Assembly (NCBI GenBank): GCA_018238155.1
Contig: JABCTZ010000006.1
Location: forward strand, 71,321 to 135,320
Length of the DNA: 64,000 nt
Direction of reading: 5' to 3'
DNA from: Candidatus Heimdallarchaeota archaeon
GTDB taxonomy: Archaea > Asgardarchaeota > Heimdallarchaeia > JABLTI01
Shown here piece by piece: positions 1 through 64,000 of this stretch; position 1 is the first letter of the stretch, and every line of letters begins with the position of its first letter. Under the pieces are notes generated by a model. The model made no database searches, was not told the DNA's origin, and saw only the letters and a program-made list of their open reading frames with translations. The position numbers and the translations under genes were made by a program.

Positions 1-574
<574 letters not shown>

Positions 575-760
575 CTGAAATCGATTGGTCCTCAGGACCG
601 ATCTTTAGTCAATGGAGGGGAAATTAAAACCCCTTTCCAAGTTTGACTTAATAGTAGGCGTTTGTATAACCTCATGAAATCTTTTAACTGCAGAAATAAT
701 GGGTAGAAAAAAAGCGAGTTGTGTTAGTTAGGTTGTTTTTTTATTATTTTTTGATTATGA
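575..760 (+). other. 16S rRNA 3' trailer with two hairpins
   Basis: Immediately after the mature 16S end there is a 9-bp perfect hairpin (583-591 with 595-603, loop TCA), then a GGGG/CCCC hairpin (617-620 with 630-633). After them comes the first copy of the dispersed repeat, ending in a T-run at about 733-745 that could end the transcript. Such stems are expected to take part in pre-rRNA processing; that role is inferred. The same two hairpins recur, diverged but still paired, at 3860-3908. No gene is seen between 575 and 911. Confidence 0.7.
669..736 (+). repeat. Trailer-derived direct repeat, copy A (native 16S trailer)
   Basis: This copy begins CCTCATGAAATCTTTTA and ends TTGTGTTAGTTAGGTTG plus a T-run. 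It lies directly in the 16S trailer and is taken as the parental form of the eight-copy family in the first 10 kb. The middle part differs from the other copies, while the head and tail match well. Confidence 0.75.
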
Positions 761-911
761 AATAAGTGTTTAAGCGTCATTTTTCTTGTATAGTTTTCTT
801 CTCTGTAGAACCTTTACTTTTTTTCTTAGAAAATTTGACTATTAGAGCAACAATAGCTATTTCTAGAATAACCGGGATTCCATACAGAACAAAATAGAAA
901 ATAAATGGGCG

Positions 912-2498
912 TTACTGTTGTTTTTTTCGAACTATGAATATGATGATAGGTATGGCAATAATTGGTATGATAACTAAAAAGGCGAAATAGCCATAATTAC
1001 ATTTGGTAGGTTCAACAAAAATCGCAATAAAAGCATCAGTATGATCATCAAAGAAATTACGATAAGCATTCTGCGTAGTAGGGAAATCACTTGAAAAAGT
1101 TTCACCCATTACATAGCAGCTCCCATCACTTGCAACTACAACACTGTTAGCGCGATCAGTAGAATCCCCTCCTAGGTAAGTACTCCAGAGAAGTGAACCT
1201 GATGGAGAGAACTTTGTAATAAAAGCATCATAAATACCTCCTATAGTACTATTAGAAACCCCCTGTACTGGGAAATCACTCGAGGAAGTCTCACCAACGA
1301 CATAACAGCTGCCCTCACTGGAGACCGCAATATCGTAACCGCGATCCCCGTTATACCCTCCTAAGAACGTACTCCAGAGTAAGGATCCATCCTTTGCCAG
1401 TTTGACCACGAAAGCATCTCCATACCCGCCGTAGGTGTGATTATGAGCATTGTACATGGGAAAATCAGGTGACCCTGTGAATCCAGTAATATAGCAGCTG
1501 TCATCCCCTGCTACAGCAATACCAAGAGATTCATCCCAATAACTCCCACCAAAGAAGGTACTCCAGAGTAAAGAACCATTGGAAGAGAATTTGGTTATAA
1601 AAGCATCCCAATCACCAGCATAAGTGTCGTTAATTGCATTTTGTGTGGGAAAATCAATAGAAGAAGTAAATCCTGTGATATAACAGCTGTCATCACTTGC
1701 TACTGCAACACCATACCCCCATTCTCCACCATACTCCCCGCCCAAATAAGTACTCCAGAGGAGAGCGCCATCAGGGTCGAATTTGGATACAAAGACATCA
1801 TAACCGCCATTAAAAGTGCTATCGAATGCCTTTTCAGTGGGAAAGTTCGTGGAGGACGTCAATCCAGTAACGTAGCAACTACCATCACTTGTTGTTGCAA
1901 CACTACACCCCATATCCCAGTTATTTCCTCCTAGGTAGGTACTCCATAACAGCGTACCATTCGTAGCAAATTTACTAAGAAAGGCATCGGTAGCAACATC
2001 AATCCCACTTCCATAGGTAGCATTGTAAGCATTCTTTGTAGGAAAGTTTGAAGACCAGGTTGTCCCCGTGACGTAGCAGCTGCCATCACTCGCCACAGCT
2101 ATATCATAACCATAATCTAAATCACTCCCACCAAGATAGGTACTCCAGCATAGAGTGCCATTTGCAACAAATTTGGACACAAAAGCATCTCTACCACTAT
2201 ATGTATAATTGAATGCATGAAGCGTTGGGAAATCTCCTGAGGAGGTTCTTCCTGTGAGATAATAGCTGCCATCCCCTGCCACAGCAATGCCTAAGCCAAT
2301 TTCTGTTCCACCCATGCCACCAAAAAAAGTACAATACTCAAGAGTAGGCATAGCAGTCTTCTGGACTCCAAATTGAGTCTGAGGAAGTATTTGTCCACTG
2401 CCAAAATTCAGAGGAAAGGGGGAACAAAGTATTAGAATTACAAAAAGAACGCCACAAGTCCCTCTCTTGCTTCGATTGGAAAATATCGTTTGACCCAT
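912..2498 (-). CDS. SBBP-repeat beta-propeller surface protein, membrane-anchored
   Basis: The 528-residue protein has an N-terminal signal peptide (hydrophobic stretch near residues 17-33) and seven to eight copies of a ~62-residue repeat. Each repeat reads roughly LLWSTYLGG...G.DIAVASDGSCYVTG.T.S.DFPT, the SBBP (seven-bladed beta-propeller) signature. A C-terminal hydrophobic segment followed by RKKQQ anchors it with the propeller outside the cell. A conserved Cys in every repeat (GSCYV) is notable. The function is unknown; in archaea such proteins are usually surface or adhesion proteins (family knowledge). It lies between repeat copies A and B with the peptidase gene upstream on the same strand, separated by a terminator-like hairpin. 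Confidence 0.85.
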   Translation of the reverse strand: MGQTIFSNRSKRGTCGVLFVILILCSPFPLNFGSGQILPQTQFGVQKTAMPTLEYCTFFGGMGGTEIGLGIAVAGDGSYYLTGRTSSGDFPTLHAFNYTYSGRDAFVSKFVANGTLCWSTYLGGSDLDYGYDIAVASDGSCYVTGTTWSSNFPTKNAYNATYGSGIDVATDAFLSKFATNGTLLWSTYLGGNNWDMGCSVATTSDGSCYVTGLTSSTNFPTEKAFDSTFNGGYDVFVSKFDPDGALLWSTYLGGEYGGEWGYGVAVASDDSCYITGFTSSIDFPTQNAINDTYAGDWDAFITKFSSNGSLLWSTFFGGSYWDESLGIAVAGDDSCYITGFTGSPDFPMYNAHNHTYGGYGDAFVVKLAKDGSLLWSTFLGGYNGDRGYDIAVSSEGSCYVVGETSSSDFPVQGVSNSTIGGIYDAFITKFSPSGSLLWSTYLGGDSTDRANSVVVASDGSCYVMGETFSSDFPTTQNAYRNFFDDHTDAFIAIFVEPTKCNYGYFAFLVIIPIIAIPIIIFIVRKKQQ

Positions 2499-2660
2499 GA
2501 TAATAACCTATTGCCTTTCTTTTAAGTATTTTATTCTTATAAGATTTATCTTGATTGAGGTTTCCTTAAATCTTTTAGTTTTGCACTTTCTTTACAATAT
2601 AACCTCAAATAAAAGAAGAAACAATGAAATAAATAATGCTGTTATTTTTAAAAAAAAGAT

Positions 2661-2681
2661 AATCCTAGCAAAGCTAGGATT
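2661..2681 (-). terminator. Terminator-like hairpin after the caspase-like gene
   Basis: AATCCTAGC and GCTAGGATT form a perfect 9-bp stem with an AAA loop. On the minus strand the stem is followed by a run of eight T. It lies 16 bp past the stop of the peptidase gene at 2697, so it probably separates that gene from the SBBP gene downstream. Confidence 0.6.
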
Positions 2682-2696
2682 TAGTGGTAATAGTTT

Positions 2697-3695
2697 CTAG
2701 GAACCAAACCATACATAACTTGAACAGTCACTTATTTGAGCATATTGAGCATCACCAACTGGGGATTGACAGCAACTGTAAGCAATAGAGAAACCTTCGG
2801 TACCTGTAGCATCCAAATTTAATTGTGCAAAGAAGTAATGTGAAAACCTTCCTTCATAAGGTAATGGTTGGAAAAGATAAGAAAAAGCAGGTTTGTCTTC
2901 ACGACTGCAGGATATAGCAAGATAAGGTGAAGCTGCAAAATCGTCCACCCAGTAACCTGAATAACATGATTCCACAACAATACATTTACGGGGAGCCTCT
3001 AATGCATCCATATAGTCTCGAAAATCATCTGAAGAGATTGTGGTTCCATCTTCTTTAAATTTTGTATGGGAGTGTTCATTATATGTACTTCCATGACCAA
3101 AGATATAAACAAATACGGTGTCTTGATCATGTTCGTATGCATCTATAGTATTCATTGCACTTTGAACAGCTGCAACATTTGCGCAGTCTTCGTATTTATA
3201 GAATTTCGTATATCCATGTTCTTCTTCTAGAATATCAATATAATCGTCAATATCTTGTTCCCGTCCTGCATCACTTGCCCAGAAGAAGACACCTATCTTT
3301 TCTGTTATTCCGACAAGTTCAAAATCATTTGTTCCTCCACCATAGACCGTTTCCATACCAGAATTGAAACGAGTTTTGGTTGCAGTCAAATAATAAGGTG
3401 CATTACCATTCAATGTGACACTAAATCCATAATCACCTGAACTGTCTGTTGTATCTATTCCTAGTATATTGAAATAGCAGTCAGCGAGCATTATTGTAGC
3501 ACTACTTAATGGATTATCAGAACAATCTTCTACTGTTCCCTCAAAGGTTGATACACCTTGTACACTCATTATTCTCATTGTTGAAAAAAGGAGAATGATG
3601 ATAGCTAAGAAACTTATTTTTTTTTCAAATATTTCATTATTAAATCTCCAATTCAAAAGTGTTGAAAGAAAATTCTTTAACAGAGCTATTACCAA
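2697..3695 (-). CDS. Secreted caspase/legumain-like (clan CD) cysteine peptidase
   Basis: The 332-residue protein has an N-terminal hydrophobic segment (about residues 28-45) that looks like a signal or anchor. A carboxypeptidase-regulatory-like beta domain follows (about 50-125, beginning FEGTVEDCSDNPLSSA), then a caspase-fold region from about 130. The expected clan CD pair is visible: His in VYIFGHGS and Cys in IVVESCYSGYW, each after a hydrophobic beta strand, as in C13/C14-type peptidases. The longest frame starts at TTG 3695; a nearer start cannot be excluded. The substrate is unknown. Its place beside the SBBP protein, inside the repeat-bounded block, suggests joint transfer or joint surface function (inference). 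Confidence 0.75.
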   Translation of the reverse strand: MVIALLKNFLSTLLNWRFNNEIFEKKISFLAIIILLFSTMRIMSVQGVSTFEGTVEDCSDNPLSSATIMLADCYFNILGIDTTDSSGDYGFSVTLNGNAPYYLTATKTRFNSGMETVYGGGTNDFELVGITEKIGVFFWASDAGREQDIDDYIDILEEEHGYTKFYKYEDCANVAAVQSAMNTIDAYEHDQDTVFVYIFGHGSTYNEHSHTKFKEDGTTISSDDFRDYMDALEAPRKCIVVESCYSGYWVDDFAASPYLAISCSREDKPAFSYLFQPLPYEGRFSHYFFAQLNLDATGTEGFSIAYSCCQSPVGDAQYAQISDCSSYVWFGS

Positions 3696-4032
3696 TGGTG
3701 TGTAATAAAGTTACCTACATAGTATACGTTATCTTTTCTCTTTGTGAAATTTCCAGTAAGAATTCAAAAGCTTAAAGAATTGTGAGAAAAGGAATTTTTC
3801 ACTCAAATTAAAACATTGATTTACTACTAACCTGCGGCTGGATCACCTCCTCTGAAATCGATTGGCCCTCAAGGCTAATCTCTGGTCCATGGAGGGAAAT
3901 TTAACCCCTTTACATGTTTGACCTTAATTGTAGGGTTTGTTCAACCTCATGAAATCTTTTGTCATGCAAGAAAAAATATTTTTGTGCGAATCTTTATAGT
4001 TTATATCTAGCTCTTATATAATAGGTGAATAT
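3696..4032. other. Intergenic region holding 16S 3'-end duplicate and promoter
   Basis: This stretch has no gene. It holds the partial 16S duplicate and repeat copy B (3829-4005). A TATA-like AT-rich stretch (ATATAATAG, about 4015-4023) lies just before the antitoxin gene at 4033. Confidence 0.6.
3829..4005 (+). repeat. Partial duplicate of 16S 3' end plus trailer; repeat copy B
   Basis: From 3829 the sequence is identical to the last 26 nt of the 16S gene (from AACCTGCGG through the anti-Shine-Dalgarno CACCTCCT) and to the next ~11 nt. It then continues as a diverged copy of the trailer. Both trailer hairpins are kept (3860-3867 with 3873-3880; GGG at 3894-3896 with CCC at 3905-3907). In the first stem one T-A pair of the native copy is replaced by C-G, a compensated double change. 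The copy ends in the CCTCATGAAATCTTTT motif (from about 3944) and a weak tail. No 16S sequence precedes it. Confidence 0.9.
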
Positions 4033-4227
4033 ATGAATTCAATTAACTTGAAAGTAGATGAACCAATAGTTATCCTTTCTTTGGCTGATTATGAAGCTTT
4101 AATAGAATCACTTGAAATTTTAACTGAAGATTCCAAGATATTAGAAGAGATTACAAAAGCAAGAAAGGAGATTGTTACTGGTCAAGGCGTGCCTCTCAAG
4201 GAATTTCTCAAGGAATTGAAGTCATGA
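4033..4227 (+). CDS. Antitoxin of a type II pair, Phd/YefM-like
   Basis: The 64-residue acidic protein has an N-terminal beta/helix part (residues 1-25, with IVILSLADYEALIES) typical of Phd/YefM-like antitoxins, and a charged helical tail that would cap a RelE-type toxin. The start is ATG 4033. Its stop overlaps the toxin start in an ATGA arrangement, the usual translational coupling of such pairs. It lies between repeat copies B and C. The partner toxin frame is interrupted, so this antitoxin may be an orphan. Family assignment rests on length, pattern and partner. Confidence 0.75.
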   Translation: MNSINLKVDEPIVILSLADYEALIESLEILTEDSKILEEITKARKEIVTGQGVPLKEFLKELKS

Positions 4228-4481
4228 TCTATGATATAATATTGGCACCTCAACCACAAAAATTTCTTAAAAACATGAAAAATAAATGAATATTTCTTCA
4301 AATTGAAGTTGCTTTCACAAGTATATCTTTAGATCCTAAAAAAGGCAAACAATTAGTAGGTGCTCTAAAGGGATTGTGGAGTTGGCGTGTAAGTTCTTAT
4401 CGAATTTTATATGAAATTCAAGAGCAGAAAGTAATTGTATATGTACTTCGTATTTCACATCGGAAAAAAGTCTATGAGTAA
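4224..4481 (+). pseudogene. RelE/ParE-like toxin interrupted by an in-frame TGA
   Basis: The frame starts at ATG 4224, overlapping the antitoxin stop, and would encode about 85 residues. A TGA at 4287-4289 (codon 22) breaks it. The downstream part is clearly RelE/ParE-like: LDPKKGKQLVGALKGLWSWR, then VSSYRILYEIQ and VLRISHRKKVYE, including the C-terminal Arg, His and Tyr typical of the fold. A CGA-to-TGA change would explain the break. It is either a dead toxin or a read error; the rest of the frame is intact, so the loss is recent. Confidence 0.8.
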
Positions 4482-4530
4482 TTTTTAGTCTGAATTTTCA
4501 TATCTTTGTGTAGGTTATTGTACTCTTTGA

Positions 4531-4585
4531 TTATCTTTTACCATTCAAGGAGCGAAATTTTATTGTGCGAGTTAGGTTCGTTGTT
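4531..4585 (+). repeat. Trailer-derived direct repeat, copy C
   Basis: It reads ATCTTTTACCATTCAAGGAGCG, split by short AT bases from TTATTGTGCGAGTTAGGTTCG. It separates the Phd/RelE block from the first DUF433/DUF5615 block. Same orientation as all other copies. Confidence 0.8.
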
Positions 4586-4706
4586 TTTAGATAAAGTTTT
4601 AACCTTTTTTTAAGAAGTTTTTACTTTGCACGTGAGTTGATTTCTTATAAGTTGAAAGGTATTATTTAATAGTTTAACTTCTATATAGTATAAAAGAGGA
4701 ATTCGT

Positions 4707-4958
4707 ATGAGTAAATTTGAACGAATTGTCCGTGATCCTGAGATTTGTGGAGGACAACCAACCATAAAAGGCACTCGAGTTCTAGTTCTCGATATTCTTG
4801 ATTGGGTTAAAGAAGGACTATCTTTCGATGAAATTTTGGAGAGCTTCCCCAGTATTACTCGAGAGGATATCCAAGAAATAATTGCATATGCAAAGGATAT
4901 GATTGCAGGTGAGGTTGTCATTTATGGTTCTAAGAAAAGCGAAGTTTCTATTGGATGA
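4707..4958 (+). CDS. DUF433 antitoxin-like protein
   Basis: The 83-residue protein shows the DUF433 pattern: FERIVRDPEICGGQPTIKGT near the N-terminus, then a helix-turn-helix-like segment (SFDEILESFPSITREDIQEI). The start is ATG 4707 with an AGAGGA site seven bases upstream. DUF433 proteins are the usual partners of DUF5615 PIN-like proteins and are regarded as antitoxins (family knowledge). It overlaps the DUF5615 gene by 35 bp, so the two are probably translated together. A second pair of the same type lies in mirror orientation at 5363-5983. Confidence 0.88.
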   Translation: MSKFERIVRDPEICGGQPTIKGTRVLVLDILDWVKEGLSFDEILESFPSITREDIQEIIAYAKDMIAGEVVIYGSKKSEVSIG

Positions 4959-5283
4959 GAACATTCCTATAAAGCTTGAACAATTATTCACTTCTCTTGA
5001 GTTATCTTGTGTTTCAATTCGGGATGTGAAGTGGTTTGGCATTAAAAATAGAAAATTATCTGAAAGAGTCAAAAAGAGCTCCTATATTCTAATTACTCGT
5101 GATAAAGATTTCACGTTTCTCTGGAACAAATATGAAGTCCAAGTTATTTATTTAGCTATTGACCCTCCACTTCTATCTTCTTTTCTTCAACCTCTTCAGA
5201 ATTTACTTCTAAATTGGCACTATAACCTAGACAAACCTTTTCTTATAATTTTGACTAAGGATACAATTCGTTTAAGACAATGA
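4924..5283 (+). CDS. DUF5615 PIN-like toxin
   Basis: The ~119-residue protein begins MVLRKAKFLLDENIP, with the LLDENIP motif that marks DUF5615 PIN-like proteins. An acidic site appears again in LITRDKDF (residues ~62-69), giving the Asp cluster expected of a metal-dependent RNase. The start at ATG 4924 is preferred over upstream in-frame starts because it places the motif at the usual distance. It overlaps the DUF433 gene. The active-site acids look intact. Nuclease activity is inferred from the family. Confidence 0.85.
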   Translation: MVLRKAKFLLDENIPIKLEQLFTSLELSCVSIRDVKWFGIKNRKLSERVKKSSYILITRDKDFTFLWNKYEVQVIYLAIDPPLLSSFLQPLQNLLLNWHYNLDKPFLIILTKDTIRLRQ

Positions 5284-5297
5284 TTTGTATTAACACT

Positions 5298-5353
5298 CTG
5301 AAATCTTTTACCAAGTAAGGAGCAAAAAAAGTATTATTGTGCGAGTTCGGTTA
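5298..5353 (+). repeat. Trailer-derived direct repeat, copy D
   Basis: It reads CTGAAATCTTTTACCAAGTA, then AGGAGC, an A-run and TATTGTGCGAGTTCGGTTAG. It lies between two convergent DUF433/DUF5615 modules. Confidence 0.85.
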
Positions 5354-5362
5354 GATAATCAT

Positions 5363-5728
5363 TTAATCTTTAGGTCTTATTCGAATTGCTTTGGTTGTAA
5401 TAATAACTAATTTGCCTTGATATCTAGGTTCTTTTAAGTCTCTAAGCATAAGGCTTCTATGCAATAGTTGATTTGTTGCTTCAGGATGTGGTGATAGCAC
5501 TTGCAGAATAATTGTTAATGGAGGTTTTTCTTTCGTGTTATGATATATTTCTCCGAATCTTCTATCATGTGTAATCAACGGAGTAGAATTTTCTGTTGCA
5601 TAATCATATATTTCCTCATCAGTTATACTTGATTTCAAAATCTCATCAATTTCTAATACTATGAATTTATTTTTTCTCAAAATTTTCTTCGTTGATTCTG
5701 ATAAGCATTCATCAACAATTACTCTCAT
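5363..5728 (-). CDS. DUF5615 PIN-like toxin (mirror pair)
   Basis: The 121-residue protein begins MRVIVDECLSES, the VDE/C form of the DUF5615 N-terminal motif. It carries LITHDRRFGEIYH near residues 50-62, which supplies the second acidic site. The start is ATG 5728, with a GAGAGGGG site just upstream, 15 bp after the DUF433 gene's stop. It is convergent with the other DUF5615 gene across repeat D. The two proteins differ in most positions, so this is not a recent duplication. Confidence 0.85.
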   Translation of the reverse strand: MRVIVDECLSESTKKILRKNKFIVLEIDEILKSSITDEEIYDYATENSTPLITHDRRFGEIYHNTKEKPPLTIILQVLSPHPEATNQLLHRSLMLRDLKEPRYQGKLVIITTKAIRIRPKD

Positions 5729-5743
5729 TGCCCCTCTCCTCTC

Positions 5744-5983
5744 TTACTCTACTATTGGGATAATTTCATCTTCTGGGTGATTAATGAGGTGAATTGAATA
5801 TTCAAGTGTTGCTCGTATATCCTCTTCTGTTAATTTTGGATATTCTTTGATTATCTGCTCAAAAGACGCTCCGTCTTTTAGCATCTGTAAGATAATGTAA
5901 ATTGGTATTCTAGTATTTCTAATGACAGGTTTGCCACCTAGAATCTTGGGGTTTACTTCTATACGATTTATTATTGGATTCAT
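5744..5983 (-). CDS. DUF433 antitoxin-like protein (mirror pair)
   Basis: The 79-residue protein carries the family pattern INRIEVNPKILGGKPVIRNT, followed by IPIYIILQMLKDGASFEQI and a C-terminal acidic tail. It starts at ATG 5983 and is followed 15 bp later by its DUF5615 partner. The order antitoxin-toxin is the same as in the plus-strand pair. It lies between repeat copies D and E. Confidence 0.9.
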   Translation of the reverse strand: MNPIINRIEVNPKILGGKPVIRNTRIPIYIILQMLKDGASFEQIIKEYPKLTEEDIRATLEYSIHLINHPEDEIIPIVE

Positions 5984-6078
5984 TTCTTCTCACAATTATA
6001 TTTATCTGGCTGACTAATAAAGTTTTTTTGGATTTCTAACAAATTTTTCCATAATAGGAATTTGTTTACACAAAACAT

Positions 6079-6134
6079 CTTGAAATCTTTTACCAAGCAA
6101 GAAGTGAAAAATAGTTTTGTACGAGTTAGGTTGT
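6079..6134 (+). repeat. Trailer-derived direct repeat, copy E
   Basis: It reads CTTGAAATCTTTTACCAAGC, AAGAAGTGAAAAATAG and TTTTGTACGAGTTAGGTTG. It separates the mirror DUF433/DUF5615 block from the HicAB block. Confidence 0.85.
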
Positions 6135-6272
6135 TCTACTTTTATTTGACTCTAATTTTTTTGATTTAGATTTTAAAAAGAATGAAACAAGAAATAAGAA
6201 TTTCAAAATATCTTAAGATAGTGGATTTTACATTAAAAAAACCGTTTTGGTAACTAATTTTCTGTATTGTTT

Positions 6273-6515
6273 TTACTGAAGCATTTCGATGAGTTTATCT
6301 TTCGAGATATTGTTCCAAATTGCTACCTTCGTTAAAATATCGTTTAGAGTTCCTTTTGCAATCTCTTTATGTGTAACAATAGTAATATGATGTTCTCCTG
6401 CTTCCCCTTTCTTTGTTAGTCTTATATGACTTCCTTTTTGTCTTACTACCCGATAATCTAGTTTATTCAGTAGCTTTAGTAGTTTCTTTCCACTAACTAC
6501 TGGAAGCTTTGGCAA
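6273..6515 (-). CDS. hicA: HicA mRNA interferase toxin
   Basis: The ~80-residue protein has the double-stranded-RNA-binding-like HicA fold pattern: KLPVVSGKKLLKLLNKLDY, then VVRQKGSHIRL with the catalytic His, then HITIVTHKEIAKGTLNDIL. A GAGGTG site six to seven bases before TTG 6515 decides this start over the TTG five codons upstream. It overlaps the HicB gene by 23 bp. HicA cleaves mRNA when free of HicB (family knowledge). No key residue is missing, so the toxin should be active. Confidence 0.92.
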   Translation of the reverse strand: MPKLPVVSGKKLLKLLNKLDYRVVRQKGSHIRLTKKGEAGEHHITIVTHKEIAKGTLNDILTKVAIWNNISKDKLIEMLQ

Positions 6516-6720
6516 TTGCTTGCACCTCAAATTCAGACAAAGTTAAAATTCTTATCGTTTCTGTTTGCAATTCTTCCTCAAAGTGCACCTCAACGGCTTC
6601 TTCAATATTCTTTCGTAATTCATCTAAGGTTTTCCCTTGAGTAAAAATATCTGCATCCATTCCTCTTGCACACCAATTTCCCTCTTCATCTTGATATATT
6701 TCTAATTTTATTAGACGCAT
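6493..6720 (-). CDS. hicB: HicB antitoxin
   Basis: The ~75-residue protein shows the HicB partial RNase H-like fold: LEIYQDEEGNWCARGMDADI, then FTQGKTLDELRKNIEEAVE. An AGGTGA site directly before ATG 6720 favours this start over the GTG three codons upstream. It lacks the extra DNA-binding domain found in longer HicB proteins. The order hicB-hicA is used in many such pairs. It lies between repeat copies E and F. Confidence 0.9.
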   Translation of the reverse strand: MRLIKLEIYQDEEGNWCARGMDADIFTQGKTLDELRKNIEEAVEVHFEEELQTETIRILTLSEFEVQAIAKASSS

Positions 6721-6794
6721 TAATTTCACCTAATTATATCTTCTTTTTCTTTAATTATAAACTCATTTATTATTGATTATATTTAAAACTCATT

Positions 6795-6891
6795 CTCTTT
6801 TCATGTTCGATCTAAAAGTAGGATTTGTTTAACCTCATGAAATCTTTTACCAAGCAAGGAGCGAATAAATTATTGTGCTAGTTAGGTCAGT
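6795..6891 (+). repeat. Trailer-derived direct repeat, copy F (long form)
   Basis: This is the best-preserved long copy outside the rRNA trailer. It includes TTCATGTTCGATCTAAAAGT, then AGGATTTGTTTAACCTCATG, AAATCTTTTACCAAGCAAGG and TTGTGCTAGTTAGGTCAG. The first part matches the native trailer (CCAAGTTTGACTTAATAGTA), which ties the short copies to the 16S trailer. Confidence 0.88.
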
Positions 6892-6935
6892 TGTTATTAT
6901 TTTTACTATTTTTCGTTTATCTTAATTGTAAATGG

Positions 6936-8171
6936 TCACTCAGATTTTTTCAGTTGTTTTTTTGTTCTTATCCTAATAGCAGCAATTACTTTTAGGACAA
7001 TAACAATTAGAATGATAGAAATAACCGCTATTACTGATACAATTGTAATTATCATTTTAGTTTCAAAGGTTAGAGGAATTACCATTGGAAATAATCTTTT
7101 AATTCTCTCAGGATTTGTAACATCATAGATAAAAAGGAACCAAGAATAATAAAAAGTCGTAGCAATCCAATCTTCCGTAATTATTATACAAATGTTGTTT
7201 ATCATGACTATTTTTTTATACTCTAACTTCAAACGGTCTTCCATTGAATGTTTATCGAGTTCAATAATATGTTCAAGATTTGTTTTATCTAATGTTAGTA
7301 TTTCCCTTTCAGTTACTAGATAAACAATATTTTCAGATACATGAGCTGATTTTGCATTTTCTAATGTATAATTAGCTATACAATTCAATCTATTATCATT
7401 TAGTATTTCATAAATCTTCAATCCCATATTATCGCAAGCATTTAGCTGATCATCCGACAATGAAATGCTGTTTAGATTGTCGAATTCATATTCAACTACA
7501 AAATCTAATTGAAGAGCACTATTTACTTCATAGATAGCTAAATTTTGCTCTCCGGTTATTACGAAAACTCTTTCCTCATCCATTATTACATCATTAAAGG
7601 AAAAGTTTCTCGTTGTATTACCAATTAAGTTCCAGTTGTTAAAATCTGTTAAATCATATGTGAGCATTAATTTACTTCCATAATCGTTAGAACCAAAAAT
7701 GAATAATTCATCATTGATTATAATCAATTTTAGTATTTCCAAATCTATTGTTGTAAGTATATTCACCAATGTAGCGTTTATTTCACAATTAACTATCCCA
7801 ATGAAATTATCATAGTGTCTTGCACTGAATAATATCTTATCATTGTATCTTGTTATATACCGTGCTAAACTGAGATTTGCATTTTTTTCTTGATAGATTA
7901 CTTGCGCTTTCGCTGGTCTACTTATATCGATTATCTGAAAACCTGCTGAGCTTGTTGAATAGATTAAATCTTCATATACTACAAAATCAAAACTACAATG
8001 CATCACTGTATTGATCGTATAAAATTTGTCGATACAGACTTTCTTATTGATTGATGTATTTCCACTAATATATTGTGGATTTTTGATGTTATTATAGTCT
8101 ATGGACGTTCCAATGATAACTGTAATGATCATTGAAATTCGTACTAATTTAAAAAAATCGTTTCCTCTCAT
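6936..8171 (-). CDS. Membrane-anchored LVIVD-type repeat protein
   Basis: About 410 residues from ATG 8171, which gives a signal peptide directly at the N-terminus (hydrophobic segment VRISMIITVIIG). A TTG at 8216 would add 15 charged residues. The body has repeats ending in YDLTDFNNW, IIDISRPAKAQVI and IYDVTNPERIK, the LVIVD-like pattern of beta-propellers. A C-terminal transmembrane segment (MIITIVSVIAVISIILIVIV) is followed by a basic tail. It is paralogous to the broken gene at 8269-9584 with similar upstream sequence. Function unknown; probably extracellular. Confidence 0.75.
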   Translation of the reverse strand: MRGNDFFKLVRISMIITVIIGTSIDYNNIKNPQYISGNTSINKKVCIDKFYTINTVMHCSFDFVVYEDLIYSTSSAGFQIIDISRPAKAQVIYQEKNANLSLARYITRYNDKILFSARHYDNFIGIVNCEINATLVNILTTIDLEILKLIIINDELFIFGSNDYGSKLMLTYDLTDFNNWNLIGNTTRNFSFNDVIMDEERVFVITGEQNLAIYEVNSALQLDFVVEYEFDNLNSISLSDDQLNACDNMGLKIYEILNDNRLNCIANYTLENAKSAHVSENIVYLVTEREILTLDKTNLEHIIELDKHSMEDRLKLEYKKIVMINNICIIITEDWIATTFYYSWFLFIYDVTNPERIKRLFPMVIPLTFETKMIITIVSVIAVISIILIVIVLKVIAAIRIRTKKQLKKSE

Positions 8172-8223
8172 AATGCATCCCGCTTTTCCATTCTCTTGTA
8201 TTTCTTTCCTTTTCAAATTGATA

Positions 8224-8262
8224 AAATTTTTTGTAATGAGCGTGTGCGAGTTAGATTAGTTC
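8224..8262 (+). repeat. Trailer-derived direct repeat, copy G (tail only)
   Basis: AAAATTTTTTGTAATGAGCG is followed by TGTGCGAGTTAGATTAG. Only the tail half matches the family. It lies between the start of one LVIVD-like gene and the end of the next. Confidence 0.65.
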
Positions 8263-8268
8263 ATTTTT

Positions 8269-9584
8269 TTATTCTTCTTTATATTTCAATTCAGGTTTAT
8301 TTTTCAGTTTTATTTTTTTAGATTTCTTCAACTTCCTCACAGAAAAGATAGACATAATTATAACAATAATCAAAATAAATGGACTTGCAATACCCATTAT
8401 TGGAAGAATTAAATAGTGAAATATGAGTGGTAATTTTATTATTGGAAATTGTAGTTTAATTCTATTCTTATTTTCTATATCAAAGATAAAAAGATCGGTT
8501 TGTGTGTCAGGGGCACCTGTCATGTAATCCTCTGTCATAACTAAAACATAGTTTTTGTACAAGAAAATTTTCTTAAAATCTAGTTCTACTATATCCTTTA
8601 GCCTATATTTACTTCTGCATTTAATTTCATCATTTTCTACTTCTAAAAGTACTAAATTCTTTGAGTTTATGATGCAAATAATATCATCCTTAACAGCAAT
8701 TGACTTTGGTTGAGCTATATCATAACTTGCAATTTTTTCCGGATTATAAGGATCGTCATTATTGAACACTTGAATTTGGTTACTTTTTAATGCATACAGA
8801 AAGTTATCCTGAAAACTTATTCTGGTATATTCTTCTTCAAATTCTTTTACTTTTACTGGTGCACTTACATTGCTGAAATCGTAGACCAACAATTTGTTGT
8901 CAATAGTACTATGATATAGAAAATTATTATGGAATTTATAATCTAGGATATCATCATATTTATAATACGGTGGATATTGATTCCCAATCACAATTTCTGA
9001 AATATTGTGACAACCAATTAAGATTGGATTATAGATATCACTAATATTGTATATTTCACATTGAGGGACTTCATATCTTGAACCAAACAAAAAGAGATTG
9101 TTCTTTTTTTGCTCTAAACGGTGAACAAAGCTTAAATTTGTACCAATTATTTTATTAAAGTATTGATCTTTTCATTTTCAATAAATCCAATTACACTTTG
9201 ATTAACATTATAATTTCCATCCATTGCCATGAACGTAATACTGCCATTATTGTAAAATGAGAAAATATATTCATAATCAAAATATCTTACCCATTTTAAT
9301 TCTTTCCATCTTTGTAATTGGGAGATATTTCTTACAAATATTGAACTTGATGAGAAGCTAACGAGAACTAAATCATTTACGCATGTAATATCATTGCACA
9401 TCTTTAACATATGATTAATACTCAGTGGATTATTATTGAAATAATTTAAACTTTCAGTTTTAGCATTGTTTTTCTCAGTATTCATATTTGAGTAATGATT
9501 CCGTAAATCATTCATTTGAACTAAAATTATGATTATAAAAAAAAAGGTATAAATAATCCTCTTCCTACAATTCTTTAATCCCAT
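8269..9584 (-). pseudogene. LVIVD-type repeat protein broken by a frameshift
   Basis: Two frames (9147-9584 and 8269-9090) together make one protein like the neighbour at 6936-8171. The first carries the signal peptide (IIYTFFFIIIILVQMND) and ends with INTLIK at 9147. The second frame reads on through the gap without a stop (DQYFNKIIGTNLSFVHRLEQ, then KKNNLFLFGSRYEV), so a one-base shift near 9147-9180 explains the break. The C-terminal part keeps YNISDIYNPILI and FDFSN-like repeat ends, a transmembrane segment and a basic tail. It could also be an assembly error. Confidence 0.75.
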
Positions 9585-9623
9585 TTTTCCACTCTCTTGT
9601 ATTTATTTACTCTTCAAATTAAT

Positions 9624-9667
9624 AAAATTTCTTGTAATAAGAATATGCGAGTTAGGTTTGTTTTTTT
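9624..9667 (+). repeat. Trailer-derived direct repeat, copy H (tail only)
   Basis: AAAATTTCTTGTAATAAGAA is followed by TATGCGAGTTAGGTTTG and a T-run. It is closest to copy G. It is the last copy; none is seen elsewhere in the window. Confidence 0.7.
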
Positions 9668-9755
9668 CTTTTTTTGTTTTTCGTTCGAGTTTTCCTATTA
9701 TTTTCAACCCAAGAACTATACTTAATATTATTATGATAAAAATAATCCTCGATTT
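9652..9755 (-). pseudogene. C-terminal remnant of a third LVIVD-type membrane protein
   Basis: A 33-residue open stretch encodes a hydrophobic segment (IIFIIIILSIVLGLKIIG) and a basic tail (KLERKTKKEKKQT), then TAA inside repeat H. A stop lies just upstream at 9756-9758. Position and composition match the C-terminal anchors of the two genes before it, so it looks like the stump of a deleted third copy. Confidence 0.5.
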
Positions 9756-9886
9756 TTATTGTTTATTTCAATCAAAAAGAGCATGCCAAATTATTATTAA
9801 AGATAGAAAGATATTCTTCATTGGGATTTATACTAGGTTTATTATCTTAGATTTTGAATTCACAAGAAATTTCCAGGTGAAAAAGT

Positions 9887-11188
9887 ATGGAAGAAAACCA
9901 ACTAACTGAACAAGAAACAGATACTAGAATAGAAGAAGTATTGAACGATAATCGAGCAGATAAAAAGCAAATTAGTCCAGTATTAAAGGTGATTATTCTA
10001 GGCATATTGACCTTCTTTACTATTGTAGCTGTTTCAGTTTTACACGCAAATAAACCAGAATTCCTCGCTAAAGTCAGTACGTATGAGTTATCAGAGTTTC
10101 AGGAATCGTTATTTGATTCTGTGCAATATGCTTCGTATCTTATTTTCGGTATTATTATAGGAATACTTGCTGATAGATTCGCAAAGCGGAGAATCTTTAT
10201 TCTTATTGGAAGTGCTGTTTCAGCAGTTTTCTTCTTTCTAATGACGATTGTGGGTCAATATTGGCTTCTCTTGATTTTCAGGTTTATCCAAGGAGCCTTC
10301 ACTGTTATGATTTGGCAGATGTTAATGACTATGATTCTTGATGTTTCTACAGAAAAGGATCGTGGAAGAAACATGGGTATTTATGGCTCTTTACTTGCAT
10401 TAGGTTTTGGTTTAGGACCAATGTTTGGAGGTTTCTTATCTAAGGCGGGAGTTAATGTACCCTACTACACTGCTACTGGTCTTGTCTCACTAGTTTTTAT
10501 TCTCTCTTTAGTTATTTTACGAGAAGCAGAAACTACTGCTGATAGACCCACAATTATTGACTCACTTTCAATTGTTAAAAAATATCCCCGAATTATTATC
10601 CCCAGTATATTCAATTTTGTGGATAGATTTACTATTGGTTTTATAGTCTTTTTAATACCGTTCTTCCTTAATGATGAATTAGGGCTTCCAGCTGAAAAAA
10701 GAGGTCTCTCTCTTGCAATCTTTGCTTTACCATTTATTCTTCTTCAATTTCCGATGGGCAAACTAGCAGATAAAATTGGTCGGTATATTCCTTTATTGAT
10801 TGGTAGTTTATGTTATTGTATTGTTTTACCGATGGTAGGCTATTTTAGCGCCAATAATTTTACCGTGTTGTTAATACTGTTAGCTCTTTTAGGAGTCTTC
10901 TCAGGTATTTCTGCACCTGCTAATATGACTTTAGTTGGAGACTTTGTTAAAAAAGAGGATAATGCTATGGGAATGGGTTTCTTTAATTTCGCCGGAAATT
11001 TAGGTGTTACTCTTGGTCCTTTAGTTGGTAGTTTATATGGCATTTATGGATACAACACAATTTTTCTATCAGCTGGCATTGGAAGAATGATCCTGTTAGT
11101 TATTAGTGTTCTCTTGATCTTCTTAGTTTTCAAAGAAAAATTACAACCTTCTCCTAAAGGAGCTGTTGAATTAAATACTGAAAAATAA
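9887..11188 (+). CDS. MFS transporter
   Basis: The 433-residue protein has about 12 hydrophobic segments and a soluble N-terminal tail of ~30 residues. The MFS motif A appears as GIIIGILADRFAKRR after helix 2 and again, in the second half, as GKLADKIGRYIP. Helix 4-5 carries FRFIQGAF and GLGPMFGG, typical of drug or sugar efflux carriers of the DHA type. ATG 9887 is preceded by AGGTGA. The substrate cannot be read from sequence. The gene marks the end of the repeat-bounded region and has its own terminator hairpin. Confidence 0.9.
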   Translation: MEENQLTEQETDTRIEEVLNDNRADKKQISPVLKVIILGILTFFTIVAVSVLHANKPEFLAKVSTYELSEFQESLFDSVQYASYLIFGIIIGILADRFAKRRIFILIGSAVSAVFFFLMTIVGQYWLLLIFRFIQGAFTVMIWQMLMTMILDVSTEKDRGRNMGIYGSLLALGFGLGPMFGGFLSKAGVNVPYYTATGLVSLVFILSLVILREAETTADRPTIIDSLSIVKKYPRIIIPSIFNFVDRFTIGFIVFLIPFFLNDELGLPAEKRGLSLAIFALPFILLQFPMGKLADKIGRYIPLLIGSLCYCIVLPMVGYFSANNFTVLLILLALLGVFSGISAPANMTLVGDFVKKEDNAMGMGFFNFAGNLGVTLGPLVGSLYGIYGYNTIFLSAGIGRMILLVISVLLIFLVFKEKLQPSPKGAVELNTEK

Positions 11189-11205
11189 TGTTCAAAACTA
11201 ATAAT

Positions 11206-11231
11206 CTAGATTCCCAGTAAGAGGAATCTAG
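11206..11231 (+). terminator. Terminator-like hairpin after the MFS gene
   Basis: CTAGATTCC (11206-11214) and GGAATCTAG (11223-11231) form a perfect 9-bp stem with an 8-nt loop, followed by TGACTCTTTTCTTTC. It lies 18 bp past the MFS stop. Confidence 0.65.
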
Positions 11232-11293
11232 TGACTCTTTTCTTTCGATATTCAATAATTTGAAGTGAGAAAAATGAAACGGATAATTACTAA

Positions 11294-12319
11294 TTAAGGT
11301 GTAATCACCGTTCTGAATTCTGCAGTAAACTTTCTAAGACGATGTTGTACTTCATTAATAGCACCTGCTTCTAGTGGAACTGTTTTTGTTACCACATTAG
11401 TTAAGTCAAGTTTTCCTTTTTCTGCTAATTCAAGTAAGAAAGGTATCTCAGATAATAGGTGATCAGAACATCCAATGATTTCTTTTTCTCTACATATTGC
11501 CTCATAAGAATCGATATTGAATGGTTGTTTTGTAATTCCGACTAATCCCAATCTCCCAAATCGAGCCAATGATTTAATTCCTTGTTCCATTGTTAGTTGA
11601 AGTCCAATTAATTCTAATGCGACATCCACACCATCTCCGAGAGTTAGCTCCATTATTTTCTCCACAGGATCATTTTCTTTGGCGTTGATAGGTATCGCTC
11701 CTAGTTTTTCTGCATAAAGCAATTTTTTCTTATCAATATCTACAGCGTAAATCTCTCGAGCACCAAAAACTTTTGCTAACTGCAATGCAGAAATCCCCAA
11801 TCCTCCTAGACCAAAGATTGCTATGTTTTCTCCCGGTTGAAATCTTGTTTTCCTTAGTGCATGAAGCGAAGTTGCTGAAGAACACATCATCACTGAAGCA
11901 TGTTCAAATGAAACCCCATCTGGTAGCTTGTATATACCTCGAGTGGGTACAGCAATATATTCTGCGTATCCACCATCAACATCTTTCCCTATCATTTTAC
12001 CCTTGACACAAAACTGTTCTGTACCTTGAATACAGTATTTACACTTACCACATGTAATCATATAATTAACACAAATACGGTCTCCAATTTGAAAATCAGT
12101 TACATTTTCGCCAATTTTTTCAATTTCCCCTGCAACTTCATGCCCTAAAGTTATTGGTAAATATCCCACAGGAGAAACCCCCGCTCTATAATGAACATCC
12201 GAATGGCAAATTCCTGCTGCTTTTATTCGAATTAGAACTTCATCTGTCTTTGGTTCCGGTTTTGGAATTTCTCTTTCCTCTAAATCTTTACCAATTTCAA
12301 TTAATTGAATAGTTTTCAT
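11294..12319 (-). CDS. Zinc-dependent alcohol dehydrogenase (MDR family)
   Basis: The 341-residue protein is full length for a medium-chain dehydrogenase. Catalytic zinc ligands are in GICHSDVH and GHEVAGEI. The structural zinc lobe is CGKCKYCIQGTEQFC with four Cys. The nucleotide-binding motif GLGGLG is followed by an Asp (VDIDKKKL) that favours NAD over NADP. It oxidises alcohols or reduces aldehydes; the real substrate is unknown. It stands alone, divergent from the large activase gene, with a TATA-like ATATAAAATA upstream. Confidence 0.93.
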   Translation of the reverse strand: MKTIQLIEIGKDLEEREIPKPEPKTDEVLIRIKAAGICHSDVHYRAGVSPVGYLPITLGHEVAGEIEKIGENVTDFQIGDRICVNYMITCGKCKYCIQGTEQFCVKGKMIGKDVDGGYAEYIAVPTRGIYKLPDGVSFEHASVMMCSSATSLHALRKTRFQPGENIAIFGLGGLGISALQLAKVFGAREIYAVDIDKKKLLYAEKLGAIPINAKENDPVEKIMELTLGDGVDVALELIGLQLTMEQGIKSLARFGRLGLVGITKQPFNIDSYEAICREKEIIGCSDHLLSEIPFLLELAEKGKLDLTNVVTKTVPLEAGAINEVQHRLRKFTAEFRTVITP

Positions 12320-12481
12320 AGTTTGAGTTATTATCTACCTCATTTAAAACTATTTTATATTATATGAAACAAGCATTAATTGTTCTTGATGGACTCGATT
12401 AGAATAAGGATTAATATTGTTAAAAAAAAAAGCTTTTTAAGTAACTTGTGAGTCAATCAAAGTATATTCAAACAATTATAG
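12320..12481. promoter_or_regulatory. Divergent promoter region, adh / activase fusion
   Basis: On the minus strand ATATAATATAAAATAG lies about 40 nt before the dehydrogenase ATG. On the plus strand an A-run and CTTTTTAAGTAAC (about 12433) lie 40-50 nt before GTG 12482. No palindromic operator is evident. Confidence 0.45.
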
Positions 12482-15400
12482 GTGTTTCATATTTCCAACT
12501 ATTACATCGGTACCAATGTAGGTTCTGTTTCAGTGAACCTTGTCTATATTGATGATGACGATAATGTTGCTACATTCAAACGACCTCATCTTGGCAATCC
12601 AAAACAAGTTCTGAACTATCTCTTAGAAGAAAAGATCGGTAAAAAAGATAACTATTATGGTGTTAGTGGTTCTTTTGGTGATATTTCTGAAATTGTTGCA
12701 GTAGAACGTGCTCTAAATTCTTTCGATGAAAAATTCGATGTTGTTCTCTCTTTAGGAGGGGAAGCACTTATTCTTTATGTCTTAGGAGAAGACGGTCATA
12801 TCGCCAACGTCATGTCTCACGATAAATGTGCAGCCGGAAGTGGAGAGTTTTTCATACAACAAATTGATAGATTAGGTCTAACTCTTCCTGAAGCCATTGC
12901 ACTTGCATTGAAGGGTAAGAAAACTGAATTAGCTTCAAGATGTTCTGTTCATTGTAAATCTGATATTACACACAAATTGAATCGTGGAGAAGCACTAGTT
13001 GAAGATTTATTAACTTCCGTTCTTGCGAGTATAGTGAGCAAAGTACAAGCTTTGATCTTTCAATCTCGAGCCACTGTCAAACGTATGTTAGTCATTGGCG
13101 GTGTTTCATTAAATGAAGCCTTTATTAAAATATTGCGCGAAGAGATTTCTGGTGTTAATGTAGTAATAAAAGAAGTAAGTCCCGTTTTCGAAGCATATGG
13201 AACTGCACTCTTGGTACGTGACAAACCTGTTTATCAACAAATCAAGTTAAAAATAACTAAAAGTTTCACATCTAACCCTTCCCTATCTGATTTCGAAAAA
13301 CAAGTAACAATTATTGAAGCAACAGAAAATAAGACAAAATTCAAGAGGAACACTGTTTTTCATTTAGGTGTTGATGTGGGTTCTACAACAACAAAAGCTG
13401 TATTGGTTGACCCTTCTGATTCAAGCGTAGTTGCATCTTATTATGGAAGAACAAGTGGAAACCCAATTGAGGCAACAAAGAACTGTCTTGTAGAGCTTAT
13501 TTCTCAAGTCGGTAATCAGAAAGTTTCTTTGGTCGGAGTAACTGGATCTGGAAGATCACTTGTCGGTGCTTTTCTGGGAACACCGGCAATTTATAACGAG
13601 ATTTCAGCTCATTCCCAAGGAGCTGTTTTTTATGATCCCGAAGTTGATACCATCTTTGAAATTGGTGGTCAAGACTCCAAATATATGCTCTTGCAGAATG
13701 GTGTTCCAGTTGACTATGCTATGAATGCTACCTGTTCCGCAGGCACAGGCTCATTTCTGGAAGAAAGTGCAAAAGGTGATTTGGGTATATCTGTTTTTGA
13801 TATCTCTAAAATAGCAATTGATGCAAAGCAACCTATTAGATTCAAAGCTGATTGTGCAGCATTCATAAATACGGATATTCGCACTGCACTACAAGAAGAC
13901 TATGGCAGAGAAAATATCGTTGCAGGATTAGTCTACTCAATTGTTGATAATTATCTAAACAAAGTAAAAGGAGCAAGACAAGTAGGCAAAAAAATCTTCT
14001 TTCAAGGTGGCGTTGCAAAAAATCATTCAGTTGGATATGCATTCGCACAAACAACTGGGAAACAAATTATTATTCCTCCAAACCCCGAACTTGTTGGAGC
14101 GTTTGGCATTGCTTTAATTGCGAAAATTAAATTCGAACAACATGAAATAACAGAAATGCCAAAATCAACTTCTCTCGAGACTTTGATCAAAGCAGAACTT
14201 AAACATCTTGGAAGTGTTACTTGCAAATCTTGCAAGAATTTTTGCAAAATTGAGCGATATGAAGTTAGTGGTCGACGTTTCTTATTTGGTGGAAGTTGTT
14301 CAAAATACGAGCACCAGTGGAAAGGGTCCGAAAAAACAGCTGAAGTGGAAGACCTTGTTCAAAAAAGAAATGAAATAATGTTTGACGATTCAAATAATAA
14401 CAAGACGAAAATTTCTAGAAGTAAAAAATCAATTGGAATTCCTCGAGCTTTGTTAACTCACAGCTTATATCCACTGTACTCCACTTTCTTAAGAGAATTA
14501 GGTTATCAAGTCATTCTCTCTGGAATTGATGATGATAAAGAATTAATGACAAATGCTCCATTTTGCTATCCAATTCAAATTTTGCATGGTGCAGTCTTAG
14601 ATCTTGTAAAGAGAAAAATTAAAACGATATTTATACCACATATTGTTAAATTGACAAAAATATATACTTGGAGGGATTCAACATTCTGCCCAATAACTCA
14701 AGCAAGTCCTTACATTATCTCACAAGCATTTGAAGATACTACTATTTTAAAACCAACTCTTGATTTCTCACGAGGGTATACCAAAGAAAATGCCTTAATC
14801 AAAATGGCCGTAGACGAATTACATCACACTAAAAAATTAGCTAAGAAAGCCTTTCAAAAAGCTGTTGAAGCTCAATTAGATATTGAGAAACAATTCTTGC
14901 TTTTAGGACAAGACGCAATTAACAAATTGAAAGGGACTGATGAAATCGGTATCTTATTGGTCGGAAGAAGCTACAATGCTTTTCCATCTGAAACCTCTCT
15001 GAAAATACCAAAGAAACTCTCGAGCATGGGTATTACAGTAATACCTTTTGATTTTCTGGAAAAAACTGATACAGACGATATTCCCTGGTATTTTGCAAAC
15101 TATGTCAAAGTAGCAATTGATCTTGCGTTAAAACACGAAAATCTCTACGTACTCTATATTAATAGTTTCAGTTGTACAATAGATGCTTTTATTCAAAATT
15201 ATGTTAGTACCGAGATGACTTCAAAACCTTATCTCTTTTTAGAATTGGATGCACATACTGCAGATGCGGGGATCCAAACACGATTAGAAGCCTTTCTTGA
15301 AATTGTTAAAAACTACAAAATAAGTGAGAAAATAGACAAAGAAGATTCATTTCAAGTAGCACAAGTAAAACGTAGAAATGGAAAAACAGTAGTAATAACT

Positions 15401-16867
15401 TCCCAAGGGAAAACTCTCGATATAAAAGACTCTCGAGTCAAACTCTATTCACCAAGCTTTTCAAAAAATCATACCGATATCGGTGAAAAATTCATGTCTA
15501 TGTTTGGCTTTAACATGGGTGTTGCCAATGACATTAAACTAGACTACGCCGTGAAAGGATTAAGATGTAGTTCAGGAAAAGAATGTATTCCTCTTCCAAT
15601 CGTTTTAGGTCAAATAATGACTCTTGTTGAAAATAAAAAACCTGAGGAACTTATAGGTATGTTCATGATTCGTGGAGGTTCACCCTGTGCCGTTTATAGC
15701 TATTATCATTACATTGAACAATTTTTAGAAAGTAATAAAATAGAAAATGTTTTCATTTATAGATTGGATTATCTTACAAAGTTCTTAGGTATGAAATTAA
15801 TTGATGTTTTGCGCTTTTTCCCAAAAGCAATGGTAATTGCTGATATTATTGATGAAATTGAAAGCTCTCTCCGAGTTGTAGGTGATCAAGATAGTTTAGA
15901 TTCACTTCAGAGAGTTTGGGGAGAATTTTTGAACAACATTACCAACAAAAGAAATTTTACCAAAGGATTACCGAGGCTCATTAGAAATATTAGAAAAATA
16001 CCTCGAAAAGACTCACCAATAGACTATCCAAAAGTACTGATCAGTGGTGATTTCTTTGTGCGATTTAGCCCCTTCTTTTTGAAGGAATTACGTGATATTT
16101 ACAGTGAAAATGGCATCATCGTTAAATCCTCAGATTTACTTGAATTAAATTTGTATGGTACAAGTTTTAATGGTGGTTATGAGGTTTTGAAGAAATGGAA
16201 TAAAGACCCCACGAAATTCTTAACTCAATTGAGAGCTTTTCTCACACCTTGGGATCTAGCTTCTAGAAACCTAATTATTTCAAAGATTGTTTTAAAATTT
16301 CTACATTCACTTGAAAGAAGAATTAGAAATCGATTCAAGAAAACAAGATTATTATATGCTGAACCAAATGATATTGGAAAGCTGATAAATCACTCTAGCC
16401 CTTATATCTCTCGTTTAATTTTTGGCGAAGCAATTCCAACAATTGGTAAAGGATTAGAAACTTTGGAAGAGTCTGCATATGATTCTCTGATATTAACTGG
16501 TCCCTTTAATTGTCTGCCATACAAAATATCTCAGGCAATTTTGAAACCTATTTACTTTGAACATAACACTCCTTTCCTAGTATTTGATGTAGATATTACC
16601 GCAATTACACCCAACACGAAACGATTAATTCATGCCAACATTGAACAAATAAAAAGAAAAAGAACGCAAAATCTTCGTGAAGTAAAATGGTCTCATAGAG
16701 TAGAGAGTAGATTGAAATCACAAGAAAGAAAGCAAGAACGCAAAAAAGAACGTTTATACAGAATGGTTCAACGGAAAGAAAAAATTTGGTCTCAACAATT
16801 AGAGCGAACTGAAAGGCGACTTAAGAATCGAACGATTATTAATCTGATTAGATGGAGGAGAAAATAG
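12482..16867 (+). CDS. Fused 2-hydroxyacyl-CoA dehydratase activase and component protein
   Basis: The 1461-residue protein starts at GTG 12482. An ASKHA ATPase domain of the BadF/HgdC type (residues ~1-250, CAAGSGEF near 116) is followed by a second, more canonical one (~285-560, with GVDVGSTTTKAVL, EIGGQDSKY and CSAGTGSFLE near 417). A Cys-rich segment (CKSCKNFCKIE) comes next, then a DUF2229/HgdB-like region (~640-1330) with GIPRALLTHSLYPLY, NAPFCYPIQ and RCSSGKECIPL. A strongly basic tail ends the protein. HgdC-type activases use ATP to push low-potential electrons into FeS-containing HgdB-type partners. The substrate is unknown. The same modules occur as three genes at 34497-37883. Confidence 0.9.
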   Translation: MFHISNYYIGTNVGSVSVNLVYIDDDDNVATFKRPHLGNPKQVLNYLLEEKIGKKDNYYGVSGSFGDISEIVAVERALNSFDEKFDVVLSLGGEALILYVLGEDGHIANVMSHDKCAAGSGEFFIQQIDRLGLTLPEAIALALKGKKTELASRCSVHCKSDITHKLNRGEALVEDLLTSVLASIVSKVQALIFQSRATVKRMLVIGGVSLNEAFIKILREEISGVNVVIKEVSPVFEAYGTALLVRDKPVYQQIKLKITKSFTSNPSLSDFEKQVTIIEATENKTKFKRNTVFHLGVDVGSTTTKAVLVDPSDSSVVASYYGRTSGNPIEATKNCLVELISQVGNQKVSLVGVTGSGRSLVGAFLGTPAIYNEISAHSQGAVFYDPEVDTIFEIGGQDSKYMLLQNGVPVDYAMNATCSAGTGSFLEESAKGDLGISVFDISKIAIDAKQPIRFKADCAAFINTDIRTALQEDYGRENIVAGLVYSIVDNYLNKVKGARQVGKKIFFQGGVAKNHSVGYAFAQTTGKQIIIPPNPELVGAFGIALIAKIKFEQHEITEMPKSTSLETLIKAELKHLGSVTCKSCKNFCKIERYEVSGRRFLFGGSCSKYEHQWKGSEKTAEVEDLVQKRNEIMFDDSNNNKTKISRSKKSIGIPRALLTHSLYPLYSTFLRELGYQVILSGIDDDKELMTNAPFCYPIQILHGAVLDLVKRKIKTIFIPHIVKLTKIYTWRDSTFCPITQASPYIISQAFEDTTILKPTLDFSRGYTKENALIKMAVDELHHTKKLAKKAFQKAVEAQLDIEKQFLLLGQDAINKLKGTDEIGILLVGRSYNAFPSETSLKIPKKLSSMGITVIPFDFLEKTDTDDIPWYFANYVKVAIDLALKHENLYVLYINSFSCTIDAFIQNYVSTEMTSKPYLFLELDAHTADAGIQTRLEAFLEIVKNYKISEKIDKEDSFQVAQVKRRNGKTVVITSQGKTLDIKDSRVKLYSPSFSKNHTDIGEKFMSMFGFNMGVANDIKLDYAVKGLRCSSGKECIPLPIVLGQIMTLVENKKPEELIGMFMIRGGSPCAVYSYYHYIEQFLESNKIENVFIYRLDYLTKFLGMKLIDVLRFFPKAMVIADIIDEIESSLRVVGDQDSLDSLQRVWGEFLNNITNKRNFTKGLPRLIRNIRKIPRKDSPIDYPKVLISGDFFVRFSPFFLKELRDIYSENGIIVKSSDLLELNLYGTSFNGGYEVLKKWNKDPTKFLTQLRAFLTPWDLASRNLIISKIVLKFLHSLERRIRNRFKKTRLLYAEPNDIGKLINHSSPYISRLIFGEAIPTIGKGLETLEESAYDSLILTGPFNCLPYKISQAILKPIYFEHNTPFLVFDVDITAITPNTKRLIHANIEQIKRKRTQNLREVKWSHRVESRLKSQERKQERKKERLYRMVQRKEKIWSQQLERTERRLKNRTIINLIRWRRK

Positions 16868-16968
16868 GCTACTTGTTGGTTCATCTTTTCTTCATCAATT
16901 ATTATTTTTTTATTAAAAAAAGATTTAAATTGAACAGAATTCTTTTAAAATGTAGTTTGAATAAAATA

Positions 16969-17017
16969 GTATTAATTAGAAATGATGGTTTTTTTACCAT
17001 AATATTCTAATTAAATA
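16969..17017. repeat. Long hairpin downstream of the activase fusion
   Basis: ATTAATTAGAA..ATGGT and ACCAT..TTCTAATTAAAT form a nearly perfect ~20-bp stem around a run of seven T. It lies 100 bp past the stop of the large gene. It may end transcription or be a small mobile inverted repeat; neither is shown. Confidence 0.55.
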
Positions 17018-17102
17018 ACTTGAAACACAAAAAATTATTATAAAAGAAGCGCTGAAAACTCATTGCTCGGTAATGTGATTCTTACTTAGGGAATAGATCA
17101 AT

Positions 17103-17981
17103 ATGAAAATCGTTGAAAATAAACCTCTAAATATACTTTTCCAAGTAGCTATTGCTGTTGGAATTGCTGGACTAGTAATGTTCTTGATTCAAGAAATTAT
17201 TACTATTTGGACTGGTACTGCATATACAGTGATACTTGTAATCGCTGACTTCATTGGAATTATTGCTCTTATTACATTTATTGTGTGGATGTTTCTACCA
17301 ACTAATAGAGACATTACTTTGAATGTTGCATTTATTAGTAGTGCAGTTTATGTTTTATTATACTCATTTGCTCACTTCTTCGTTATACAATATCGAAGTT
17401 CAATTGGCTCCGCACCTTCAACAGGAAATATTCTTAGTGATTTTATAGATTCAGGAGTTAGCTTTATTGGCTTAGTAGCTTTAACATTAATCTCTATAAT
17501 GATGGTAATTGTTTTTGCTCTTAGGTTTGTAAAACGAAGTGCAATGCCTGTATATGAGAAATTTGCAACATTGATTTGGTTGTTAGTTTTAGCTATTTAT
17601 GATTTCGGTGGATTCTATTACGTCAAGCAAAGCATAACATATGGAACTTCAGGAGCTCCATTAACAACACTGCTAGGAATAACTTTCTTACCAAATACTT
17701 TGGAACTTATTTTCCTTCTCTTTGCAGCTCTTATTGTAATCTTCAAACTGTTTGGAAGATTGGATAAAAAAGTCGAAAAAATTCTTGTATTGACTTTAGT
17801 AAATACTTTCTTCCTCACTTTTGCTATTGCTACAGTAAATGCAATAGGCTTTGTTACTTCAATTACAGCACGAATTCCATCTGTGATCGGTAATCATTTC
17901 ATCATGGCTGGTACACTGCTAGCAATAGTTATCACTTTTATCATGTTGGGAAAAGAATATCCTGTTAGATCAAGACAATAG
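17103..17981 (+). CDS. Polytopic membrane protein of unknown function
   Basis: The 292-residue protein has about eight hydrophobic segments of 20-28 residues and short polar loops. Neither conserved catalytic residues nor a transporter motif is recognised. The start at ATG 17103 lies directly before the first hydrophobic segment. It converges with the next gene and shares a terminator hairpin with it. Family not recognised. Confidence 0.75.
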   Translation: MKIVENKPLNILFQVAIAVGIAGLVMFLIQEIITIWTGTAYTVILVIADFIGIIALITFIVWMFLPTNRDITLNVAFISSAVYVLLYSFAHFFVIQYRSSIGSAPSTGNILSDFIDSGVSFIGLVALTLISIMMVIVFALRFVKRSAMPVYEKFATLIWLLVLAIYDFGGFYYVKQSITYGTSGAPLTTLLGITFLPNTLELIFLLFAALIVIFKLFGRLDKKVEKILVLTLVNTFFLTFAIATVNAIGFVTSITARIPSVIGNHFIMAGTLLAIVITFIMLGKEYPVRSRQ

Positions 17982-18007
17982 AAATAAGAAAACAAAATTC
18001 TTATTTC
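17981..18007. terminator. Bidirectional terminator between convergent genes
   Basis: GAAATAAGAA (17981-17990) and TTCTTATTTC (17998-18007) form a perfect 10-bp stem with a 7-nt loop. The arms overlap or touch the stop codons of the two convergent genes. Confidence 0.55.
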
Positions 18008-18528
18008 AAATTCTTCTTTTTCTTTTTTTGAAAAAAACTGATAATAAATATCGTTGAGAGAACTATTTTTATTGATGAATTTGCTCTGCTTGTTTCTTCC
18101 ACTGCATTGGAATTAGGTGCTGTATCTGTTATTACAGCTGTAACTGTGGTATTTTCATCTTTGAAATCCCAATCTAAATGAACAAACCTGATTGAATAAT
18201 TCAGTGAGACTTCAGCTAAAAAGCTTCCTTCTCCAATACTTATTCCATGAGCTAAAAGAGTGCTCGATCCTTCTTCTCCAGGAAGAATAGCTAATGTATA
18301 GATTGAGATGTTGATAGTATCTGAGGTGCTTACGAAAGACCAATACAGGGTTTGGTTTTCTATGTGGAAAATACCCAAATCGATATTCAATGCTCTAGAA
18401 TAAGCTATCTCTTGGGAACCAATCCACGGACTTTCGGATCGACTCATTTCCATCGATCTACTTAGAATTAAAAATAAAATTAAACATACTATTCGAAATT
18501 TATTCTTTCCCAAATATTTTACCCTCAA
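18001..18528 (-). CDS. Small secreted, membrane-anchored protein
   Basis: The 175-residue protein has an N-terminal signal segment (FRIVCLILFLILSRS), an extracellular beta-rich middle with several N-glycosylation-like sites (NIS, NKT, NYS types), and a short C-terminal hydrophobic segment (VLSTIFIISFF) followed by KKKKKNLK. A GAGGG site would also suit a start at TTG 18513. This two-anchor layout (signal plus C-terminal TM with Lys tail) recurs in many proteins of the window. Function unknown. Confidence 0.6.
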   Translation of the reverse strand: MRVKYLGKNKFRIVCLILFLILSRSMEMSRSESPWIGSQEIAYSRALNIDLGIFHIENQTLYWSFVSTSDTINISIYTLAILPGEEGSSTLLAHGISIGEGSFLAEVSLNYSIRFVHLDWDFKDENTTVTAVITDTAPNSNAVEETSRANSSIKIVLSTIFIISFFQKKKKKNLK

Positions 18529-18641
18529 TTAAAGTCAAAATCTAATTCGTATAAAGTTATTGTTAATTATTTTGTGAGAATGATGTTTTTTGAATTAAAT
18601 TGACGGAAGAAATAAATTAGTAATCAGCTTATTTAGTAACC

Positions 18642-19196
18642 ATGCCTTTTACACCGTTTCATTTAGGGTTTGGTGTGTTCATATTTGCAATATGCCCCTT
18701 TATTGATATTACAGCAATTTTGATTGGAACTATAATCATTGATATAGAAGGAGTTCTTTATTTATTGTTTAAAATTGGTGCATTACATGGCTACTCTCAT
18801 AGCTTGCTTGGAGTCATGATTTATCTAATTCCATGTACGTTTTTCAGTTGGATATTTTACAAGCTGTTAGCAAGAATGACAAAAATAGAATTTAGATTTA
18901 ACTGGATATTATCTGGTATCTCAAGTCTAATTGGTCTAATATCACACATCATTTTTGATGGTAGTTTATATCCGGAGATGATGTCTTTGTATCCATTCTC
19001 CAAAGTCCAAGGACACCTCATAGGAATCATGTCCTATCAAACAGTAATTATTATTTTAATATCTATGTTCGCAGTAGGTGTTCTTATTATAGCAGTAAAA
19101 TCTTTATTGAGGTTTAAATTTGAGAAAAATATCTTATTATCCTATAATTTATTGAAACCATTAAACATAGAGGACTCTATACATACTGAATCGTAA
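18642..19196 (+). CDS. YdjM/DUF457-like membrane protein
   Basis: The 184-residue protein begins MPFTPFHLG, a hallmark of the DUF457/YdjM (putative membrane-bound metal-dependent hydrolase) group. The other two conserved His regions are HGYSHSLLG near residue 49 and SHIIFDG near 104. There are about five hydrophobic segments. The start ATG 18642 is fixed by the motif. The family's reaction is not well defined. A more distant member is encoded at 48504-49091. Confidence 0.75.
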   Translation: MPFTPFHLGFGVFIFAICPFIDITAILIGTIIIDIEGVLYLLFKIGALHGYSHSLLGVMIYLIPCTFFSWIFYKLLARMTKIEFRFNWILSGISSLIGLISHIIFDGSLYPEMMSLYPFSKVQGHLIGIMSYQTVIIILISMFAVGVLIIAVKSLLRFKFEKNILLSYNLLKPLNIEDSIHTES

Positions 19197-19244
19197 GGCA
19201 ATTTTTTTCTTCTCTTGTTTTTTCGATTTCCTAAAGACAATTCA

Positions 19245-19547
19245 TTATTTATGAAAGGGAAGATTAAAATCTCGATTTTGTCTCTCTATCTTTATTTGCT
19301 CCAGAAAAGAGCTTATTTGATGATCTCTTTTGTGTTTGAATATTTTGTCTTTAAACTTCTTCTCCAAAAGAGCTTCTATCTGAATAAGCAGACGGTCATC
19401 GTAAGGTTTGAAATTCAATTTGCCTTCTGCAGTTCTTTCGATAGTTTCTACTATAGTATAGAGTTTGGAAATTAATCTTTCTTCAATTTCACTATGGATG
19501 TTTTGTCTTACAGGAAGTCTTTCATTGAAGTCTTCTTCTTTTGGCAT
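19245..19547 (-). CDS. Small charged helical protein
   Basis: From ATG 19547 the protein has 100 residues, begins MPKEEDFNERLPVRQN and is rich in Glu, Lys and Arg, with a likely coiled-coil (residues 20-80). A longer frame to 19691 would overlap the MBL-fold gene. The nearer start is favoured by a TATA-like CTTTTATTTTTT about 35 nt upstream and a GAGGGAG site. No family recognised. Confidence 0.55.
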   Translation of the reverse strand: MPKEEDFNERLPVRQNIHSEIEERLISKLYTIVETIERTAEGKLNFKPYDDRLLIQIEALLEKKFKDKIFKHKRDHQISSFLEQIKIERQNRDFNLPFHK

Positions 19548-19644
19548 CACTTGCTCCCTCACAATACTATATGCCGACAAAAAATAAAAGACTTTTGTAA
19601 GAAAAAGAAATACGATGGAAATATATCCATTGCTCATCGTTTTT

Positions 19645-20409
19645 TCATCTGAATTTATGGGATTCAAAGTAAGCAAGGTGAACAATTTCACATTCTGTTA
19701 TCAGGTGTCCAAAATTTAGAATAAAATTCTCATCTGCTAAAGGTCCAAAATGGATAGGAACAAAGTATTCAGGTTGAATGATATCAATTACATCTATGAT
19801 TTCTAAATCTGTCATAGTTTGACATCCAGGACCTAAAGGAAGTAATGCTACATCAATTAAACCTGTTAGTTGACTATATTCTTCAATATTCTTGGAATCT
19901 CCTGCATGAAAAATAGTAAACCCATTTATGTTTACAATATAGCTAGTAAAATTCTCTTCTTGAGGATGGCTTGCAAGATACACTTCAACTGGAAGTGTAT
20001 ACATATAGAATGCTGTGATATCAAAGAGACTTACTTGATATTCATCTTCGGGGTTAAGTCCTATTCCATCAAATGATGCTATGGCTGCTGTCATACATTT
20101 TGGAAAAATATTAACGGTCTCATTTTTTTGTAACATATCAATAATTATCGGTTGGTAATGATCCGAATGACTATGCGTTATTAATATTGCATCTGCAAGT
20201 TTAGCACTATAATCTTCTGGAAGTTCAATGGGATCAATGTATAATCTCATCCCTCGTGTTTCAATCATAACTCCCGCGTTATCTAGTAATGTTAAATTGA
20301 CTGCATTGTAGTTGAGTATTGAAAGAGTTATAATTGGTGTTGCAACAGCCGTTACTGTTAACATCACTCCAATACCTATGAAAATTTTAACTCTCTTTGT
20401 AAACTTCAT
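19645..20409 (-). CDS. MBL-fold metal-dependent hydrolase, membrane-anchored
   Basis: The 254-residue protein has an N-terminal hydrophobic anchor (residues 10-30). The metallo-beta-lactamase fold follows with HSHSDHY (zinc motif) near 85, FHAGD near 170 and PIHFG near 225, as in the UlaG-like branch. Those motifs supply the usual metal ligands, so it is probably active, with the catalytic domain facing outward if the first segment acts as a signal anchor (inference). Substrate unknown. Start ATG 20409. Confidence 0.85.
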   Translation of the reverse strand: MKFTKRVKIFIGIGVMLTVTAVATPIITLSILNYNAVNLTLLDNAGVMIETRGMRLYIDPIELPEDYSAKLADAILITHSHSDHYQPIIIDMLQKNETVNIFPKCMTAAIASFDGIGLNPEDEYQVSLFDITAFYMYTLPVEVYLASHPQEENFTSYIVNINGFTIFHAGDSKNIEEYSQLTGLIDVALLPLGPGCQTMTDLEIIDVIDIIQPEYFVPIHFGPLADENFILNFGHLITECEIVHLAYFESHKFR

Positions 20410-20530
20410 ACTATCTAAATTAAAACAGTTATATTAAAACTTCTCGACATTTTGGAGAATTAATTCTCGCCTATATGAGAACAATACTATTTCTTCCCTC
20501 GTAGGATTTTTACTAGTACTTTTAATATGC

Positions 20531-21151
20531 TTAACAAGATTTCAAAGTTTCTTTAATATCATTCTTGTATATCATAATAAGCCAAGCGATATTTTGAATG
20601 AATTGATTTATTTCAGTAAAGTCTTGCCCTTTCAGTAGTTCAAAGACTTTTTCATCAGAATTTTGAATGAATTCGATAGCAAGTTCTTCTCCTTTGGATA
20701 ACTTCGCCATGATTGTTTCTATACATTCTTTCGTAAACGTTTTTTCTTCATCAACTTGATCTAAGAGTAATTTGTATGCTTGATAGTTTTTCTTTTTACT
20801 TGCCTTAGTTGTTGATGTTTCCATTGTGTCATCAAAAAATACTTTGGCTGTTCGCATAAAAATAGAGACACTTTTATTTCTATTTTCATCATCAGTGAAA
20901 ATTCGTTTCCCTGCTTCTACTACCAACCCAACATCCCCCAAAGTCCGAATATATCGATATAGTGTTTTATCCGATTTCTCATTTCCTTCAGCTGCATATA
21001 CCTCTTCAATTTCCTTTATGGTTTTAGGCCCTGTTCTCAAGACGGTCAAAAGAAGTCCATAATCCTTATCATAGAAATATTTTGAAACCTCTTTATCTTT
21101 GACTTTCAAAGTGACTCGCTGATTGTAGGTTATTACATCTTGTTCACGCAT
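20531..21151 (-). CDS. Winged-helix transcription regulator
   Basis: In this 206-residue protein, residues ~25-90 form a winged helix-turn-helix: LLLTVLRTGPKTIKEIEEVY, then KSDKTLYRYIRTLGDVGLV and a wing. The C-terminal ~110 residues are helical and may bind a partner or ligand. ATG 21151 follows a GGAGA site. The gene is divergent from a small ORF whose promoter carries a palindrome (21275-21295), a plausible target of this regulator. No characterised family recognised. Confidence 0.75.
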   Translation of the reverse strand: MREQDVITYNQRVTLKVKDKEVSKYFYDKDYGLLLTVLRTGPKTIKEIEEVYAAEGNEKSDKTLYRYIRTLGDVGLVVEAGKRIFTDDENRNKSVSIFMRTAKVFFDDTMETSTTKASKKKNYQAYKLLLDQVDEEKTFTKECIETIMAKLSKGEELAIEFIQNSDEKVFELLKGQDFTEINQFIQNIAWLIMIYKNDIKETLKSC

Positions 21152-21274
21152 CTAAATCTCCAATATATTTGTCGTAACTATGAAATATTAATGTTTTCTC
21201 ACCTCTTAGGAGTGCTGAACAAATCACAAACTAGTCGGACAGACAATACAAGTCTTTTCTCAATAGATAAACCT

Positions 21275-21303
21275 CTTTCTCAATGAATGAGAAAGTTTAT
21301 ATA
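21275..21303 (+). promoter_or_regulatory. Palindromic operator abutting a TATA box
   Basis: CTTTCTCA, a 5-nt spacer and TGAGAAAG form a perfect inverted repeat (21275-21295), directly followed by TTTATATA (21296-21303). This lies about 35 nt before the ATG at 21338. A regulator bound here would cover the upstream edge of the TATA box, where archaeal TFB contacts DNA. Confidence 0.65.
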
Positions 21304-21337
21304 CTTGTGTATTTATTATATAGTCAAGGTGAAAAAA

Positions 21338-21448
21338 ATGTCACAACCATTCCTAAATAAAAGAGAAAAAATATCATCAACCTACGAACGCTTCTTGGAT
21401 AAAAGATTATCAAGTGCTGAACAGTACTTGTTACTTTCCCACAGATGA
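21338..21448 (+). CDS. Small 36-residue protein with strong expression signals
   Basis: The frame begins MSQPFLNKREKISSTYERFL and ends LLLSHR. It is preceded by an AAGGTGA site at the right distance, a TATA box and a palindromic operator, and followed by a strong hairpin terminator. The signals around it are better than those of many longer genes here, so it is probably expressed. The sequence is basic, helical and not recognised. The transcript could also act as an RNA. Confidence 0.55.
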   Translation: MSQPFLNKREKISSTYERFLDKRLSSAEQYLLLSHR

Positions 21449-21897
21449 GTGAATAAGTGTGGATAAGGAAGGTAACTTCCTTTTATTCATTCATCACACA
21501 ATATTTTTCTAATTCTAACTAATTTCAAAAATCTCCATTATTAATAATGAACTTCTGTTTTTGTAAGACTTCTTGTGAGGATCAAAGAATTTCCTTTTCA
21601 TTTAAAGATAAAATTGCTTAATATCTTCAAATTCATTGCTAGTGAGTTGTTTTATTGTTATTTTCCTTGAAAACGAGTTTATATTTTTCAATCAAATTGA
21701 TGAATTAAGTAATAAGTATACCTTTATAAGTTGAAACAGAGAACAAATATCTTGTATACATTCAAAAAACAAGAAGAATGAAAGTAAGAGATTTCAGTAA
21801 TTAGATTATGTAAAAATAATTTTTTTAAAAAATCAAACCTTCCAATTGATTGTTTTGAGTTTATGTATAACAAAAAATTATTCGGTGAAAAAACAAA
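21449..21897. other. Intergenic stretch with terminator and promoter
   Basis: It holds the hairpin at 21465-21484 and, near its end, a TATA-like GTTTATGTATAAC about 30 nt before the gene at 21898. The middle is AT-rich and shows nothing else I can support. Confidence 0.5.
21465..21484 (+). terminator. Hairpin terminator of the small operator-controlled gene
   Basis: AAGGAAG and CTTCCTT form a perfect stem around GTAA, followed by TTATTCATTC. It lies 16 bp after the small ORF's stop. Confidence 0.7.
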
Positions 21898-22056
21898 ATG
21901 AATAACTATAACGGATACAACCGCGAACCAAGAGAAATGCATAAAGTCACATGTGCTGACTGTGGAAATGAAACAGAAGTTCCATTCAAACCAGATGGCG
22001 AAAGACCAGTCTATTGCCGCGATTGTTACCAAAAAAGAAAGCCAAAAAGATACTAA
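21898..22056 (+). CDS. Small zinc-ribbon protein (CxxC...CRDC)
   Basis: This is a 52-residue protein from ATG 21898, with a GGTGA site 13 nt upstream. It has MHKVTCADCGNETEVPFKPD and then RPVYCRDCYQKRKP: two CxxC pairs 20 residues apart forming one zinc ribbon, and a basic tail. Similar miniproteins are widespread in archaea and some bacteria, mostly of unknown role; nucleic-acid binding is suggested by the basic ends (inference). Confidence 0.8.
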   Translation: MNNYNGYNREPREMHKVTCADCGNETEVPFKPDGERPVYCRDCYQKRKPKRY

Positions 22057-22235
22057 GTTTCTTAGTTACATAATCTAGTTGAATACTAACTATCTTTTTG
22101 AATGTTATATTCAACCTTTTCTTATTTTTTGATTTAATTTACTGTTTATTTAAGAAGTAATTATTCTCTAATAAATTTATTTTTGAGAAAAATAAATGTG
22201 ACTTTTCTGATTTATTCAAAAAAGTGCTAATCTAT

Positions 22236-22370
22236 TCACGTGTTTTTCTTCATTCGAACCAATCCACATTCCGGACAAATAAATTTAGTTTGTTTATGAA
22301 ATCCTCCTTTTCTTTTCACAGGTTTCATATGAACTCGCAAATTTTTTAATCGGCAACGTGAACATTCCAT
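22236..22370 (-). CDS. 44-residue zinc-ribbon miniprotein
   Basis: Starting at ATG 22370 the protein begins MECSRCRLKNLRVHMKPVKR and later has FICPECGLVRMKK. Two CxxC pairs 31 residues apart make one zinc ribbon on a basic scaffold. A longer frame to 22463 would add a hydrophobic, Phe/Tyr-rich stretch unlike the rest, so the shorter start is preferred. The gene may have a very short leader. Function unknown. Confidence 0.6.
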   Translation of the reverse strand: MECSRCRLKNLRVHMKPVKRKGGFHKQTKFICPECGLVRMKKNT

Positions 22371-22466
22371 ATAAATCACATTTTGATTTTCAATAAAATG
22401 TTTTAAAATTATCTCTCTCTTAAAATTTATTATGTAATAGAAAAAACAAGAAAGGAAAAACAATTG

Positions 22467-23387
22467 CTATCTTTTTCTTTTCTTTGAAAAATATCGCCCC
22501 TTTGAAATGGCAAAAACGCTGAGTATACTAGAAATGAAACCAATTGCTGATACTCCTTGTGAAGGTTGTAATTTGAAAGCAGGCATATTATAATCAACCT
22601 CCTCAAATAATAGTGATGTAGATACATCAACAGCATAACCATTGATTTCACCAGAACAAGAACCCTCATATCTTGATCCCAATACAATTCCTGTTAACTT
22701 ATGAATAGAAATCTGATAATTACTTGTACCTGTAATATTCGAAATGAAACGTTCATTTGAACGAATATCTATCATTTCAACGACCCATTCAGCAGTAAAC
22801 ACATCACTTTTGGTCTTGCTTGTATAGTCAATAGTATAATTAGCATTGTCAGATGTAGCTGTTAAAAAAAAATGAGCAAAATTGTAACTATATAAGTTTA
22901 GATATTCCCAAGTTGATTCTGTGATATCTATGAATGGAACAAAAGTAGGCATATAGAGTATTTGATATCCTTCTGCGAATCGTGTTTCTGCAGTTTTCCA
23001 ATTATTTGCAAATGATCCCATTACGTTAAAAACGTACATTACTGAGTCTGGAATTAAATATTCCACAACATCTAATCCTATATAACCAATATCTTCGGAA
23101 TCTTCTGCTGCAAAAGTAACTTTTACAAGAGCAGATGAAACATCATCTATTTCCACTGAAAAAGAGTGGCCTTCTTCGATATTTTTCCCATAAATACTTA
23201 TCCCTGAAGTTTCAAAATAATCTAAACCTATTGCTGCTTCAAGAGAAGCTTCAGAAATAGAGTAATTTATCTTTTCTCCTTTGCTCACATTAAAAGTGCA
23301 TGCACTAAATTGTAAATTTACCAACAAAGCACTCAATATGATTTGAAAAATAATTATCCAAATTTTCTTAATAATCATTATCTCCAA
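22467..23387 (-). CDS. Secreted protein with C-terminal membrane anchor
   Basis: The 306-residue protein has a signal peptide (WIIIFQIILSALLVNLQFSA), a ~240-residue extracellular region rich in Ser/Thr and aromatic residues with N-x-S/T sites, and a C-terminal hydrophobic segment with a KKRKR tail. ATG 23378 is an alternative start. It is divergent from two paralogous secreted proteins of similar layout (23515-25469). Family not recognised. Confidence 0.65.
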   Translation of the reverse strand: MEIMIIKKIWIIIFQIILSALLVNLQFSACTFNVSKGEKINYSISEASLEAAIGLDYFETSGISIYGKNIEEGHSFSVEIDDVSSALVKVTFAAEDSEDIGYIGLDVVEYLIPDSVMYVFNVMGSFANNWKTAETRFAEGYQILYMPTFVPFIDITESTWEYLNLYSYNFAHFFLTATSDNANYTIDYTSKTKSDVFTAEWVVEMIDIRSNERFISNITGTSNYQISIHKLTGIVLGSRYEGSCSGEINGYAVDVSTSLLFEEVDYNMPAFKLQPSQGVSAIGFISSILSVFAISKGRYFSKKRKR

Positions 23388-23514
23388 TTAATCTTCATTA
23401 TAAAAAACATATAAAAGATATATAAAGCTATTTTTATTGAAAAGTATTTGTTGTCAATTTTAGAAACTCTTAAATGAAAGAATTACCTTGTTTTATTATA
23501 TTAGGTGGTATATT

Positions 23515-24489
23515 GTGAACAAGAAAATAATAATCATATTAATAACAAAAATATCGCTTATTACCATTTTAATGGTCAATACCACATCTATTCAATCAGC
23601 AGATCGATCATGGCATGCAGGTGAAGTGTATTTCTTTGGAAGCTCTTATGATATACACGAAATACTTAGAACTCATTCTCCTGATCTTCAAACAATTGTT
23701 GATATTAGTGGTGAAATGCAATTTTCTTATAATATCACTGGAATAGATTTAATACAAGAGAGATATCAAGCAATTTATACAGATAATTCAGGACCATCCA
23801 CTACTACAAATCGGCGCTTCATTTGGGAAGATTTTGTTGAACGTTATTTAGAGAATCTCTTTGATGCTACTTATGTGTGGGATTATGAACACAATAGCAC
23901 AGTTCTCACTGGTTTTAGTATTTCTTCATCCAAATGGACTTTCATTGAACCACAGTGGGATAAGATAAATAGTGGATTCGCAAATGATTTTCTCAACACA
24001 TCAGAAATTATTGCTACAGTAAATGATCCCTATTCTTCAGTCATTCACAACATTACTTTAGGTTCTTTTCTTAATGATACAAGTTCATATACGATAATGG
24101 GGAAAGATAATTTAGAGGATGCTAAGAATAAATTCACAGAAAAAGTCACCAAGTGGTTTTTAGAGCTTGATTTAACCGGACTTTTAATGACCGGTATTTA
24201 TAATAGTACTTTAGGATACAATTTATATCATCCTGCTGAAAAAGCAACAATTTCCTATGAAGTTGAATATTCCAAAGGAGGGGTTTTGAATAAATTGCAA
24301 CTAGGTAGTTTTTCAAATTATACATTCACTGATTATTCAGTTGAATCTTTGATGAATCACCTAACTGTTCTTGGTGGTATAGAATCACTTGAAGGCAATT
24401 TTCCAATTTTAATGGTATTTCCCGCAATAATCTTTGTAGCTATTTTTGCGCTGAAAATTAGAAAAGAAAAGAATCGGAGGGTTTGGTGA
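23515..24489 (+). CDS. Secreted membrane-anchored protein, paralog 1
   Basis: From GTG 23515, with a TAGGTGG site just upstream, the protein has about 324 residues. It has a signal peptide, an ectodomain starting SWHAGEVYFFGSS, repeated N-glycosylation-like sites, and a C-terminal TM segment with KIRKEKNRR. It shares layout and several motifs (SW.AG..Y.F, V.DPY or L.DPF with IHNITLG or IHNFTLG, EYS.GG) with the next gene. Function unknown; both are probably exposed on the cell surface. Confidence 0.7.
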   Translation: MNKKIIIILITKISLITILMVNTTSIQSADRSWHAGEVYFFGSSYDIHEILRTHSPDLQTIVDISGEMQFSYNITGIDLIQERYQAIYTDNSGPSTTTNRRFIWEDFVERYLENLFDATYVWDYEHNSTVLTGFSISSSKWTFIEPQWDKINSGFANDFLNTSEIIATVNDPYSSVIHNITLGSFLNDTSSYTIMGKDNLEDAKNKFTEKVTKWFLELDLTGLLMTGIYNSTLGYNLYHPAEKATISYEVEYSKGGVLNKLQLGSFSNYTFTDYSVESLMNHLTVLGGIESLEGNFPILMVFPAIIFVAIFALKIRKEKNRRVW

Positions 24490-24494
24490 TTACT

Positions 24495-25469
24495 ATGAAG
24501 CAAAACACAAAATTTTTCATGTTATTCCAATTAACAATACTAATTTTTGTAATGGTAAATCCAACAAATAGTCAAGCAATAGGAGAATCTTGGGAAGCTG
24601 GGACCTTCTATACATTCAACACACGTGACCTTGAAAATTTTTCTTTCATCAATGAAAAGGAAGATACTGAATCGCATTCGGATACGTTAATTCTCAATGA
24701 GTTTAGTTTCAATATCACTAGTATTAACAATATTACAAAAAACTATGATAGAGATAGTTATGACTCTTATGGGAATGTAGCATCATCTACAAGTAGTTAT
24801 GATACAGAAATTTTTAGTAATACAAGGTTAAGATTGAGTGACATGATACAAGCAAATTACGATTGGAATTATGAATTCAATACAACTGTGCTTACATCTT
24901 TTACTTGTAATGTTAATCTAAATTCATGGTTTTTTATTGAACCAAACTGGACATTGATTAACAACAATTTTGTAAGTAATTTCGTTGAATCAGAAATTAT
25001 TTTTACTCTTTCTGATCCTTTCAACCCAATCATTCATAATTTTACCTTAGGCGATGTTCTCGATGACGCAGCATCATTTGCAATATTGGATAAGGATACT
25101 TTTCCAGAAATAAATCAGCAATTTGTAAACGGTATTTCTCGCTGGACATTTACATTTGATTTTTCAAACAGAATATATTTTGGAATCTTCAATAACACAA
25201 TAGGTGAATTGTCATATCATCCATATGAAACCTACATAAAAACTCTTGAATTTGAATACTCATCTGGAGGGATTCTCAAGGAATACTTCCACAGAACCGA
25301 AGTTAAATATACTTCACTCAAACAAATTTTAATATATTTAGATGAAGATGGAGTTACATTTGGAGCTTTGCCAATATCTACCCAAGATTCTAATTCTGCA
25401 TACCTACTATCCATCCCTGCGATTCTCGTTGTAGCCATAGTTTACAAAAATCAAAAAAAGAAGAAATGA
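24495..25469 (+). CDS. Secreted membrane-anchored protein, paralog 2
   Basis: The ~324-residue protein starts at ATG 24495, six bases after the previous stop, with GGAGGG and GGTGA sites upstream. Signal peptide (FFMLFQLTILIFVMVNPTNS), ectodomain beginning SWEAGTFYTFNT, and a C-terminal TM segment with a QKKKK tail. It is a tandem duplicate of the preceding gene, with moderate similarity. Function unknown. Confidence 0.7.
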   Translation: MKQNTKFFMLFQLTILIFVMVNPTNSQAIGESWEAGTFYTFNTRDLENFSFINEKEDTESHSDTLILNEFSFNITSINNITKNYDRDSYDSYGNVASSTSSYDTEIFSNTRLRLSDMIQANYDWNYEFNTTVLTSFTCNVNLNSWFFIEPNWTLINNNFVSNFVESEIIFTLSDPFNPIIHNFTLGDVLDDAASFAILDKDTFPEINQQFVNGISRWTFTFDFSNRIYFGIFNNTIGELSYHPYETYIKTLEFEYSSGGILKEYFHRTEVKYTSLKQILIYLDEDGVTFGALPISTQDSNSAYLLSIPAILVVAIVYKNQKKKK

Positions 25470-25683
25470 TTTATCCTCTTTCTTCTTCTATTTTTCATTC
25501 AAATATAATTATAATAATATAGTGAATATCTAACAATGTAATTTAATTGAGAAATTAAAGAGAAAATTTATTTAGAGTTACTTTTTAAACCATAATTATT
25601 AATATAAAATTAAGCATAGTAAGTGTACACAGTTGCATATTTAGTAAATTATATTTTTATCTACAAAAGGATGAAAAAGGTTA

Positions 25684-28600
25684 ATGAAACAAATCAAATT
25701 TAAATTATCTTTTACAAAAAAAGCTGTTCTTGTATTAGTCGTAATGTTATTTAGTTTAGTTTTTACTGGTTTTACATTTAATCCACAACTAATAAGTGCA
25801 CATTCACCAATAGCTTATCCTGCTGAAATATTTTCTATTTGGAATAATACATCCCCAACTCTTGATGGAAGTATAGATTTCAACCCTCAAAACACATCTA
25901 AGGAATGGGCTTATGCTGCTGTTTATGATTTATATGATGAAAATACCACTGTTAGTGGTAAATTGTTCTTACAAAATGATAATGAAAGTTTCTTCATTGG
26001 ATTAGATGTAATTTCATTTGAAACAGAAGATCCAGTAACAGATTGGGGTATGACTATTTATTTTGATGTTGATCATAATGGGTTCCTTTCAGATAGTGAT
26101 AAATCAATCTACTTTGTATCAAATTCATCTGATGATTTTGTAATTTATCGTGATTATTCTATTTCAGAGCACGGTTGGACTGTCATTGAAAGTAATAATC
26201 CTGAAACAAGTCTTCCAAGTGGTATCTATTTAGCAACTGATTTCTCTCAGTCTGCTTTTGAAAATGATACAGATCATAGGCAGTATGAGATTGAAGTACC
26301 TTTCACAACAATCTCAAGTGGTACTGGTAAAAGCTCAGGAATTGCTATTGAAGTAACAAACGATTTTGCAACAAATTCTGCAGGAATTACTTGGCCATTT
26401 ATAGAAGATAATCTCTTCAACATCAGAACACAATCAAGTGTGTGGGGTGATATTTCTTTTGGTGAAAAAAACAGAAATAGTTTTGACTTTCTCATTGAGG
26501 ATAATTTGAATGTTAAAGATTCAGCTATTGGCTACAATAATGGAACATACATAATCACAGCAGATATTGACGGAGACGGTGATTCTGAACTGATAGTTAG
26601 TTCTAATAGGTCCGTTTTAGGTGATAAAAATCTATTAGCAATATTCGATTACGTGAGTGGTGGTTATCAGAGGATCTGGTCTAGCTGGACAACGAGTCAT
26701 CAAGATTTGATTGATTTTACAGTATTGGCGATGGCTGCATTTGATTTCGATGAAGATGGAAAAGATGAAATATTTGCAGTGGGGATTGATCGGTCTATTC
26801 TTAGATTTAATGATTGGAATAGCAGCAAAAGTGATTTTGAAACTAGTGAAGTCATTTTCGAACATTCTAATCCACTCATGGGTTATCTTGAAATTGGCGA
26901 TGCTTCAAATGATTTTGAACCCGATTTGGTATTTGGTGATCAAAATGGTTATCTCAATATTTTAGAATATAGCAGTGGAACAGACACATTCAATCACGAT
27001 TCACGATCCCCCTCTAGAACGAAAATAGATGGATCATATCCATATAGAATACATGAAATTGAATTGGGAAATATCGATTCAGATAATCAAATTGAAATAC
27101 TTTTTAATTATCAATACTCAGCTGATAACCAACTATCAGAAACGCTTCTATTGATCTATGAACGGTCTCCCGCAAAATATCTCGATAATCTTGATGACGA
27201 TTTGCCGGCTATTTCCTCAGTTACTACTGCTGATTACTTTGGTCATACAATTATTGTAGCAGATGTAGATAATGATTCAGTTAATGAAACTATTATTGTA
27301 GGTAAAAACTATTTGAGAGTTTTTGAGCAAAACTCTTTTACTGATTCTTCTCCACCACTGGAATTTTTGGTAAATGATGAAACAACAGAACCATTAATGG
27401 CTGGCGGTGCAACTGTTGGAGACATTAATAATGATGGAATAAATGAGCTGATATTTGGTGCTAACAATGGTACTCTCTATATTGGTCGCGTAGTAGATAA
27501 TGGAACAGCATTAAGTTTTCATTTGAATTGGTCTGCGGACTTAGGAAGCAGCTTAGGGTACCATGGTTCAATGCTCGTTGAGGATTTCGATGGAGATGGA
27601 ATAAATGAGCTTGCCGTAGGTGATAATTCCGGTCAAATTTTTATTATTGGTAAAGGAGATGCACCTGAACTAACTATTACAAATCCAAGTTCTGGCTATG
27701 TTTCTTCACAAGATCATATCCTTGTTACTTGGGATGCTTCGGATGATCATCAAGCATTGCACTACGTTGATATTTATGTTAATGGTATTTTCACAAATAG
27801 ACTTGGTGGAGCACAAACAGGGACAATTGTTTACCTGTCTCCCGGTCAAAATAGTATTGAAGTTGATGCCAATGATTTCTCAGGATTAAATACAAGTAAA
27901 ATCATAACTGTGAAATTTAATGTGAAAGCACCACAAGTAACAATTACAACTCCTACAAACTATTTCGAAACATCTCTTAGTTATGTTGACATAACCTACT
28001 ATAATACTGATCCAGATGGGGACTTTGATCACTATAAAATATTTCTCAATGGTGATGAAATAGAAAATGATACTATCGATGAATCTTATCGTTTAGATTT
28101 ATCTTCTAGTGGTGAAGGGGAAATGAATATTACCATTGTAGCTATTGATGATACTTTACTTGAAGGTCGAGCATCATTATTTATCATCAGAGATATTTCT
28201 GCTCCAAATTTAACGATTTCATCACCTAGTGATGGTGCAGCAATTAAGACCTCAGAGCTAGAATTTACTTGGACAGCTAATGATACACATACTGATGTTG
28301 AATATTTTGATATCAAAGTTGATGGAGTGCTTTATGATACTACAACAGATTATTCAGCAACCATAAATTTTGGAATAGATAAAGAATTTCTTGTTGAAAT
28401 TATTGCCTATGATTCACTAGGACATAGTGTTACTAGTTCAGTTACAATAACTCGAGATCTGGTTTCTCCAACTGTTTCTTTTGATCCTATAGGTTTGCCA
28501 AAGCTAATAGATGGAACTTTTTATACTAATAATCCAAATCTCTTTCTTTCATGGAATGCTACGGATAATGAATTTGGTTCTGGAATTATTTCAAGTAGAA

Positions 28601-31221
28601 TAACAATTAATGGTCTGTTATATGATACTTATCCTGCGGAAACACAAGAAGCAACAATTAATCTTGGAAATGATAGCTATAAGAATATCTATGTTATCAC
28701 TTATGATAAAGCAGGAAATTCTGCGGAAAATAATTTTGCCGTAATTCTTGATAGACTTGCACCAACATTATTGATTGACAATCCTGAAAATAATTTTACT
28801 TCTGGATTAAATTATACAATTGTCACATGGAATGCAAATGATGCAGGTGTTGGTGTTCTCAAGTATGATATCCTTATTGATGGTGCAATTGATGTAACAA
28901 TAGCAGATCCTGATACTAATCTATACTACGTTTTGCTTCCAATTCCTAAAACCTATAATATCACTGTTAGAGTAACAGATGTTCTAGGGTACTCTTTTGA
29001 ACAAACAATTAATGTTACTTATGATCCTCTTGCACCAACCATTCTCATCACCAGTCCTACTAGCATGGAAAGTTATTCCAATTCTTCAACGATTACTGTA
29101 AATTGGGATATTAACAACTTAATTATTGATCATTTCGAAATTTATTACAATGATACACATGTTGGTAATTACACAAGCACTATTTTTACCGCCGAAATTT
29201 ATTTTGCTGATATCATTCCTAATGAATATCAAGTGTATAATGTTACGATTTATGCAATTACTACTGAAGCAAAAATATACTCAGATTTTCATTGGATAAT
29301 AATTGATCAAGTAGCACCTACGATTTCTATTTCAAGTCCAGGTTCAATTAATCCAATTCTCGACTATGACCTTCAAATTGAATGGTTTGGTGAGGATGAA
29401 AAATCAGGAATAGAAATATTTGTAATTGAAATTAGTACAACGTCAATTATTAAGAGCTCTAACAGTGTGAGTCACATATTAGATGTAACTGGTTTAGATG
29501 GATTTTATAACCTAACAATTATCGCTAGTGATGTTGCGGGAAACAAAGCAAGTGATACAGTAGAGATTCAAATAGCTCTTCTTATACCCGATTTTATTAC
29601 AACCTTGGAACCAATAACTATTCAAAATGATTTTGAAATTCAGTTTAATTTAACAATAACTAATCCTAGACTAGGCATAAAATCTATTAGCATTTATGCA
29701 GATGGAAGTGAAAATGTTTACACAGTTAGTTATGGAACTAATTATGTTACAGTTCCTTTTTGGTTGCTTGTCAATACTTCTGCAAGTGATTTTCAAGGAA
29801 ATTCGGGTCTTCACAACATGTCAATATCTGTTATTGATAGAGTAAATCGTGAGACTAAGAAAAATTATGCTGTGGTTATAGATCAGGAGAATCCCGAATT
29901 TTGGCCTGGACAAGATCCTGTTCTGGGTTCTATCGTGCTAAGCACCTCAACAAACGAGGTATTTTGGAATGATGAACCAAGTTCAAACATCTATGATCTG
30001 AAAATTTTTATTAAAGAATTATATGGCTTGAGCGGTGTAAATATCTCTATTGTTGGAGATGGATATGATGAAACGTATCAAATGATTCATAATGTTGTAA
30101 ACTCTCATGATGAGCATCATCAATATGATATAAAACTGGATTTCAATGATTTGTCTATTGGGGACTACTCGCTAATCTTTTCTTTCAAAGATACTGCTGG
30201 AAATAGTAATAATAAAGCATTTTCCTTGTCGCTTAAAGCAGCTGCAATTCCTACAACACCTACGACTGTTATAGAACCAACCAATTCATTTCTGTACATT
30301 ATACTTGGTGCTTCTCTTGCCATTGTACTTGCATTTGTTTTTTCTCTAACTCTGAGGCAACCTCTAAGCAATATCGGTTGGCAAAAGGAATTAGTTGTTG
30401 TTGTATTTGTACTAAGATCGGGTCTAACCGCAGTTTTTGTTCCTTATTCTCATGAAATAACTACTGATGAACAATTATTTGGAGGTGCTATGAGTGGAAT
30501 TCGTGGTATACTTGAGGAAATAATTGGAATGCGTGGAAAAGCGGAAGTAGAGAAAGTAGAATTTGGTGATAAAACGCTATTGATTTGCCCTGGAGAATTT
30601 GGCGATGCAGTTCTTCTAGTGCATAAAGATAAACCAATCCATTCCAAGCTTTTATCAAATTTTGCTGCTGCATTTGAAGAAGAATATGTCGATGCACTTC
30701 AAAATGACACTCATGTTAATTTTAGCCAATATGAAGGCACTATTGAGCTTATAGAGAGCTTTTTTGGTCCCATAGAAGATTTGGATTTACAACTGCCTTT
30801 GCAAGCTGAAGTTGTAACAAACGCAGAAATTGTTGAACCAATGAAAATAGATCCTAAAGAATCCTTGCTAGGGTCATTTTATCAAGAGATATTTGCTACA
30901 AATGATCAATTCATTGAGATTTCTGATAAAACAAAGGTATTCATTGGTGATGCGATAATCTTGGTTGAACAATCACTTAATGCACTTATATCACGTGATT
31001 TCAAGATGGCTGAGGGAAAAGCTAAAACAGCATTGAAGAGTTTAGAATTTGCTCGACAATCAAAAGAACCTGTGGGTGATTTTTCCAAACTTATAAGAGT
31101 GCTACCAAGAATAGCAGAGATTGTTTTGAATGGTGCAGAAAGTAGTAAAAGAGGGGATACAAAGGAAGTGCACATGGCAATAGAAATGGCTTCCCAATTA
31201 TTCTTAGAACAGATAACATAA
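25684..31221 (+). CDS. Giant integrin-like surface protein with cytoplasmic sensor-like domain
   Basis: The 1845-residue protein has a signal peptide and then a ~230-residue beta domain. FG-GAP/VCBS propeller blades follow (about 300-660) with calcium-loop motifs DIDGDGDSE, DFDEDGKDE, DINNDGINE and DFDGDGINE. A long series of Ig-like/cadherin-like modules runs from ~665 to ~1530 with repeated APTILITSP and WNA-type cores. One TM segment (FLYIILGASLAIVLAFVF) sits near 1540. The last ~280 residues are cytoplasmic: SGLTAVFVPYSHE, VEFGDKTLLICPGEFGDAVL, then a helical tail. That domain looks longin/roadblock-like (pattern-based inference). ATG 25684. Confidence 0.85.
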   Translation: MKQIKFKLSFTKKAVLVLVVMLFSLVFTGFTFNPQLISAHSPIAYPAEIFSIWNNTSPTLDGSIDFNPQNTSKEWAYAAVYDLYDENTTVSGKLFLQNDNESFFIGLDVISFETEDPVTDWGMTIYFDVDHNGFLSDSDKSIYFVSNSSDDFVIYRDYSISEHGWTVIESNNPETSLPSGIYLATDFSQSAFENDTDHRQYEIEVPFTTISSGTGKSSGIAIEVTNDFATNSAGITWPFIEDNLFNIRTQSSVWGDISFGEKNRNSFDFLIEDNLNVKDSAIGYNNGTYIITADIDGDGDSELIVSSNRSVLGDKNLLAIFDYVSGGYQRIWSSWTTSHQDLIDFTVLAMAAFDFDEDGKDEIFAVGIDRSILRFNDWNSSKSDFETSEVIFEHSNPLMGYLEIGDASNDFEPDLVFGDQNGYLNILEYSSGTDTFNHDSRSPSRTKIDGSYPYRIHEIELGNIDSDNQIEILFNYQYSADNQLSETLLLIYERSPAKYLDNLDDDLPAISSVTTADYFGHTIIVADVDNDSVNETIIVGKNYLRVFEQNSFTDSSPPLEFLVNDETTEPLMAGGATVGDINNDGINELIFGANNGTLYIGRVVDNGTALSFHLNWSADLGSSLGYHGSMLVEDFDGDGINELAVGDNSGQIFIIGKGDAPELTITNPSSGYVSSQDHILVTWDASDDHQALHYVDIYVNGIFTNRLGGAQTGTIVYLSPGQNSIEVDANDFSGLNTSKIITVKFNVKAPQVTITTPTNYFETSLSYVDITYYNTDPDGDFDHYKIFLNGDEIENDTIDESYRLDLSSSGEGEMNITIVAIDDTLLEGRASLFIIRDISAPNLTISSPSDGAAIKTSELEFTWTANDTHTDVEYFDIKVDGVLYDTTTDYSATINFGIDKEFLVEIIAYDSLGHSVTSSVTITRDLVSPTVSFDPIGLPKLIDGTFYTNNPNLFLSWNATDNEFGSGIISSRITINGLLYDTYPAETQEATINLGNDSYKNIYVITYDKAGNSAENNFAVILDRLAPTLLIDNPENNFTSGLNYTIVTWNANDAGVGVLKYDILIDGAIDVTIADPDTNLYYVLLPIPKTYNITVRVTDVLGYSFEQTINVTYDPLAPTILITSPTSMESYSNSSTITVNWDINNLIIDHFEIYYNDTHVGNYTSTIFTAEIYFADIIPNEYQVYNVTIYAITTEAKIYSDFHWIIIDQVAPTISISSPGSINPILDYDLQIEWFGEDEKSGIEIFVIEISTTSIIKSSNSVSHILDVTGLDGFYNLTIIASDVAGNKASDTVEIQIALLIPDFITTLEPITIQNDFEIQFNLTITNPRLGIKSISIYADGSENVYTVSYGTNYVTVPFWLLVNTSASDFQGNSGLHNMSISVIDRVNRETKKNYAVVIDQENPEFWPGQDPVLGSIVLSTSTNEVFWNDEPSSNIYDLKIFIKELYGLSGVNISIVGDGYDETYQMIHNVVNSHDEHHQYDIKLDFNDLSIGDYSLIFSFKDTAGNSNNKAFSLSLKAAAIPTTPTTVIEPTNSFLYIILGASLAIVLAFVFSLTLRQPLSNIGWQKELVVVVFVLRSGLTAVFVPYSHEITTDEQLFGGAMSGIRGILEEIIGMRGKAEVEKVEFGDKTLLICPGEFGDAVLLVHKDKPIHSKLLSNFAAAFEEEYVDALQNDTHVNFSQYEGTIELIESFFGPIEDLDLQLPLQAEVVTNAEIVEPMKIDPKESLLGSFYQEIFATNDQFIEISDKTKVFIGDAIILVEQSLNALISRDFKMAEGKAKTALKSLEFARQSKEPVGDFSKLIRVLPRIAEIVLNGAESSKRGDTKEVHMAIEMASQLFLEQIT

Positions 31222-31330
31222 ATGCTTGTCAAATGATAAACATCTTGATAATTATTTACTACAAAGATAATGAAGCGAAGAGATTGAGGGACAATCTTCT
31301 TCTATTTTTTTCTCTCAAAACAAATTCTAA

Positions 31331-31630
31331 TCAAGGCTCAGGAATTGTTTTAGTTTTGTCACCTACTATTGCTTGTAATTCTTCTAGTGTGCATGGTCCT
31401 TCAGTAGGCACATAAGTTAATCTAACTTTCAACCAATAGAGTGCCCATTTTGCACCATGTAGTACTATTTCATCTTCTTCTCTTTTGGTTATATTCTCTA
31501 AAACCTTCTGAACATTTCTGCCACCAATTCTTCCTAGAGACCAGGTAGCAAAAGAGCGTCTTCGCCAATCTGAATCATTTTTCAAGATTTCACTAAGTGT
31601 ACCACTGGCTTTTTCTGCTTTGGTTTCCAT
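31331..31630 (-). CDS. Small HEAT-repeat-like protein
   Basis: The 99-residue protein has SDWRRRSFATWSLGRIGGRN and EIVLHGAKWALYWL, two helix pairs of the HEAT/PBS-lyase type (adaptor or binding fold). ATG 31630. An in-frame TGA at 31643-31645 separates it from an upstream open stretch (31643-31762), so the original protein may have been longer. No other neighbour gives a clue. Confidence 0.6.
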   Translation of the reverse strand: METKAEKASGTLSEILKNDSDWRRRSFATWSLGRIGGRNVQKVLENITKREEDEIVLHGAKWALYWLKVRLTYVPTEGPCTLEELQAIVGDKTKTIPEP

Positions 31631-31642
31631 ATTACCAAATTC

Positions 31643-31762
31643 TCAGATAATAGTACATTGTTTAGAATTAGTTTGTGTATTCACAAATTCTTGCAGCATC
31701 TCCTTAGTTTGAACTATACTTTTTGACCCCGATACTATATCTGATAATATCAAATATTGCAT
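31643..31762 (-). CDS. Possible 39-residue ORF or lost N-terminus of the HEAT-like gene
   Basis: The frame begins MQYLILSDIVSGSK and ends QCTII before TGA; it is in the same frame as the HEAT-like gene. It may be a separate tiny gene, the truncated start of that gene, or chance. A stop lies just upstream of the ATG. Confidence 0.25.
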   Translation of the reverse strand: MQYLILSDIVSGSKSIVQTKEMLQEFVNTQTNSKQCTII

Positions 31763-31871
31763 CTACTTATCATCCATACTTAACTTTCCATTTAAAATCA
31801 GGTTTTTTCATTCATCTATACACTAATCTGATTCTATTTCAATCTGAAATGGTTTTCTAGAATAGATTTGA

Positions 31872-32048
31872 TTATCCTTTAATACGAGGATCGTCAACTA
31901 TCTGAATTCTATTTTCTTCTGAGTCTTTTAGATTGAAATAGGAGATAATATTGGAATTATCGTAAATCTCTGTTGGCTTCAGACCTTGTTTGATGAAATA
32001 TCCTCTGGTTTCTTCTAAATTTTCAACTTCGAAAGTTAAAACACCTTG
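31872..32048 (-). pseudogene. C-terminal remnant of a VOC/glyoxalase-fold protein
   Basis: This 58-residue open stretch reads LTFEVENLEETRGYFIKQGL, then YFNLKDSEENRIQIVDDP. That matches the second half of a VOC-domain module, whose conserved Glu/Gln ligand sits in NRIQIVD. An in-frame TAG (32049-32051) and no start codon upstream show that it is truncated. It may have been a fosfomycin-resistance/glyoxalase-type enzyme; too little is left to say. Confidence 0.55.
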
Positions 32049-32315
32049 CTAAATAAATTTTGAACGTTAAAAGTAGACAATTCTAAGGCGAATTGAAATA
32101 AATATTTAATTGGATAAATCAAAAATTCAAATGTCAGGATATTTAGTATAATTACTTAAAATCTGAGATGAATAGAATTGCAAGCTGAAAATCGTTTAAT
32201 TTCAATGAGAAGAATAGTTGATTTTGGCATACTTTTGTTGCAGTAAAAAAGAAAATACCGCTAAATCATAAACAAAAAAATTCTCTTGTTTGTGTCAATT
32301 AAAATTAGCATTCAT

Positions 32316-32900
32316 CTAGGTAAAATCTGCAAGACCCCAAAAGAAAGTAAAATCGGCATTCATAATGGATTCTTGAGTATCTTCCTTCTCATCAACTTCT
32401 TTGATTTTAGCCCAAAGTGCAGTAAATTCTTGCTTTACCCTATCTAATTTTTCTTTGGAACAAAACCACATGCCAATTTTATGAACTGGCGTTTTCTCAG
32501 ATTCCTTGAATTGTCTTTCTGACATCATGCTTAATTGATTTATTTCCCGCTGCATTAAACTATTTGCAATTAACAAGGAGAAAACTCTAAACTCTCTTTC
32601 CTTACCTTCAAGTTCCTTTTTATCTACTTGATACAAATCGAAGAAATTCAGAAGGATATGATAATGCTTCAAACCTTCACTCCTTTTGACATTAATAATT
32701 GAATATTCTTCTAGTAATTTAAGATGATAATACATAGCTGTTTTTTGAATCAAAATGACATTCATTAATTCTTTAGCAGTAATTCCTGGCTTTCTCAAAA
32801 CTTCAAACCAAATGGCAACTCGAGTAGGATCCAGCATTACTTTTCTAATTAGCTCAAAAATTTCATGTGTTGCCAAAGATTGGCTGTTCATTTCTGCCAT
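32316..32900 (-). CDS. ArsR-type winged-helix regulator
   Basis: The 194-residue protein has an N-terminal winged helix at residues ~15-90: VMLDPTRVAIWFEVLRKPG, then ITAKELMNVI and KTAMYYHLKLLEEYSIINV with the recognition helix. The C-terminal half is helical and charged. ATG 32900. No metal-binding Cys motif is seen in the HTH part. It is divergent from the small gene at 33040. Target unknown. Confidence 0.8.
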   Translation of the reverse strand: MAEMNSQSLATHEIFELIRKVMLDPTRVAIWFEVLRKPGITAKELMNVILIQKTAMYYHLKLLEEYSIINVKRSEGLKHYHILLNFFDLYQVDKKELEGKEREFRVFSLLIANSLMQREINQLSMMSERQFKESEKTPVHKIGMWFCSKEKLDRVKQEFTALWAKIKEVDEKEDTQESIMNADFTFFWGLADFT

Positions 32901-33039
32901 TTCATTATCACAATACTAATTTTAATTTGATATATTATTAAGTTTACTCCTATGTTTAGGAAAGGGTTCAATTATCTTTCCTATATATGGGAAAATATTC
33001 TCTTACTCTGATTAGAGTGTATTGGGAAAAGTGGTGCAA

Positions 33040-33249
33040 ATGGAAATTGATTGTAAAATAGAAAAAATTACTGCTCGAACTGCAATAAGTAGAAGCTTTA
33101 TAGATAAAAGCGATACGCAAACAAATTTGGATGTTATTGAATTTTATGATTATCTAATTCTTATTGATCCCTCACCAAATGAGGACGCTGCAAAGATAAT
33201 GAAATCTCTAATAAAAGAGAAATATAAAAAACCAGTGATTTTCCAATGA
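33040..33249 (+). CDS. Small protein of unknown function
   Basis: From ATG 33040 (a GTGGTG site lies just upstream; the open frame reaches TTG 33022) the protein has 69 residues. It has alternating beta strands and helices (IEFYDYLILIDPSPNEDAAK, then IMKSLIKEKYKKPVIF). No family is recognised. It is divergent from the ArsR-type regulator and could be its target. Confidence 0.5.
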   Translation: MEIDCKIEKITARTAISRSFIDKSDTQTNLDVIEFYDYLILIDPSPNEDAAKIMKSLIKEKYKKPVIFQ

Positions 33250-33267
33250 AAAAAGGAAAAGAGAACA

Positions 33268-34437
33268 TTAGCGATAATAATGTACTGCTAATGCTTCATC
33301 AAATAGTGAAGTTGGATCTGCAGGCAAAGTAGTGGCATTATCAATAACCTGTAAAAGTAGTTCTCGATCGCCAATCATCTTAATCATGATTACTTTGTTG
33401 TAATAGATTGGAAAACTGAATTCTTCACAGAAATAATAGTAGATATCGCCATCATTTGTTACTTGGCTAAAATTACGATTCATAAAACCACTATTAGTAG
33501 GATTAAATCTTTGAACTCTTCTATCCCAAGTAGAGTTCTCAGCATTACCTATCGAGATTACTCCTTTTGAGGCATTTATATTACTGTAAACTAATGCAAG
33601 GCCTCGCTCTTCTGCTTCATGACCAGTCCAACCTTCACGTGCCCAAATACCCTGTGCTGTATTTGGTACATCAAAATCAATTTTTCCACAATGACCAAGG
33701 GGATACACAGGTCCACCCCAACCTCCAAGTTTATCCAATAGAGCCTCTTTTAAAGTATCAGTGAAATAAGCTAAAGGACAGACTGTATTTTGAAAAGTAC
33801 TAGAAATATCAGCATTCACCCATTCTAAATTGACTCGAGTATCTTTTAACCAGAAATCAAATCCACCGCCACCTATACATGCTCTTCCTAAAAGCTGTCC
33901 GGCATCAACATCAATACGAATTGTTTTCTCAAATCTTGTGTATGTTCTACCATCAATTTCATAGGAATTCTCATTATCGCCATATTCTGAACCAAACTCG
34001 CCTGTAATATCACTAAGAAAAGTGCTAATATTGTTTACATGTCCAAATCGTCCAGAAATTTTTGAGCATACTACAAAATCGATAGAGTAATCAATTGTTA
34101 CTCCACCAATTTGTGGTGGATCATATTCCACTTTAGATATTTCAGTAATTGAAATATTTCCCGGAGCGTAAATCTCAAAACCATCAGGCCAAGCAGTAGA
34201 ATTTGTATTAAAATACATATGATCTGTAGGATAGGTATGTCCAGGTGGATTTAGATTTCCCAATGGAATGATTGATACTAAGCGATTCATATCTACAGGA
34301 TAACTAGTAAATGGCTTATCTTCACAAGGAATAAGAAAGTCAGGATTATACAAGAAAAAATGTGTTAAAAATCCTGATGTTCCAAGGACTATTATGATAG
34401 ATGTGACTATAACAAGAATCTTTATTCCTTTCTTCAT
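33268..34437 (-). CDS. Secreted or membrane-anchored protein of unknown function
   Basis: The 389-residue protein has an N-terminal anchor (ILVIVTSIIIVLGTSGFLTH) and a large extracellular part rich in Tyr, Trp, Asn and Gly, with about six Cys. No known domain is recognised. There is no C-terminal membrane segment. ATG 34437. It lies 60 bp downstream of the activase gene on the same strand and may be read through from that operon. Confidence 0.6.
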   Translation of the reverse strand: MKKGIKILVIVTSIIIVLGTSGFLTHFFLYNPDFLIPCEDKPFTSYPVDMNRLVSIIPLGNLNPPGHTYPTDHMYFNTNSTAWPDGFEIYAPGNISITEISKVEYDPPQIGGVTIDYSIDFVVCSKISGRFGHVNNISTFLSDITGEFGSEYGDNENSYEIDGRTYTRFEKTIRIDVDAGQLLGRACIGGGGFDFWLKDTRVNLEWVNADISSTFQNTVCPLAYFTDTLKEALLDKLGGWGGPVYPLGHCGKIDFDVPNTAQGIWAREGWTGHEAEERGLALVYSNINASKGVISIGNAENSTWDRRVQRFNPTNSGFMNRNFSQVTNDGDIYYYFCEEFSFPIYYNKVIMIKMIGDRELLLQVIDNATTLPADPTSLFDEALAVHYYR

Positions 34438-34496
34438 AATTCTTAAACTAGACTAAACAACAAAAAGTTTGTGATATGGAAAAAGAGTATGGAAAG

Positions 34497-35582
34497 TTAT
34501 ACTTCCCATTTTTTACACTTACTGCCCCAACAAGCAATGGTTTTCCCATCACGAATAACTCTAATAACTTCGCAGAGATTAGAACAATCTTTACACTCAA
34601 AACCCTTAGTTTCATATTGTAAATCAGGAATATTCCAACCAACGAATTTAGTGTCATAAGATTTTTTGATCATTTTATTTAAAGCAAGAATTGCTGCACC
34701 GATTGCACCCATAACAGCAAAGTTCTCTGGAACAATAACTTCCTGATTTAATGAGCGTTGAAAGGCATCACGAATGCCAATATTCGCAGCCACACCTCCT
34801 TGAAACATGATAGGACCAAGAATTTCTTTTCCTTTCCCGACATTGTTCAAGTAATTTCTTACTAGTGCTTCTGAAAGACCTCTGATAATATCTTCAACGG
34901 GATGACCTAATTGCTGTTTGTGTATCATATCACTTTCAGCAAATACAGTACATCGACCTGCTATACTAACTGCATGTTCGGATTTTAAAGCTAAATCACC
35001 AAACTGTTCAATTGGTATCTCGAGTCTATTTGCTTGCTGATCTAAAAATGACCCCGTACCAGCTGCACAAACAGTATTCATAGCAAAATCAATAGCAATA
35101 CCATTGCGAATTAAAATTATTTTAGAATCTTGCCCGCCTATTTCAAAAATCGTTTGGATATCCGTTCTTACATTCAAAGAAGCTACTGAGTGAGCTGTTA
35201 TTTCATTTTTAACAATATCTGCTCCAACAATTAATCCGGTTAATTGTCTTGCACTACCTGTTGCTCCTACACCAGAAATAACAAAATCTTCTCCAATCTT
35301 CTCTTTCAGTAGTACAATTCCACGCTGTACTGATTGGATGGGTTTTCCTTCTGTTCGAATATAAATTGATTCAACGAGTTCCTTATTTCCATTAATCACT
35401 GCAAGATTAGTGCTTATAGATCCAACATCTACTCCAAGGAAATATTGATTAGCTAATGCATCAGCCATTATTCCTTCATTTGTTTCTCTCAAAACTTTTC
35501 CTTTATTAGGAGAACTTACCAAATCACTTTTTTGCACTTTTATACAATCACTTTCACAATTTGTTTTAGTATTATTAGTCAT
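34497..35582 (-). CDS. HgdC-like CoA-dehydratase activase (ASKHA ATPase)
   Basis: The 361-residue protein has a variable N-terminal ~45 residues, then the ASKHA core: FLGVDVGSISTNLAV, GVGATGSARQL, EIGGQDSKII and CAAGTGSFLDQQ. The last motif and a second Cys in AGRCTVFAESD bridge the 4Fe-4S cluster between subunits in HgdC (family knowledge). A Cys-rich C-terminus (CKDCSNLCEV and GSKCKKWEV) matches the segment after the second ATPase domain of the 1461-residue fusion. It is the last gene of a three-gene operon and overlaps the preceding gene by 8 bp. Confidence 0.93.
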   Translation of the reverse strand: MTNNTKTNCESDCIKVQKSDLVSSPNKGKVLRETNEGIMADALANQYFLGVDVGSISTNLAVINGNKELVESIYIRTEGKPIQSVQRGIVLLKEKIGEDFVISGVGATGSARQLTGLIVGADIVKNEITAHSVASLNVRTDIQTIFEIGGQDSKIILIRNGIAIDFAMNTVCAAGTGSFLDQQANRLEIPIEQFGDLALKSEHAVSIAGRCTVFAESDMIHKQQLGHPVEDIIRGLSEALVRNYLNNVGKGKEILGPIMFQGGVAANIGIRDAFQRSLNQEVIVPENFAVMGAIGAAILALNKMIKKSYDTKFVGWNIPDLQYETKGFECKDCSNLCEVIRVIRDGKTIACWGSKCKKWEV

Positions 35583-36729
35583 AATTGAATGTCTCCCAAG
35601 TTACTTTTTCGGGTTCTTTTCCACCTAGTCTCTGTTCTCGTTTTAAATGTAACATATCTACAAAGGCTTCAAGTCGTGTTTGATATCCTGCTTCGCCTGT
35701 TTGTTCATCAACTATCATCGGTAAAACGGGCATATCATATTCTTTTGTAATGCTTGGTATTATGTTTTGAGCACTAAGTTCTGGAATACATGAAAATGGC
35801 CATACATGCACCATTCCATCCCAACCTTTCTTTTTCAAGAAAATCGTCGTTCCAATGCTCTCTTGTCCATCCCCTCCAATATACTCTTGCATATATGGTC
35901 TTGCTTCTTTTCTATAAACTTTGTAATATTCCTTTTTGAATGGGTTGATTTTTGCCGGAATGTCTGAGAATTTCTTTAAGGACACTCCACATCGTGCTGC
36001 TACGCCAAGTTTGTTCAAACGACGGTAAAGATCTAAATGAAGCATTGGTTCTAATACTGCATAGATTTCCCCTATGACCCCTACTTTCAATGGTATAATT
36101 GATTCATCAACTTCTATTTCATTTTTGAAAATGGCTGGTATTTCTTTATGGAATTTCTTTACTTCTCTAACTTTACGTAACTTGAAGAGTTTTTCGTAAA
36201 CTTTTGCTGCGACATTATCAGTTGTATCTTCAACTGCTTCTACTGCACGATAAAAATTGATGAGGTTCTCAATAAGATCTATTGAATAATTCTTGGTCCA
36301 AATTTTTCGTAAAACACCAATTGTTTTCAAGGTGCTGAAACCGTTGCTGATTTCCTTGAAGTCTTTTATCATTTCAATCGGTTTATGGTAATCAATATTA
36401 GTGTATTTAACCGTATATCCTAAGTCTTTACAGATTACTCTTTGAACTGGACCATAACAACTTGCTCGACAAGTACCAATTCCGCCAATTTGGAAAACAT
36501 GATCTGCTCCTCGTTCAATACTATCTAGTAGAGACCCAAGGCATAATTTGAAAGGTGTGCACATCCATTCTGGAGAATGTTTAGATCCACGGGTAATTGT
36601 TTCCTTATTCGGTGGTGTAGGCTCAATGATATTTTCTTCTGGTACTTCTAGTTCTTGAAAGACTGATTTAAATAATAAGGTTAGTGAACCAAAATAGGGA
36701 TAAGTAACAGGCATAAATTTTAACTCCAT
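35575..36729 (-). CDS. HgdB-like 2-hydroxyacyl-CoA dehydratase component
   Basis: The ~384-residue protein belongs to the HgdB/FldC family of FeS-binding subunits: HSPEWMCTPFKLCLGSL, GGIGTCRASCYGPVQRV and HVWPFSCIPELSAQN supply conserved Cys residues that can hold a cluster. ATG 36729 overlaps the preceding TGA by one base, so the genes are co-translated. It corresponds to the C-terminal part of the 1461-residue fusion. Such proteins also include double-cubane cluster reductases, so dehydration of a hydroxyacyl-CoA is only one possibility. Confidence 0.88.
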   Translation of the reverse strand: MELKFMPVTYPYFGSLTLLFKSVFQELEVPEENIIEPTPPNKETITRGSKHSPEWMCTPFKLCLGSLLDSIERGADHVFQIGGIGTCRASCYGPVQRVICKDLGYTVKYTNIDYHKPIEMIKDFKEISNGFSTLKTIGVLRKIWTKNYSIDLIENLINFYRAVEAVEDTTDNVAAKVYEKLFKLRKVREVKKFHKEIPAIFKNEIEVDESIIPLKVGVIGEIYAVLEPMLHLDLYRRLNKLGVAARCGVSLKKFSDIPAKINPFKKEYYKVYRKEARPYMQEYIGGDGQESIGTTIFLKKKGWDGMVHVWPFSCIPELSAQNIIPSITKEYDMPVLPMIVDEQTGEAGYQTRLEAFVDMLHLKREQRLGGKEPEKVTWETFNYD

Positions 36730-37883
36730 CAAGCTAATACCATTGGGGAATCTTTCTTTGTTCCCGGAAGAGAAACTCCTTCTTTCATCTTCTTTAAACG
36801 TAGGATATCTGTGAATGCTTCTAATCGGGTAAGAAAACCAGCCTCTCCTGTATGTGCATCTAAAGTGATAATCATTAATGGTGTTTCAGATTTAATTCTC
36901 TTAGAAAATTGTTTCACATATTCCAGAGAAACAGAGACAGGTCCACAAATGAAATTTACCAACATTAATACACCATCTATTTTTTTATTTTCAAGATAGT
37001 GCATTGTCGTTCCAACAAGTTCATGTTCAAATTCAAAATAGAGATAATCGTTTTCCCCGAGAAAATATTTTTCTTTCTCTTCTTTGGTAACATTATCTAT
37101 ATCTTTAACCATCAGCCCATAATCATCAAATGTTAATCGTTTTATTTGGCGTTCTATTATTGAACGCGGCATTTGTTGAGCAGTAATAATATCTACGCCC
37201 AATTGTTGCATTTTTTTCCTCATCTCCAAAGAGGCGAATTCATCATTAATAACATATGGGTGGCTAACTACTGCAATTTTCAAGACTTCTTCTCCATCTT
37301 GGATATTGGGTGGATCATTCAGTAAGATTTCTGAATGCTCCCATTTTGCCAAATCCTCTTCGCTGATAATTAAATTGTTCAGATATTTCTTATCCGCTCT
37401 TAATCCTTTGATGGTAGCATTTAGGATTTTAAATGGGTTCTTTGTGAAATGAAATCCAATTTGGAATACTATTTTTAGTAAGCGTAATAGTCCATGTCCT
37501 TCTCGAGAGGTTGAATAATACGGTCCAAAAACCGGTGGAGCGTTTTCAAAAGTTGCCTTTATGATGTCCGCTAAAGCAATGAATTTTGGACATCCAACTT
37601 CTTTTTTCTTTCTACTGGCAAATCTTGGAACAAATAAATAGTCTACTTTATCTTGCAGTTCAAGAATGTGCCCATAAAATAATTTTGCTGAATAACAGTC
37701 GTCATCTAATGTAGATTTAATTCCATTAGTTTTCATTTGTTTTGTTGTTGGAGCTGAAATAACAACTTCTGCACCTAGTTTCTCAAAAAAAGTCGTCCAC
37801 ATTGCTTCAAATTTAAAGAACAGTAGTGCACGTGGAATACCAACGCGTTTCTTCTTTTTTTGTGCAAGTGATCTCTTTGACAT
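36729..37883 (-). CDS. DUF2229/HgdB-like dehydratase-related component
   Basis: The 384-residue protein has VGIPRALLFFKFEAMWTTFF at the N-terminus, the DUF2229 signature, also present in the 1461-residue fusion as GIPRALLTHSLYPLYSTF. Cys residues occur in LDDDCYSAKLFYGH, EVGCPKF and NFICGPVS. The C-terminal LDAHTGEAGFLTRLEAF recurs almost unchanged in the next gene (VDEQTGEAGYQTRLEAF) and in the fusion (LDAHTADAGIQTRLEAF), so the two subunits are paralogous. First gene of the operon. ATG 37883. Confidence 0.85.
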   Translation of the reverse strand: MSKRSLAQKKKKRVGIPRALLFFKFEAMWTTFFEKLGAEVVISAPTTKQMKTNGIKSTLDDDCYSAKLFYGHILELQDKVDYLFVPRFASRKKKEVGCPKFIALADIIKATFENAPPVFGPYYSTSREGHGLLRLLKIVFQIGFHFTKNPFKILNATIKGLRADKKYLNNLIISEEDLAKWEHSEILLNDPPNIQDGEEVLKIAVVSHPYVINDEFASLEMRKKMQQLGVDIITAQQMPRSIIERQIKRLTFDDYGLMVKDIDNVTKEEKEKYFLGENDYLYFEFEHELVGTTMHYLENKKIDGVLMLVNFICGPVSVSLEYVKQFSKRIKSETPLMIITLDAHTGEAGFLTRLEAFTDILRLKKMKEGVSLPGTKKDSPMVLA

Positions 37884-38107
37884 TCTTCTTTTCCTCTTTA
37901 GATTGACTGAAAGAAACTTTTTATAATTCTTTCCTTACTAATCATTATTTAATATACAACTTAAATTAACCTTAATCTCTTCTATTATAAAAGAGAACTT
38001 TTTTTCTTATTTATTATCAGAATCATTTCTCGAAGTGATGAGAATGCTTTTTTAATACCTTGAAAACATTCAAGTAGGAAAATAAATTGATGAAATGAGG
38101 GTATCTT

Positions 38108-38359
38108 TTGTCAAGTTGTGATAATAAAAGAAAGAAAACATTGGATATGCTACTTATTTCTATTAGAAATAATGAACTCTTTGAACTTCTTAAAGAATAC
38201 TTGAGATTAAAGAATAATTTCGAAGAGCCTATTGATGCTAAAAAAATGAGAGAAAGAGCTGAAGAATGTTTGCAAGAAGATTTATTAGATTATGCTCGTG
38301 CATATAAGCTTCTTAAACTTGCTACGAAAATTCTGAAAGCTTGTAATGGTATAAAATAA
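38108..38359 (+). CDS. Small helical protein of unknown function
   Basis: From TTG 38108, with GAGGG about nine bases upstream, the protein has 83 residues. It is all-helical and charged: LLISIRNNELFELLKEYLRL and DYARAYKLLKLATKILKACN. The second half resembles a short helical bundle. It converges with the PlsY gene. No family recognised. Confidence 0.5.
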   Translation: MSSCDNKRKKTLDMLLISIRNNELFELLKEYLRLKNNFEEPIDAKKMRERAEECLQEDLLDYARAYKLLKLATKILKACNGIK

Positions 38360-38361
38360 TA

Positions 38362-38385
38362 GTAATGAAGTTTTCACTTCATTAC
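38362..38385. terminator. Hairpin between convergent genes
   Basis: GTAATGAAG and CTTCATTAC form a perfect 9-bp stem with loop TTTTCA. It covers the last codons of the PlsY gene and follows the stop of the plus-strand gene. Confidence 0.5.
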
Positions 38386-39084
38386 ATCATCTGGTTTGAG
38401 TGTTGTCCAGATTTTTGCTTCTCCTGAGCGTATCTTTTTGAATTCTGGAATGTAGCGAAGGAGAATAATTGCCAATATGCCAAACGAATATAGAACTGTG
38501 AACGGTATTCCATACCCTGAACCGTCTACTAGGTAACTATGTGGAAATATTTGTATTATTTGTGTTCCAGGACCTATCAAATCTAGAATGAAAAACACTG
38601 GTGAAATTAAGCTTACACCCCAACCCGAACCAACACCAGAATAACCTGAAAATCTACTTAACAGAACAATGAGTAATGGGAAGATAAGTGGTCCAATAGG
38701 CCAGTAGAAGAACATCAACGTTCCTGCCATTGTAGCGAGTCCTTTGCCTCCTTTAAATCCTAAATAAGGCATCCAACAATGTCCTGCTACTGCAGCTAAT
38801 GCTGTTAACACTACAAGATAATCTAAATGCGGATGATTACGCGCCAATGCGTATTCTACAATAGCACATGCAGCTGCACCTTTTACAAGATCAGTACCTC
38901 CGACTAACATTCCCCACCATACTCCTGTTGCTCGGATAGCGTTTCTTGTGCTTACTGAGCCTGAACCAAATTCACGTGGGTCTATTCCCTTTACTAATTT
39001 ACATACAATGAATGATGTAGGGAATCCTCCTAATAATAAACCAATAATTGGGGCAACAAAAAATTGCCATATAATTGATGCCAT
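38374..39084 (-). CDS. plsY: PlsY-type acyl-phosphate:glycerol-3-phosphate acyltransferase
   Basis: The 236-residue protein has about seven hydrophobic segments. The PlsY motifs are present: GSGSVSTRNAIRATG (usual form GSGN.G.TN..R), then DLVKGAAA, and GHCWMPYLGFKGGKGLAT with the conserved His and Lys. The Asn in the first motif is Ser here. PlsY transfers the acyl chain of acyl-phosphate to glycerol-3-phosphate, making lysophosphatidic acid in bacteria. ATG 39084 has an AGGAG site. It lies 29 bp after a DegV/FakB gene on the same strand, so the two are probably one operon. Confidence 0.9.
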   Translation of the reverse strand: MASIIWQFFVAPIIGLLLGGFPTSFIVCKLVKGIDPREFGSGSVSTRNAIRATGVWWGMLVGGTDLVKGAAACAIVEYALARNHPHLDYLVVLTALAAVAGHCWMPYLGFKGGKGLATMAGTLMFFYWPIGPLIFPLLIVLLSRFSGYSGVGSGWGVSLISPVFFILDLIGPGTQIIQIFPHSYLVDGSGYGIPFTVLYSFGILAIILLRYIPEFKKIRSGEAKIWTTLKPDDVMK

Positions 39085-39113
39085 TTTTATTTTTCTCCTG
39101 GTTTCTTTTGACT

Positions 39114-40010
39114 TTAATTCTTAGTGTTTTCAAGCCAAGAATTTTCATATTCTCCAAGATAACCTAAAGTTAATGATTTCTTGCCAACAAAGTTTGCTAC
39201 AATTGCTCCTGTCTCTTGAATAATTATCTTTTTGTTTTTAGGATTATATTGTTGCATATATTTAACGATATCCTCAGCTGCTTCAAGCCAACGAGTGTGC
39301 CCGATAATCACGTGATCACTATACCCATTGATATTTTCTAAAGCTGCTCTGCCATATTTCTTCATTTGTTGAATAATGATTTCATCATTTGCTCTTATTT
39401 TTCCTTGAACAATTATTTTTCCTTCTTCTAATTTAACAATGGGTTTTACTTTAAAGAAATCAGCGAGATACTTCTTTGTTTTGGGTACTCGTCCTGTTCT
39501 CACAAGATTTTCCATAGTGGATATAATCCCTGCAAAATTTATTTCTTCCATAAATTCAGTTAACTTTTCAATTATCGCTTCAAATGACATCTCATTTTGT
39601 GCCATTTTTCCTGCTTCTAAAACTAAAATTGCTAATGCAACGCTTGTTACTTTGGAATCAATGATGTGGATTTTCTTTTCTGGGAACCTCTGATTAACTA
39701 AAGCTTGTGTATTTGTTGCGATAGGTGACATTAGATTTGAAACGAAAATACCAATGACTGTATCTGCTTTTTGCAATGCTTCCTCTACTTTTTGAAAGAT
39801 ACTTCCAGGTGATGGTGTGGATGTTGTTGGTATTTCAGATGCCGTTCTTTCATAGTATTCATCAAGAGTTAATTCTCCTGTTGGACCACTAGAATTAAAA
39901 ACGTGGTCAGAAAAAATAATCTTTACTGGAATTATTGTTATATCTAATTTTTCAATTAATTCCACAGGTAAATCGCATGTATCGTCACTGATTATTGCTA
40001 CTTTTGCCAT
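39114..40010 (-). CDS. DegV/FakB-type fatty-acid-binding protein
   Basis: The 298-residue protein is full length for DegV. It begins VAIISDDTCDLPVELIEKLD and has PTTSTPSPGSIFQ and MENLVRTGRVPKTKKYLADF, the conserved lipid-pocket and subunit-contact patterns. In bacteria FakB presents a fatty acid to the kinase FakA, giving acyl-phosphate for PlsX/PlsY. No FakA is in the window. ATG 40010 follows GGAGA. Upstream a TATA-like AATTATAATAAAAAC and a CCTGG/CCAGG palindrome suggest regulation. Confidence 0.9.
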   Translation of the reverse strand: MAKVAIISDDTCDLPVELIEKLDITIIPVKIIFSDHVFNSSGPTGELTLDEYYERTASEIPTTSTPSPGSIFQKVEEALQKADTVIGIFVSNLMSPIATNTQALVNQRFPEKKIHIIDSKVTSVALAILVLEAGKMAQNEMSFEAIIEKLTEFMEEINFAGIISTMENLVRTGRVPKTKKYLADFFKVKPIVKLEEGKIIVQGKIRANDEIIIQQMKKYGRAALENINGYSDHVIIGHTRWLEAAEDIVKYMQQYNPKNKKIIIQETGAIVANFVGKKSLTLGYLGEYENSWLENTKN

Positions 40011-40034
40011 TGAATGATATCTCCTACAATATCT

Positions 40035-40067
40035 GTTTTTATTATAATTTCCCCTGGAAAAACCAGG
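40035..40067 (-). promoter_or_regulatory. Promoter with small palindrome before the DegV/PlsY genes
   Basis: A CCTGG-AAAAA-CCAGG inverted repeat (40053-40067) lies directly upstream of AATTATAATAAAAAC, some 40 nt before the DegV start. It could be an operator or simply a hairpin. Confidence 0.4.
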
Positions 40068-40181
40068 TTAGATTGTTATTTTTACTTTCATCATTAAAAA
40101 AATATCTAAGAAAATCACTTTTGGAGTAAGTAAAAATGAATTTTTCCTTCAAAAAAAACATTTAAATGGTACTCAGATGAG

Positions 40182-40592
40182 TTACTCACCTGCTTGTCCG
40201 TATTTGAAATCTGGTGCACAAAAGCTTGATTTTTCACCTTTTAACCATGCGTTTAGGTTATCTTTCTCGTAAACGACCTTGTCATTAATCGAGAGTTTTA
40301 TTTTATTAAGGCACCAATCATCATCTCTTGCAGTTTGTGTTCTTTTCTTGAAACACAAATAACGGAAGGTAGAACTATCCATATTCTCTGGTACATCTAA
40401 ATCAAAGCTATCTGTATTTCCTCTTTCAAAATCATCATAATGAGGTTTGTCTAGGTCCCATTCATGACCACCAACGTAGAGTACTACTGGATCATCTGTT
40501 GAGCTTCTTCTTTTCTCACTGCAAGTTGTGAGCTCGATGACAATTTTGTTAATTTTTTCGTAATTTTTGCCAGTCATTATTTCTTCCTTCAT
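40182..40592 (-). CDS. PLAT/LH2-domain-like protein
   Basis: The 136-residue protein has VVLYVGGHEWDLDKPHYDDF, then ERGNTDSFDLDVPENM and DDDWCLNKIKLSINDKVV. FERG.TD.F and DDW.L..I.L are the hallmark of PLAT/LH2 beta-sandwich domains, which bind membranes or lipids in eukaryotic lipoxygenases and lipases. It is a free-standing domain with four Cys. It lies 170 bp upstream of the DegV/PlsY pair on the same strand, so a lipid-related role is tempting but unproven. ATG 40577 is an alternative start. Confidence 0.7.
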   Translation of the reverse strand: MKEEIMTGKNYEKINKIVIELTTCSEKRRSSTDDPVVLYVGGHEWDLDKPHYDDFERGNTDSFDLDVPENMDSSTFRYLCFKKRTQTARDDDWCLNKIKLSINDKVVYEKDNLNAWLKGEKSSFCAPDFKYGQAGE

Positions 40593-40788
40593 TGAATTAT
40601 TATCTATGGTGATACTGCCTTTGAACTATAAAACAGTATTCTTTAAACTTCATGAAAATAGATAAAATATGGAAGACAAACAGAAATGATTTCCTTTTTG
40701 ATTTCGGTTCTCTTCCACATTCAATTCGAATACCTTTTCCAATTCCCGCGACGACTGCTACAATTTCTCCCCAAATTGCTTTTTTTTG

Positions 40789-40938
40789 TCATTTAATTTC
40801 ATCTTTTTTTACTCTAATTTCTTCATTAGATGAATTTTGAGAAGAATCAAATAAGTCGGTCAAAGTTCTGTTTGTATAAACCATCCTTTCTTTGATCCAG
40901 ATGGTTCCTCTCCTTGATTTCCCTTTTGAATCCATCAT
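40789..40938 (-). CDS. 49-residue ORF, possibly a truncated longer gene
   Basis: The frame begins MMDSKGKSRRGTIWIKERM and ends VKKDEIK before TGA 40789-40791. Past the TGA the same frame stays open and looks coding: KKAIWGEIVAVVAGIGKGIR, then IECGREPKSKRKS, up to TAA 40600. So it is either a short gene with a non-coding tail or a gene of up to 112 codons broken by one TGA. A TATA box and palindrome lie directly upstream. Not recognised. Confidence 0.45.
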   Translation of the reverse strand: MMDSKGKSRRGTIWIKERMVYTNRTLTDLFDSSQNSSNEEIRVKKDEIK

Positions 40939-40946
40939 AGAACTTG

Positions 40947-40976
40947 AACGATATATCGTTAAAGCGATATATAATT
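40947..40976 (-). promoter_or_regulatory. Perfect palindrome AACGATATATCGTT next to a TATA box
   Basis: The 14-bp palindrome (40947-40960) is followed by GCGATATATAATTC, a second half-site inside an AT-rich TATA-like stretch (40964-40977). On the minus strand the TATA comes first, then the palindrome, then the ATG at 40938, so a repressor there would block initiation. Confidence 0.6.
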
Positions 40977-41137
40977 CTTACTACAAATATTCACTAATTC
41001 TGTAAGTGTATCTTTTTCTTCCTTTGATAAAATTAAGCGTTGGGTTCTTCAGAATTCAAAAGATTTTGTTTGATTCATTTCTTAAATTGGGAAATATCTA
41101 TTAAATGCTACATTCAAATTTTTGATTGTGAACCAAA

Positions 41138-41701
41138 TTGATTTCTAAGACCGGTTGGTCAATAGAAAAAGGAAGAAACGGACTGCCTGTATGGCGGTTA
41201 AATCGAATACTGTCAATTATCCATAAGCACGCAATTAACTTGGTAGATGCAAATAGAGAAACACCCCTTGTTTGGAGTATAATGCATATGCATACCACAA
41301 TGCAGTTAGCAAAACTGATTGCTTTGCAAAGAAATATTGATCCCGAACTTGCTGGTTTGGTATGTGTATTCCATGATATTTACACACTTTACACTGGATT
41401 TCATAAAGACCATGGGTTGTTAGCAGAAAAACACATTGTGGAAATTATTGCTGAATATAATGAAAACACTCGAGATGAATTGTCTCCCGTAACTGCAGAA
41501 GAACAAATGTGTATCATTGCGGCTGTTAAAGTACATAGTGATAAACAATCAATGGAAGAAAACGTTTACGCGGAATTGTTGAAGGATGTGGATAGTTTGG
41601 ATAGTTATTTAGCAGGATTTACTCCCGGGCGAAAGTCTGGAAGAATTCCGCGAATAAATACTCTCTTCAAAAGTTTAAATTTAGACTGCCGTGTCGAATG
41701 A
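41138..41701 (+). CDS. HD-domain protein, predicted phosphohydrolase
   Basis: The 187-residue protein has SIMHMHTTMQLAKLIALQRN, then LAGLVCVFHDIYTLYTGFHK, which supplies the H...HD metal motif. VKVHSDKQSM and LLKDVDSLDSYLAG give the later His and Asp. It is therefore likely a metal-dependent phosphohydrolase acting on nucleotides or phosphate esters (family inference). The start at TTG 41138 lacks a clear ribosome-binding site. It converges with the glycyl-radical-domain gene. Confidence 0.78.
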   Translation: MISKTGWSIEKGRNGLPVWRLNRILSIIHKHAINLVDANRETPLVWSIMHMHTTMQLAKLIALQRNIDPELAGLVCVFHDIYTLYTGFHKDHGLLAEKHIVEIIAEYNENTRDELSPVTAEEQMCIIAAVKVHSDKQSMEENVYAELLKDVDSLDSYLAGFTPGRKSGRIPRINTLFKSLNLDCRVE

Positions 41702-41726
41702 GCATTGAGAAAAAAGTTCTGAGGAT

Positions 41727-41972
41727 TCATTCCTCTATATCTGCTGACCAATAATTGCCGCGTTGCCTTCGCTTTAATTCTGCTTGTTTAGATTTATTCC
41801 AATTTTGAATTTCTGAGAAATAGCCTACAATTCTACTAATACCGTAAACATTGTTGCTACCACATGATGGACACGTGCATTTTTCCTCAGAACCACTTGA
41901 TTCTAAATTTTCATTTATACAATGCTTTTTGAGGTTTTTCTCTTTCAATTTGTCTTTGCTCTGATAAATCAT
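41727..41972 (-). CDS. Stand-alone NrdD-like glycyl-radical domain
   Basis: The 81-residue protein carries CTCPSCGSNNVYGISRIVGY, then SEIQNWNKSKQAELKRRQRG. That is the C-terminal signature of anaerobic ribonucleotide reductase: CxxCG, then R.VGY with the glycyl-radical Gly, then W.N.GK..E...R. The ~600-residue barrel is absent. ATG 41972 has its own GAGGGATG-type site and a TATA-like AATATAAAATC 30-35 nt upstream, so it is expressed as such rather than being a tail of a lost gene. It resembles in principle the YfiD/GrcA 'spare part' of pyruvate formate-lyase. Confidence 0.65.
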   Translation of the reverse strand: MIYQSKDKLKEKNLKKHCINENLESSGSEEKCTCPSCGSNNVYGISRIVGYFSEIQNWNKSKQAELKRRQRGNYWSADIEE

Positions 41973-42258
41973 TCATCCCTCTAATCATTAGATCGTGATT
42001 TTATATTAACTAATTATACATTGTGTTTGTTTATTTAAATCATTTATCTCTAGAGATAACCTAAACTATTCTATTTCTTCGTCTAGACAAAAGGTTATGC
42101 TATCTCTCATGTTCAAAATCCAAAGATACGCGATTATTCCTCCTGTGTTTGGTTTACATAAAAATGTTCATTTTGCAATGGTTAGAAAGAACTTCGTCAT
42201 AGATTGATAGAAATACATAGTAAAATCTTGGTTTGTTTGCTAAACCATTGCTTTTTCT

Positions 42259-42783
42259 CTAACGCAATATTTTTGCTTTACAAACTGGACAATTTTTCAT
42301 AGTAGTAAACCAAATCATTAGATTTATTTTATCAAAATATGATTTGCATTGAAGGCATTGTAAAACATCCCGATCTGTTAATATTGGTATTCTGCTAACT
42401 GTACAGATATATTTCTTCTTTTTTACTTTTGCAATATTCATTTTTTTGATTTTTTCTAAATCTTCTTCTGAGAATTTTTTAGTTAATTCTTCAACATCTA
42501 TTTGCTTTCCATTACTTTTTGTTTGAATTAATTGTTCTTGATATTCTGCTTCGATCCTTTGATTTCTTTCCTCTCGTGTTTTTTTTGCCTCTTTCCGAAT
42601 TTCAAATATGATCCCCAAAATTATTGGAATTAAACTATTTAATGCTGTAATTACTAAAATAAATAATTCCTTCAAATTTATAGCTAAAACTATTCCTATT
42701 ATCCAATTAAGAATGAAACAGCTGAAAGCTAATACAATTTCTTTAGTTGGTTTTAGCATTCGTTTCCATTTTGCTCTTCTCAT
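42259..42783 (-). CDS. Two-TM protein with a degenerate RING-like C-terminus
   Basis: The 174-residue protein has two hydrophobic segments (about 14-36 and 40-60), then a charged linker (EIRKEAKKTREERNQRIEAE) and a C-terminal finger: CTVSRIPILTDRDVLQCLQC, KSYFDKINLMIWF and CPVCKAKI. Aligned to the RING proteins at 59-61.7 kb it keeps Cys 1, 3, 4, 7 and 8 but has Ser, Asp and Asn in place of Cys 2 and both His. It can hold at most one complete zinc site. Same topology as those paralogs. ATG 42783. Confidence 0.7.
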   Translation of the reverse strand: MRRAKWKRMLKPTKEIVLAFSCFILNWIIGIVLAINLKELFILVITALNSLIPIILGIIFEIRKEAKKTREERNQRIEAEYQEQLIQTKSNGKQIDVEELTKKFSEEDLEKIKKMNIAKVKKKKYICTVSRIPILTDRDVLQCLQCKSYFDKINLMIWFTTMKNCPVCKAKILR

Positions 42784-42849
42784 TCTTCATCCCTTTTACA
42801 TTATTTGATAAAAAAATTATCTCTCCATATTTCGTTAGGCTTTTTTATT

Positions 42850-42900
42850 TATAATAATATTTATATATCGGGGCTCCCCATACCATCCTCAGAGATGTTC
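42850..42900 (+). promoter_or_regulatory. Promoter and palindrome before the ribbon-helix-helix gene
   Basis: A TATA-like ATAATATTTATATATC is followed at once by GGGGCTCCCC, a perfect 10-bp palindrome (about 42871-42880). It lies 50 nt before ATG 42930. The gene encodes a ribbon-helix-helix protein, so autoregulation is likely. Confidence 0.55.
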
Positions 42901-42929
42901 TGGAGATTCTCTTAAAAGGTGAAATAATC

Positions 42930-43379
42930 ATGTATAAAGAGTCAAAAATGGAAAAATTAACAATAAATTTACCCCCTGTAGAGCTTGCAAGAATAGATAT
43001 TCTGGTAGAAGCAGGAATCTACCCAAATAGAACAGAGCTAATTCGAACTGCTGTCCGTAAGACTTTGGATGAAAATCAAGATTTTATCAAAGAACGCATC
43101 TCTCAATTCAGAGAGGAATTTGATCAAAAGAAGGAGGGAAATGATTCTGATAAATACTCTACGAAAATGTTTTACATGGGTGTAGTGAATTTGGGTGTTA
43201 AAACGTTTGAAAAGGCGATGAAAGACGGCAAAAAAATTCGTGTTGTAGCTTTTGGTTTACTATCAATCGATAACAAAGTAACTATAGAACAGATTGAACA
43301 AACCGTTGAAAGGATTAGAGTTTATGGTGTACTAGTCGCCTCGCCTAAAATAAAAAAAGCTCTAGCAGGAAAGCGGTAA
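42930..43379 (+). CDS. Ribbon-helix-helix transcription regulator
   Basis: The 149-residue protein has an N-terminal MetJ/CopG-type domain: KLTINLPPVELARIDILVEA, then GIYPNRTELIRTAVRKTLDE. The C-terminal ~90 residues carry an acidic helix and a small alpha/beta part with IRVVAFGLLSIDNKVTIEQI, repeated in pattern by RVYGVLVAS. There is no His/Cys nickel site as in NikR. ATG 42930 has an AAAGGTGAAATAATC site matching the 16S anti-SD; ATG 42948 is also possible. The palindrome upstream suggests self-control. Confidence 0.82.
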   Translation: MYKESKMEKLTINLPPVELARIDILVEAGIYPNRTELIRTAVRKTLDENQDFIKERISQFREEFDQKKEGNDSDKYSTKMFYMGVVNLGVKTFEKAMKDGKKIRVVAFGLLSIDNKVTIEQIEQTVERIRVYGVLVASPKIKKALAGKR

Positions 43380-43400
43380 ATATACGTTTGGTGATTGGTT

Positions 43401-43520
43401 ATGAAAACTAAGAAAACAATCATTGTGCCAGATATTACTTATAATTTACCTTGTGTAAGAATTGAATTAAAATTTAGAGAAAAGAAACTACGAGTAATTA
43501 TCTCACTCCTTGTATACTAG
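43401..43520 (+). CDS. Possible 39-residue protein
   Basis: The frame begins MKTKKTIIVPDITYNLPCVR and ends with a hydrophobic VIISLLVY. A GGTGATT site lies 7-11 nt upstream of ATG 43401, and the gene follows the ribbon-helix-helix gene by 21 bp in the same direction, so it could be co-transcribed. No family. Confidence 0.4.
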   Translation: MKTKKTIIVPDITYNLPCVRIELKFREKKLRVIISLLVY

Positions 43521-43719
43521 TTATAATCTTTGTTTATTGGTTGAAGTGGAGATAGACTCAAAATTCTTTCTCACTTTATTTTATTTTTTCACTTATTTTG
43601 TCCCTATCAAAGCACTCTTATACTTGACCGACAAAATTAATGGTTGTATGGTAGATTAGTAAAATAATCGAGTGTAAAAACTAGTATTAAATATGTAATT
43701 AAATTGGATGTTCATTAGA

Positions 43720-44076
43720 ATGAAAATTATGATTGTTGAAGATGATCCACTTATCAGACAGTTATTTGTTGAAGCTCTATCAAAGAACGGATACGAAGTC
43801 ATTGCAGTTGCTTCAAATGGTGCTGATGCTATTATGATGTACAACAATCTCAACCAAAAACCGGATATTATTATTTTAGACTTCCGTTTACCTGAAAAAA
43901 ATGGTTTTGAAGTTTCACAAGAAATCTTAGCGACCAATTCTAGTGCTGAGATTCTTATGATCAGTGGTGACCCAACGTTTGATCGAAAAGCGATTATTAA
44001 TCGTGGTATCAACTTCATGCAAAAACCTGTTGAAATAAACGCAGTTATTAATGAAATATCATCAATTTGTGGATAA
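43720..44076 (+). CDS. Stand-alone response-regulator receiver domain
   Basis: A CheY-like domain of ~118 residues from ATG 43720 (MKIMIVEDDPLIRQLF). The acidic pair EDD, phospho-acceptor Asp in DIIILDFRLPEKNGFEV, Ser in MISGD and Lys in NFMQKPVEI are all present. It should be phosphorylated by a histidine kinase, none of which is in the window. There is no output domain. The reading frame extends 4 codons upstream to 43708. Confidence 0.9.
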   Translation: MKIMIVEDDPLIRQLFVEALSKNGYEVIAVASNGADAIMMYNNLNQKPDIIILDFRLPEKNGFEVSQEILATNSSAEILMISGDPTFDRKAIINRGINFMQKPVEINAVINEISSICG

Positions 44077-44180
44077 TTAAAAAAACTCTGGGATGACCTT
44101 TTCTCCAAAAGAAACAAATAGTATAATTAGTTTACCAAACCAGCGTTAACAAATAATGAGTTATCTTTGGGGAAAATAAA

Positions 44181-45581
44181 ATGAATGTTCTAGTGCTAAG
44201 TTTTCTAGTTATTTCATCTCTTTTACTTCTTGTTTTAGTTGTTATTTCACTTTCCTTTCTTGGGCTATATCTCTCAGAATTAGGTTTGTGGTTTTCTTGG
44301 TTACCTTTTGGGTTAGTTATTGCTTCTATTCCTTTTCTAATACAATTATCTGCTGAACCTCACCCAAGTGTTGATTTCTTTTTATTGTTGCTAAGTACGA
44401 TTTTTAACATAGGTACATTTCTTAGATTGATTACTCCTTTTCTATTGATCTATCGAACAAATAAAGAATTCAAAGCAAAAATGAAACAATCACTAGGAAC
44501 GGACTATTTATTATATATCGACCCTAGAATTAGATCCCGGTTTTTCAAGAACGTTCACTTTCGATTGAAGCACTATTTCTGTGGAATAAGAGAAAAAAGG
44601 CTTCTTCAGAATATTGAGATACAAGAAGATGTTATCTACAAGACAGTAGGAAACGAGGAAATAAGATTAGATGCCTACTATCCAAGAAAAGATGGCCTAT
44701 TTCCAATCATTGTTTTTATTCATGGTGGGGGTTGGATGAGGGGTTCAAAAGATGAGGGTACGAATGAAAAGGTTGTTATGTTGCTAGCAACATATGGCTA
44801 TTCAGTTTTTAATATTGATTATCGATTATCCCCTTCTGAACCTCTGACTCACAATATAAAACGTCCCCATGAACATCCGACTATTCTTGAAATGGTATCT
44901 GATGTAAAATCAGCAATAACATTTGTTTTGAAAAATGGAACGCAATATAAAGGAGATACAGAGAATATTTTTCTATTTGGCAGATCTGCAGGTGCACATC
45001 TAGCTCTTCTAACAGCATTTAGTTTTGATGAGAGCTTCTTTGATGAATGCAATGAGAATTTCTCATTAGATAATTCACCAATAACGGGTGTGATAGCTTT
45101 CTATCCAATAACCGATATGGAAGATTTAGATGAATTTTATGATGCTCTAAATCCTTTAAGATTAGCCCTTGTAAGGGGAACTGGTGGAATAGAAGAAGAG
45201 AAGCTTAATCTGTATGAGTTGTTTTCTCCAATAAAATATGTGACAAAAGATAATGCATCAAAGCTTCCTCCGATTTTTCTTGCAGCAGGAAAGTTTGATC
45301 GAATTGTCGATGTTTATCAATCAGAAGAATTATCTGAAGAGCTTGATAAATTAGCTATCCCGAATGTTTATCTTGAACTTCCGTGGGCAAATCATGCATT
45401 TGATTTGTTGCTTTCAGGACCGGGAGGACAATTAGTGATTAAATATATGACCCAATTTTTAGTTTGGAGTCTCTCTAGAAAGAATCTACTTCAAATTGAA
45501 GCACTTGCAAACAAGTCTGGGTTAACAAATATCGTTTCTGTTGCTAAGATGAAATCACTTCAACAAACAAAGGAAAATTGA
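44181..45581 (+). CDS. Membrane-anchored alpha/beta-hydrolase (esterase), paralog 1
   Basis: The 466-residue protein has three or four N-terminal hydrophobic segments (to about residue 95), then an HSL/BD-FAE-type hydrolase: oxyanion motif IVFIHGGGWMRGS, nucleophile elbow LFGRSAGAHLALL, acid in AAGKFDRIVD and His in PWANHAFD. It is expected to hydrolyse carboxylic esters. ATG 44181 with GGGGAAAATAAA upstream. It is followed 140 bp later by a close paralog. Confidence 0.88.
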   Translation: MNVLVLSFLVISSLLLLVLVVISLSFLGLYLSELGLWFSWLPFGLVIASIPFLIQLSAEPHPSVDFFLLLLSTIFNIGTFLRLITPFLLIYRTNKEFKAKMKQSLGTDYLLYIDPRIRSRFFKNVHFRLKHYFCGIREKRLLQNIEIQEDVIYKTVGNEEIRLDAYYPRKDGLFPIIVFIHGGGWMRGSKDEGTNEKVVMLLATYGYSVFNIDYRLSPSEPLTHNIKRPHEHPTILEMVSDVKSAITFVLKNGTQYKGDTENIFLFGRSAGAHLALLTAFSFDESFFDECNENFSLDNSPITGVIAFYPITDMEDLDEFYDALNPLRLALVRGTGGIEEEKLNLYELFSPIKYVTKDNASKLPPIFLAAGKFDRIVDVYQSEELSEELDKLAIPNVYLELPWANHAFDLLLSGPGGQLVIKYMTQFLVWSLSRKNLLQIEALANKSGLTNIVSVAKMKSLQQTKEN

Positions 45582-45720
45582 GTGATAGAGTGTAGATTTT
45601 TGAATACCTATTGATAGATAGCATTTTTTTTCAGATTTATGTAGTAATATATAGTTCATTGTACCATTGTTTAATTGTGTGATGTAGTTACCATTGGTTG
45701 GTTGGGTTGGTTAAAAAAAC

Positions 45721-47151
45721 TTGATAACACAAGCAATAATTCTTTTAGCAATTGCAGTAGCCCTCTTCTTAATAATGGTACCAGTTTCATACTCCATTTT
45801 TGGTATTTGGTTATCAGAATTGGGGTTCTGGGTTGCTTGGATTCCTCTTGGAATGATTGCTTATGAAACATATCAAATAATTGCAATAGAATCACAAATT
45901 GATTTACTACCTGTACAAGGTATATTCTTCGTTTGTATCATTTTTAATTCGATTACGCTTGTAAGAATGATTATTCCACTCATTAGAGTAAAATCTACAA
46001 ACAAACGTCTATCGCAAGCAATGAAACAATATCTTGGACCTGATTATCTCCATTATATTGCTTCTTCAAATTGTGTCGGGTTCTTCAGTTGTGTAAAATT
46101 CAAATTTACTTATTATTTAACAAGCTTACAACGTAAGAATTTGAATAAACGGGTAATAACAATCAGAAATTTGACTTATCGTGTGATAGATGGAAAGGAT
46201 TTGAAATTAAATATTCATTATCCAACAGCAGAAGGAATAAATCCTATTATTGTATTCATTCATGGTGGAGGATGGATATTTGGTTCTAAAGATAAACCTG
46301 CTCATGATCGGGTTTGTAAATTACTGGCAAGTTTCGGATACACAGTATTTAATATCAATTATCGATTAATACCTCCTGAATATATTTTCTCCAAAAAACC
46401 TTTACTATTTGAAAATCCAGTATTGAACGAACTAGTTTCAGATGTTGATAGTGCAATTTCATTTGCAATAAAAAATGCTCTTAAATATAATGGGAATCCA
46501 AATAGTTTATTCCTATTTGGTCGCTCTGCAGGAGCACATTTAGCTTTGTTGAGCACTTTTCTACCTGATACATATTCAAAAATATCTGGTGTCATCGCTT
46601 TATATCCTATTACTGACCTAGAAGGATTCTATGATTTTTACAAAAATAATCACAAAAGAAAAATCTCCTTGATAGGAAGCTCATTTGACGATACAGATGA
46701 ACATCTGATGCTTTACAAGCTCTTCTCACCACTTAGCTATATCAATGAAGATACAAGTGAGGATATTCCACCTGTTTTCCTAGCTACTGGTGATAAAGAT
46801 CGACTTGTAAATCCTGAACAATCAAAGAAATTGTTCAAACGAATGCAAAAACTAGGAATACGTAGTGTGTTATTGGACCTTCCTTGGGCAAACCACGGTT
46901 TTGATCAAGTTCTACTTGGTCCAGGTGGACAATTGGTGTTCAAGTATCTCATTCAATTTTTGGCTTGGGTTATAGCTCAGCAAGAACTGGATGATATAGA
47001 ATTCAAAGCGAAAGAATTTGGTTTAGATTCTGTTCTCTCGAGAGAGAAAATTCGCTCTATACATAGTATTGATGATACTAGAAAAACTAGAAAAGAGAAC
47101 ATTGTGAATGTTGTCTCAACGAATGAAGAACGATATAAACGTGAAAAATAG
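45721..47151 (+). CDS. Membrane-anchored alpha/beta-hydrolase (esterase), paralog 2
   Basis: The 476-residue protein has the same layout as the preceding gene: hydrophobic N-terminus, IVFIHGGGWIFGSKD, LFGRSAGAHLALLS, ATGDKDRLVNPEQS and LPWANHGFDQVLLGPGGQL. The start at TTG 45721 lies right after a G/T-rich stretch and has no ideal ribosome-binding site. It is a tandem duplication of the previous gene with about half the residues shared in the catalytic domain (estimated by eye). Substrate unknown. Confidence 0.87.
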   Translation: MITQAIILLAIAVALFLIMVPVSYSIFGIWLSELGFWVAWIPLGMIAYETYQIIAIESQIDLLPVQGIFFVCIIFNSITLVRMIIPLIRVKSTNKRLSQAMKQYLGPDYLHYIASSNCVGFFSCVKFKFTYYLTSLQRKNLNKRVITIRNLTYRVIDGKDLKLNIHYPTAEGINPIIVFIHGGGWIFGSKDKPAHDRVCKLLASFGYTVFNINYRLIPPEYIFSKKPLLFENPVLNELVSDVDSAISFAIKNALKYNGNPNSLFLFGRSAGAHLALLSTFLPDTYSKISGVIALYPITDLEGFYDFYKNNHKRKISLIGSSFDDTDEHLMLYKLFSPLSYINEDTSEDIPPVFLATGDKDRLVNPEQSKKLFKRMQKLGIRSVLLDLPWANHGFDQVLLGPGGQLVFKYLIQFLAWVIAQQELDDIEFKAKEFGLDSVLSREKIRSIHSIDDTRKTRKENIVNVVSTNEERYKREK

Positions 47152-47199
47152 TTTTTCAAAATAGAAAAGTAAACAACAGACAGGACGTTGGTTTGTATT

Positions 47200-47766
47200 A
47201 TGGTTGATCGATGTTGGTGGGCAGGAACAGATAAAATGTATAATGATTATCATGATTTAGAATGGGGTGTTCCTGTTCATGATGATAGAATTCTTTTTGA
47301 GTTTTTAACACTAGAAGGAGCACAAGCCGGACTCAGTTGGAGAACAATACTCGAGAGAAGAGAGAATTATCGATTGGCATTTGATAATTATGATTACAAG
47401 AAAATTGCTCAATACGATGAAAGTAAAGTTGAAGAACTTAGAAATAATGCCGGAATCATTAGAAATAAATTAAAAATTCGCTCAACTATTACAAATGCAA
47501 TTGCTTTTCTTGAAGTGCAGAGAGAATTCGGTTCTTTTAATGATTACATTTGGTGTTTTGTTAAGAATAAGCCAATTCAAAATAATTTCAAAGAACCAAA
47601 GGATGTTCCCGCTAAGACTGAACTATCTGAGACCATTAGTAAAGATTTGAAAAAAAGAGGTTTCAAATTTGTGGGTCCAACGATTGTTTATGCCTACATG
47701 CAAGCAGTTGGCATGGTAAATGATCATACTGTTGATTGTTTTCGATACAAAGAACTGTTAGAATGA
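47200..47766 (+). CDS. tag: DNA-3-methyladenine glycosylase I
   Basis: From ATG 47200 the protein has 188 residues and begins MVDRCWWAGTDKMYNDYHDL. It shows the TagI pattern: RCWW, YHDLEWGVP, LEGAQAGLSWRTILERREN, and C-terminal GMVNDHTVDCFR. Cys, two His and Cys bind the structural zinc in E. coli Tag. It removes 3-methyladenine from DNA in base-excision repair. Full length for the family. Confidence 0.95.
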   Translation: MVDRCWWAGTDKMYNDYHDLEWGVPVHDDRILFEFLTLEGAQAGLSWRTILERRENYRLAFDNYDYKKIAQYDESKVEELRNNAGIIRNKLKIRSTITNAIAFLEVQREFGSFNDYIWCFVKNKPIQNNFKEPKDVPAKTELSETISKDLKKRGFKFVGPTIVYAYMQAVGMVNDHTVDCFRYKELLE

Positions 47767-47799
47767 TTAAATGATTAATCACTCCATCAACCAACCAAT

Positions 47800-48393
47800 T
47801 TATTTTCTTTTCCTTTGAATTGTTAGACTGAAAAAGACAAAAGCAAGAATTCCTGTAATAATTGTTATTGGCATTTCAAGACTGATTTCTTCAGTGGGTA
47901 TCAGTCCACTATTGATTTGATAATATTCTAAAGTTAGGTAGAGTGTATCTTGGATAGCACTAGTTAAGCTTTGATCATTGTCAACTTCAAAATAAAAATT
48001 CAAAGGGAGAGAATATTCCTCTGTCTTTGAAACATTAATTTTGATACTGATATTACCACTACTTTCTTGGCATCGAAGAATACGTAAATATCCTAAGTTA
48101 CCAAATTCTCTTTGGTTTTCATCAGATAATGTTTCTAAACTCCAAAAATTAATTACTGCAGCAGAGCATGTTGCTCCTATGGAGCCGGGCCAATTAAAGT
48201 AGGCAATAAATTCTCCATTTCCTAATACTTCAAAAATTTCAATTGGAGTATCTTTTGCAGTGTCTTCTGATATTTTGAATGAAGTAGTATAGGTAGGAGT
48301 AGCTTCTAAACTAGTAACTTGTAAGTTGAACATATTTATACTTAAGATCAGAATTATCAGTAAAATATTGGATACATGCTTTAATTTTGACAC
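47800..48393 (-). CDS. Secreted protein with C-terminal membrane anchor
   Basis: The 197-residue protein has a signal segment (NILLIILILSINMFNLQVTS), a ~135-residue ectodomain with N-x-S/T sites and three Cys, and a C-terminal TM segment (IITGILAFVFFSLTI) with RKRK. The frame starts at GTG 48393. Layout as in the proteins at 18001 and 22467. Function unknown. Confidence 0.6.
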   Translation of the reverse strand: MSKLKHVSNILLIILILSINMFNLQVTSLEATPTYTTSFKISEDTAKDTPIEIFEVLGNGEFIAYFNWPGSIGATCSAAVINFWSLETLSDENQREFGNLGYLRILRCQESSGNISIKINVSKTEEYSLPLNFYFEVDNDQSLTSAIQDTLYLTLEYYQINSGLIPTEEISLEMPITIITGILAFVFFSLTIQRKRK

Positions 48394-48503
48394 TATCGAT
48401 TCACCAAGTAATAAGCAGCACGGTACAGTTTTAGTCTATTTATTAAAAAAGTAATAAGAAGAGTAGAAAAAAAATTAGAAACGAAAGAATTCTCCACCTG
48501 TAG

Positions 48504-49091
48504 TTAAGTGAAGAGTGTTGGGATATCTGCTATAGTATATAATCTTGCTAAAGCAAGTAATAAAGCCATACAAACACAGAGAAAAGCATTGCCTAACAAC
48601 CATCTTTCAGTCCATTTAACATTTAGAGTTCTACGTTGTTTTCCCTTCCGGTCTTTAAAAACGAAAGGAACATGCATGAGAAAAGTACCTTTTTTCTGAC
48701 CAATTCGCAATTCTCCATTTTTCAAATCCCGTATATTGATATTTGGGAAATAGTCTAAGAAGAGATGTGAACCATAAGCAATAATGAATGGGATAAAGCA
48801 GCTAATGAGAGGATCATTTGCTGTGACTCTCCACCACATACTTAATCCAAAAACGATTCCTGGATAAAAGGATGAATGGGATACGATATCTCTATGAGAC
48901 ATGAAACTATAGAGAACATCAAAATCTGGTCCTTCTGCTCCAAGGATTGCTAACAATAAAGCAATAACCCAATAGAGCCAAATGTCTGATAATCCCGCTC
49001 CAAATTTATCGTTAATAAGGATGAAATCAATGGGGATATATGCTGCACCTAATATTATACCAATAGTTACATGAGCTGTTCTGTTTGCCAA
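48504..49091 (-). CDS. DUF457/YdjM-like membrane protein
   Basis: From TTG 49091 the protein has 195 residues. This start is favoured by an AGGTGGG site 6-8 nt upstream and by the conserved opening LANRTAHVTIG; the open frame reaches 49142. Conserved motifs GAEGPDFDVLY, MSHRDIVSHS and YGSHLFLDYFPN place His and Asp near membrane helices, as in DUF457-type metal-dependent hydrolases. Substrate unknown. Confidence 0.72.
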   Translation of the reverse strand: MANRTAHVTIGIILGAAYIPIDFILINDKFGAGLSDIWLYWVIALLLAILGAEGPDFDVLYSFMSHRDIVSHSSFYPGIVFGLSMWWRVTANDPLISCFIPFIIAYGSHLFLDYFPNINIRDLKNGELRIGQKKGTFLMHVPFVFKDRKGKQRRTLNVKWTERWLLGNAFLCVCMALLLALARLYTIADIPTLFT

Positions 49092-49236
49092 TAAATTCCC
49101 ACCTGTGTTTCTTTTATAAGAAATAAGTAATTTAGTATTCAAATATGTAAAAATCTTTTGGGAACAAAAAGCACTTCAGACTTCAAAAAAAATTGATATA
49201 GGAGAATAATTCATCGAGCACACGAGGAAGTAATAC

Positions 49237-50214
49237 TTGACAATTCAAGATGATAAGAACAATACAGATGGTTTTAAGGATCTAACATTCAAATATGAAG
49301 GTCCAAAATGGGATGCTCATGTTCATCTTTACAAACTGGATGATGTTCGTGAATTTGTTAAATATTCTCAAGGATATAATGTTCAAAAGATGACTGCTAT
49401 TGTAAGAGAAGATTGGAAAACTTATGAAAAAGAATTTCCAGAAAGATTCGTTTTTGCTCGTTTCATTATGTCCCAAGATCTTTTCAAAGGAGATATCAAA
49501 GCAGTTGTCAATGACTTACAAGAAATGCATGACTCTGGGTATCCTATTGCAAAATTCTGGTATGCACCTAGATGGCGAAAATATGTAGATGAGAAGTATC
49601 AAGCTAATATCGAAGGATTTAGAATTGATAACCTTGATTTAGACCCTATCTTTTCCAAAATCGAAGATCTGGGATTAACGTTGTTATTTCATATCTCCGA
49701 TCCAGACATTTTTTATGATACTAAATATCAACCAACCAGTTACTATGGAACTAAAAATCAACATTTGGAAGAATTTGAAAATATTGTCTCGAGACATCCC
49801 AATATGAAAGTCATTGGTGCACACATGTCAGGACAACCAGAACACTTGAATGATTTAGGAAAATGGTTTGAAAAATATCCCAACTTTTACGTTGATACTT
49901 CATCTGCAAAATGGATGGTCCGTGAATTTTCCTATGATCCTGACGGAACCACTGAATTCTTTGTCAAATATCAAGACAGAATTATGTTCGGTACGGACAT
50001 TGTAACAGGAAGAGCTGATCGTGAACCAATTCCGGGATATTATTACAAACGCTATCTCTCTCTTTTAGCATTATTGGAAACAGATGTAAGAGATTTACCA
50101 TTACCCGTCGAAGACCCTGAAAATAATAATAAAACGGTAATAAATGGGTTAGACCTACCAATGAACGTTCTGAGAAAAATCTACTGGGAAAATGCTAAAC
50201 AACTCTTTGGTTAA
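49237..50214 (+). CDS. Amidohydrolase_2-family metal-dependent hydrolase
   Basis: The 325-residue TIM-barrel protein has KWDAHVHLY (first H.H motif) near residue 26, LLFHISDPD near 160, KVIGAHMSGQP near 195 and FGTDIVTGRAD near 255. That is the order of metal ligands in the amidohydrolase_2 family of decarboxylases and hydrolases. The last ~60 residues hold an insert before RKIYWENAKQLFG, the usual family end. The start is TTG 49237, after a GAGGAAG site. Substrate unknown. Confidence 0.88.
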   Translation: MTIQDDKNNTDGFKDLTFKYEGPKWDAHVHLYKLDDVREFVKYSQGYNVQKMTAIVREDWKTYEKEFPERFVFARFIMSQDLFKGDIKAVVNDLQEMHDSGYPIAKFWYAPRWRKYVDEKYQANIEGFRIDNLDLDPIFSKIEDLGLTLLFHISDPDIFYDTKYQPTSYYGTKNQHLEEFENIVSRHPNMKVIGAHMSGQPEHLNDLGKWFEKYPNFYVDTSSAKWMVREFSYDPDGTTEFFVKYQDRIMFGTDIVTGRADREPIPGYYYKRYLSLLALLETDVRDLPLPVEDPENNNKTVINGLDLPMNVLRKIYWENAKQLFG

Positions 50215-50453
50215 TTTTCCTTTTTTCAATAATGATATCAAATTTGTACAATCAATTATCCACAGACATTCAGTAGTTGAATGGGGTTTTATTTTTAGAA
50301 TGTATCACTTAATTTTGATATTGGACAGTAGGGATTAGCAGAAGAGATTTTACTAAACAACAATCTGAATATTAATAGAAATCTCAAAAAAAAAATTTTG
50401 ACTCATTTTCATTATTAGAAACTGGAAGAAGAATTGGAAAGTTCTATCTTTTT

Positions 50454-50708
50454 CTAAACTTTACTTCCAAAACGTGTTCTAAATCTTGAATAGCCTCTTG
50501 AGTGATAATTTCTAATGACTCCTTTTGAAAGGATGGTATCACCACATCTCGGACATGAGTAAAAGTTTTGATAGTATTTGTGCTCTTTGAATTTCAAAGT
50601 AATGAGTTGTCCACAGTTTGGACAAAATCTCAGTGTTTTCATTTCTTCACGCGCTTCTCGTTGCCAATCGATTAATGTATCTTCATCAAACATTCTTATC
50701 GGAACCAA
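50454..50708 (-). CDS. Small zinc-ribbon protein
   Basis: An 84-residue protein with LRFCPNCGQLITLKF and FYSCPRCGDTILS forming one zinc ribbon (two CxxC pairs 24 residues apart) and a basic, aromatic C-terminal tail (YHSRGYSRFRTRFGSK). Start at TTG 50708 or ATG 50693. A nucleic-acid-binding role is possible but unproven. Confidence 0.6.
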   Translation of the reverse strand: MVPIRMFDEDTLIDWQREAREEMKTLRFCPNCGQLITLKFKEHKYYQNFYSCPRCGDTILSKGVIRNYHSRGYSRFRTRFGSKV

Positions 50709-50999
50709 TAATTTTTTCTCTCGATCATGGTCCCAAAGTTTCCCATTCTAGATTCAATTGGCAATTCAATTCAGATAATATAAAACACTAGAAAAACAAA
50801 TCTTTGTCTCGTTTAAAAGAAAACAATGATAAAGTGTTTAATGAGAAAATTTTGCCCGGAAAAAGACAATTCAATGCAATAATTTCGAGATAATTCCCTC
50901 AACTTAACCGTTAAATTCACAATATATATTGAATTTGTGCTTTTAAACCTAACAAATAATCGCGAAAAGAAGAAATAAAATGAAGAGAGGAAAGTTGGT

Positions 51000-51245
51000 C
51001 TATTTCTTTCCTTCTAAACCGTAGATGCAGAAATAGCCACCTTGAAGATTATCTCTCTTGTAGATCGGGCATCCGAAACAAGTGCATCCTTTGTCAACAA
51101 TTTTATCTGCTATCTCAGATTTTCCCCGAGCGCAGAAAAGTGCATGTGGAGCAACTTCTTTTAGTTTATTTTCTTTGAATGTTGGGCACATACCACAAAA
51201 ATCCTTACAGATCATCATGTTTTCTTTATTGTCTTCAACGGGCAT
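51000..51245 (-). CDS. DUF2769 cysteine-rich protein
   Basis: The 81-residue protein has CKDFCGMCPTFKENK, then APHALFCARGKSE, GCTCFGCPIYKRDNL and YFCIYG, the full DUF2769 pattern with nine Cys, enough for a metal or FeS centre. The family is common in methanogens and other anaerobic archaea; function unknown. ATG 51245. Monocistronic. Confidence 0.88.
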   Translation of the reverse strand: MPVEDNKENMMICKDFCGMCPTFKENKLKEVAPHALFCARGKSEIADKIVDKGCTCFGCPIYKRDNLQGGYFCIYGLEGKK

Positions 51246-51381
51246 TGTTACTCACTCATTATCTATACGCTTCTATAATATATTATAAGCATGTTCCTTA
51301 AAGAAATAAACCTTTTTTATTAGGTTAATTGAACATTTTATAATGCTCATTTTTGAGTATTTATTGGTGGTTGCTATTCTT

Positions 51382-52413
51382 TTAGTTGACTTTTCTCCTC
51401 TTAGCTTTAACAATAAATATTAGCATAAGAATAGATGTACATAGAAGTAAAAATTGATGAGTAGTAGCTAAACTTAGAACTGAATTGATGCAAATACTTT
51501 CTTCCAATTCATATATTCCGATGTTTCCCAATACATCTTCAGCGATGATTTTCAAACTATAATTACCAACAGGAACTTCATCTATGATGGTACTAAAAAT
51601 AGGATTATTTTTGTACAATTCAACTTTGGTATATTCATATTGAGATTGATTATCTAAAACCAGAGAAATTTTTGCAGTTACCTTTTTTGTTGCGAATTCG
51701 TCCCTCAATTCAACAATAATTGTTATTGATTCTGTTTCACCTGTGGCTACTGAACCAATAGTATACTTGATGATTTCTGGGGGCTCTGTTTCATAAAACC
51801 CTAGCGCTTTGAGAATACCTTGTTGAGCTAATGTATACATAAAGGGGAAATCTGCTGTTACAAATGGACCATCAATAACAATTTCATCTGGAACAAAATT
51901 TCCACCTGCATTAACGACATCAGCTGAAATTACTGCATTGCCACTAATGTTGTATCCGGAAATGATATCTGCAGCAACGAATACAATTGGTCCCGCACAA
52001 ATAGCTACCATAATCAAACCGCTTTCAAAAACCTCTACAGTCAAATCAATGCTTTCAGGAATATCTAGTAGTTTCCCTGCAGAGCTTCCACCAGGAACAA
52101 AGAAGAAATCATACTCAGAGACATTATTCATATCATCGATTAAAAAATCCGTTTCAAGAACAACTCCATTGCTAGTAGTTACAGAATTTTCAGGAGCAAC
52201 TATCGATATTTTACATCCGAATTCTGTTAGAAACTCAATAGGATAAGTGTACTCCGAATGTTCAGCTCCATCTGTCATCAATACAAGTCCATGTACATTT
52301 TCTAATGGTTTGTTACTCATTGAAGTTATTTCTGTGGAAACAATTGAGCTTTTAACCTGAATACAGAAAATAAATAAAATCAATGACAATAACATAGTGC
52401 TTTTTTTACTCAT
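51382..52413 (-). CDS. Extracellular DJ-1/PfpI-like protein, membrane-anchored
   Basis: The 343-residue protein has a signal peptide and then a DJ-1/PfpI-type alpha/beta domain (residues ~35-215) with the nucleophile elbow MVAICAGPIVFVAA and YDFFFVPGGSSAGKLLD. A beta-sandwich (~220-310) and a C-terminal TM segment with KAKRRKVN follow. DJ-1/PfpI proteins are normally cytoplasmic; here the layout puts the domain outside the cell. The Cys is intact, so glyoxalase, amidotransferase or protease-like activity is possible. ATG 52413. Confidence 0.8.
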   Translation of the reverse strand: MSKKSTMLLSLILFIFCIQVKSSIVSTEITSMSNKPLENVHGLVLMTDGAEHSEYTYPIEFLTEFGCKISIVAPENSVTTSNGVVLETDFLIDDMNNVSEYDFFFVPGGSSAGKLLDIPESIDLTVEVFESGLIMVAICAGPIVFVAADIISGYNISGNAVISADVVNAGGNFVPDEIVIDGPFVTADFPFMYTLAQQGILKALGFYETEPPEIIKYTIGSVATGETESITIIVELRDEFATKKVTAKISLVLDNQSQYEYTKVELYKNNPIFSTIIDEVPVGNYSLKIIAEDVLGNIGIYELEESICINSVLSLATTHQFLLLCTSILMLIFIVKAKRRKVN

Positions 52414-52520
52414 ATAATCCCGCAGATATAGCTTTTAATATCTGTTGAAAAATAAAAAGGAGGGCACTACTCTAGCAAAAAGTAGCTTGTAGAAAAGAAA
52501 AATTATTTATTACCAATCAA

Positions 52521-53489
52521 TCATTTTTCGATTATTTTAATGGCAATTGGAAAGTGATCACTGTATCCTTCTTCATTATATTTTTGCTTAGAAGGTCTAC
52601 CAAATCGTTTTGGTATATTGTAATCTCCTTCTTTCATTCTTTCATATCTGACAATTTCAGCAGGTGCATCTGAGAGAGCAAAATCGCCTTCATCCATTAG
52701 AAGACCTCGAGATACCATTATTTGATCCAACATTGATGGAAAATTCTGATAATAGTAAGTACCAATACTTTTGCCCATTTCTTCCCACATCAAATTGAAT
52801 AACCTTGGAGTGGTTTTTTTGGCTTTAATAACTTTCATCTTGCTGGATGTGCTCAAAGCATAATCAACTAAAGAACGATTGAATGGCTCATCGTTAAAAT
52901 CACCCATAACGATTATTGGAGCCATCTTACCTTTAATTTCATGTATTCGATAATTCCAATAAGCAAGAGTTTCACCGGCAACAATTCGATAAGGTTCGGA
53001 TTCAAGCACCCCTCCACTCCGAGCAGGCCAATGATTGCCGATAACAATAATTTCTTTCCCGCTTTCTTTTATTTTGAAATTCACTTGATAAATGTCTCGA
53101 GTAGCAACACGTTTCATAATTACATGAGAAAAGTCTAAACCCTTCTCGAAAATATTTCCATCATAGATGAATGCTACATCGATTCCTCTTTTATCTTTGC
53201 AATCATGATGAGCAAGTTGATAATTTCTATCAGAACTATTGATTTTTTCAACAAGTTTCTTCAATACATTATCATTTTCAATTTCACAGACACCGAGTAA
53301 ATCAGGTCCTTTCTTTTCATTCATATTTTGAATGATGTCAGCTAGTTGAGCTAATTTCTTATCAAGAACATCTTGAGTCCAACCTTTAAGCTCATTTTTA
53401 ATTGTTCGTTTCAGTTTTTCTGATCTTTGCTCATAATCCTCAACATCAAAAAGGTTCTCAACATTCCACCATGCTAAATAATATTCCAT
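52521..53489 (-). CDS. Endonuclease/exonuclease/phosphatase-family enzyme
   Basis: The 322-residue protein has AWWNVENLFDVED (Asn motif), GVCEIENDNVL (metal-binding Glu), VIGNHWPARSGG (His), IVMGDFNDEPFN (Asp-Asn) and YSDHFPI (Asp-His), the complete EEP catalytic set in order. ATG 53489. Members cleave DNA, RNA or phosphate esters; the short NHWP and long C-terminal insert resemble the extracellular nuclease branch, though no signal peptide is present. Substrate not determined. Confidence 0.88.
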   Translation of the reverse strand: MEYYLAWWNVENLFDVEDYEQRSEKLKRTIKNELKGWTQDVLDKKLAQLADIIQNMNEKKGPDLLGVCEIENDNVLKKLVEKINSSDRNYQLAHHDCKDKRGIDVAFIYDGNIFEKGLDFSHVIMKRVATRDIYQVNFKIKESGKEIIVIGNHWPARSGGVLESEPYRIVAGETLAYWNYRIHEIKGKMAPIIVMGDFNDEPFNRSLVDYALSTSSKMKVIKAKKTTPRLFNLMWEEMGKSIGTYYYQNFPSMLDQIMVSRGLLMDEGDFALSDAPAEIVRYERMKEGDYNIPKRFGRPSKQKYNEEGYSDHFPIAIKIIEK

Positions 53490-53557
53490 GTCATTTTAAC
53501 CTCAAGATTTACGTTTTATTCCTACAATTAAAATACTAATTAACTGATTTAAGTTTT

Positions 53558-53739
53558 ATGAGAGAAAAAATGGCATAAATGAAACAGAAACTCTTGAAAA
53601 TGTCACTGAATATATAGCAAAATTTGTTGATGAGCTTTTTGAATTGGAAAATCATTTGAGATGGGTCTATTTTAGGGTAATTATAAAATTGTATCGAGAT
53701 AAAGAATGCCCATATGATCAAGCGGAATGTCCGTTTTAA
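53558..53739 (+). pseudogene. Small ORF with a one-base shift in an A-run
   Basis: A coding-looking frame reads NGINETETLENVTEYIAKFV, then DELFELENHLRWVYFR and CPYDQAECPF to TAA 53739. It has no start codon. ATG 53558 opens MREKM in another frame; adding one A in the A6 run at 53565-53570 would join it (MREKNGINETETL). So it is either a 60-residue gene with an error or a decayed gene. Not recognised. Confidence 0.45.
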
Positions 53740-53762
53740 TTTTTTTTTAAAAATAAAAAAGA

Positions 53763-53791
53763 ACAATAGCTTTGACGCGCTTTGCTATTGT
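53763..53791 (-). terminator. Hairpin terminator after the zinc-ribbon membrane protein
   Basis: ACAATAGC (53763-53770) and GCTATTGT (53784-53791) form a perfect 8-bp stem. On the minus strand it is followed by CTTTTTTATTTTT. It lies 12 bp past the stop of the gene at 53803. Confidence 0.55.
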
Positions 53792-53802
53792 AAATTTGGA
53801 TA

Positions 53803-54249
53803 TTAGTTAAACCAGAATAGAATCATTGCAAGCAATCCTCCTGTTTGGCATAATCCCAAGATAATTCCAATTATTGCTTTACTTCTCTTATAGGGATTGA
53901 GAGCACCAACAATACCAAAAATGATTGCTAATATTCCTCCTAAACCAGGCATGATGAAAAATCCAAGTATAGCAAAAACTACTGCTAATTCTGCAGCTTG
54001 ATTCTTCCGGAGGGTTGGGTGTTCACCAACTTGAACATATGTTGTTTGCGTTGCTGCACCATATTGATGACTTGGAGCTGCTCCTAGAAAGGGTTGCTGC
54101 TGAACTGGTTGGGGATAAGGTTGAGCCGTTTGAGTTTGAAGTGGAGTGCTTGGAGAAGTATTGTTATCTAAACTTGCCCCACAAGACTGACAAAATATAT
54201 CACCTGTTTTTGATACACTTCCACAATAAGGACAATATGAATCTGACAT
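53803..54249 (-). CDS. Zinc-ribbon membrane protein, DUF4190-like, paralog 1
   Basis: From ATG 54249 (AGGTGA site upstream; the frame extends to GTG 54261) the protein has 148 residues. The N-terminal zinc ribbon is YCPYCGSVSKTGDIFCQSCG, followed by a Pro/Gln-rich linker (~40 residues) and two or three TM segments (AVVFAILGFFIMPGLGGILA and beyond) of the DUF4190 type. Close in layout to the gene at 55274. Function unknown. Confidence 0.78.
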   Translation of the reverse strand: MSDSYCPYCGSVSKTGDIFCQSCGASLDNNTSPSTPLQTQTAQPYPQPVQQQPFLGAAPSHQYGAATQTTYVQVGEHPTLRKNQAAELAVVFAILGFFIMPGLGGILAIIFGIVGALNPYKRSKAIIGIILGLCQTGGLLAMILFWFN

Positions 54250-54414
54250 AAATGATTTCACCTAAGAATATAATTTAATATTATCTCATCAACAATATAA
54301 ACATCAGTATTCAAACAAAGGTTTTTATCAATAATAGTAAATTTTCACATAATACTATTCACGAGAGAGAAAACAAATTTTTTTTTACTGCTTTAGCATT
54401 TTCAGCTGATTTTG

Positions 54415-55044
54415 TTATTCATCTTTTGTTTTATCATCATTAGCTTCTTTTTCTTCTTCATAATTCAAAGAAAATGAATTTGAAACCCACTCTTCTAAGT
54501 CTTCATTTTGCTCAGATCTAAATGCAGACCCTTCACCGTAATTTTCCTCTCGCCATTTAGCCATAATTTCTGATTTGTCGTTTTCCTCAATTAATTTGCC
54601 ATTTCTAATTTTCAGTTCAAAAACAGTTTTATAAGCCATGGGTTTCTTAAATCCCATATGGGCACCCATATCTTCTACAAAATCTTTGGCTATTAGAACT
54701 CCTCCTGTGAAATTTAATTTCAAAAATAATTCAATATAATAGAATTTGAAAAAGTTTCAATTAGATTCTATACTAGGCTCTTTATTGAAATCGGGTTTAC
54801 CTAGTACTTTTGGTTGTTTATCATTTATTTTTCTCTCTTTTTCAAGATTGATAAATAAATTATCAATCACAAGATGATTGTCAATAATATTATAGAATGC
54901 TTGAAAGCCACGCCAACAACCAGATGAAGTAGAGTAAGGTTCTAAACCATGCTCTTTTGGTGAAAATAATTCACCGCCTCTTACTCCACAAATAGCATAT
55001 TCTTCCTCTTTGAAGAAAAATTTATCAGAAATTTGAATTGTCAT
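54415..55044 (-). pseudogene. Conserved hypothetical gene interrupted by an in-frame TGA
   Basis: Two open stretches in the same frame (54757-55044 and 54415-54723) are parts of one ~200-residue protein. The N-terminal part reads YAICGVRGGELFSPKEHGLE, then SGCWRGFQAFYNIIDNHLVI. The C-terminal part reads KLNFTGGVLIAKDFVEDMGA, then HMGFKKPMAYKTVFELKI. The TGA at 54757-54759 is the only break; coding sequence continues past it (FFKFYYIELFLKLNFTGG). I recall similar unbroken proteins of unknown function in bacteria, but cannot name the family. Either a nonsense mutation or a read error. Confidence 0.65.
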
Positions 55045-55273
55045 TTGTGTATCTCAAGATGTTTCTATTATTTAGAAATAAATTCTTTCTGTTCTGTCTA
55101 GTAAAAGAGTTTTGCTAATTAATTCCTTTTTACATGCTTCAACTAGAATTAGTATTCTCATTTCGAATGAAAAAATACACAATAATATAGATATTATTAA
55201 CTCAAAGACGTTTCTTAAACAAATTGAGCAATGTTAAAAAAAATGAATAAAAGAAAGAATCGTATTGAGAATG

Positions 55274-55750
55274 TTAAGGCATATAACTGAAGGATGCAAA
55301 TAATACTATTACTACTATAATTGCTATGATACTCAATATGATACCAATTGCAGATAGTATCAAACCTCCTATTGCTACTCCTTTACTAGGTTTTCCCATT
55401 CCAATGACACCTGTTATCAAACCAGCAATGAAAAATATTGGGGATAAAAAAGGGAAAATAAAAATTGAAATAAAACCAATAAATGACACTATTAGTGATA
55501 TTATTCCAAGTGAATTTGTTTGATTCTCAGTTTTATTAGGTTGAACATAAATAGTCTTAGCACTTGCTCCATATTGATGTGTTGTTGTTTTTGGAGGAGG
55601 AGGGTACTGCTGTTGAGTGGATTGTTGTGATGATAAGGTCTGACTTTGAGCTGGATCAGTTTTTTCCAAAAGGTTTGCACCACAACTATTGCAAAACTCA
55701 TCTCCAATTTTCATCACGCTACCACAGAAAGGACAATAATTATCTGACAT
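55274..55750 (-). CDS. Zinc-ribbon membrane protein, DUF4190-like, paralog 2
   Basis: The 158-residue protein begins MSDNYCPFCGSVMKIGDEFC, continuing NSCGANL: one zinc ribbon, then a Gln/Pro/Ser linker and two or three TM segments (LGIISLIVSFIGFISIFIF and later). Same architecture as the gene at 53803, including HQYGA.....YVQ before the membrane part. ATG 55750. Function unknown. Confidence 0.78.
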   Translation of the reverse strand: MSDNYCPFCGSVMKIGDEFCNSCGANLLEKTDPAQSQTLSSQQSTQQQYPPPPKTTTHQYGASAKTIYVQPNKTENQTNSLGIISLIVSFIGFISIFIFPFLSPIFFIAGLITGVIGMGKPSKGVAIGGLILSAIGIILSIIAIIVVIVLFASFSYMP

Positions 55751-56008
55751 TTATAAATCGCCATTTTCTATTATAATATTATCGTCTCATTATAGGATAT
55801 AAATTCTTTTGTGGTATTAATTTTCTGATTGTAAATGAATGGATTTCCTCTCAAAATTAATGATACATCTTGTTCTGAAAGTAATGGTAATTTTATATAA
55901 AATTCAAGCAGAAATTCTCCAAAGAAGCTACATAATGCGTTCTCCCTAATCTTTATTTAGTGTGAAGTTTAAGAAATAAGGAACTTGCAAAGATGAAAGG
56001 TTTTAAAG

Positions 56009-56260
56009 ATGCGTCCCCCTGAATGTGCAATTTGTGGAAATGATTTTGAACCAGGAGAAAAAGGTGGAGTTTTACATTTTAAAAAACGATTTTCAGATTA
56101 TGTTTGGGAGAGAAAAATGAAGAGAATAAATGGTGTAGGGCATCCTCCATTTGCTGATTGGTTCTGTGAAAAACATTTCTCTAGAGCAAAACAGCTCTTG
56201 AGTTTGACGATCAATAAAGCGATGAAGATTCTAAGAGAAGAGGAAGAAGAAAAGAAATAA
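56009..56260 (+). CDS. Small zinc-binding protein
   Basis: The 83-residue protein has RPPECAICGNDFEPGEKGGV, a central basic stretch (KRFSDYVWERKMKRINGVG) and FADWFCEKHFSRAKQLL. CxxC plus C..H gives one zinc site of CCCH type. The C-terminal helix is acidic (REEEEEKK). ATG 56009. No named family; small proteins of this kind are typical of this genome. Confidence 0.6.
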   Translation: MRPPECAICGNDFEPGEKGGVLHFKKRFSDYVWERKMKRINGVGHPPFADWFCEKHFSRAKQLLSLTINKAMKILREEEEEKK

Positions 56261-56274
56261 AGTAAATAAAAAAA

Positions 56275-58698
56275 CTAAATGATTGACTCTTTCGAATATT
56301 CACTTTTTTCTTTTCGCTCATTAATCATAGGTGCAATTCTTAGCACCAAAGTATCATCTTTTTTAATTTTGAAATTGATTCCTGTTCTCTGAAGCTTTTC
56401 AAGGGTTGTTTCTTCAGTATCAATTTCTGAATTACTATGCTTGTAAATAATTTCTACATTCAGATCAGTTTTCTTAGGTAAACGAGTTTTAGCTGGGATG
56501 AGTACTCTAAAATTCCCTTCTTTCTTCTTGCCACGATTTAAGAGAAACACGAACAAGGATTTCTTTTCTTTATTGAATCGGCAAACAATTTCTATCTCTA
56601 CATCTGAATTGAAAGTTTTATGCACATTATGTAAGGCTAACATATCTTCTAGAAATTCTCTATTTTGTTGTTTGGTTTTCTTGGAATCGCGATAGAAACT
56701 ATCAATGGTATATCTGGCTCCAAGTGGGGTACCAAAAACAGTATTTGTTCCTTTTCCAATAGAATTTCGATAGGCAATTACTTTATCATTTAACTTCAAA
56801 ACAGGAACAACATTACCACTTTGCCACATAAACTCTCGAGCAATATAATCAATACGCAGCTTTTTACCATATTCGGTGTTTGCTGTTGTACCCCATGGCT
56901 TCCAATTGCGAAGAACGTTTTCTCGTTCAGTCATTCTCAAATGATAAAGTGCATTTTGATTATAGTTCTTTAGAATCCCTTTTTGTAATTGAAACGTCAC
57001 ATAGGATCGAATTACGCGCATAATAATCGCATGTTTGCCAAAGACTTTCTGATTAATGACAACTGCCGGATAGAGTTTTTGAGTATTAAGAGGGAAACCG
57101 AGCTCGTTCATAACAGGAAAGTTTGGTCCTGTAACTAAATTTCCGCCGCTTTTAACATAGTCAACAAGCTTGGTGTAATCTGCTTTGACGATTGCACCTC
57201 GATTATGGAAGAAAATTGTCCGCAATTTCTTCATCTTTTTTAGAGCAATTCGCTCGAGAGCAATTGGAAGGGGATTATACCCATTAGCAAATAGCATTCC
57301 AAGAATACCGTGTTCTGCTTGCATAATGATTTTTTTCATCGGCTTGAAAATCTTGCCTGTTGGATCGAGATCACCAGGGATAATGCGGTGATTCATTGCA
57401 TAAGTGGCAAAACCAATTTCATCATAAATTTCTTCAGAAAGAGTTAATTCTTCCTCGTATTTTTCAACAAACTCGAAAACGCCTTGCACTGCTTCAAATC
57501 TTGGAAGCTTTTTGCTTTTATGATTTAACATTGAACGATAGAGATACTTTTCACCATCGATATCTATTCCATCTCGAACGACATACATACTGATACCTTT
57601 GGCTCCATGAGCAATAGAACCCAACATTAACTGAACAGTTTCTTCAATTTTAACATTGACACGAGGGTCAAACCAACCACAACCCATTTCAGAAGCAAAT
57701 AATGCTTGATATTCCGGCTGGAGATACCCTTTGAAAATGGTGGGAGTAATTGAATTAGCAAAAGGACTGTCTTGAGTTGCACTTGTAAGAGCACTTTTAG
57801 CAGAAACATTGTACCCATAAATTTCTACTATTTGGGATTTCTTGTGAGGGTTAGATGGGTTGAAAAAATTACTTTGTTCATTAATAGCAAAAAGCAATGG
57901 GATATCTAATTCTAAAACTAGATCTCGTAATGTTTCAAGATATTCCACGATCCAGTCCTCAAAGAATGATTGCCAAATCATTGATTTAGCCACGTTTAAA
58001 CCATCTTTTGGCGGTGTTACATCTTCAAAACAAAGATAACTTTCGACACAGTAAACGCTTAAGGTTTGAGGGTCACCAAAGATTTTTTCTAACCAATTAT
58101 GGAATTGTTCTACTGTTTCTTCGTTGAAATCAATACGACCAAGATTGGCATTATACATTAAACCCGTTTCATTATCTAGTTGAAAAATGATAATGGGGTT
58201 TTCAAAGAAATCGCGAATTGCAGTAGCAAGTGTTTCATACCATTTGCGAACTAAAAAGAGATATTTTGGATGATTAAGACTGATATTATAATAATAATTT
58301 TCCTTATCCATAGTTCCATCCACTTTTCGGACAACAACTTCAGGGTAAAGTTCACCAACCCAGAGAGGGATGCCAAAACCACGGTACTCGGAATAAATAA
58401 AGGGACCAGGTCGAAGAATGACTGGAAGCTCAAGATTTCGACAGATCTCAAGAAACAAAACGATGTTTCGTCTTGGATGAGTTTTGCCTTTAAAATCAAA
58501 GGCATCCTTGTAAATTTCATGAAAAATCCAAGGAATATATGTAGAGATACAATTTAATCTCCCTTCTTCCTTTAATAAACGCAAATCACTCTCCCAATGT
58601 TGAGGATCAACTCTAAAATAATGATATTCACCTGATCTGAGAAAGACTTCTTCGCCATTCAATTGGAAACGACCGTCAAAGGAAGTTAATTGGTACAC
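56275..58698 (-). CDS. GH35 beta-galactosidase
   Basis: The 807-residue protein has the GH35 barrel in residues ~1-350: LRSGEYHYFRVDPQHWESDL, YIPWIFHE, RPGPFIYSEYRGFGIPLW, the proton-donor Glu in IFQLDNETG and the nucleophile Glu in LFASEMGCGWFDP. A long C-terminal part (~430-800) holds beta domains. No signal peptide, so it acts inside the cell on imported galactosides. GTG 58698 has a CGGAGG site upstream. No transporter gene is adjacent. Confidence 0.92.
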   Translation of the reverse strand: MYQLTSFDGRFQLNGEEVFLRSGEYHYFRVDPQHWESDLRLLKEEGRLNCISTYIPWIFHEIYKDAFDFKGKTHPRRNIVLFLEICRNLELPVILRPGPFIYSEYRGFGIPLWVGELYPEVVVRKVDGTMDKENYYYNISLNHPKYLFLVRKWYETLATAIRDFFENPIIIFQLDNETGLMYNANLGRIDFNEETVEQFHNWLEKIFGDPQTLSVYCVESYLCFEDVTPPKDGLNVAKSMIWQSFFEDWIVEYLETLRDLVLELDIPLLFAINEQSNFFNPSNPHKKSQIVEIYGYNVSAKSALTSATQDSPFANSITPTIFKGYLQPEYQALFASEMGCGWFDPRVNVKIEETVQLMLGSIAHGAKGISMYVVRDGIDIDGEKYLYRSMLNHKSKKLPRFEAVQGVFEFVEKYEEELTLSEEIYDEIGFATYAMNHRIIPGDLDPTGKIFKPMKKIIMQAEHGILGMLFANGYNPLPIALERIALKKMKKLRTIFFHNRGAIVKADYTKLVDYVKSGGNLVTGPNFPVMNELGFPLNTQKLYPAVVINQKVFGKHAIIMRVIRSYVTFQLQKGILKNYNQNALYHLRMTERENVLRNWKPWGTTANTEYGKKLRIDYIAREFMWQSGNVVPVLKLNDKVIAYRNSIGKGTNTVFGTPLGARYTIDSFYRDSKKTKQQNREFLEDMLALHNVHKTFNSDVEIEIVCRFNKEKKSLFVFLLNRGKKKEGNFRVLIPAKTRLPKKTDLNVEIIYKHSNSEIDTEETTLEKLQRTGINFKIKKDDTLVLRIAPMINERKEKSEYSKESII

Positions 58699-59135
58699 TA
58701 AGTTGATACCTCCGAATAAGCACTAAAGGAAAAAGGATTCTACTATATGAATCTTAACTCTAGCTGCAATATACAAATAAACTGCTCGAAGTAATGACAT
58801 AAAAGTATTATCATTAAAAGAGACTCAGAAACAAACAGTGAAATAGATGAACAGAAAAAGAAATAAGCAGCAAATGCTAGCAAACACTAACTTTTACTCG
58901 AGATAAATTTCAGAAATATAGTAATAAATAGACATGAATTGGTTGTTTAAGATGAACTAGACTGAAAAAGTACATTAGAGTCAAAATTGACTTTAAAATT
59001 AATTTAAACAAGGCATATCATTAATTACATGCTGAAAAGTTTTGATAATAAAGATGGGCATTGAAAAGCTAGTTTTATTACTGAGTAAACATTGTATTAT
59101 ATTATGATTTTCAAAAAAAACACTGAGGATAGATT
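58699..59135. other. Intergenic stretch without a gene
   Basis: This AT-rich stretch separates divergent genes. A TATA-like TATTATATTATGATT lies at about 59094-59108 before TTG 59136. I see no ORF, tRNA or strong hairpin in it. Confidence 0.5.
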
Positions 59136-59792
59136 TTGCGTAGAATTAGAAATAAAATATCCAGACAAGTAAGACGAGGGAGAAGACCATATAATGATTA
59201 TGAATCAGATTCTTTTTGGCATAAATCGTTAGCATATAAAATAGGCATAATTGCTATCATCATTTTAACTCTTATCGGTCCAATAATAACTATAATCACA
59301 GCTTTGCTATCCCTGTTAAAAGAACACTCTGAAATGAGAGTTATCGTCCTTTTGGTTATTTCCGTTGTGGTCATGCTTATTGGGATATTTACAATGCTTT
59401 ATCTAACAACTCGAAATAGAAAGAAAAGGAAAAGAAGAAGAGAAATAAGAGAAGCAGGTTTGGATCGATTGGAGGATGGCGAGGAAGCGATAACCGTAGA
59501 AGAATTCGAAAAACGTTATTCACAAAGACAAGTAGCACAAATGGTAGAAAGGAGACCTGTGTTAGAAATATTGAATGAAATACCATTAAATGAGTTGTTG
59601 TTAGGAAAGATGGTTTTCAAAGGAAAAATACTAAAAGAAGATAAATGTGCCATTTGCAAATTGAGTGTCAAGAAAAGTCAGAATATAGTCCAATGCCCAA
59701 AGTGTCTAAATCTATTTCATTATGAACATCTAAATTCTTGGTTTAAGAATAACAAAAAATGCCCTGTATGTGGTGAAATAAAGGAAATATGA
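59136..59792 (+). CDS. Two-TM protein with C-terminal RING-like finger (1)
   Basis: The 218-residue protein has a basic N-terminus (residues 1-25), two TM segments (about 30-56 and 67-90), and a basic linker with a conserved EAGLDRLEDGEEAIT motif. The finger (from Cys 171) is CAICKLSVKKSQNIVQCPKC, LNLFHYEH, ..SWF.., CPVC: spacing C-2-C-11/12-C-2-C-4-H-2-H-10-C-2-C, eight ligands as in cross-brace RING domains, plus the hydrophobic/Trp positions used for E2 contact. Probably an E3 ubiquitin-ligase-like protein facing the cytoplasm (inference). TTG 59136 has a TGAGGAT site. Confidence 0.82.
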   Translation: MRRIRNKISRQVRRGRRPYNDYESDSFWHKSLAYKIGIIAIIILTLIGPIITIITALLSLLKEHSEMRVIVLLVISVVVMLIGIFTMLYLTTRNRKKRKRRREIREAGLDRLEDGEEAITVEEFEKRYSQRQVAQMVERRPVLEILNEIPLNELLLGKMVFKGKILKEDKCAICKLSVKKSQNIVQCPKCLNLFHYEHLNSWFKNNKKCPVCGEIKEI

Positions 59793-59848
59793 ATCATCAT
59801 TATACTTGCAAAACACCATTAGAAAAAGAAGAAAAAATCAGCAAACCA

Positions 59849-60157
59849 TTAATAACTGCGGCGGAAATCCCTGGTAGCAGAAACACCACGGTGGGTTTCT
59901 TTCAATTGTTTTTCAATTAAACGACCATAAGGGCTAATGAGGACACTACCAACAATAAGATGGGTGCGGTCATTTTTAGAGAGACCATCTTCATTAAATA
60001 GATACTCAAAAGAAGCAGAGATGCTACCATCATGCAATTCCTTCATTTCCATGATCGTGAGCTCCTCGAGCTCATATTCAAGCTTCAAGGGGTCAGCCCA
60101 ACCAGTTTCATCGTGGATATACCGAAGGATGACTTTCTTGGCTTCTTCGAAATTAAT
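59849..60157 (-). CDS. Small protein of unknown function, likely ATT start
   Basis: The open frame runs 102 codons up to an ATT at 60157, which has a perfect GGAGGA site seven bases upstream and a TATA-like ATAAAATTAT before it. No ATG/GTG lies in the first 30 codons; the first TTG is at 60088 and would delete NFEEAKKVILRYIHDE, a clearly coding stretch. The protein is acidic with LELEELTIMEMKEL-like hydrophobic spacing and ends TRDFRRSY. It is antisense to the RING cluster. Family unknown. Confidence 0.6.
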   Translation of the reverse strand: MNFEEAKKVILRYIHDETGWADPLKLEYELEELTIMEMKELHDGSISASFEYLFNEDGLSKNDRTHLIVGSVLISPYGRLIEKQLKETHRGVSATRDFRRSY

Positions 60158-60467
60158 AGTGATTCCTCCAACAATTAATATTAGTTATGAATGATTATAA
60201 TTTTATCCCATAAACAAACTAGTTGATAAATGATTTGTGACAAAAAAAGACCCATTGAAATAATAATTATTGGTTAGGAACAGAAAGGGAAATAAATACA
60301 AAGTGAAGAATAATGATTAGTTAGCTTATTAAGTCTAGAGAAACAAATTTGTATAACAGGAAAATTAGGGAAAGAAAGAATTCTTATTGGGATAAACTTT
60401 AGCTGAACATAATAAAGATCGTTTTTGGAAAGATAAATATGAATCAATTCGAAAAAAACCTTTAGCA

Positions 60468-61052
60468 TTGAAAGTAGTAATTATCATGGCATTTCTAGTA
60501 CTATTTGTAGGGATTGTTGGAACACTCATCTCATTACTTGTATTTGGTATAATTAATAATTCAAACGGAATGGTGATGATTATTATGCTACTTGTATTTT
60601 TAATACCAGTAGGTATTGGGACAATGATTTTTTTTATCCTTGAAATGATGGGTGGAATAGATCAAAATAGTAGAAAAGAACGAAAAAGACGAAAGCAAAT
60701 AAGAGATGCCGGATTGGACCAATTAGAGGAAGGAGAGCAGGCAATATCTCCTGAAGAGTTTGAAGAAAAATATAACCAAAGGCAGACAATGAGACAAAAT
60801 AATGAAAGAAGAAGACCGGCAATAGCCATACTGAATGAAAGACCATCAAATGAAACAATGCTGAAGAAAATGACCTTCAAAGGAAAAATAACCGGGGAGA
60901 AATGTTCGATATGTAAATTAGATCTGAGGAAAAAACAGCGAATTGTTCAATGCCCGTATTGTTATGCGCTGTTTCATTATGATCATTTGTATAATTGGTT
61001 GGAAAAAAATAACAATTGCCCGGTATGTAGTAAAGAAATAGTAGAAGAATGA
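60468..61052 (+). CDS. Two-TM protein with C-terminal RING-like finger (2)
   Basis: The 194-residue protein has two TM segments (about 5-28 and 35-60), a basic linker with RDAGLDQLEEGEQAIS, and the finger CSICKLDLRKKQRIVQCPYC, YALFHYDHLYNWLE, CPVC. Paralog of the preceding gene along the whole length. TTG 60468 gives almost no N-terminal tail, but open sequence upstream (RFWKDKYESIRKKPLAL) resembles the paralog's FWHKSLAYK region, so the true start may lie further 5' with a non-standard codon or a shift. Confidence 0.8.
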   Translation: MKVVIIMAFLVLFVGIVGTLISLLVFGIINNSNGMVMIIMLLVFLIPVGIGTMIFFILEMMGGIDQNSRKERKRRKQIRDAGLDQLEEGEQAISPEEFEEKYNQRQTMRQNNERRRPAIAILNERPSNETMLKKMTFKGKITGEKCSICKLDLRKKQRIVQCPYCYALFHYDHLYNWLEKNNNCPVCSKEIVEE

Positions 61053-61083
61053 TTGCCTGTATGTAGAAAGAAGAGGAATTGAA

Positions 61084-61680
61084 ATGGCGAGAAAAATAAA
61101 ACCAGAAATAGCAAAAAAGATGATGCAAGCTTTTGCTCTATTTATTTTTGTTTTTGGATTAGTGTTGTTGTTGGTTGTGACAAAAATATTTCCTGGCGAT
61201 GAAAGAGAGGATTTTAATTATACTCTCGCAATTGTGCTTCTGGGAAGTTTTACTATATGTTCAATTGTAGGTTTGATTGTCTCGTTCGTTATTTACTTGG
61301 AAAAAAAGAACGCGTTTGCAGAAGAAAGAGGAAGAAGATTACAAAGAGCAAATGACCGACAATTAGCAAATCTATTACTTGAAACAGATCTATTAATTAA
61401 CGATAGTAGACGAGAAAGATCGGGAGCGGAGAAAAAAACATCCACTTTAAAAACGAAGAGAGAATACAATATAACGAATTACTATGGAGACGATAAAAAC
61501 AAAAAATGTTCAATATGTAAATTAGAGCTAAGAAAGAGACAACAAAAAGTACAATGTAATAAATGTTTGAGTATCTTTCATAAAGAACATTTGGAAGATT
61601 GGTTGGAAAACAAGGATTCTTGTCCAGTGTGTAACGAGAACATAGTGGATATAGTCGCAATTGTGAAAGAAAGTAATTAA
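61084..61680 (+). CDS. Two-TM protein with C-terminal RING-like finger (3)
   Basis: The 198-residue protein starts at ATG 61084 with a GAGGAATTGA site, 31 bp after the previous gene. Two TM segments (about 10-38 and 50-76) are followed by a long charged linker and the finger CSICKLELRKRQQKVQCNKC, LSIFHKEHLEDWLE, CPVCNENI. All eight ligands are present. The linker differs from those of copies 1 and 2, so it has diverged further. Co-transcription with copy 2 is likely. Confidence 0.83.
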   Translation: MARKIKPEIAKKMMQAFALFIFVFGLVLLLVVTKIFPGDEREDFNYTLAIVLLGSFTICSIVGLIVSFVIYLEKKNAFAEERGRRLQRANDRQLANLLLETDLLINDSRRERSGAEKKTSTLKTKREYNITNYYGDDKNKKCSICKLELRKRQQKVQCNKCLSIFHKEHLEDWLENKDSCPVCNENIVDIVAIVKESN

Positions 61681-61707
61681 CAAAGAACAAAAGTGGTATG
61701 GTATGCT

Positions 61708-61962
61708 ATGATTGAACAAGAATCAGAACAACCGGAACAAGAAAAACCATGGGAAAAAAGAGAAGAATCGCTGAAAACAAGAATAGCATTCTTTGTTGGG
61801 GGGTCAATTGCAACAATAATCCTAGTAGTAGCGCTATTTGCAAATAATTATCACTCAACAGAATTCATAAAAACAATTAGCATCGTAGGAGGGTTAATTC
61901 TCCTGTCTGCAATAATAATAGTAGTGGCAATAAAAGTACAAAGAAAGAAAAAAGAAATTTAA
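61708..61962 (+). CDS. Two-TM protein without a finger
   Basis: From ATG 61708 (the frame begins at GTG 61693) the protein has 84 residues: an acidic start (EQESEQPEQEKPWEKREES), two TM segments (IAFFVGGSIATIILVVALF and ISIVGGLILLSAIIIVVAI), and a KVQRKKKEI tail. It lies 27 bp after RING gene 3 in the same direction and matches the membrane part of the RING proteins in topology, lacking the finger. It may be a partner or regulator (inference). Confidence 0.6.
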   Translation: MIEQESEQPEQEKPWEKREESLKTRIAFFVGGSIATIILVVALFANNYHSTEFIKTISIVGGLILLSAIIIVVAIKVQRKKKEI

Positions 61963-62061
61963 GGATAGTTTTTCTCAAAAATATTGGTGTTGTTTTTATA
62001 GCAAAAAACTTACCTGAATAATCTGTCATAAATCGATCCAAACAAGAATTTGTTTTAGTTG

Positions 62062-62133
62062 ATGGGAAAAGAACATGAAGAGTATATACAAGAACTTGAA
62101 AAAGAAACTGAAGAAAAACCGGTAACAAAATAA
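62062..62133 (+). CDS. Possible 23-residue acidic peptide
   Basis: ATG 62062 opens MGKEHEEYIQELEKETEEKP and ends VTK. It is charged like the N-terminus of the preceding gene. Very short, so it may be chance or a decayed start of another copy. Confidence 0.2.
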   Translation: MGKEHEEYIQELEKETEEKPVTK

Positions 62134-62714
62134 GCTAACTTTCCTTCTATTTTATAGTAAAATAAACGGCAAGTATTTTTCAAAATAACTCTTTAACATA
62201 GTTAAGTTAAAAGAATCATAACAAAATCAAAGAAATTAACACTTACCAGTGCCAAAAAAGGTTAAATAGAAAAAAGAGTACTATTAACTTTACCGAGGTA
62301 TTTTGAGTCAAGCGAAAAGAGAAATACTCTCCTAGTAGGAAGACTTAAAATGCTCAAGTAAAAGAACAAACCGCTCTGATAGAGCACAATACTGAACAAA
62401 AACAAAACGACACGGAATATCTTTCCTATCGCAATGTTTTTATAATGAATAATTCAGTAAACGAATCCGCGAGAAATGCGCAACAACAGCAATTGTTGAG
62501 CGGATCAACGCGCATATTTACGATAATTGATTAAATTATTGATGCGCTTGGCGAGACAGTGAAGCTCGCTGAGTAAGAGGTAAAAAATGTGACCACCGGC
62601 GCATCGGTATGGGAATAATGAAGAATCATTGCTCTCAAATCGAACGCTAAATAAGACGTCCTTTTTTACCGTAGATGGTCTCACTTCTTCAAGTGAAATC
62701 TAGATCTCCATAGT
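62134..62714 (+). promoter_or_regulatory. 23S rRNA promoter and structured leader
   Basis: A TATA-like AAAGGTTAAATAGAAAA lies at about 62257-62273, so transcription probably starts near 62290. The leader contains nested stems: ATCCGC with GCGGAT (about 62465 and 62500), an inner CAACA/TGTTG, GCGCAT with ATGCGC (about 62511 and 62540) and GCGAG with CTCGC (about 62551 and 62570). Such stems are expected to form the processing helix with the 23S trailer beyond the window. The 23S therefore has its own promoter, independent of the 16S. Confidence 0.6.
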
Positions 62715-64000
62715 AGGTTCCGACACGCAAACGCCATCTGGGGGATGGATTGGCTCGGACGCCGATGAAGGACGTGGCTAGCTGCGATAAGCGCGGGGTA
62801 GCTGCAGGCAAGCATAGAACCCGTGATTTCCTAATGGGAACTCCTAATGCGAACCAATAAGTCGCATTACTCCGTAAGGAGGGGGAACGCACCGGACGGA
62901 AACATCCAAGTAGGTGCAGGAAAAGAAATCAACTGAGATGCCCAGAAGTAACGGCGAGTGAAATGGGCAAAGGCCAAACTGAATCCCCATACGCAAGTAT
63001 TGGGAAATGTAGTGTTACGGACTCTCTATTGAGCTCTGCGATGTGAAGCTGAATATCCTGGAAAGTTTAACCAAAGAGGGTGATAGTCCCGTAAGCGTAA
63101 GCATCCCAGAGTGTGAGAGTATCCTGAATAGCGGGGGTTGGAAATCCCTCGTGAATGGGGCACAACGAGCTCCAAGCCTAAATACGTTCCGAGACCGATA
63201 GCGCAATAGTAACGTGAGTGAAAGCTGAAAAGTAACCCGGAAGGGTAGTGAAAAGTGCCTGAAACCAGATGGTTATAGACGTTTGTGGCCCGAAAGGTAA
63301 GATCCTCCATGAAGAGAATGCTGGCGACAGCAAGATCGTTTGGAGGGGACCGGGGTCACAAGATCCGTCTAGAAACACGGGCCAGGGAGTTCATACTTGT
63401 GGCAAGCTTAAGTGATGTCAAAACCACGCAAGCGTAGCGAAAGCGACATGCCCGCAGTTTACAAGGGGCGCCGTCTGAAAGGGCGGGAAGTCACAGGTTT
63501 GAGACCCGAAACCGGACGATCTACCCCTGAGCAGGCTGAAGCCTAGGGAAACCTGGGTGGAGGGCCGAGCAAGTATTGACGTGCAATTCATGTTTGTTGA
63601 CTTGGGGGTAGGGGCAAAAGACCAATCTAGTCCGGTGATAGCTGGTTCCCAACGAAGTGGACATAGGCCAGCCTGCTCTGAGATGGAGCATTCGGTAGAG
63701 CAATGATTGATGGTTACGGGAAGTAAAATTCTCGCCTGTCAGTCAAACTACGAACGGATGTTTATCGTAGAAGAGTAGAGTCGGGCGTGCGTGCGTAAGG
63801 CACGTGGCCGAAAGGGGAATAACCCAGACTAAGGTTAAGGTCCCTAAATCTCGATTAAATGCTAAAATTGGAAGGACGTCATTGGACTAAGACAGTAAGG
63901 CGGTAGGCTTAGAAACAGCCACCCGCTAAGAAAAACGTAACAGTTTACTTACCGAGTCCTTTGGCTCCGAGAATGGACGGGGCTAAATCGAGTACCGATA
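62715..64000 (+). rRNA. rrl: 23S ribosomal RNA, 5' part
   Basis: The gene runs off the window end; about 1.3 kb is visible. Near the start are CACGCAAACGCCATCTGG and GGATTGGCTCGGACGCCGAT, then GAAGGACGTGGCTAGCTGCG, the archaeal form of the conserved 23S 5' region. Later, AGTAACGGCGAGTGAA and GGGTGAAAAG-type segments follow in the expected order. The exact 5' end is estimated. Open frames on the minus strand here are artefacts. Confidence 0.96.

What the first reader, a model, noticed from the sequence alone, without database searches (positions are those of the whole stretch)
669..9667. Cassette-like array: eight direct copies of a 16S-trailer-derived repeat separate toxin-antitoxin and surface-protein blocks
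Seen directly: a repeat with head TGAAATCTTTTACCAAGCAA and tail TTGTGCGAGTTAGGTT recurs at about 669, 3944, 4531, 5298, 6079, 6795, 8224 and 9624. It is always in the rRNA direction and always between gene blocks, never inside a gene apart from stop codons at the edge. Long copies (B, F) extend into sequence matching the native 16S trailer. Blocks in between are: SBBP/caspase-like, Phd/RelE, DUF433/DUF5615 (+), DUF433/DUF5615 (-), HicAB and three LVIVD-like genes. Known integrons have attC sites between cassettes, and many elements insert at the 3' ends of tRNA genes; a repeat array derived from a 16S trailer, without a recombinase nearby, is not something I recognise. Inference: modules enter or move by recombination at the rRNA trailer, or the locus grows by recombination between repeats. 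Toxin-antitoxin pairs would stabilise such an array.
Basis: partly seen in the sequence, partly recalled or inferred. Interest (0 to 1): 0.85.

Follow-up and report, generated by a model that had tools for sequence, protein, structure and literature searches.

The report
Gene-block array built on 16S trailers
Behind the 16S ribosomal RNA gene of this Heimdallarchaeia archaeon sits a row of small gene blocks, each next to a copy of the 16S gene's own tail; related species have the same kind of row with different blocks, so the tail works as a docking and swapping site for genes, with no integron-type recombinase found.

Summary
All eight repeats are recovered by a profile. Copy A is the native 16S trailer. 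Copy B starts 23 nt inside the 16S gene. The repeat is the 3' strand of the 16S leader-trailer processing stem plus a T-run. It is not dispersed: the whole genome has three further significant copies, two of them flanking another gene block.

Relatives settle the dynamics. Trailer-repeat arrays, each made of that lineage's own trailer, occur in two Heimdallarchaeia families, possibly a third; 58 of 58 repeats read in the rRNA direction. Species with 99.5% identical 16S and 97% identical flanks hold unrelated arrays. Two species share a 2.3-kb, ~99.5% identical tract that begins inside a repeat (elsewhere ~85%). In a complete genome a 38-kb virus-like aloposon lies between the native trailer and a 97% copy.

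So the trailer is a recurrent insertion and recombination site. No dedicated recombinase was identified: attC structure is absent, tyrosine recombinases are missing from nine array-bearing genomes, and the tested serine recombinase occurs in one family only. I favour insertion at the 16S 3' end plus homologous recombination between trailer copies. The founding step is inferred. This is a new variant of cassette and accretion arrays, unreported in the papers I could search.

The parts
1..574 (+). 3' part of the archaeal 16S rRNA gene, the anchor of the array
   Evidence: Rfam RF01959, E 1.4e-156
575..754 (+). Copy A: native 16S trailer with 3' strand of the processing stem and T-run; repeat core 652-754
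   Evidence: profile hit; folds with the 16S leader over the GTTTGTATAACCTCATGAAATCTTTTAAC part, z -3.3
912..2498 (-). Block 1: 528-aa SBBP beta-propeller protein
   Evidence: Pfam PF06739 E 3.7e-22
2697..3695 (-). Block 1: 332-aa peptidase C13 (caspase-like) protein
   Evidence: Pfam PF01650 E 5e-7; relative in G003 L109
3829..4016 (+). Copy B: displaced last 23 nt of 16S plus full trailer
   Evidence: 85% over 149 nt to the native copy; starts at -23 from the mature 16S end
4033..4227 (+).
   Evidence: ORF, no Pfam hit
4224..4481 (+). Block 2: RelE-like toxin gene with an in-frame stop (likely pseudogene)
   Evidence: translation
4507..4598 (+). Copy C
   Evidence: profile hit E 3.4e-15
4707..4958 (+). 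Block 3: DUF433 antitoxin-like
   Evidence: Pfam PF04255 E 2e-24; same pair, 72.5% DNA identity, in G003 L109:1021-1517
4924..5283 (+). Block 3: DUF5615 PIN-like protein, stop just before copy D
   Evidence: Pfam PF18480 E 2.8e-12
5279..5371 (+). Copy D
   Evidence: profile hit E 5.6e-19
5363..5728 (-). Block 4: DUF5615
   Evidence: Pfam E 3.3e-16
5744..5983 (-). Block 4: DUF433
   Evidence: Pfam E 7.5e-24
6053..6151 (+). Copy E
   Evidence: profile hit E 5e-18
6273..6530 (-). Block 5: HicA toxin
   Evidence: Pfam E 2e-13; block 82.8% identical to G004 L107:11539-12038, also between repeats
6493..6729 (-). Block 5: HicB-like antitoxin
   Evidence: weak Pfam E 1.6e-3
6793..6909 (+). Copy F (extends left into the trailer)
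   Evidence: profile hit E 8.5e-23; nhmmer model positions 75-167
6936..8216 (-). Block 6: 426-aa probable surface beta-propeller protein
   Evidence: ORF; no Pfam hit
8197..8276 (+). Copy G (diverged, head mostly missing)
   Evidence: profile hit E 2e-4
8269..9584 (-). Block 7: relative of block 6 split by a frameshift
   Evidence: translation of three frames; 104-nt direct repeat at 8177 and 9578, 80%
9598..9679 (+). Copy H, last repeat of the array
   Evidence: profile hit E 7.5e-8
11294..12319 (-). Conserved right flank: alcohol dehydrogenase-like gene, found next to the array in G004, G005 and G007 too
   Evidence: cluster F12; DNA matches

Best explanation
The 3' end and trailer of the single 16S gene are a recurrent DNA insertion site in Heimdallarchaeia. 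Each insertion leaves an intact 16S plus trailer in front and pushes a displaced copy of the last 2-28 nt of 16S plus trailer behind the inserted DNA. Repeated insertions, plus duplication of blocks, build a row of blocks separated by trailer copies, all in the rRNA direction. Once there, the copies act as short homology arms through which host homologous recombination swaps, deletes or imports blocks between species. Shown: structure, variability, and one interspecies tract that begins inside a repeat. Inferred: that founding insertions need no dedicated integrase and resemble homology-facilitated illegitimate recombination anchored on the highly conserved 16S, possibly helped by mobile elements that enter at the same place (the HeimV2 aloposon).
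For: (1) Trailer copies flank variable blocks in genera g1 and g4 and in single genomes of g5 and g11. (2) G013 against G047: 16S 99.5%, right flank 97.3% over 5 kb, arrays unrelated. (3) G005/G007: sequence that is unalignable upstream becomes identical inside the repeat and stays ~99.5% for 2.3 kb, then falls to 86.5%; background ~85% at an unlinked locus. (4) The same two species hold cassettes A and LLM in different order at 83-88% identity, with match edges at repeats. (5) In G030 a copy is 95.9% over 172 nt to the native trailer of another species (G041) but 90% over 93 nt to its own. (6) G019: 38-kb element between native trailer and a 97% copy. (7) Left ends of 19 long copies lie at -28 to -2 from the mature 16S end. 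(8) No shared recombinase family found among those tested. (9) 58 of 58 repeats in rRNA orientation.
Against: Purely illegitimate junctions should sometimes carry more than 28 nt of 16S; none do, and 8 of 19 fall within 2 nt of -13, which suggests a site preference. Copies are not consistently more diverged with distance from 16S, so strict polar addition is not seen. Only one recombination tract was dissected in detail. No reads, circles or empty-site pairs within one species were available. Recombinase families other than PF00589 and PF00239 were not surveyed, and PF00239 was not searched in g1.
Confidence: 0.6

Rival explanations
1. Integron-like system: a dedicated recombinase acting in trans moves single blocks at the trailer repeats, which function as att sites.
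For: Compact blocks; genes often end 2-12 nt before a repeat; constant orientation; left ends of long copies cluster. A 250-aa serine recombinase is found in all sampled f4 genomes. Own genome has two tyrosine recombinases.
Against: Repeats have no attC structure. Nine array-bearing g4 genomes have no PF00589 match (G013, G028, G032, G038, G041, G045, G046, G047, G053), although MAGs are incomplete. The serine family has no match in the array-bearing genus g1. Trailer sequences differ between families, so one sequence-specific enzyme cannot serve all.
Confidence: 0.17
2. A homing endonuclease cuts the 16S 3' end; repair from a donor that carries its own 16S tail inserts cargo and leaves the cut-off tail behind.
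For: 8 of 19 left ends lie within 2 nt of -13, where relatives carry ~31-nt intron-like inserts. Wu et al. 2022 (PMC8813620) found an rRNA-intron-type endonuclease in HeimM2 beside 16S and suggested it drives insertion.
Against: LAGLIDADG_1 is found in few relatives and not in g4 genomes beyond one weak hit. LAGLIDADG_3 genes are common, but many lie in very long reading frames as in inteins, and none of the listed hits lies in an array locus (its list was cut). The inserts are not proven introns.
Confidence: 0.15
3. Static regulatory repeats: the copies are rRNA-type terminators duplicated long ago and kept as terminators; block variation is ordinary gene turnover.
For: Repeats end in T-runs and often follow stop codons.
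Against: Copies include 16S sequence useless for termination, stay in rRNA orientation beside genes of either strand, are confined to this locus and few others, and mark recombination edges.
Confidence: 0.06
4. Assembly or binning artefact: 16S flanks joined wrongly.
For: Most genomes are MAGs, and contigs break at trailers in G004 and G013.
Against: The pattern recurs in many independent MAGs and in a single-contig 3.33-Mb genome, G019.
Confidence: 0.02

Closest known systems
Integron cassette arrays and CALINs in Asgard archaea (Ghaly et al. 2022, PMC9668308)
   Same: Rows of mostly one- or two-gene blocks separated by a repeat, variable content, toxin-antitoxin cargo, repeat often right after the stop codon
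   Different: Repeat is a 16S trailer, not a folded attC; no integron integrase; genes in either strand; sits behind the 16S gene
HeimM2 and HeimV2/aloposons of Ca. Heimdallarchaeum (Wu et al. 2022, PMC8813620)
   Same: Insertion directly behind the only 16S gene; G019, probably that species, holds such an element between two trailer copies
   Different: The paper treats one 8-kb and one 44-kb element; the term 'direct repeat' does not occur in its main text. Here the region resolves into several units, and most arrays carry small blocks without mobile-element genes
Displaced immunity-gene arrays formed by homology-facilitated illegitimate recombination (Kirchberger et al. 2017, PMC5361080)
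   Same: Conserved anchor on one side, old 3' fragments pushed downstream, arrays grow by succession, then spread by homologous recombination
   Different: Anchor is an rRNA gene, cargo is unrelated to the anchor, and junctions cluster near the 16S end
Tandem accretion of integrative elements at RNA-gene 3' ends
   Same: Direct repeats of an RNA-gene 3' end flank elements; the gene stays intact
   Different: Usual sites are tRNA genes with an element-encoded integrase (own knowledge); the archaeal review PMC8371274 contains neither '16S' nor 'rRNA'

Membership tests
Integron / CALIN | attC sites: paired RYYYAAC and GTTRRRY with complementary inner boxes, folding on the bottom strand | tested here: not met
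   0 of 8 window copies, 0 of 49 f4 and 0 of 29 g1 hits pass; bottom-strand folds are no better than shuffles, z -0.9 to +1.9. Most tails do match GTTRRRY, which may mislead
Integron / CALIN | Integron integrase (IntI) | tested here: not met
   Own recombinases score 38 bits against a 265-bit cut-off for integron integrase, or no match; nine array-bearing g4 genomes have no PF00589 match. For a CALIN, IntI is not required
Integrative element at an RNA-gene 3' end | Direct repeat of the RNA-gene 3' part flanks the insert, gene kept intact | tested here: met
   Copy B and 18 other long copies; G019 95-bp trailer repeat around 38 kb
Integrative element at an RNA-gene 3' end | Element encodes a site-specific recombinase | tested here: not met
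   None of the window blocks tested encodes one; the own-genome PF00589 hits lie on contigs C8 and C19. HeimV2 genes were not scanned with families
Homology-facilitated illegitimate recombination array | Homologous anchor on one side, displaced 3' remnants on the other | tested here: met
   16S anchor and displaced 16S tails
Homology-facilitated illegitimate recombination array | Non-homologous junctions without a fixed site | tested here: inconclusive
   19 left ends spread over 27 nt but cluster near -13
Aloposon / HeimV2 | Twin giant genes and ParA-like ATPase | tested here: not met
   Absent from the window array; giant genes (4475 and 5326 aa) present in G019 behind 16S, ParA-like ATPase by sequence start only

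The most novel reading that the evidence does not exclude
Heimdallarchaeia carry an integrase-independent gene-cassette system in which the 16S rRNA 3' end and trailer act as the docking site. It arises separately from each lineage's own trailer and imports, reorders and exchanges gene blocks between species beside the ribosomal RNA gene.
Probability: 0.3. Interest if true: 0.9.

Novelty: new variant of a known kind. Interest (0 to 1): 0.77.

Why it matters
It would give the Asgard lineage nearest to eukaryotes a defined place where foreign and accessory genes enter the chromosome, anchored on the most conserved gene in the genome rather than on a tRNA or an integron. It explains part of the 44-kb region described as HeimV2, predicts why 16S contigs break in Heimdallarchaeia MAGs, and makes gene inflow measurable by reading one locus per strain.

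Tried and rejected
attC-like reading: most own tails match GTTRRRY and two heads match RYYYAAC, but pairing and folding fail. Tyrosine recombinase in trans: missing from nine array genomes. f4 serine recombinase as the common enzyme: no match in g1. rRNA-intron endonuclease (LAGLIDADG_1): too rare. Strict polar growth with older copies farther out: identity to the native trailer does not fall steadily. Virus carriers of the trailer in IMG/VR: three exact-pattern scans found none. tRNA target behind the arrays: no tRNA found in the array loci scanned, apart from a tRNA-like hit near 46 kb in G019. Leader pairing of each copy: only A (z -3.3) and B (-2.3) clearly, so the other copies need not keep that pairing. 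One leader-trailer folding script timed out and two scripts failed on file or indexing errors; these were rerun.
Full report
Setting. The window is G000:C1:71321-135320. It starts inside an archaeal 16S gene that ends at 574, and a 23S gene starts at 62717. Records with the same trailer motif in GTDB are Candidatus Heimdallarchaeota MAGs (one further record is labelled Clostridium). Genus and family codes (g1, f1, f4 and so on) are the tool's own.

The repeat. Eight copies lie between 652 and 9679, all on the + strand. Copy A is the native 16S trailer. Copy B starts at 3829 with the last 23 nt of the mature 16S and runs through the trailer. In a fold of 16S leader plus trailer, the head of the repeat (GTTTGTATAACCTCATGAAATCTTTTAAC) is the 3' strand of the leader-trailer stem. 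The tail GTGCGAGTT is complementary to AACTCGCGC in the upstream leader (read from the sequence), and a T-run follows. A profile search of the own genome finds the eight copies, one at C4:44655 beside a HicB-like gene, one at C26:44298, and otherwise only weak hits. A second copy on C26 flanks the other side of a 448-aa gene, next to a PIN-type toxin and antitoxin-like genes (gene naming by sequence inspection). So the repeat is not a dispersed element or a general terminator.

Relatives. A 16S 3'-end search and trailer searches brought in arrays from the same genus: G003, G004, G005 and G007. They also brought in a long series from another family (f4): G013, G020, G028, G030, G032, G041, G045, G047, G048, G055 and G058, plus single genomes in g5 (G019) and g11 (G039). 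Each array uses the trailer of its own lineage. All 58 array copies scored at E<1e-3 read in the rRNA direction. Of the three other families with at least 4 kb of sequence behind 16S, f3 (G015, 18 kb) and f6 (G026, 4 kb) gave no repeat and f5 (G022) only a 15-nt match. Family f2 (G012) has one 32-nt match 5.9 kb downstream, possibly a third family.

Cargo. Blocks are mostly one or two genes. Genes in rRNA direction often end 2-12 nt before the next repeat. Cargo includes toxin-antitoxin pairs, a luciferase-like monooxygenase, an aldo-keto reductase, an S9 peptidase, propeller and surface proteins, a STAND ATPase, a HEAT-repeat protein, and in f4 many ~530-aa helical proteins with a conserved C-terminus. 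No PADLOC system matched beyond a weak HEAT-repeat hit. None of the tested blocks carries a recombinase.

Turnover. G013 and G047 share 16S at 99.5% and the right flank at 97.3% over 5 kb, yet their arrays are unrelated; G046 (flank 97.5% to G013) differs again. G005 and G007 share cassettes A and LLM at 83% and 88% in different order, with match edges at repeats. In the same pair, sequences that cannot be aligned upstream become identical in the middle of a repeat (AGTTGGATAAGAAGAGC...) and stay ~99.5% identical for about 2.3 kb, through a 412-aa gene into a dehydrogenase gene, where identity falls to 86.5%. An unlinked locus gives about 85%. This is a recent interspecies recombination tract with one end in the repeat. 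In G030 one displaced copy matches the native trailer of G041 (95.9% over 172 nt) better than its own. An F0 cassette at 96% identity sits at different positions in G058 and G032, where neighbouring sequence is 87-90% identical.

Link to known elements. G019 is a single 3.33-Mb contig. Behind its 16S lie two giant genes (4475 and 5326 aa). A 95-bp trailer copy (97%) follows 8 nt after the second giant gene, then an IbrA/IbrB-like block (named by reading the sequence), then a 68-bp copy (96%). Wu et al. describe HeimV2 (44 kb) and HeimM2 (8 kb) as inserted between 16S and tRNA-Arg and suggest a homing endonuclease (PMC8813620). The term 'direct repeat' does not occur in that paper's main text. 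The trailer copies show that the region is compound. G004 has the mirror case: a 160-nt, 91% copy of the 16S leader lies 9.5 kb upstream with an ABC-type operon in between.

Mechanism. Tyrosine recombinases have no Pfam match in nine array-bearing g4 genomes. A 250-aa serine recombinase family is found in every sampled f4 genome but has no match in g1. No enzyme family tested is shared by all carriers. The repeats fail the attC test. Left ends of 19 long copies lie -28 to -2 from the mature 16S end, 8 of them within 2 nt of -13. In several f4 genomes position -13 carries a ~31-nt hairpin insert that could be a small intron. I therefore separate two steps. Exchange of blocks by homologous recombination between trailer copies is shown in one case and fits the others. 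Founding insertion at the 16S end is inferred. Homology-facilitated illegitimate recombination anchored on 16S is my first choice, since the same model has been proposed for displaced gene arrays in Vibrio (PMC5361080). An endonuclease or recombinase that prefers the 16S tail is the main alternative.

Limits. Most genomes are incomplete MAGs; absence of an enzyme is weak evidence per genome and stronger over nine. Serine recombinases were surveyed only in g4, and in the other relatives only with one protein query. E-values from the nine-sequence profile are approximate, and the copies it was built from match it by construction. Literature search covered open-licence papers only. No reads or expression data were available.

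Noticed in passing
L021, L027-L032, L042 (G045, G047, G020, G032, G041, G053, G048, G012), 16S 3' end: Hairpin inserts of about 30-33 nt inside 16S helix 45 or the 3' tail, at two to three positions; possibly tiny spliced introns.
   Followed up: partly
L045 (G004:C115) 11300-11458: 160-nt copy (91%) of the 16S leader about 9.5 kb upstream of the leader, with an ABC-type operon between: the same duplication pattern on the 5' side of 16S.
   Followed up: partly
G000:C26:44298-45869 (L227:9304-10869): Second site in the own genome: two trailer-type repeats, resembling the trailers of sister species, flank a 448-aa gene next to a PIN-type toxin and antitoxin-like genes.
   Followed up: partly
f4 arrays, e.g. 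L098:456-2033: Family of ~530-aa helical-repeat proteins with variable body and conserved C-terminus, often several per array; function unknown.
   Followed up: partly
f4 genomes, e.g. L198: 250-aa serine recombinase family found in every sampled f4 genome, absent from the other families sampled.
   Followed up: partly
window 4224-4481: RelE-like toxin frame has an in-frame stop near codon 22, so this pair may be inactive.
   Followed up: yes
window 574 to 62717: 16S and 23S lie 62 kb apart, so the rRNA genes are unlinked here, while in some f4 genomes only the array and a few genes separate them.
   Followed up: no
G004:C115/C98 and G013:C38/C23: MAG contigs break at the 16S trailer, as expected if the array repeats confuse assembly; this may cost Heimdallarchaeia bins their 16S gene.
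   Followed up: no
L202 (G019:C1:2399082): Relic of a HeimV2-like element elsewhere in G019 contains an 80% trailer-like stretch.
   Followed up: no

What the first reader, a model, noticed from the sequence alone, without database searches (positions are those of the whole stretch)
59136..61962. Cluster of membrane-anchored RING-like proteins: candidate membrane E3 ligases in an archaeon
Three paralogs, each with two TM segments, a charged linker and a C-terminal finger with eight Cys/His ligands in the order C2-C2-H2-C2, plus the hydrophobic and Trp positions that bind E2 enzymes in RING E3s. A fourth gene keeps only the membrane part, and a degenerate relative lies at 42259. Asgard and some other archaea have ubiquitin, E1, E2 and small RING proteins, but a locally amplified family of membrane RING proteins suggests ubiquitin-type tagging at the membrane, as in eukaryotic RING-H2/ATL or ER ligases. 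No ubiquitin, E1 or E2 gene is in this window.
Basis: partly seen in the sequence, partly recalled or inferred. Interest (0 to 1): 0.78.

Follow-up and report, generated by a model that had tools for sequence, protein, structure and literature searches.

The report
Membrane-anchored RING proteins in Heimdallarchaeia
A Heimdall-group Asgard archaeon carries a fast-turning-over family of small proteins that put a RING finger, the hallmark of eukaryotic ubiquitin ligases, on the inner face of its membrane, in a genome that also encodes ubiquitin, a UbcH5-like E2, a membrane-anchored deubiquitinase-type protease and ESCRT, so ubiquitin tagging at membranes may predate eukaryotes.

Summary
R1-R3 each have two strong TM segments, a charged linker and a C-terminal finger with ligands in the order C2-C2-H2-C2; all three pass Pfam zf-RING_2. 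The predicted fold is RING: the top 26 PDB matches are RING proteins, nearly all RING-H2 E3s. The E2-contact Ile and Trp are kept. The genome holds about 25 RING genes; half of the mid-sized ones have exactly two TMs versus 5% of other proteins. The layout recurs across the genus with births, losses and relics, in another Heimdallarchaeia family (there with textbook C3H2C3 RING-H2 and a linchpin Lys), and sporadically in other Asgard classes. Also seen: tail-anchored RINGs, and a tail-anchored JAMM protease conserved in four families. Best reading: membrane RING E3-like proteins recruiting the UbcH5-like E2 to cytoplasmic tails of membrane proteins; ESCRT as reader is inferred. Caveats: no activity shown; R1-R3 lack the linchpin Arg/Lys; R2's start codon looks mutated; gene 4 shows no homology; 42259 belongs to a one-zinc variant; MAG data.

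The parts
59136..59792 (+). R1: 218-aa membrane RING protein (TM1 about 59241-59297, TM2 about 59340-59396, RING 59646-59771)
   Evidence: ORF; zf-RING_2 31.8 bits; TM hydropathy 2.9/3.1; AlphaFold2 RING region pLDDT 84-90 and Foldseek RING-H2 matches
60468..61052 (+). R2: 194-aa membrane RING protein (TM1 about 60474-60530, TM2 about 60573-60629, RING 60903-61028); homology extends upstream to about 60399 without a standard start codon
   Evidence: ORF; zf-RING_2 33.0 bits; orthologue in sister genome 60% identical, RING dN/dS 0.32; TTG-to-TTA at the orthologous start
61084..61680 (+). R3: 198-aa membrane RING protein (TM1 about 61123-61179, TM2 about 61225-61281, RING 61507-61632)
   Evidence: ORF; zf-RING_2 31.0 bits; R3-like relic in the sister genome
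61693..61962 (+). 89-aa two-TM protein directly downstream of R3, no RING; possibly co-transcribed, homology to R1-R3 not shown
   Evidence: ORF; no BLASTP similarity to R3
42259..42783 (-). 174-aa two-TM protein with a one-zinc RING-like finger (Ser/Asp/Asn at three of four site-1 ligands)
   Evidence: zf-RING_2 17.5 bits, below cut-off; similar pattern in own-genome C43 x2 and C44 proteins and in a genus relative; AlphaFold2 model matches RING structures (alignment contained RINGs)

Best explanation
R1-R3 are small membrane-anchored RING-type E3-like proteins. A two-helix hairpin holds the protein in the cell membrane with both ends in the cytoplasm; a flexible charged linker carries a RING finger that docks a UbcH5-like E2 (charged by an E1-like enzyme with the GG-ended ubiquitin) and brings it to cytoplasmic parts of membrane proteins. 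The fast-changing hairpin and linker would set the target, the conserved finger the catalysis. The ubiquitin mark would be read by ESCRT-I UEV proteins and removed by a tail-anchored JAMM protease. Shown: gene anatomy, RING fold prediction, conserved E2-contact residues, the rest of the pathway in the genome, purifying selection on the finger, recurrence across relatives. Inferred: orientation (charge rule), E2 binding, ligase activity, substrates, ESCRT coupling in this organism.
For: zf-RING_2 over cut-off for R1-R3. AlphaFold2 RING region pLDDT 84-90; the top 26 PDB matches are RING proteins at probability 1.00, including E2~Ub-bound RNF165 (5ulk, rmsd 1.2, TM-score by target 0.82) and RNF13. 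Profile matches Arkadia at 8e-10. Ile between C1 and C2, and Trp three residues after ligand 6 (63 of 72 fingers have Ile/Val plus Trp). E2 is UbcH5-like (7e-25) with HPN, active-site Cys, PFKPP and WTPA loops. Ubiquitin 50.8 bits ending GG. ThiF x3, JAMM, UEV/Vps23 and Vps28, Snf7 x2, EAP30 x2. RING dN/dS 0.06-0.32, below TM+linker in all eight comparisons, only slightly so in R1-R2 and R1-orthologue. TM flanks net positive in most members, loop neutral or negative. Tail-anchored JAMM in 22 loci of families f1, f3, f4, f5. Precedent: the Caldiarchaeum small RING, also with a shifted C3 and extra Cys, is an active E3 dependent on I30 and W58 (PMC5654768); Heimdallarchaeal UEV binds ubiquitin (PMC9192718).
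Against: No activity, location or interaction measured. Residue after the last Cys is G, S, N in R1-R3, not the linchpin R/K; mutation of the equivalent R69 impaired the archaeal small RING (PMC5654768). Second ligand pair is C-x2-C instead of C-x-H. No linkage to ubiquitin genes (ubiquitin is on the same contig about 100 kb away). R2 may lack a start codon. Foldseek E-values are modest (best 1.9e-3, short domain) and the alignment had only 7 sequences. Charge flanks of R2 are weak with the shorter start. MAG with 5.9% contamination.
Confidence: 0.68

Rival explanations
1. The finger is a structural RING: a protein-protein docking module for membrane scaffolds (as the RING-like domains of GATOR2 or HOPS subunits), not an E3. 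The E2-facing residues are kept for fold reasons.
For: GATOR2 RING-like domains appear among lower structural matches; the same genome has Zn-ribbon + RING domains at the C-terminus of large proteins, some with WD40-like, HEAT-like or TPR-like repeats by eye; linchpin missing in R1-R3.
Against: Best structural and sequence matches are active RING-H2 E3s; Ile/Val and Trp kept in 63 of 72 fingers; many family members elsewhere have the linchpin Lys/Arg; full E1/E2/ubiquitin set present.
Confidence: 0.17
2. The proteins are ligase-dead or regulatory RINGs that capture or titrate the E2 at the membrane, or act as partners of an active RING (as heterodimer halves), the one-zinc forms being the extreme case.
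For: No linchpin in R1-R3; a clade of one-zinc variants; relics and truncations show relaxed copies.
Against: Purifying selection on the finger; many eukaryotic E3s work without the linchpin (general knowledge).
Confidence: 0.1
3. The locus is a decaying cluster of duplicates with no current function.
For: R2 start codon changed to TTA; sister genome keeps one copy and a relic; own-genome C8 copy truncated.
Against: All eight ligands intact in R1-R3; RING dN/dS 0.10-0.32 in comparisons that involve the three window genes.
Confidence: 0.05

Closest known systems
Archaeal small RING finger protein (srfp) of Caldiarchaeum subterraneum and Asgard archaea
   Same: RING used with archaeal E1, E2 and ubiquitin; same class of departure from RING-H2 (third ligand shifted, an additional Cys C3B), conserved Ile and Trp (PMC5654768).
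   Different: srfp is described as a small protein in a one-operon system; here the finger is fused to a two-TM hairpin, amplified, unlinked to the ubiquitin genes, and R1-R3 lack the linchpin.
Plant ATL family (N-terminal TM + RING-H2 E3 ligases)
   Same: N-terminal TM helices, linker, C-terminal RING with Trp three residues after the sixth ligand; lineage-specific expansion. R1 and R2 even have the letters GLD in the linker.
   Different: C-x2-C second pair instead of exact ATL spacing; GLD only in R1/R2 (GFD in the sister copy, absent in R3), so most likely chance.
PA-TM-RING and Arkadia/RNF165-type RING-H2 E3 ligases
   Same: Closest solved folds and sequences.
   Different: No PA domain; ligand pattern differs; two-TM hairpin.
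Prok-RING_1 (PF14446)
   Same: Partial match over the first half of the finger (21.9-26.9 bits).
   Different: Below the curated cut-off of 29.1 bits.

Membership tests
RING-type E3 ubiquitin ligase | RING fold with cross-brace ligands | tested here: met
   AlphaFold2 plus Foldseek: RING proteins fill the top 26, probability 1.00; prediction, not an experimental structure, and zinc is not modelled
RING-type E3 ubiquitin ligase | Hydrophobic and Trp residues that contact E2 loops | tested here: met
   I173 and W202 invariant in R1-R3 and relatives; 63/72 fingers
RING-type E3 ubiquitin ligase | Canonical C3H2C3 or C3HC4 ligand spacing | tested here: not met
   R1-R3 are C4H2C2 with C-x2-C as pair 2; a similar shift is reported in the active archaeal srfp (PMC5654768); canonical C3H2C3 is found in two-TM relatives of family f4
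RING-type E3 ubiquitin ligase | Linchpin Arg/Lys after the last Cys (many but not all active E3s) | tested here: not met
   G, S, N in R1-R3; R or K in 28 of 72 fingers
RING-type E3 ubiquitin ligase | Cognate E1, E2 and ubiquitin in the cell | tested here: met
   E2 in 38/38 same-class genomes
RING-type E3 ubiquitin ligase | Ligase activity | not testable with these tools
   Needs reconstitution
Plant ATL family | Exact ATL RING-H2 spacing | tested here: not met
   Ligand pattern differs (against PMC3161093)
Plant ATL family | GLD motif between TM and RING | tested here: inconclusive
   GLD letters in R1 and R2 only; GFD in the sister copy; rest of the motif not compared
Plant ATL family | N-terminal TM helices | tested here: met
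   Two TMs

The most novel reading that the evidence does not exclude
Heimdallarchaeia run a membrane-local ubiquitin cycle: expanding sets of hairpin- or tail-anchored RING E3s tag membrane proteins with a UbcH5-like E2, tail-anchored JAMM proteases remove the tag, and ESCRT-I/II/III sort the tagged cargo, i.e. the logic of eukaryotic membrane-protein quality control and endosomal sorting in a prokaryote.
Probability: 0.4. Interest if true: 0.88.

Novelty: new variant of a known kind. Interest (0 to 1): 0.72.

Why it matters
Asgard ubiquitin, small RINGs and ubiquitin-binding ESCRT-I are known, but what would put ubiquitin on membrane cargo in archaea is not. A lineage-specific, fast-evolving family of membrane RING proteins, together with a conserved tail-anchored JAMM protease, supplies candidates for both the writer and the eraser. 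It suggests that E3 diversification and membrane-targeted ubiquitylation began before eukaryotes, and gives short proteins that can be tested directly in vitro. No account of membrane RINGs in archaea was found in the searched open-access library, which lacks preprints and most subscription papers.

Tried and rejected
PHD or zinc-ribbon reading: PHD matches are weak (E 0.02-0.15) and structural matches are RING, not PHD. Strict ATL membership: rejected on ligand spacing. Gene 4 as a truncated paralogue: no similarity. NCBIfam: no model fits R1-R3; its weak hits are to TM stretches far below cut-off. The two further 'E2' hits in the genome were rejected as E2s: no catalytic Cys, UEV/Vps23-like. 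A single origin of the two-TM layout is not supported: the 44-column tree needs at least 8 label changes by starred branches, but most forks are unresolved. RING-E2 complex prediction was not possible (single chains only).

Full report
OBSERVATION. R1, R2 and R3 pass the Pfam zf-RING_2 cut-off (31.8, 33.0, 31.0 bits; cut-off 27.3); 42259 does not (17.5). R1 ligands are C171, C174, C187, C190, H195, H198, C209, C212; I173 and W202 are invariant. Each protein has two strong TM segments before the finger. Among own-genome RING proteins of 110-450 aa, 9 of 18 have exactly two TMs against 9 of 174 other proteins of that size (p 2e-6), so the combination is not chance.

FOLD. AlphaFold2 on R1 with seven sequences gives two long hydrophobic helices and a C-terminal domain with pLDDT 84-90. 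Foldseek against the PDB returns RING proteins in the top 26, probability 1.00, nearly all RING-H2 E3 ligases, including E2~Ub-bound RNF165 (5ulk, rmsd 1.2, TM-score 0.82 by target) and RNF13. Foldseek E-values are modest because the matched part is short. By sequence the profile finds Arkadia at 8e-10. The fingers differ from textbook RING-H2: pair 2 is C-x2-C, not C-x-H. [quoted passage not shown]

THE REST OF THE PATHWAY. The genome (window = G000:C1:71321-135320) has one ubiquitin gene, 77 aa ending in ARTEGG, three ThiF-type E1-like genes, and a 157-aa E2 close to UbcH5 (7e-25) with HPN, the active-site Cys, PFKPP (loop 4) and WTPA (loop 7), the loops that bind RINGs. Two other UQ_con hits lack the catalytic Cys and are UEV/Vps23-like; one is followed by a Vps28 gene with an EAP30 gene nearby. 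Snf7 occurs twice. JAMM genes occur, one next to an E1-like gene and a divergent E2-like gene on C13. All 38 same-class genomes searched have an E2 over cut-off; 0 of 14 controls do.

FAMILY. About 25 RING genes were read in this genome. Among 148 Asgard genomes sampled, 102 have zf-RING_2 at E 0.001 or better; this genome has 18 such matches, exceeded by one genome (G109, 26) among those listed. In the genus, 22 of the fetched relatives have two TMs before the finger and 9 have none. Family f4 of the same class also has two-TM RINGs, and several of these are textbook C3H2C3-like with Lys after the last Cys, e.g. L232 CALCTERIFGKDKVFQIETCNHLFHKECLYEWLNKNDTCPICKEK. Scattered two- or three-TM RINGs occur in other Asgard classes (L207, L209, L217, L222), while one large family (f8) mostly has soluble N-terminal RINGs. 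Other lineages of the class carry the reverse layout, RING first and a C-terminal anchor (L157, L159, L161, L166, L168), in a separate part of a poorly resolved tree. Fetched sets were best-scoring hits, not censuses.

EVOLUTION. In eight pairwise comparisons finger dN/dS is 0.06-0.32, below that of the TM and linker in every one (0.22-0.74), though only slightly for R1-R2 and R1-orthologue. On C8 a paralogue has lost its membrane part. This is birth-and-death evolution with a conserved finger and a drifting anchor. Synonymous distances are near saturation in several pairs, so ratios are rough.

ORIENTATION. TM flanks carry net positive charge in most members and the loop is neutral or negative, which by the positive-inside rule puts both ends in the cytoplasm. 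R2 with its shorter start is weak in this respect.

A TAIL-ANCHORED JAMM PROTEASE. The strongest JAB gene (C41, 293 aa) has an intact HTHP...SGTD motif and a C-terminal TM. The first 22 loci read, from families f1, f3, f4 and f5, all keep the motif and the C-terminal TM; the family f2 relatives and two f7 relatives lack the C-terminal TM. It is a candidate membrane deubiquitinase; activity on ubiquitin is untested.

MECHANISM. Best reading: the hairpin holds the RING at the inner membrane face, the RING recruits the UbcH5-like E2, and neighbouring membrane proteins are tagged. Heimdallarchaeal UEV binds ubiquitin in vitro (PMC9192718), so ESCRT-I is a plausible reader and the tail-anchored JAMM a plausible eraser. 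Shown here: anatomy, predicted fold, pathway gene content, selection, recurrence. Inferred: everything biochemical.

LIMITS. R1-R3 lack the linchpin Arg/Lys (28 of 72 fingers have it). R2's orthologous start TTG reads TTA in the window, so R2 may start internally, be unexpressed, or carry an assembly error. Gene 4 shows no homology. 42259 resembles several one-zinc variants; its RING-like model used an alignment that held RINGs. The genome is a MAG at 90.7% completeness and 5.9% contamination. The literature search covers open-access papers only.

VERDICT. A new variant of a known kind: membrane-anchored, lineage-expanded RING E3-like proteins in Heimdallarchaeia.

Noticed in passing
G000:C41:41321-42199 (L035/L174) and L175-L195: JAMM protease with a C-terminal TM anchor, conserved in four Heimdallarchaeia families; soluble relatives in f2. 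Candidate membrane deubiquitinase.
   Followed up: partly
G000:C43:18941-21097, C44:83921-84094; window 42259-42783: One-zinc RING variants with most site-1 ligands lost but the CxxC/CPxC site kept; C43 and C44 copies have Arg and 42259 has Lys at the linchpin position; a conserved subgroup in the genus.
   Followed up: partly
window 60396-60470: R2 coding similarity starts at about 60399 with TTA where the sister genome has TTG: lost start codon, non-standard start or assembly error.
   Followed up: partly
L232, L233, L237, L240, L241 (family f4 genomes): Two-TM RINGs, several with eukaryote-type C-x-H RING-H2 fingers and a linchpin-like Lys; perhaps the best targets for biochemistry.
   Followed up: partly
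G000:C13:25800-28500 (L070:5683-8500): Cluster of JAMM, E1-like, a 103-aa ORF without Pfam match and a divergent E2-like gene, apart from the main ubiquitin and E2 genes: possibly a second modifier system.
   Followed up: partly
window 59849-60170, minus strand: ORF between R1 and R2 whose upstream part has no standard start codon; a similar stretch lies upstream of the sister-genome RING gene.
   Followed up: no
G000:C7:198805-202212: A large Zn-ribbon + RING protein lies about 3 kb from a weak EAP30 (ESCRT-II-like) match.
   Followed up: no
window 1-574 and 62717-64000: The 3' part of archaeal SSU rRNA and the 5' part of LSU rRNA lie at the two ends of the window, about 62 kb apart, i.e. unlinked rRNA genes.
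   Followed up: no
G109: Another Asgard genome in a different family has 26 zf-RING_2 matches, more than this one; its layouts were not read.
   Followed up: no
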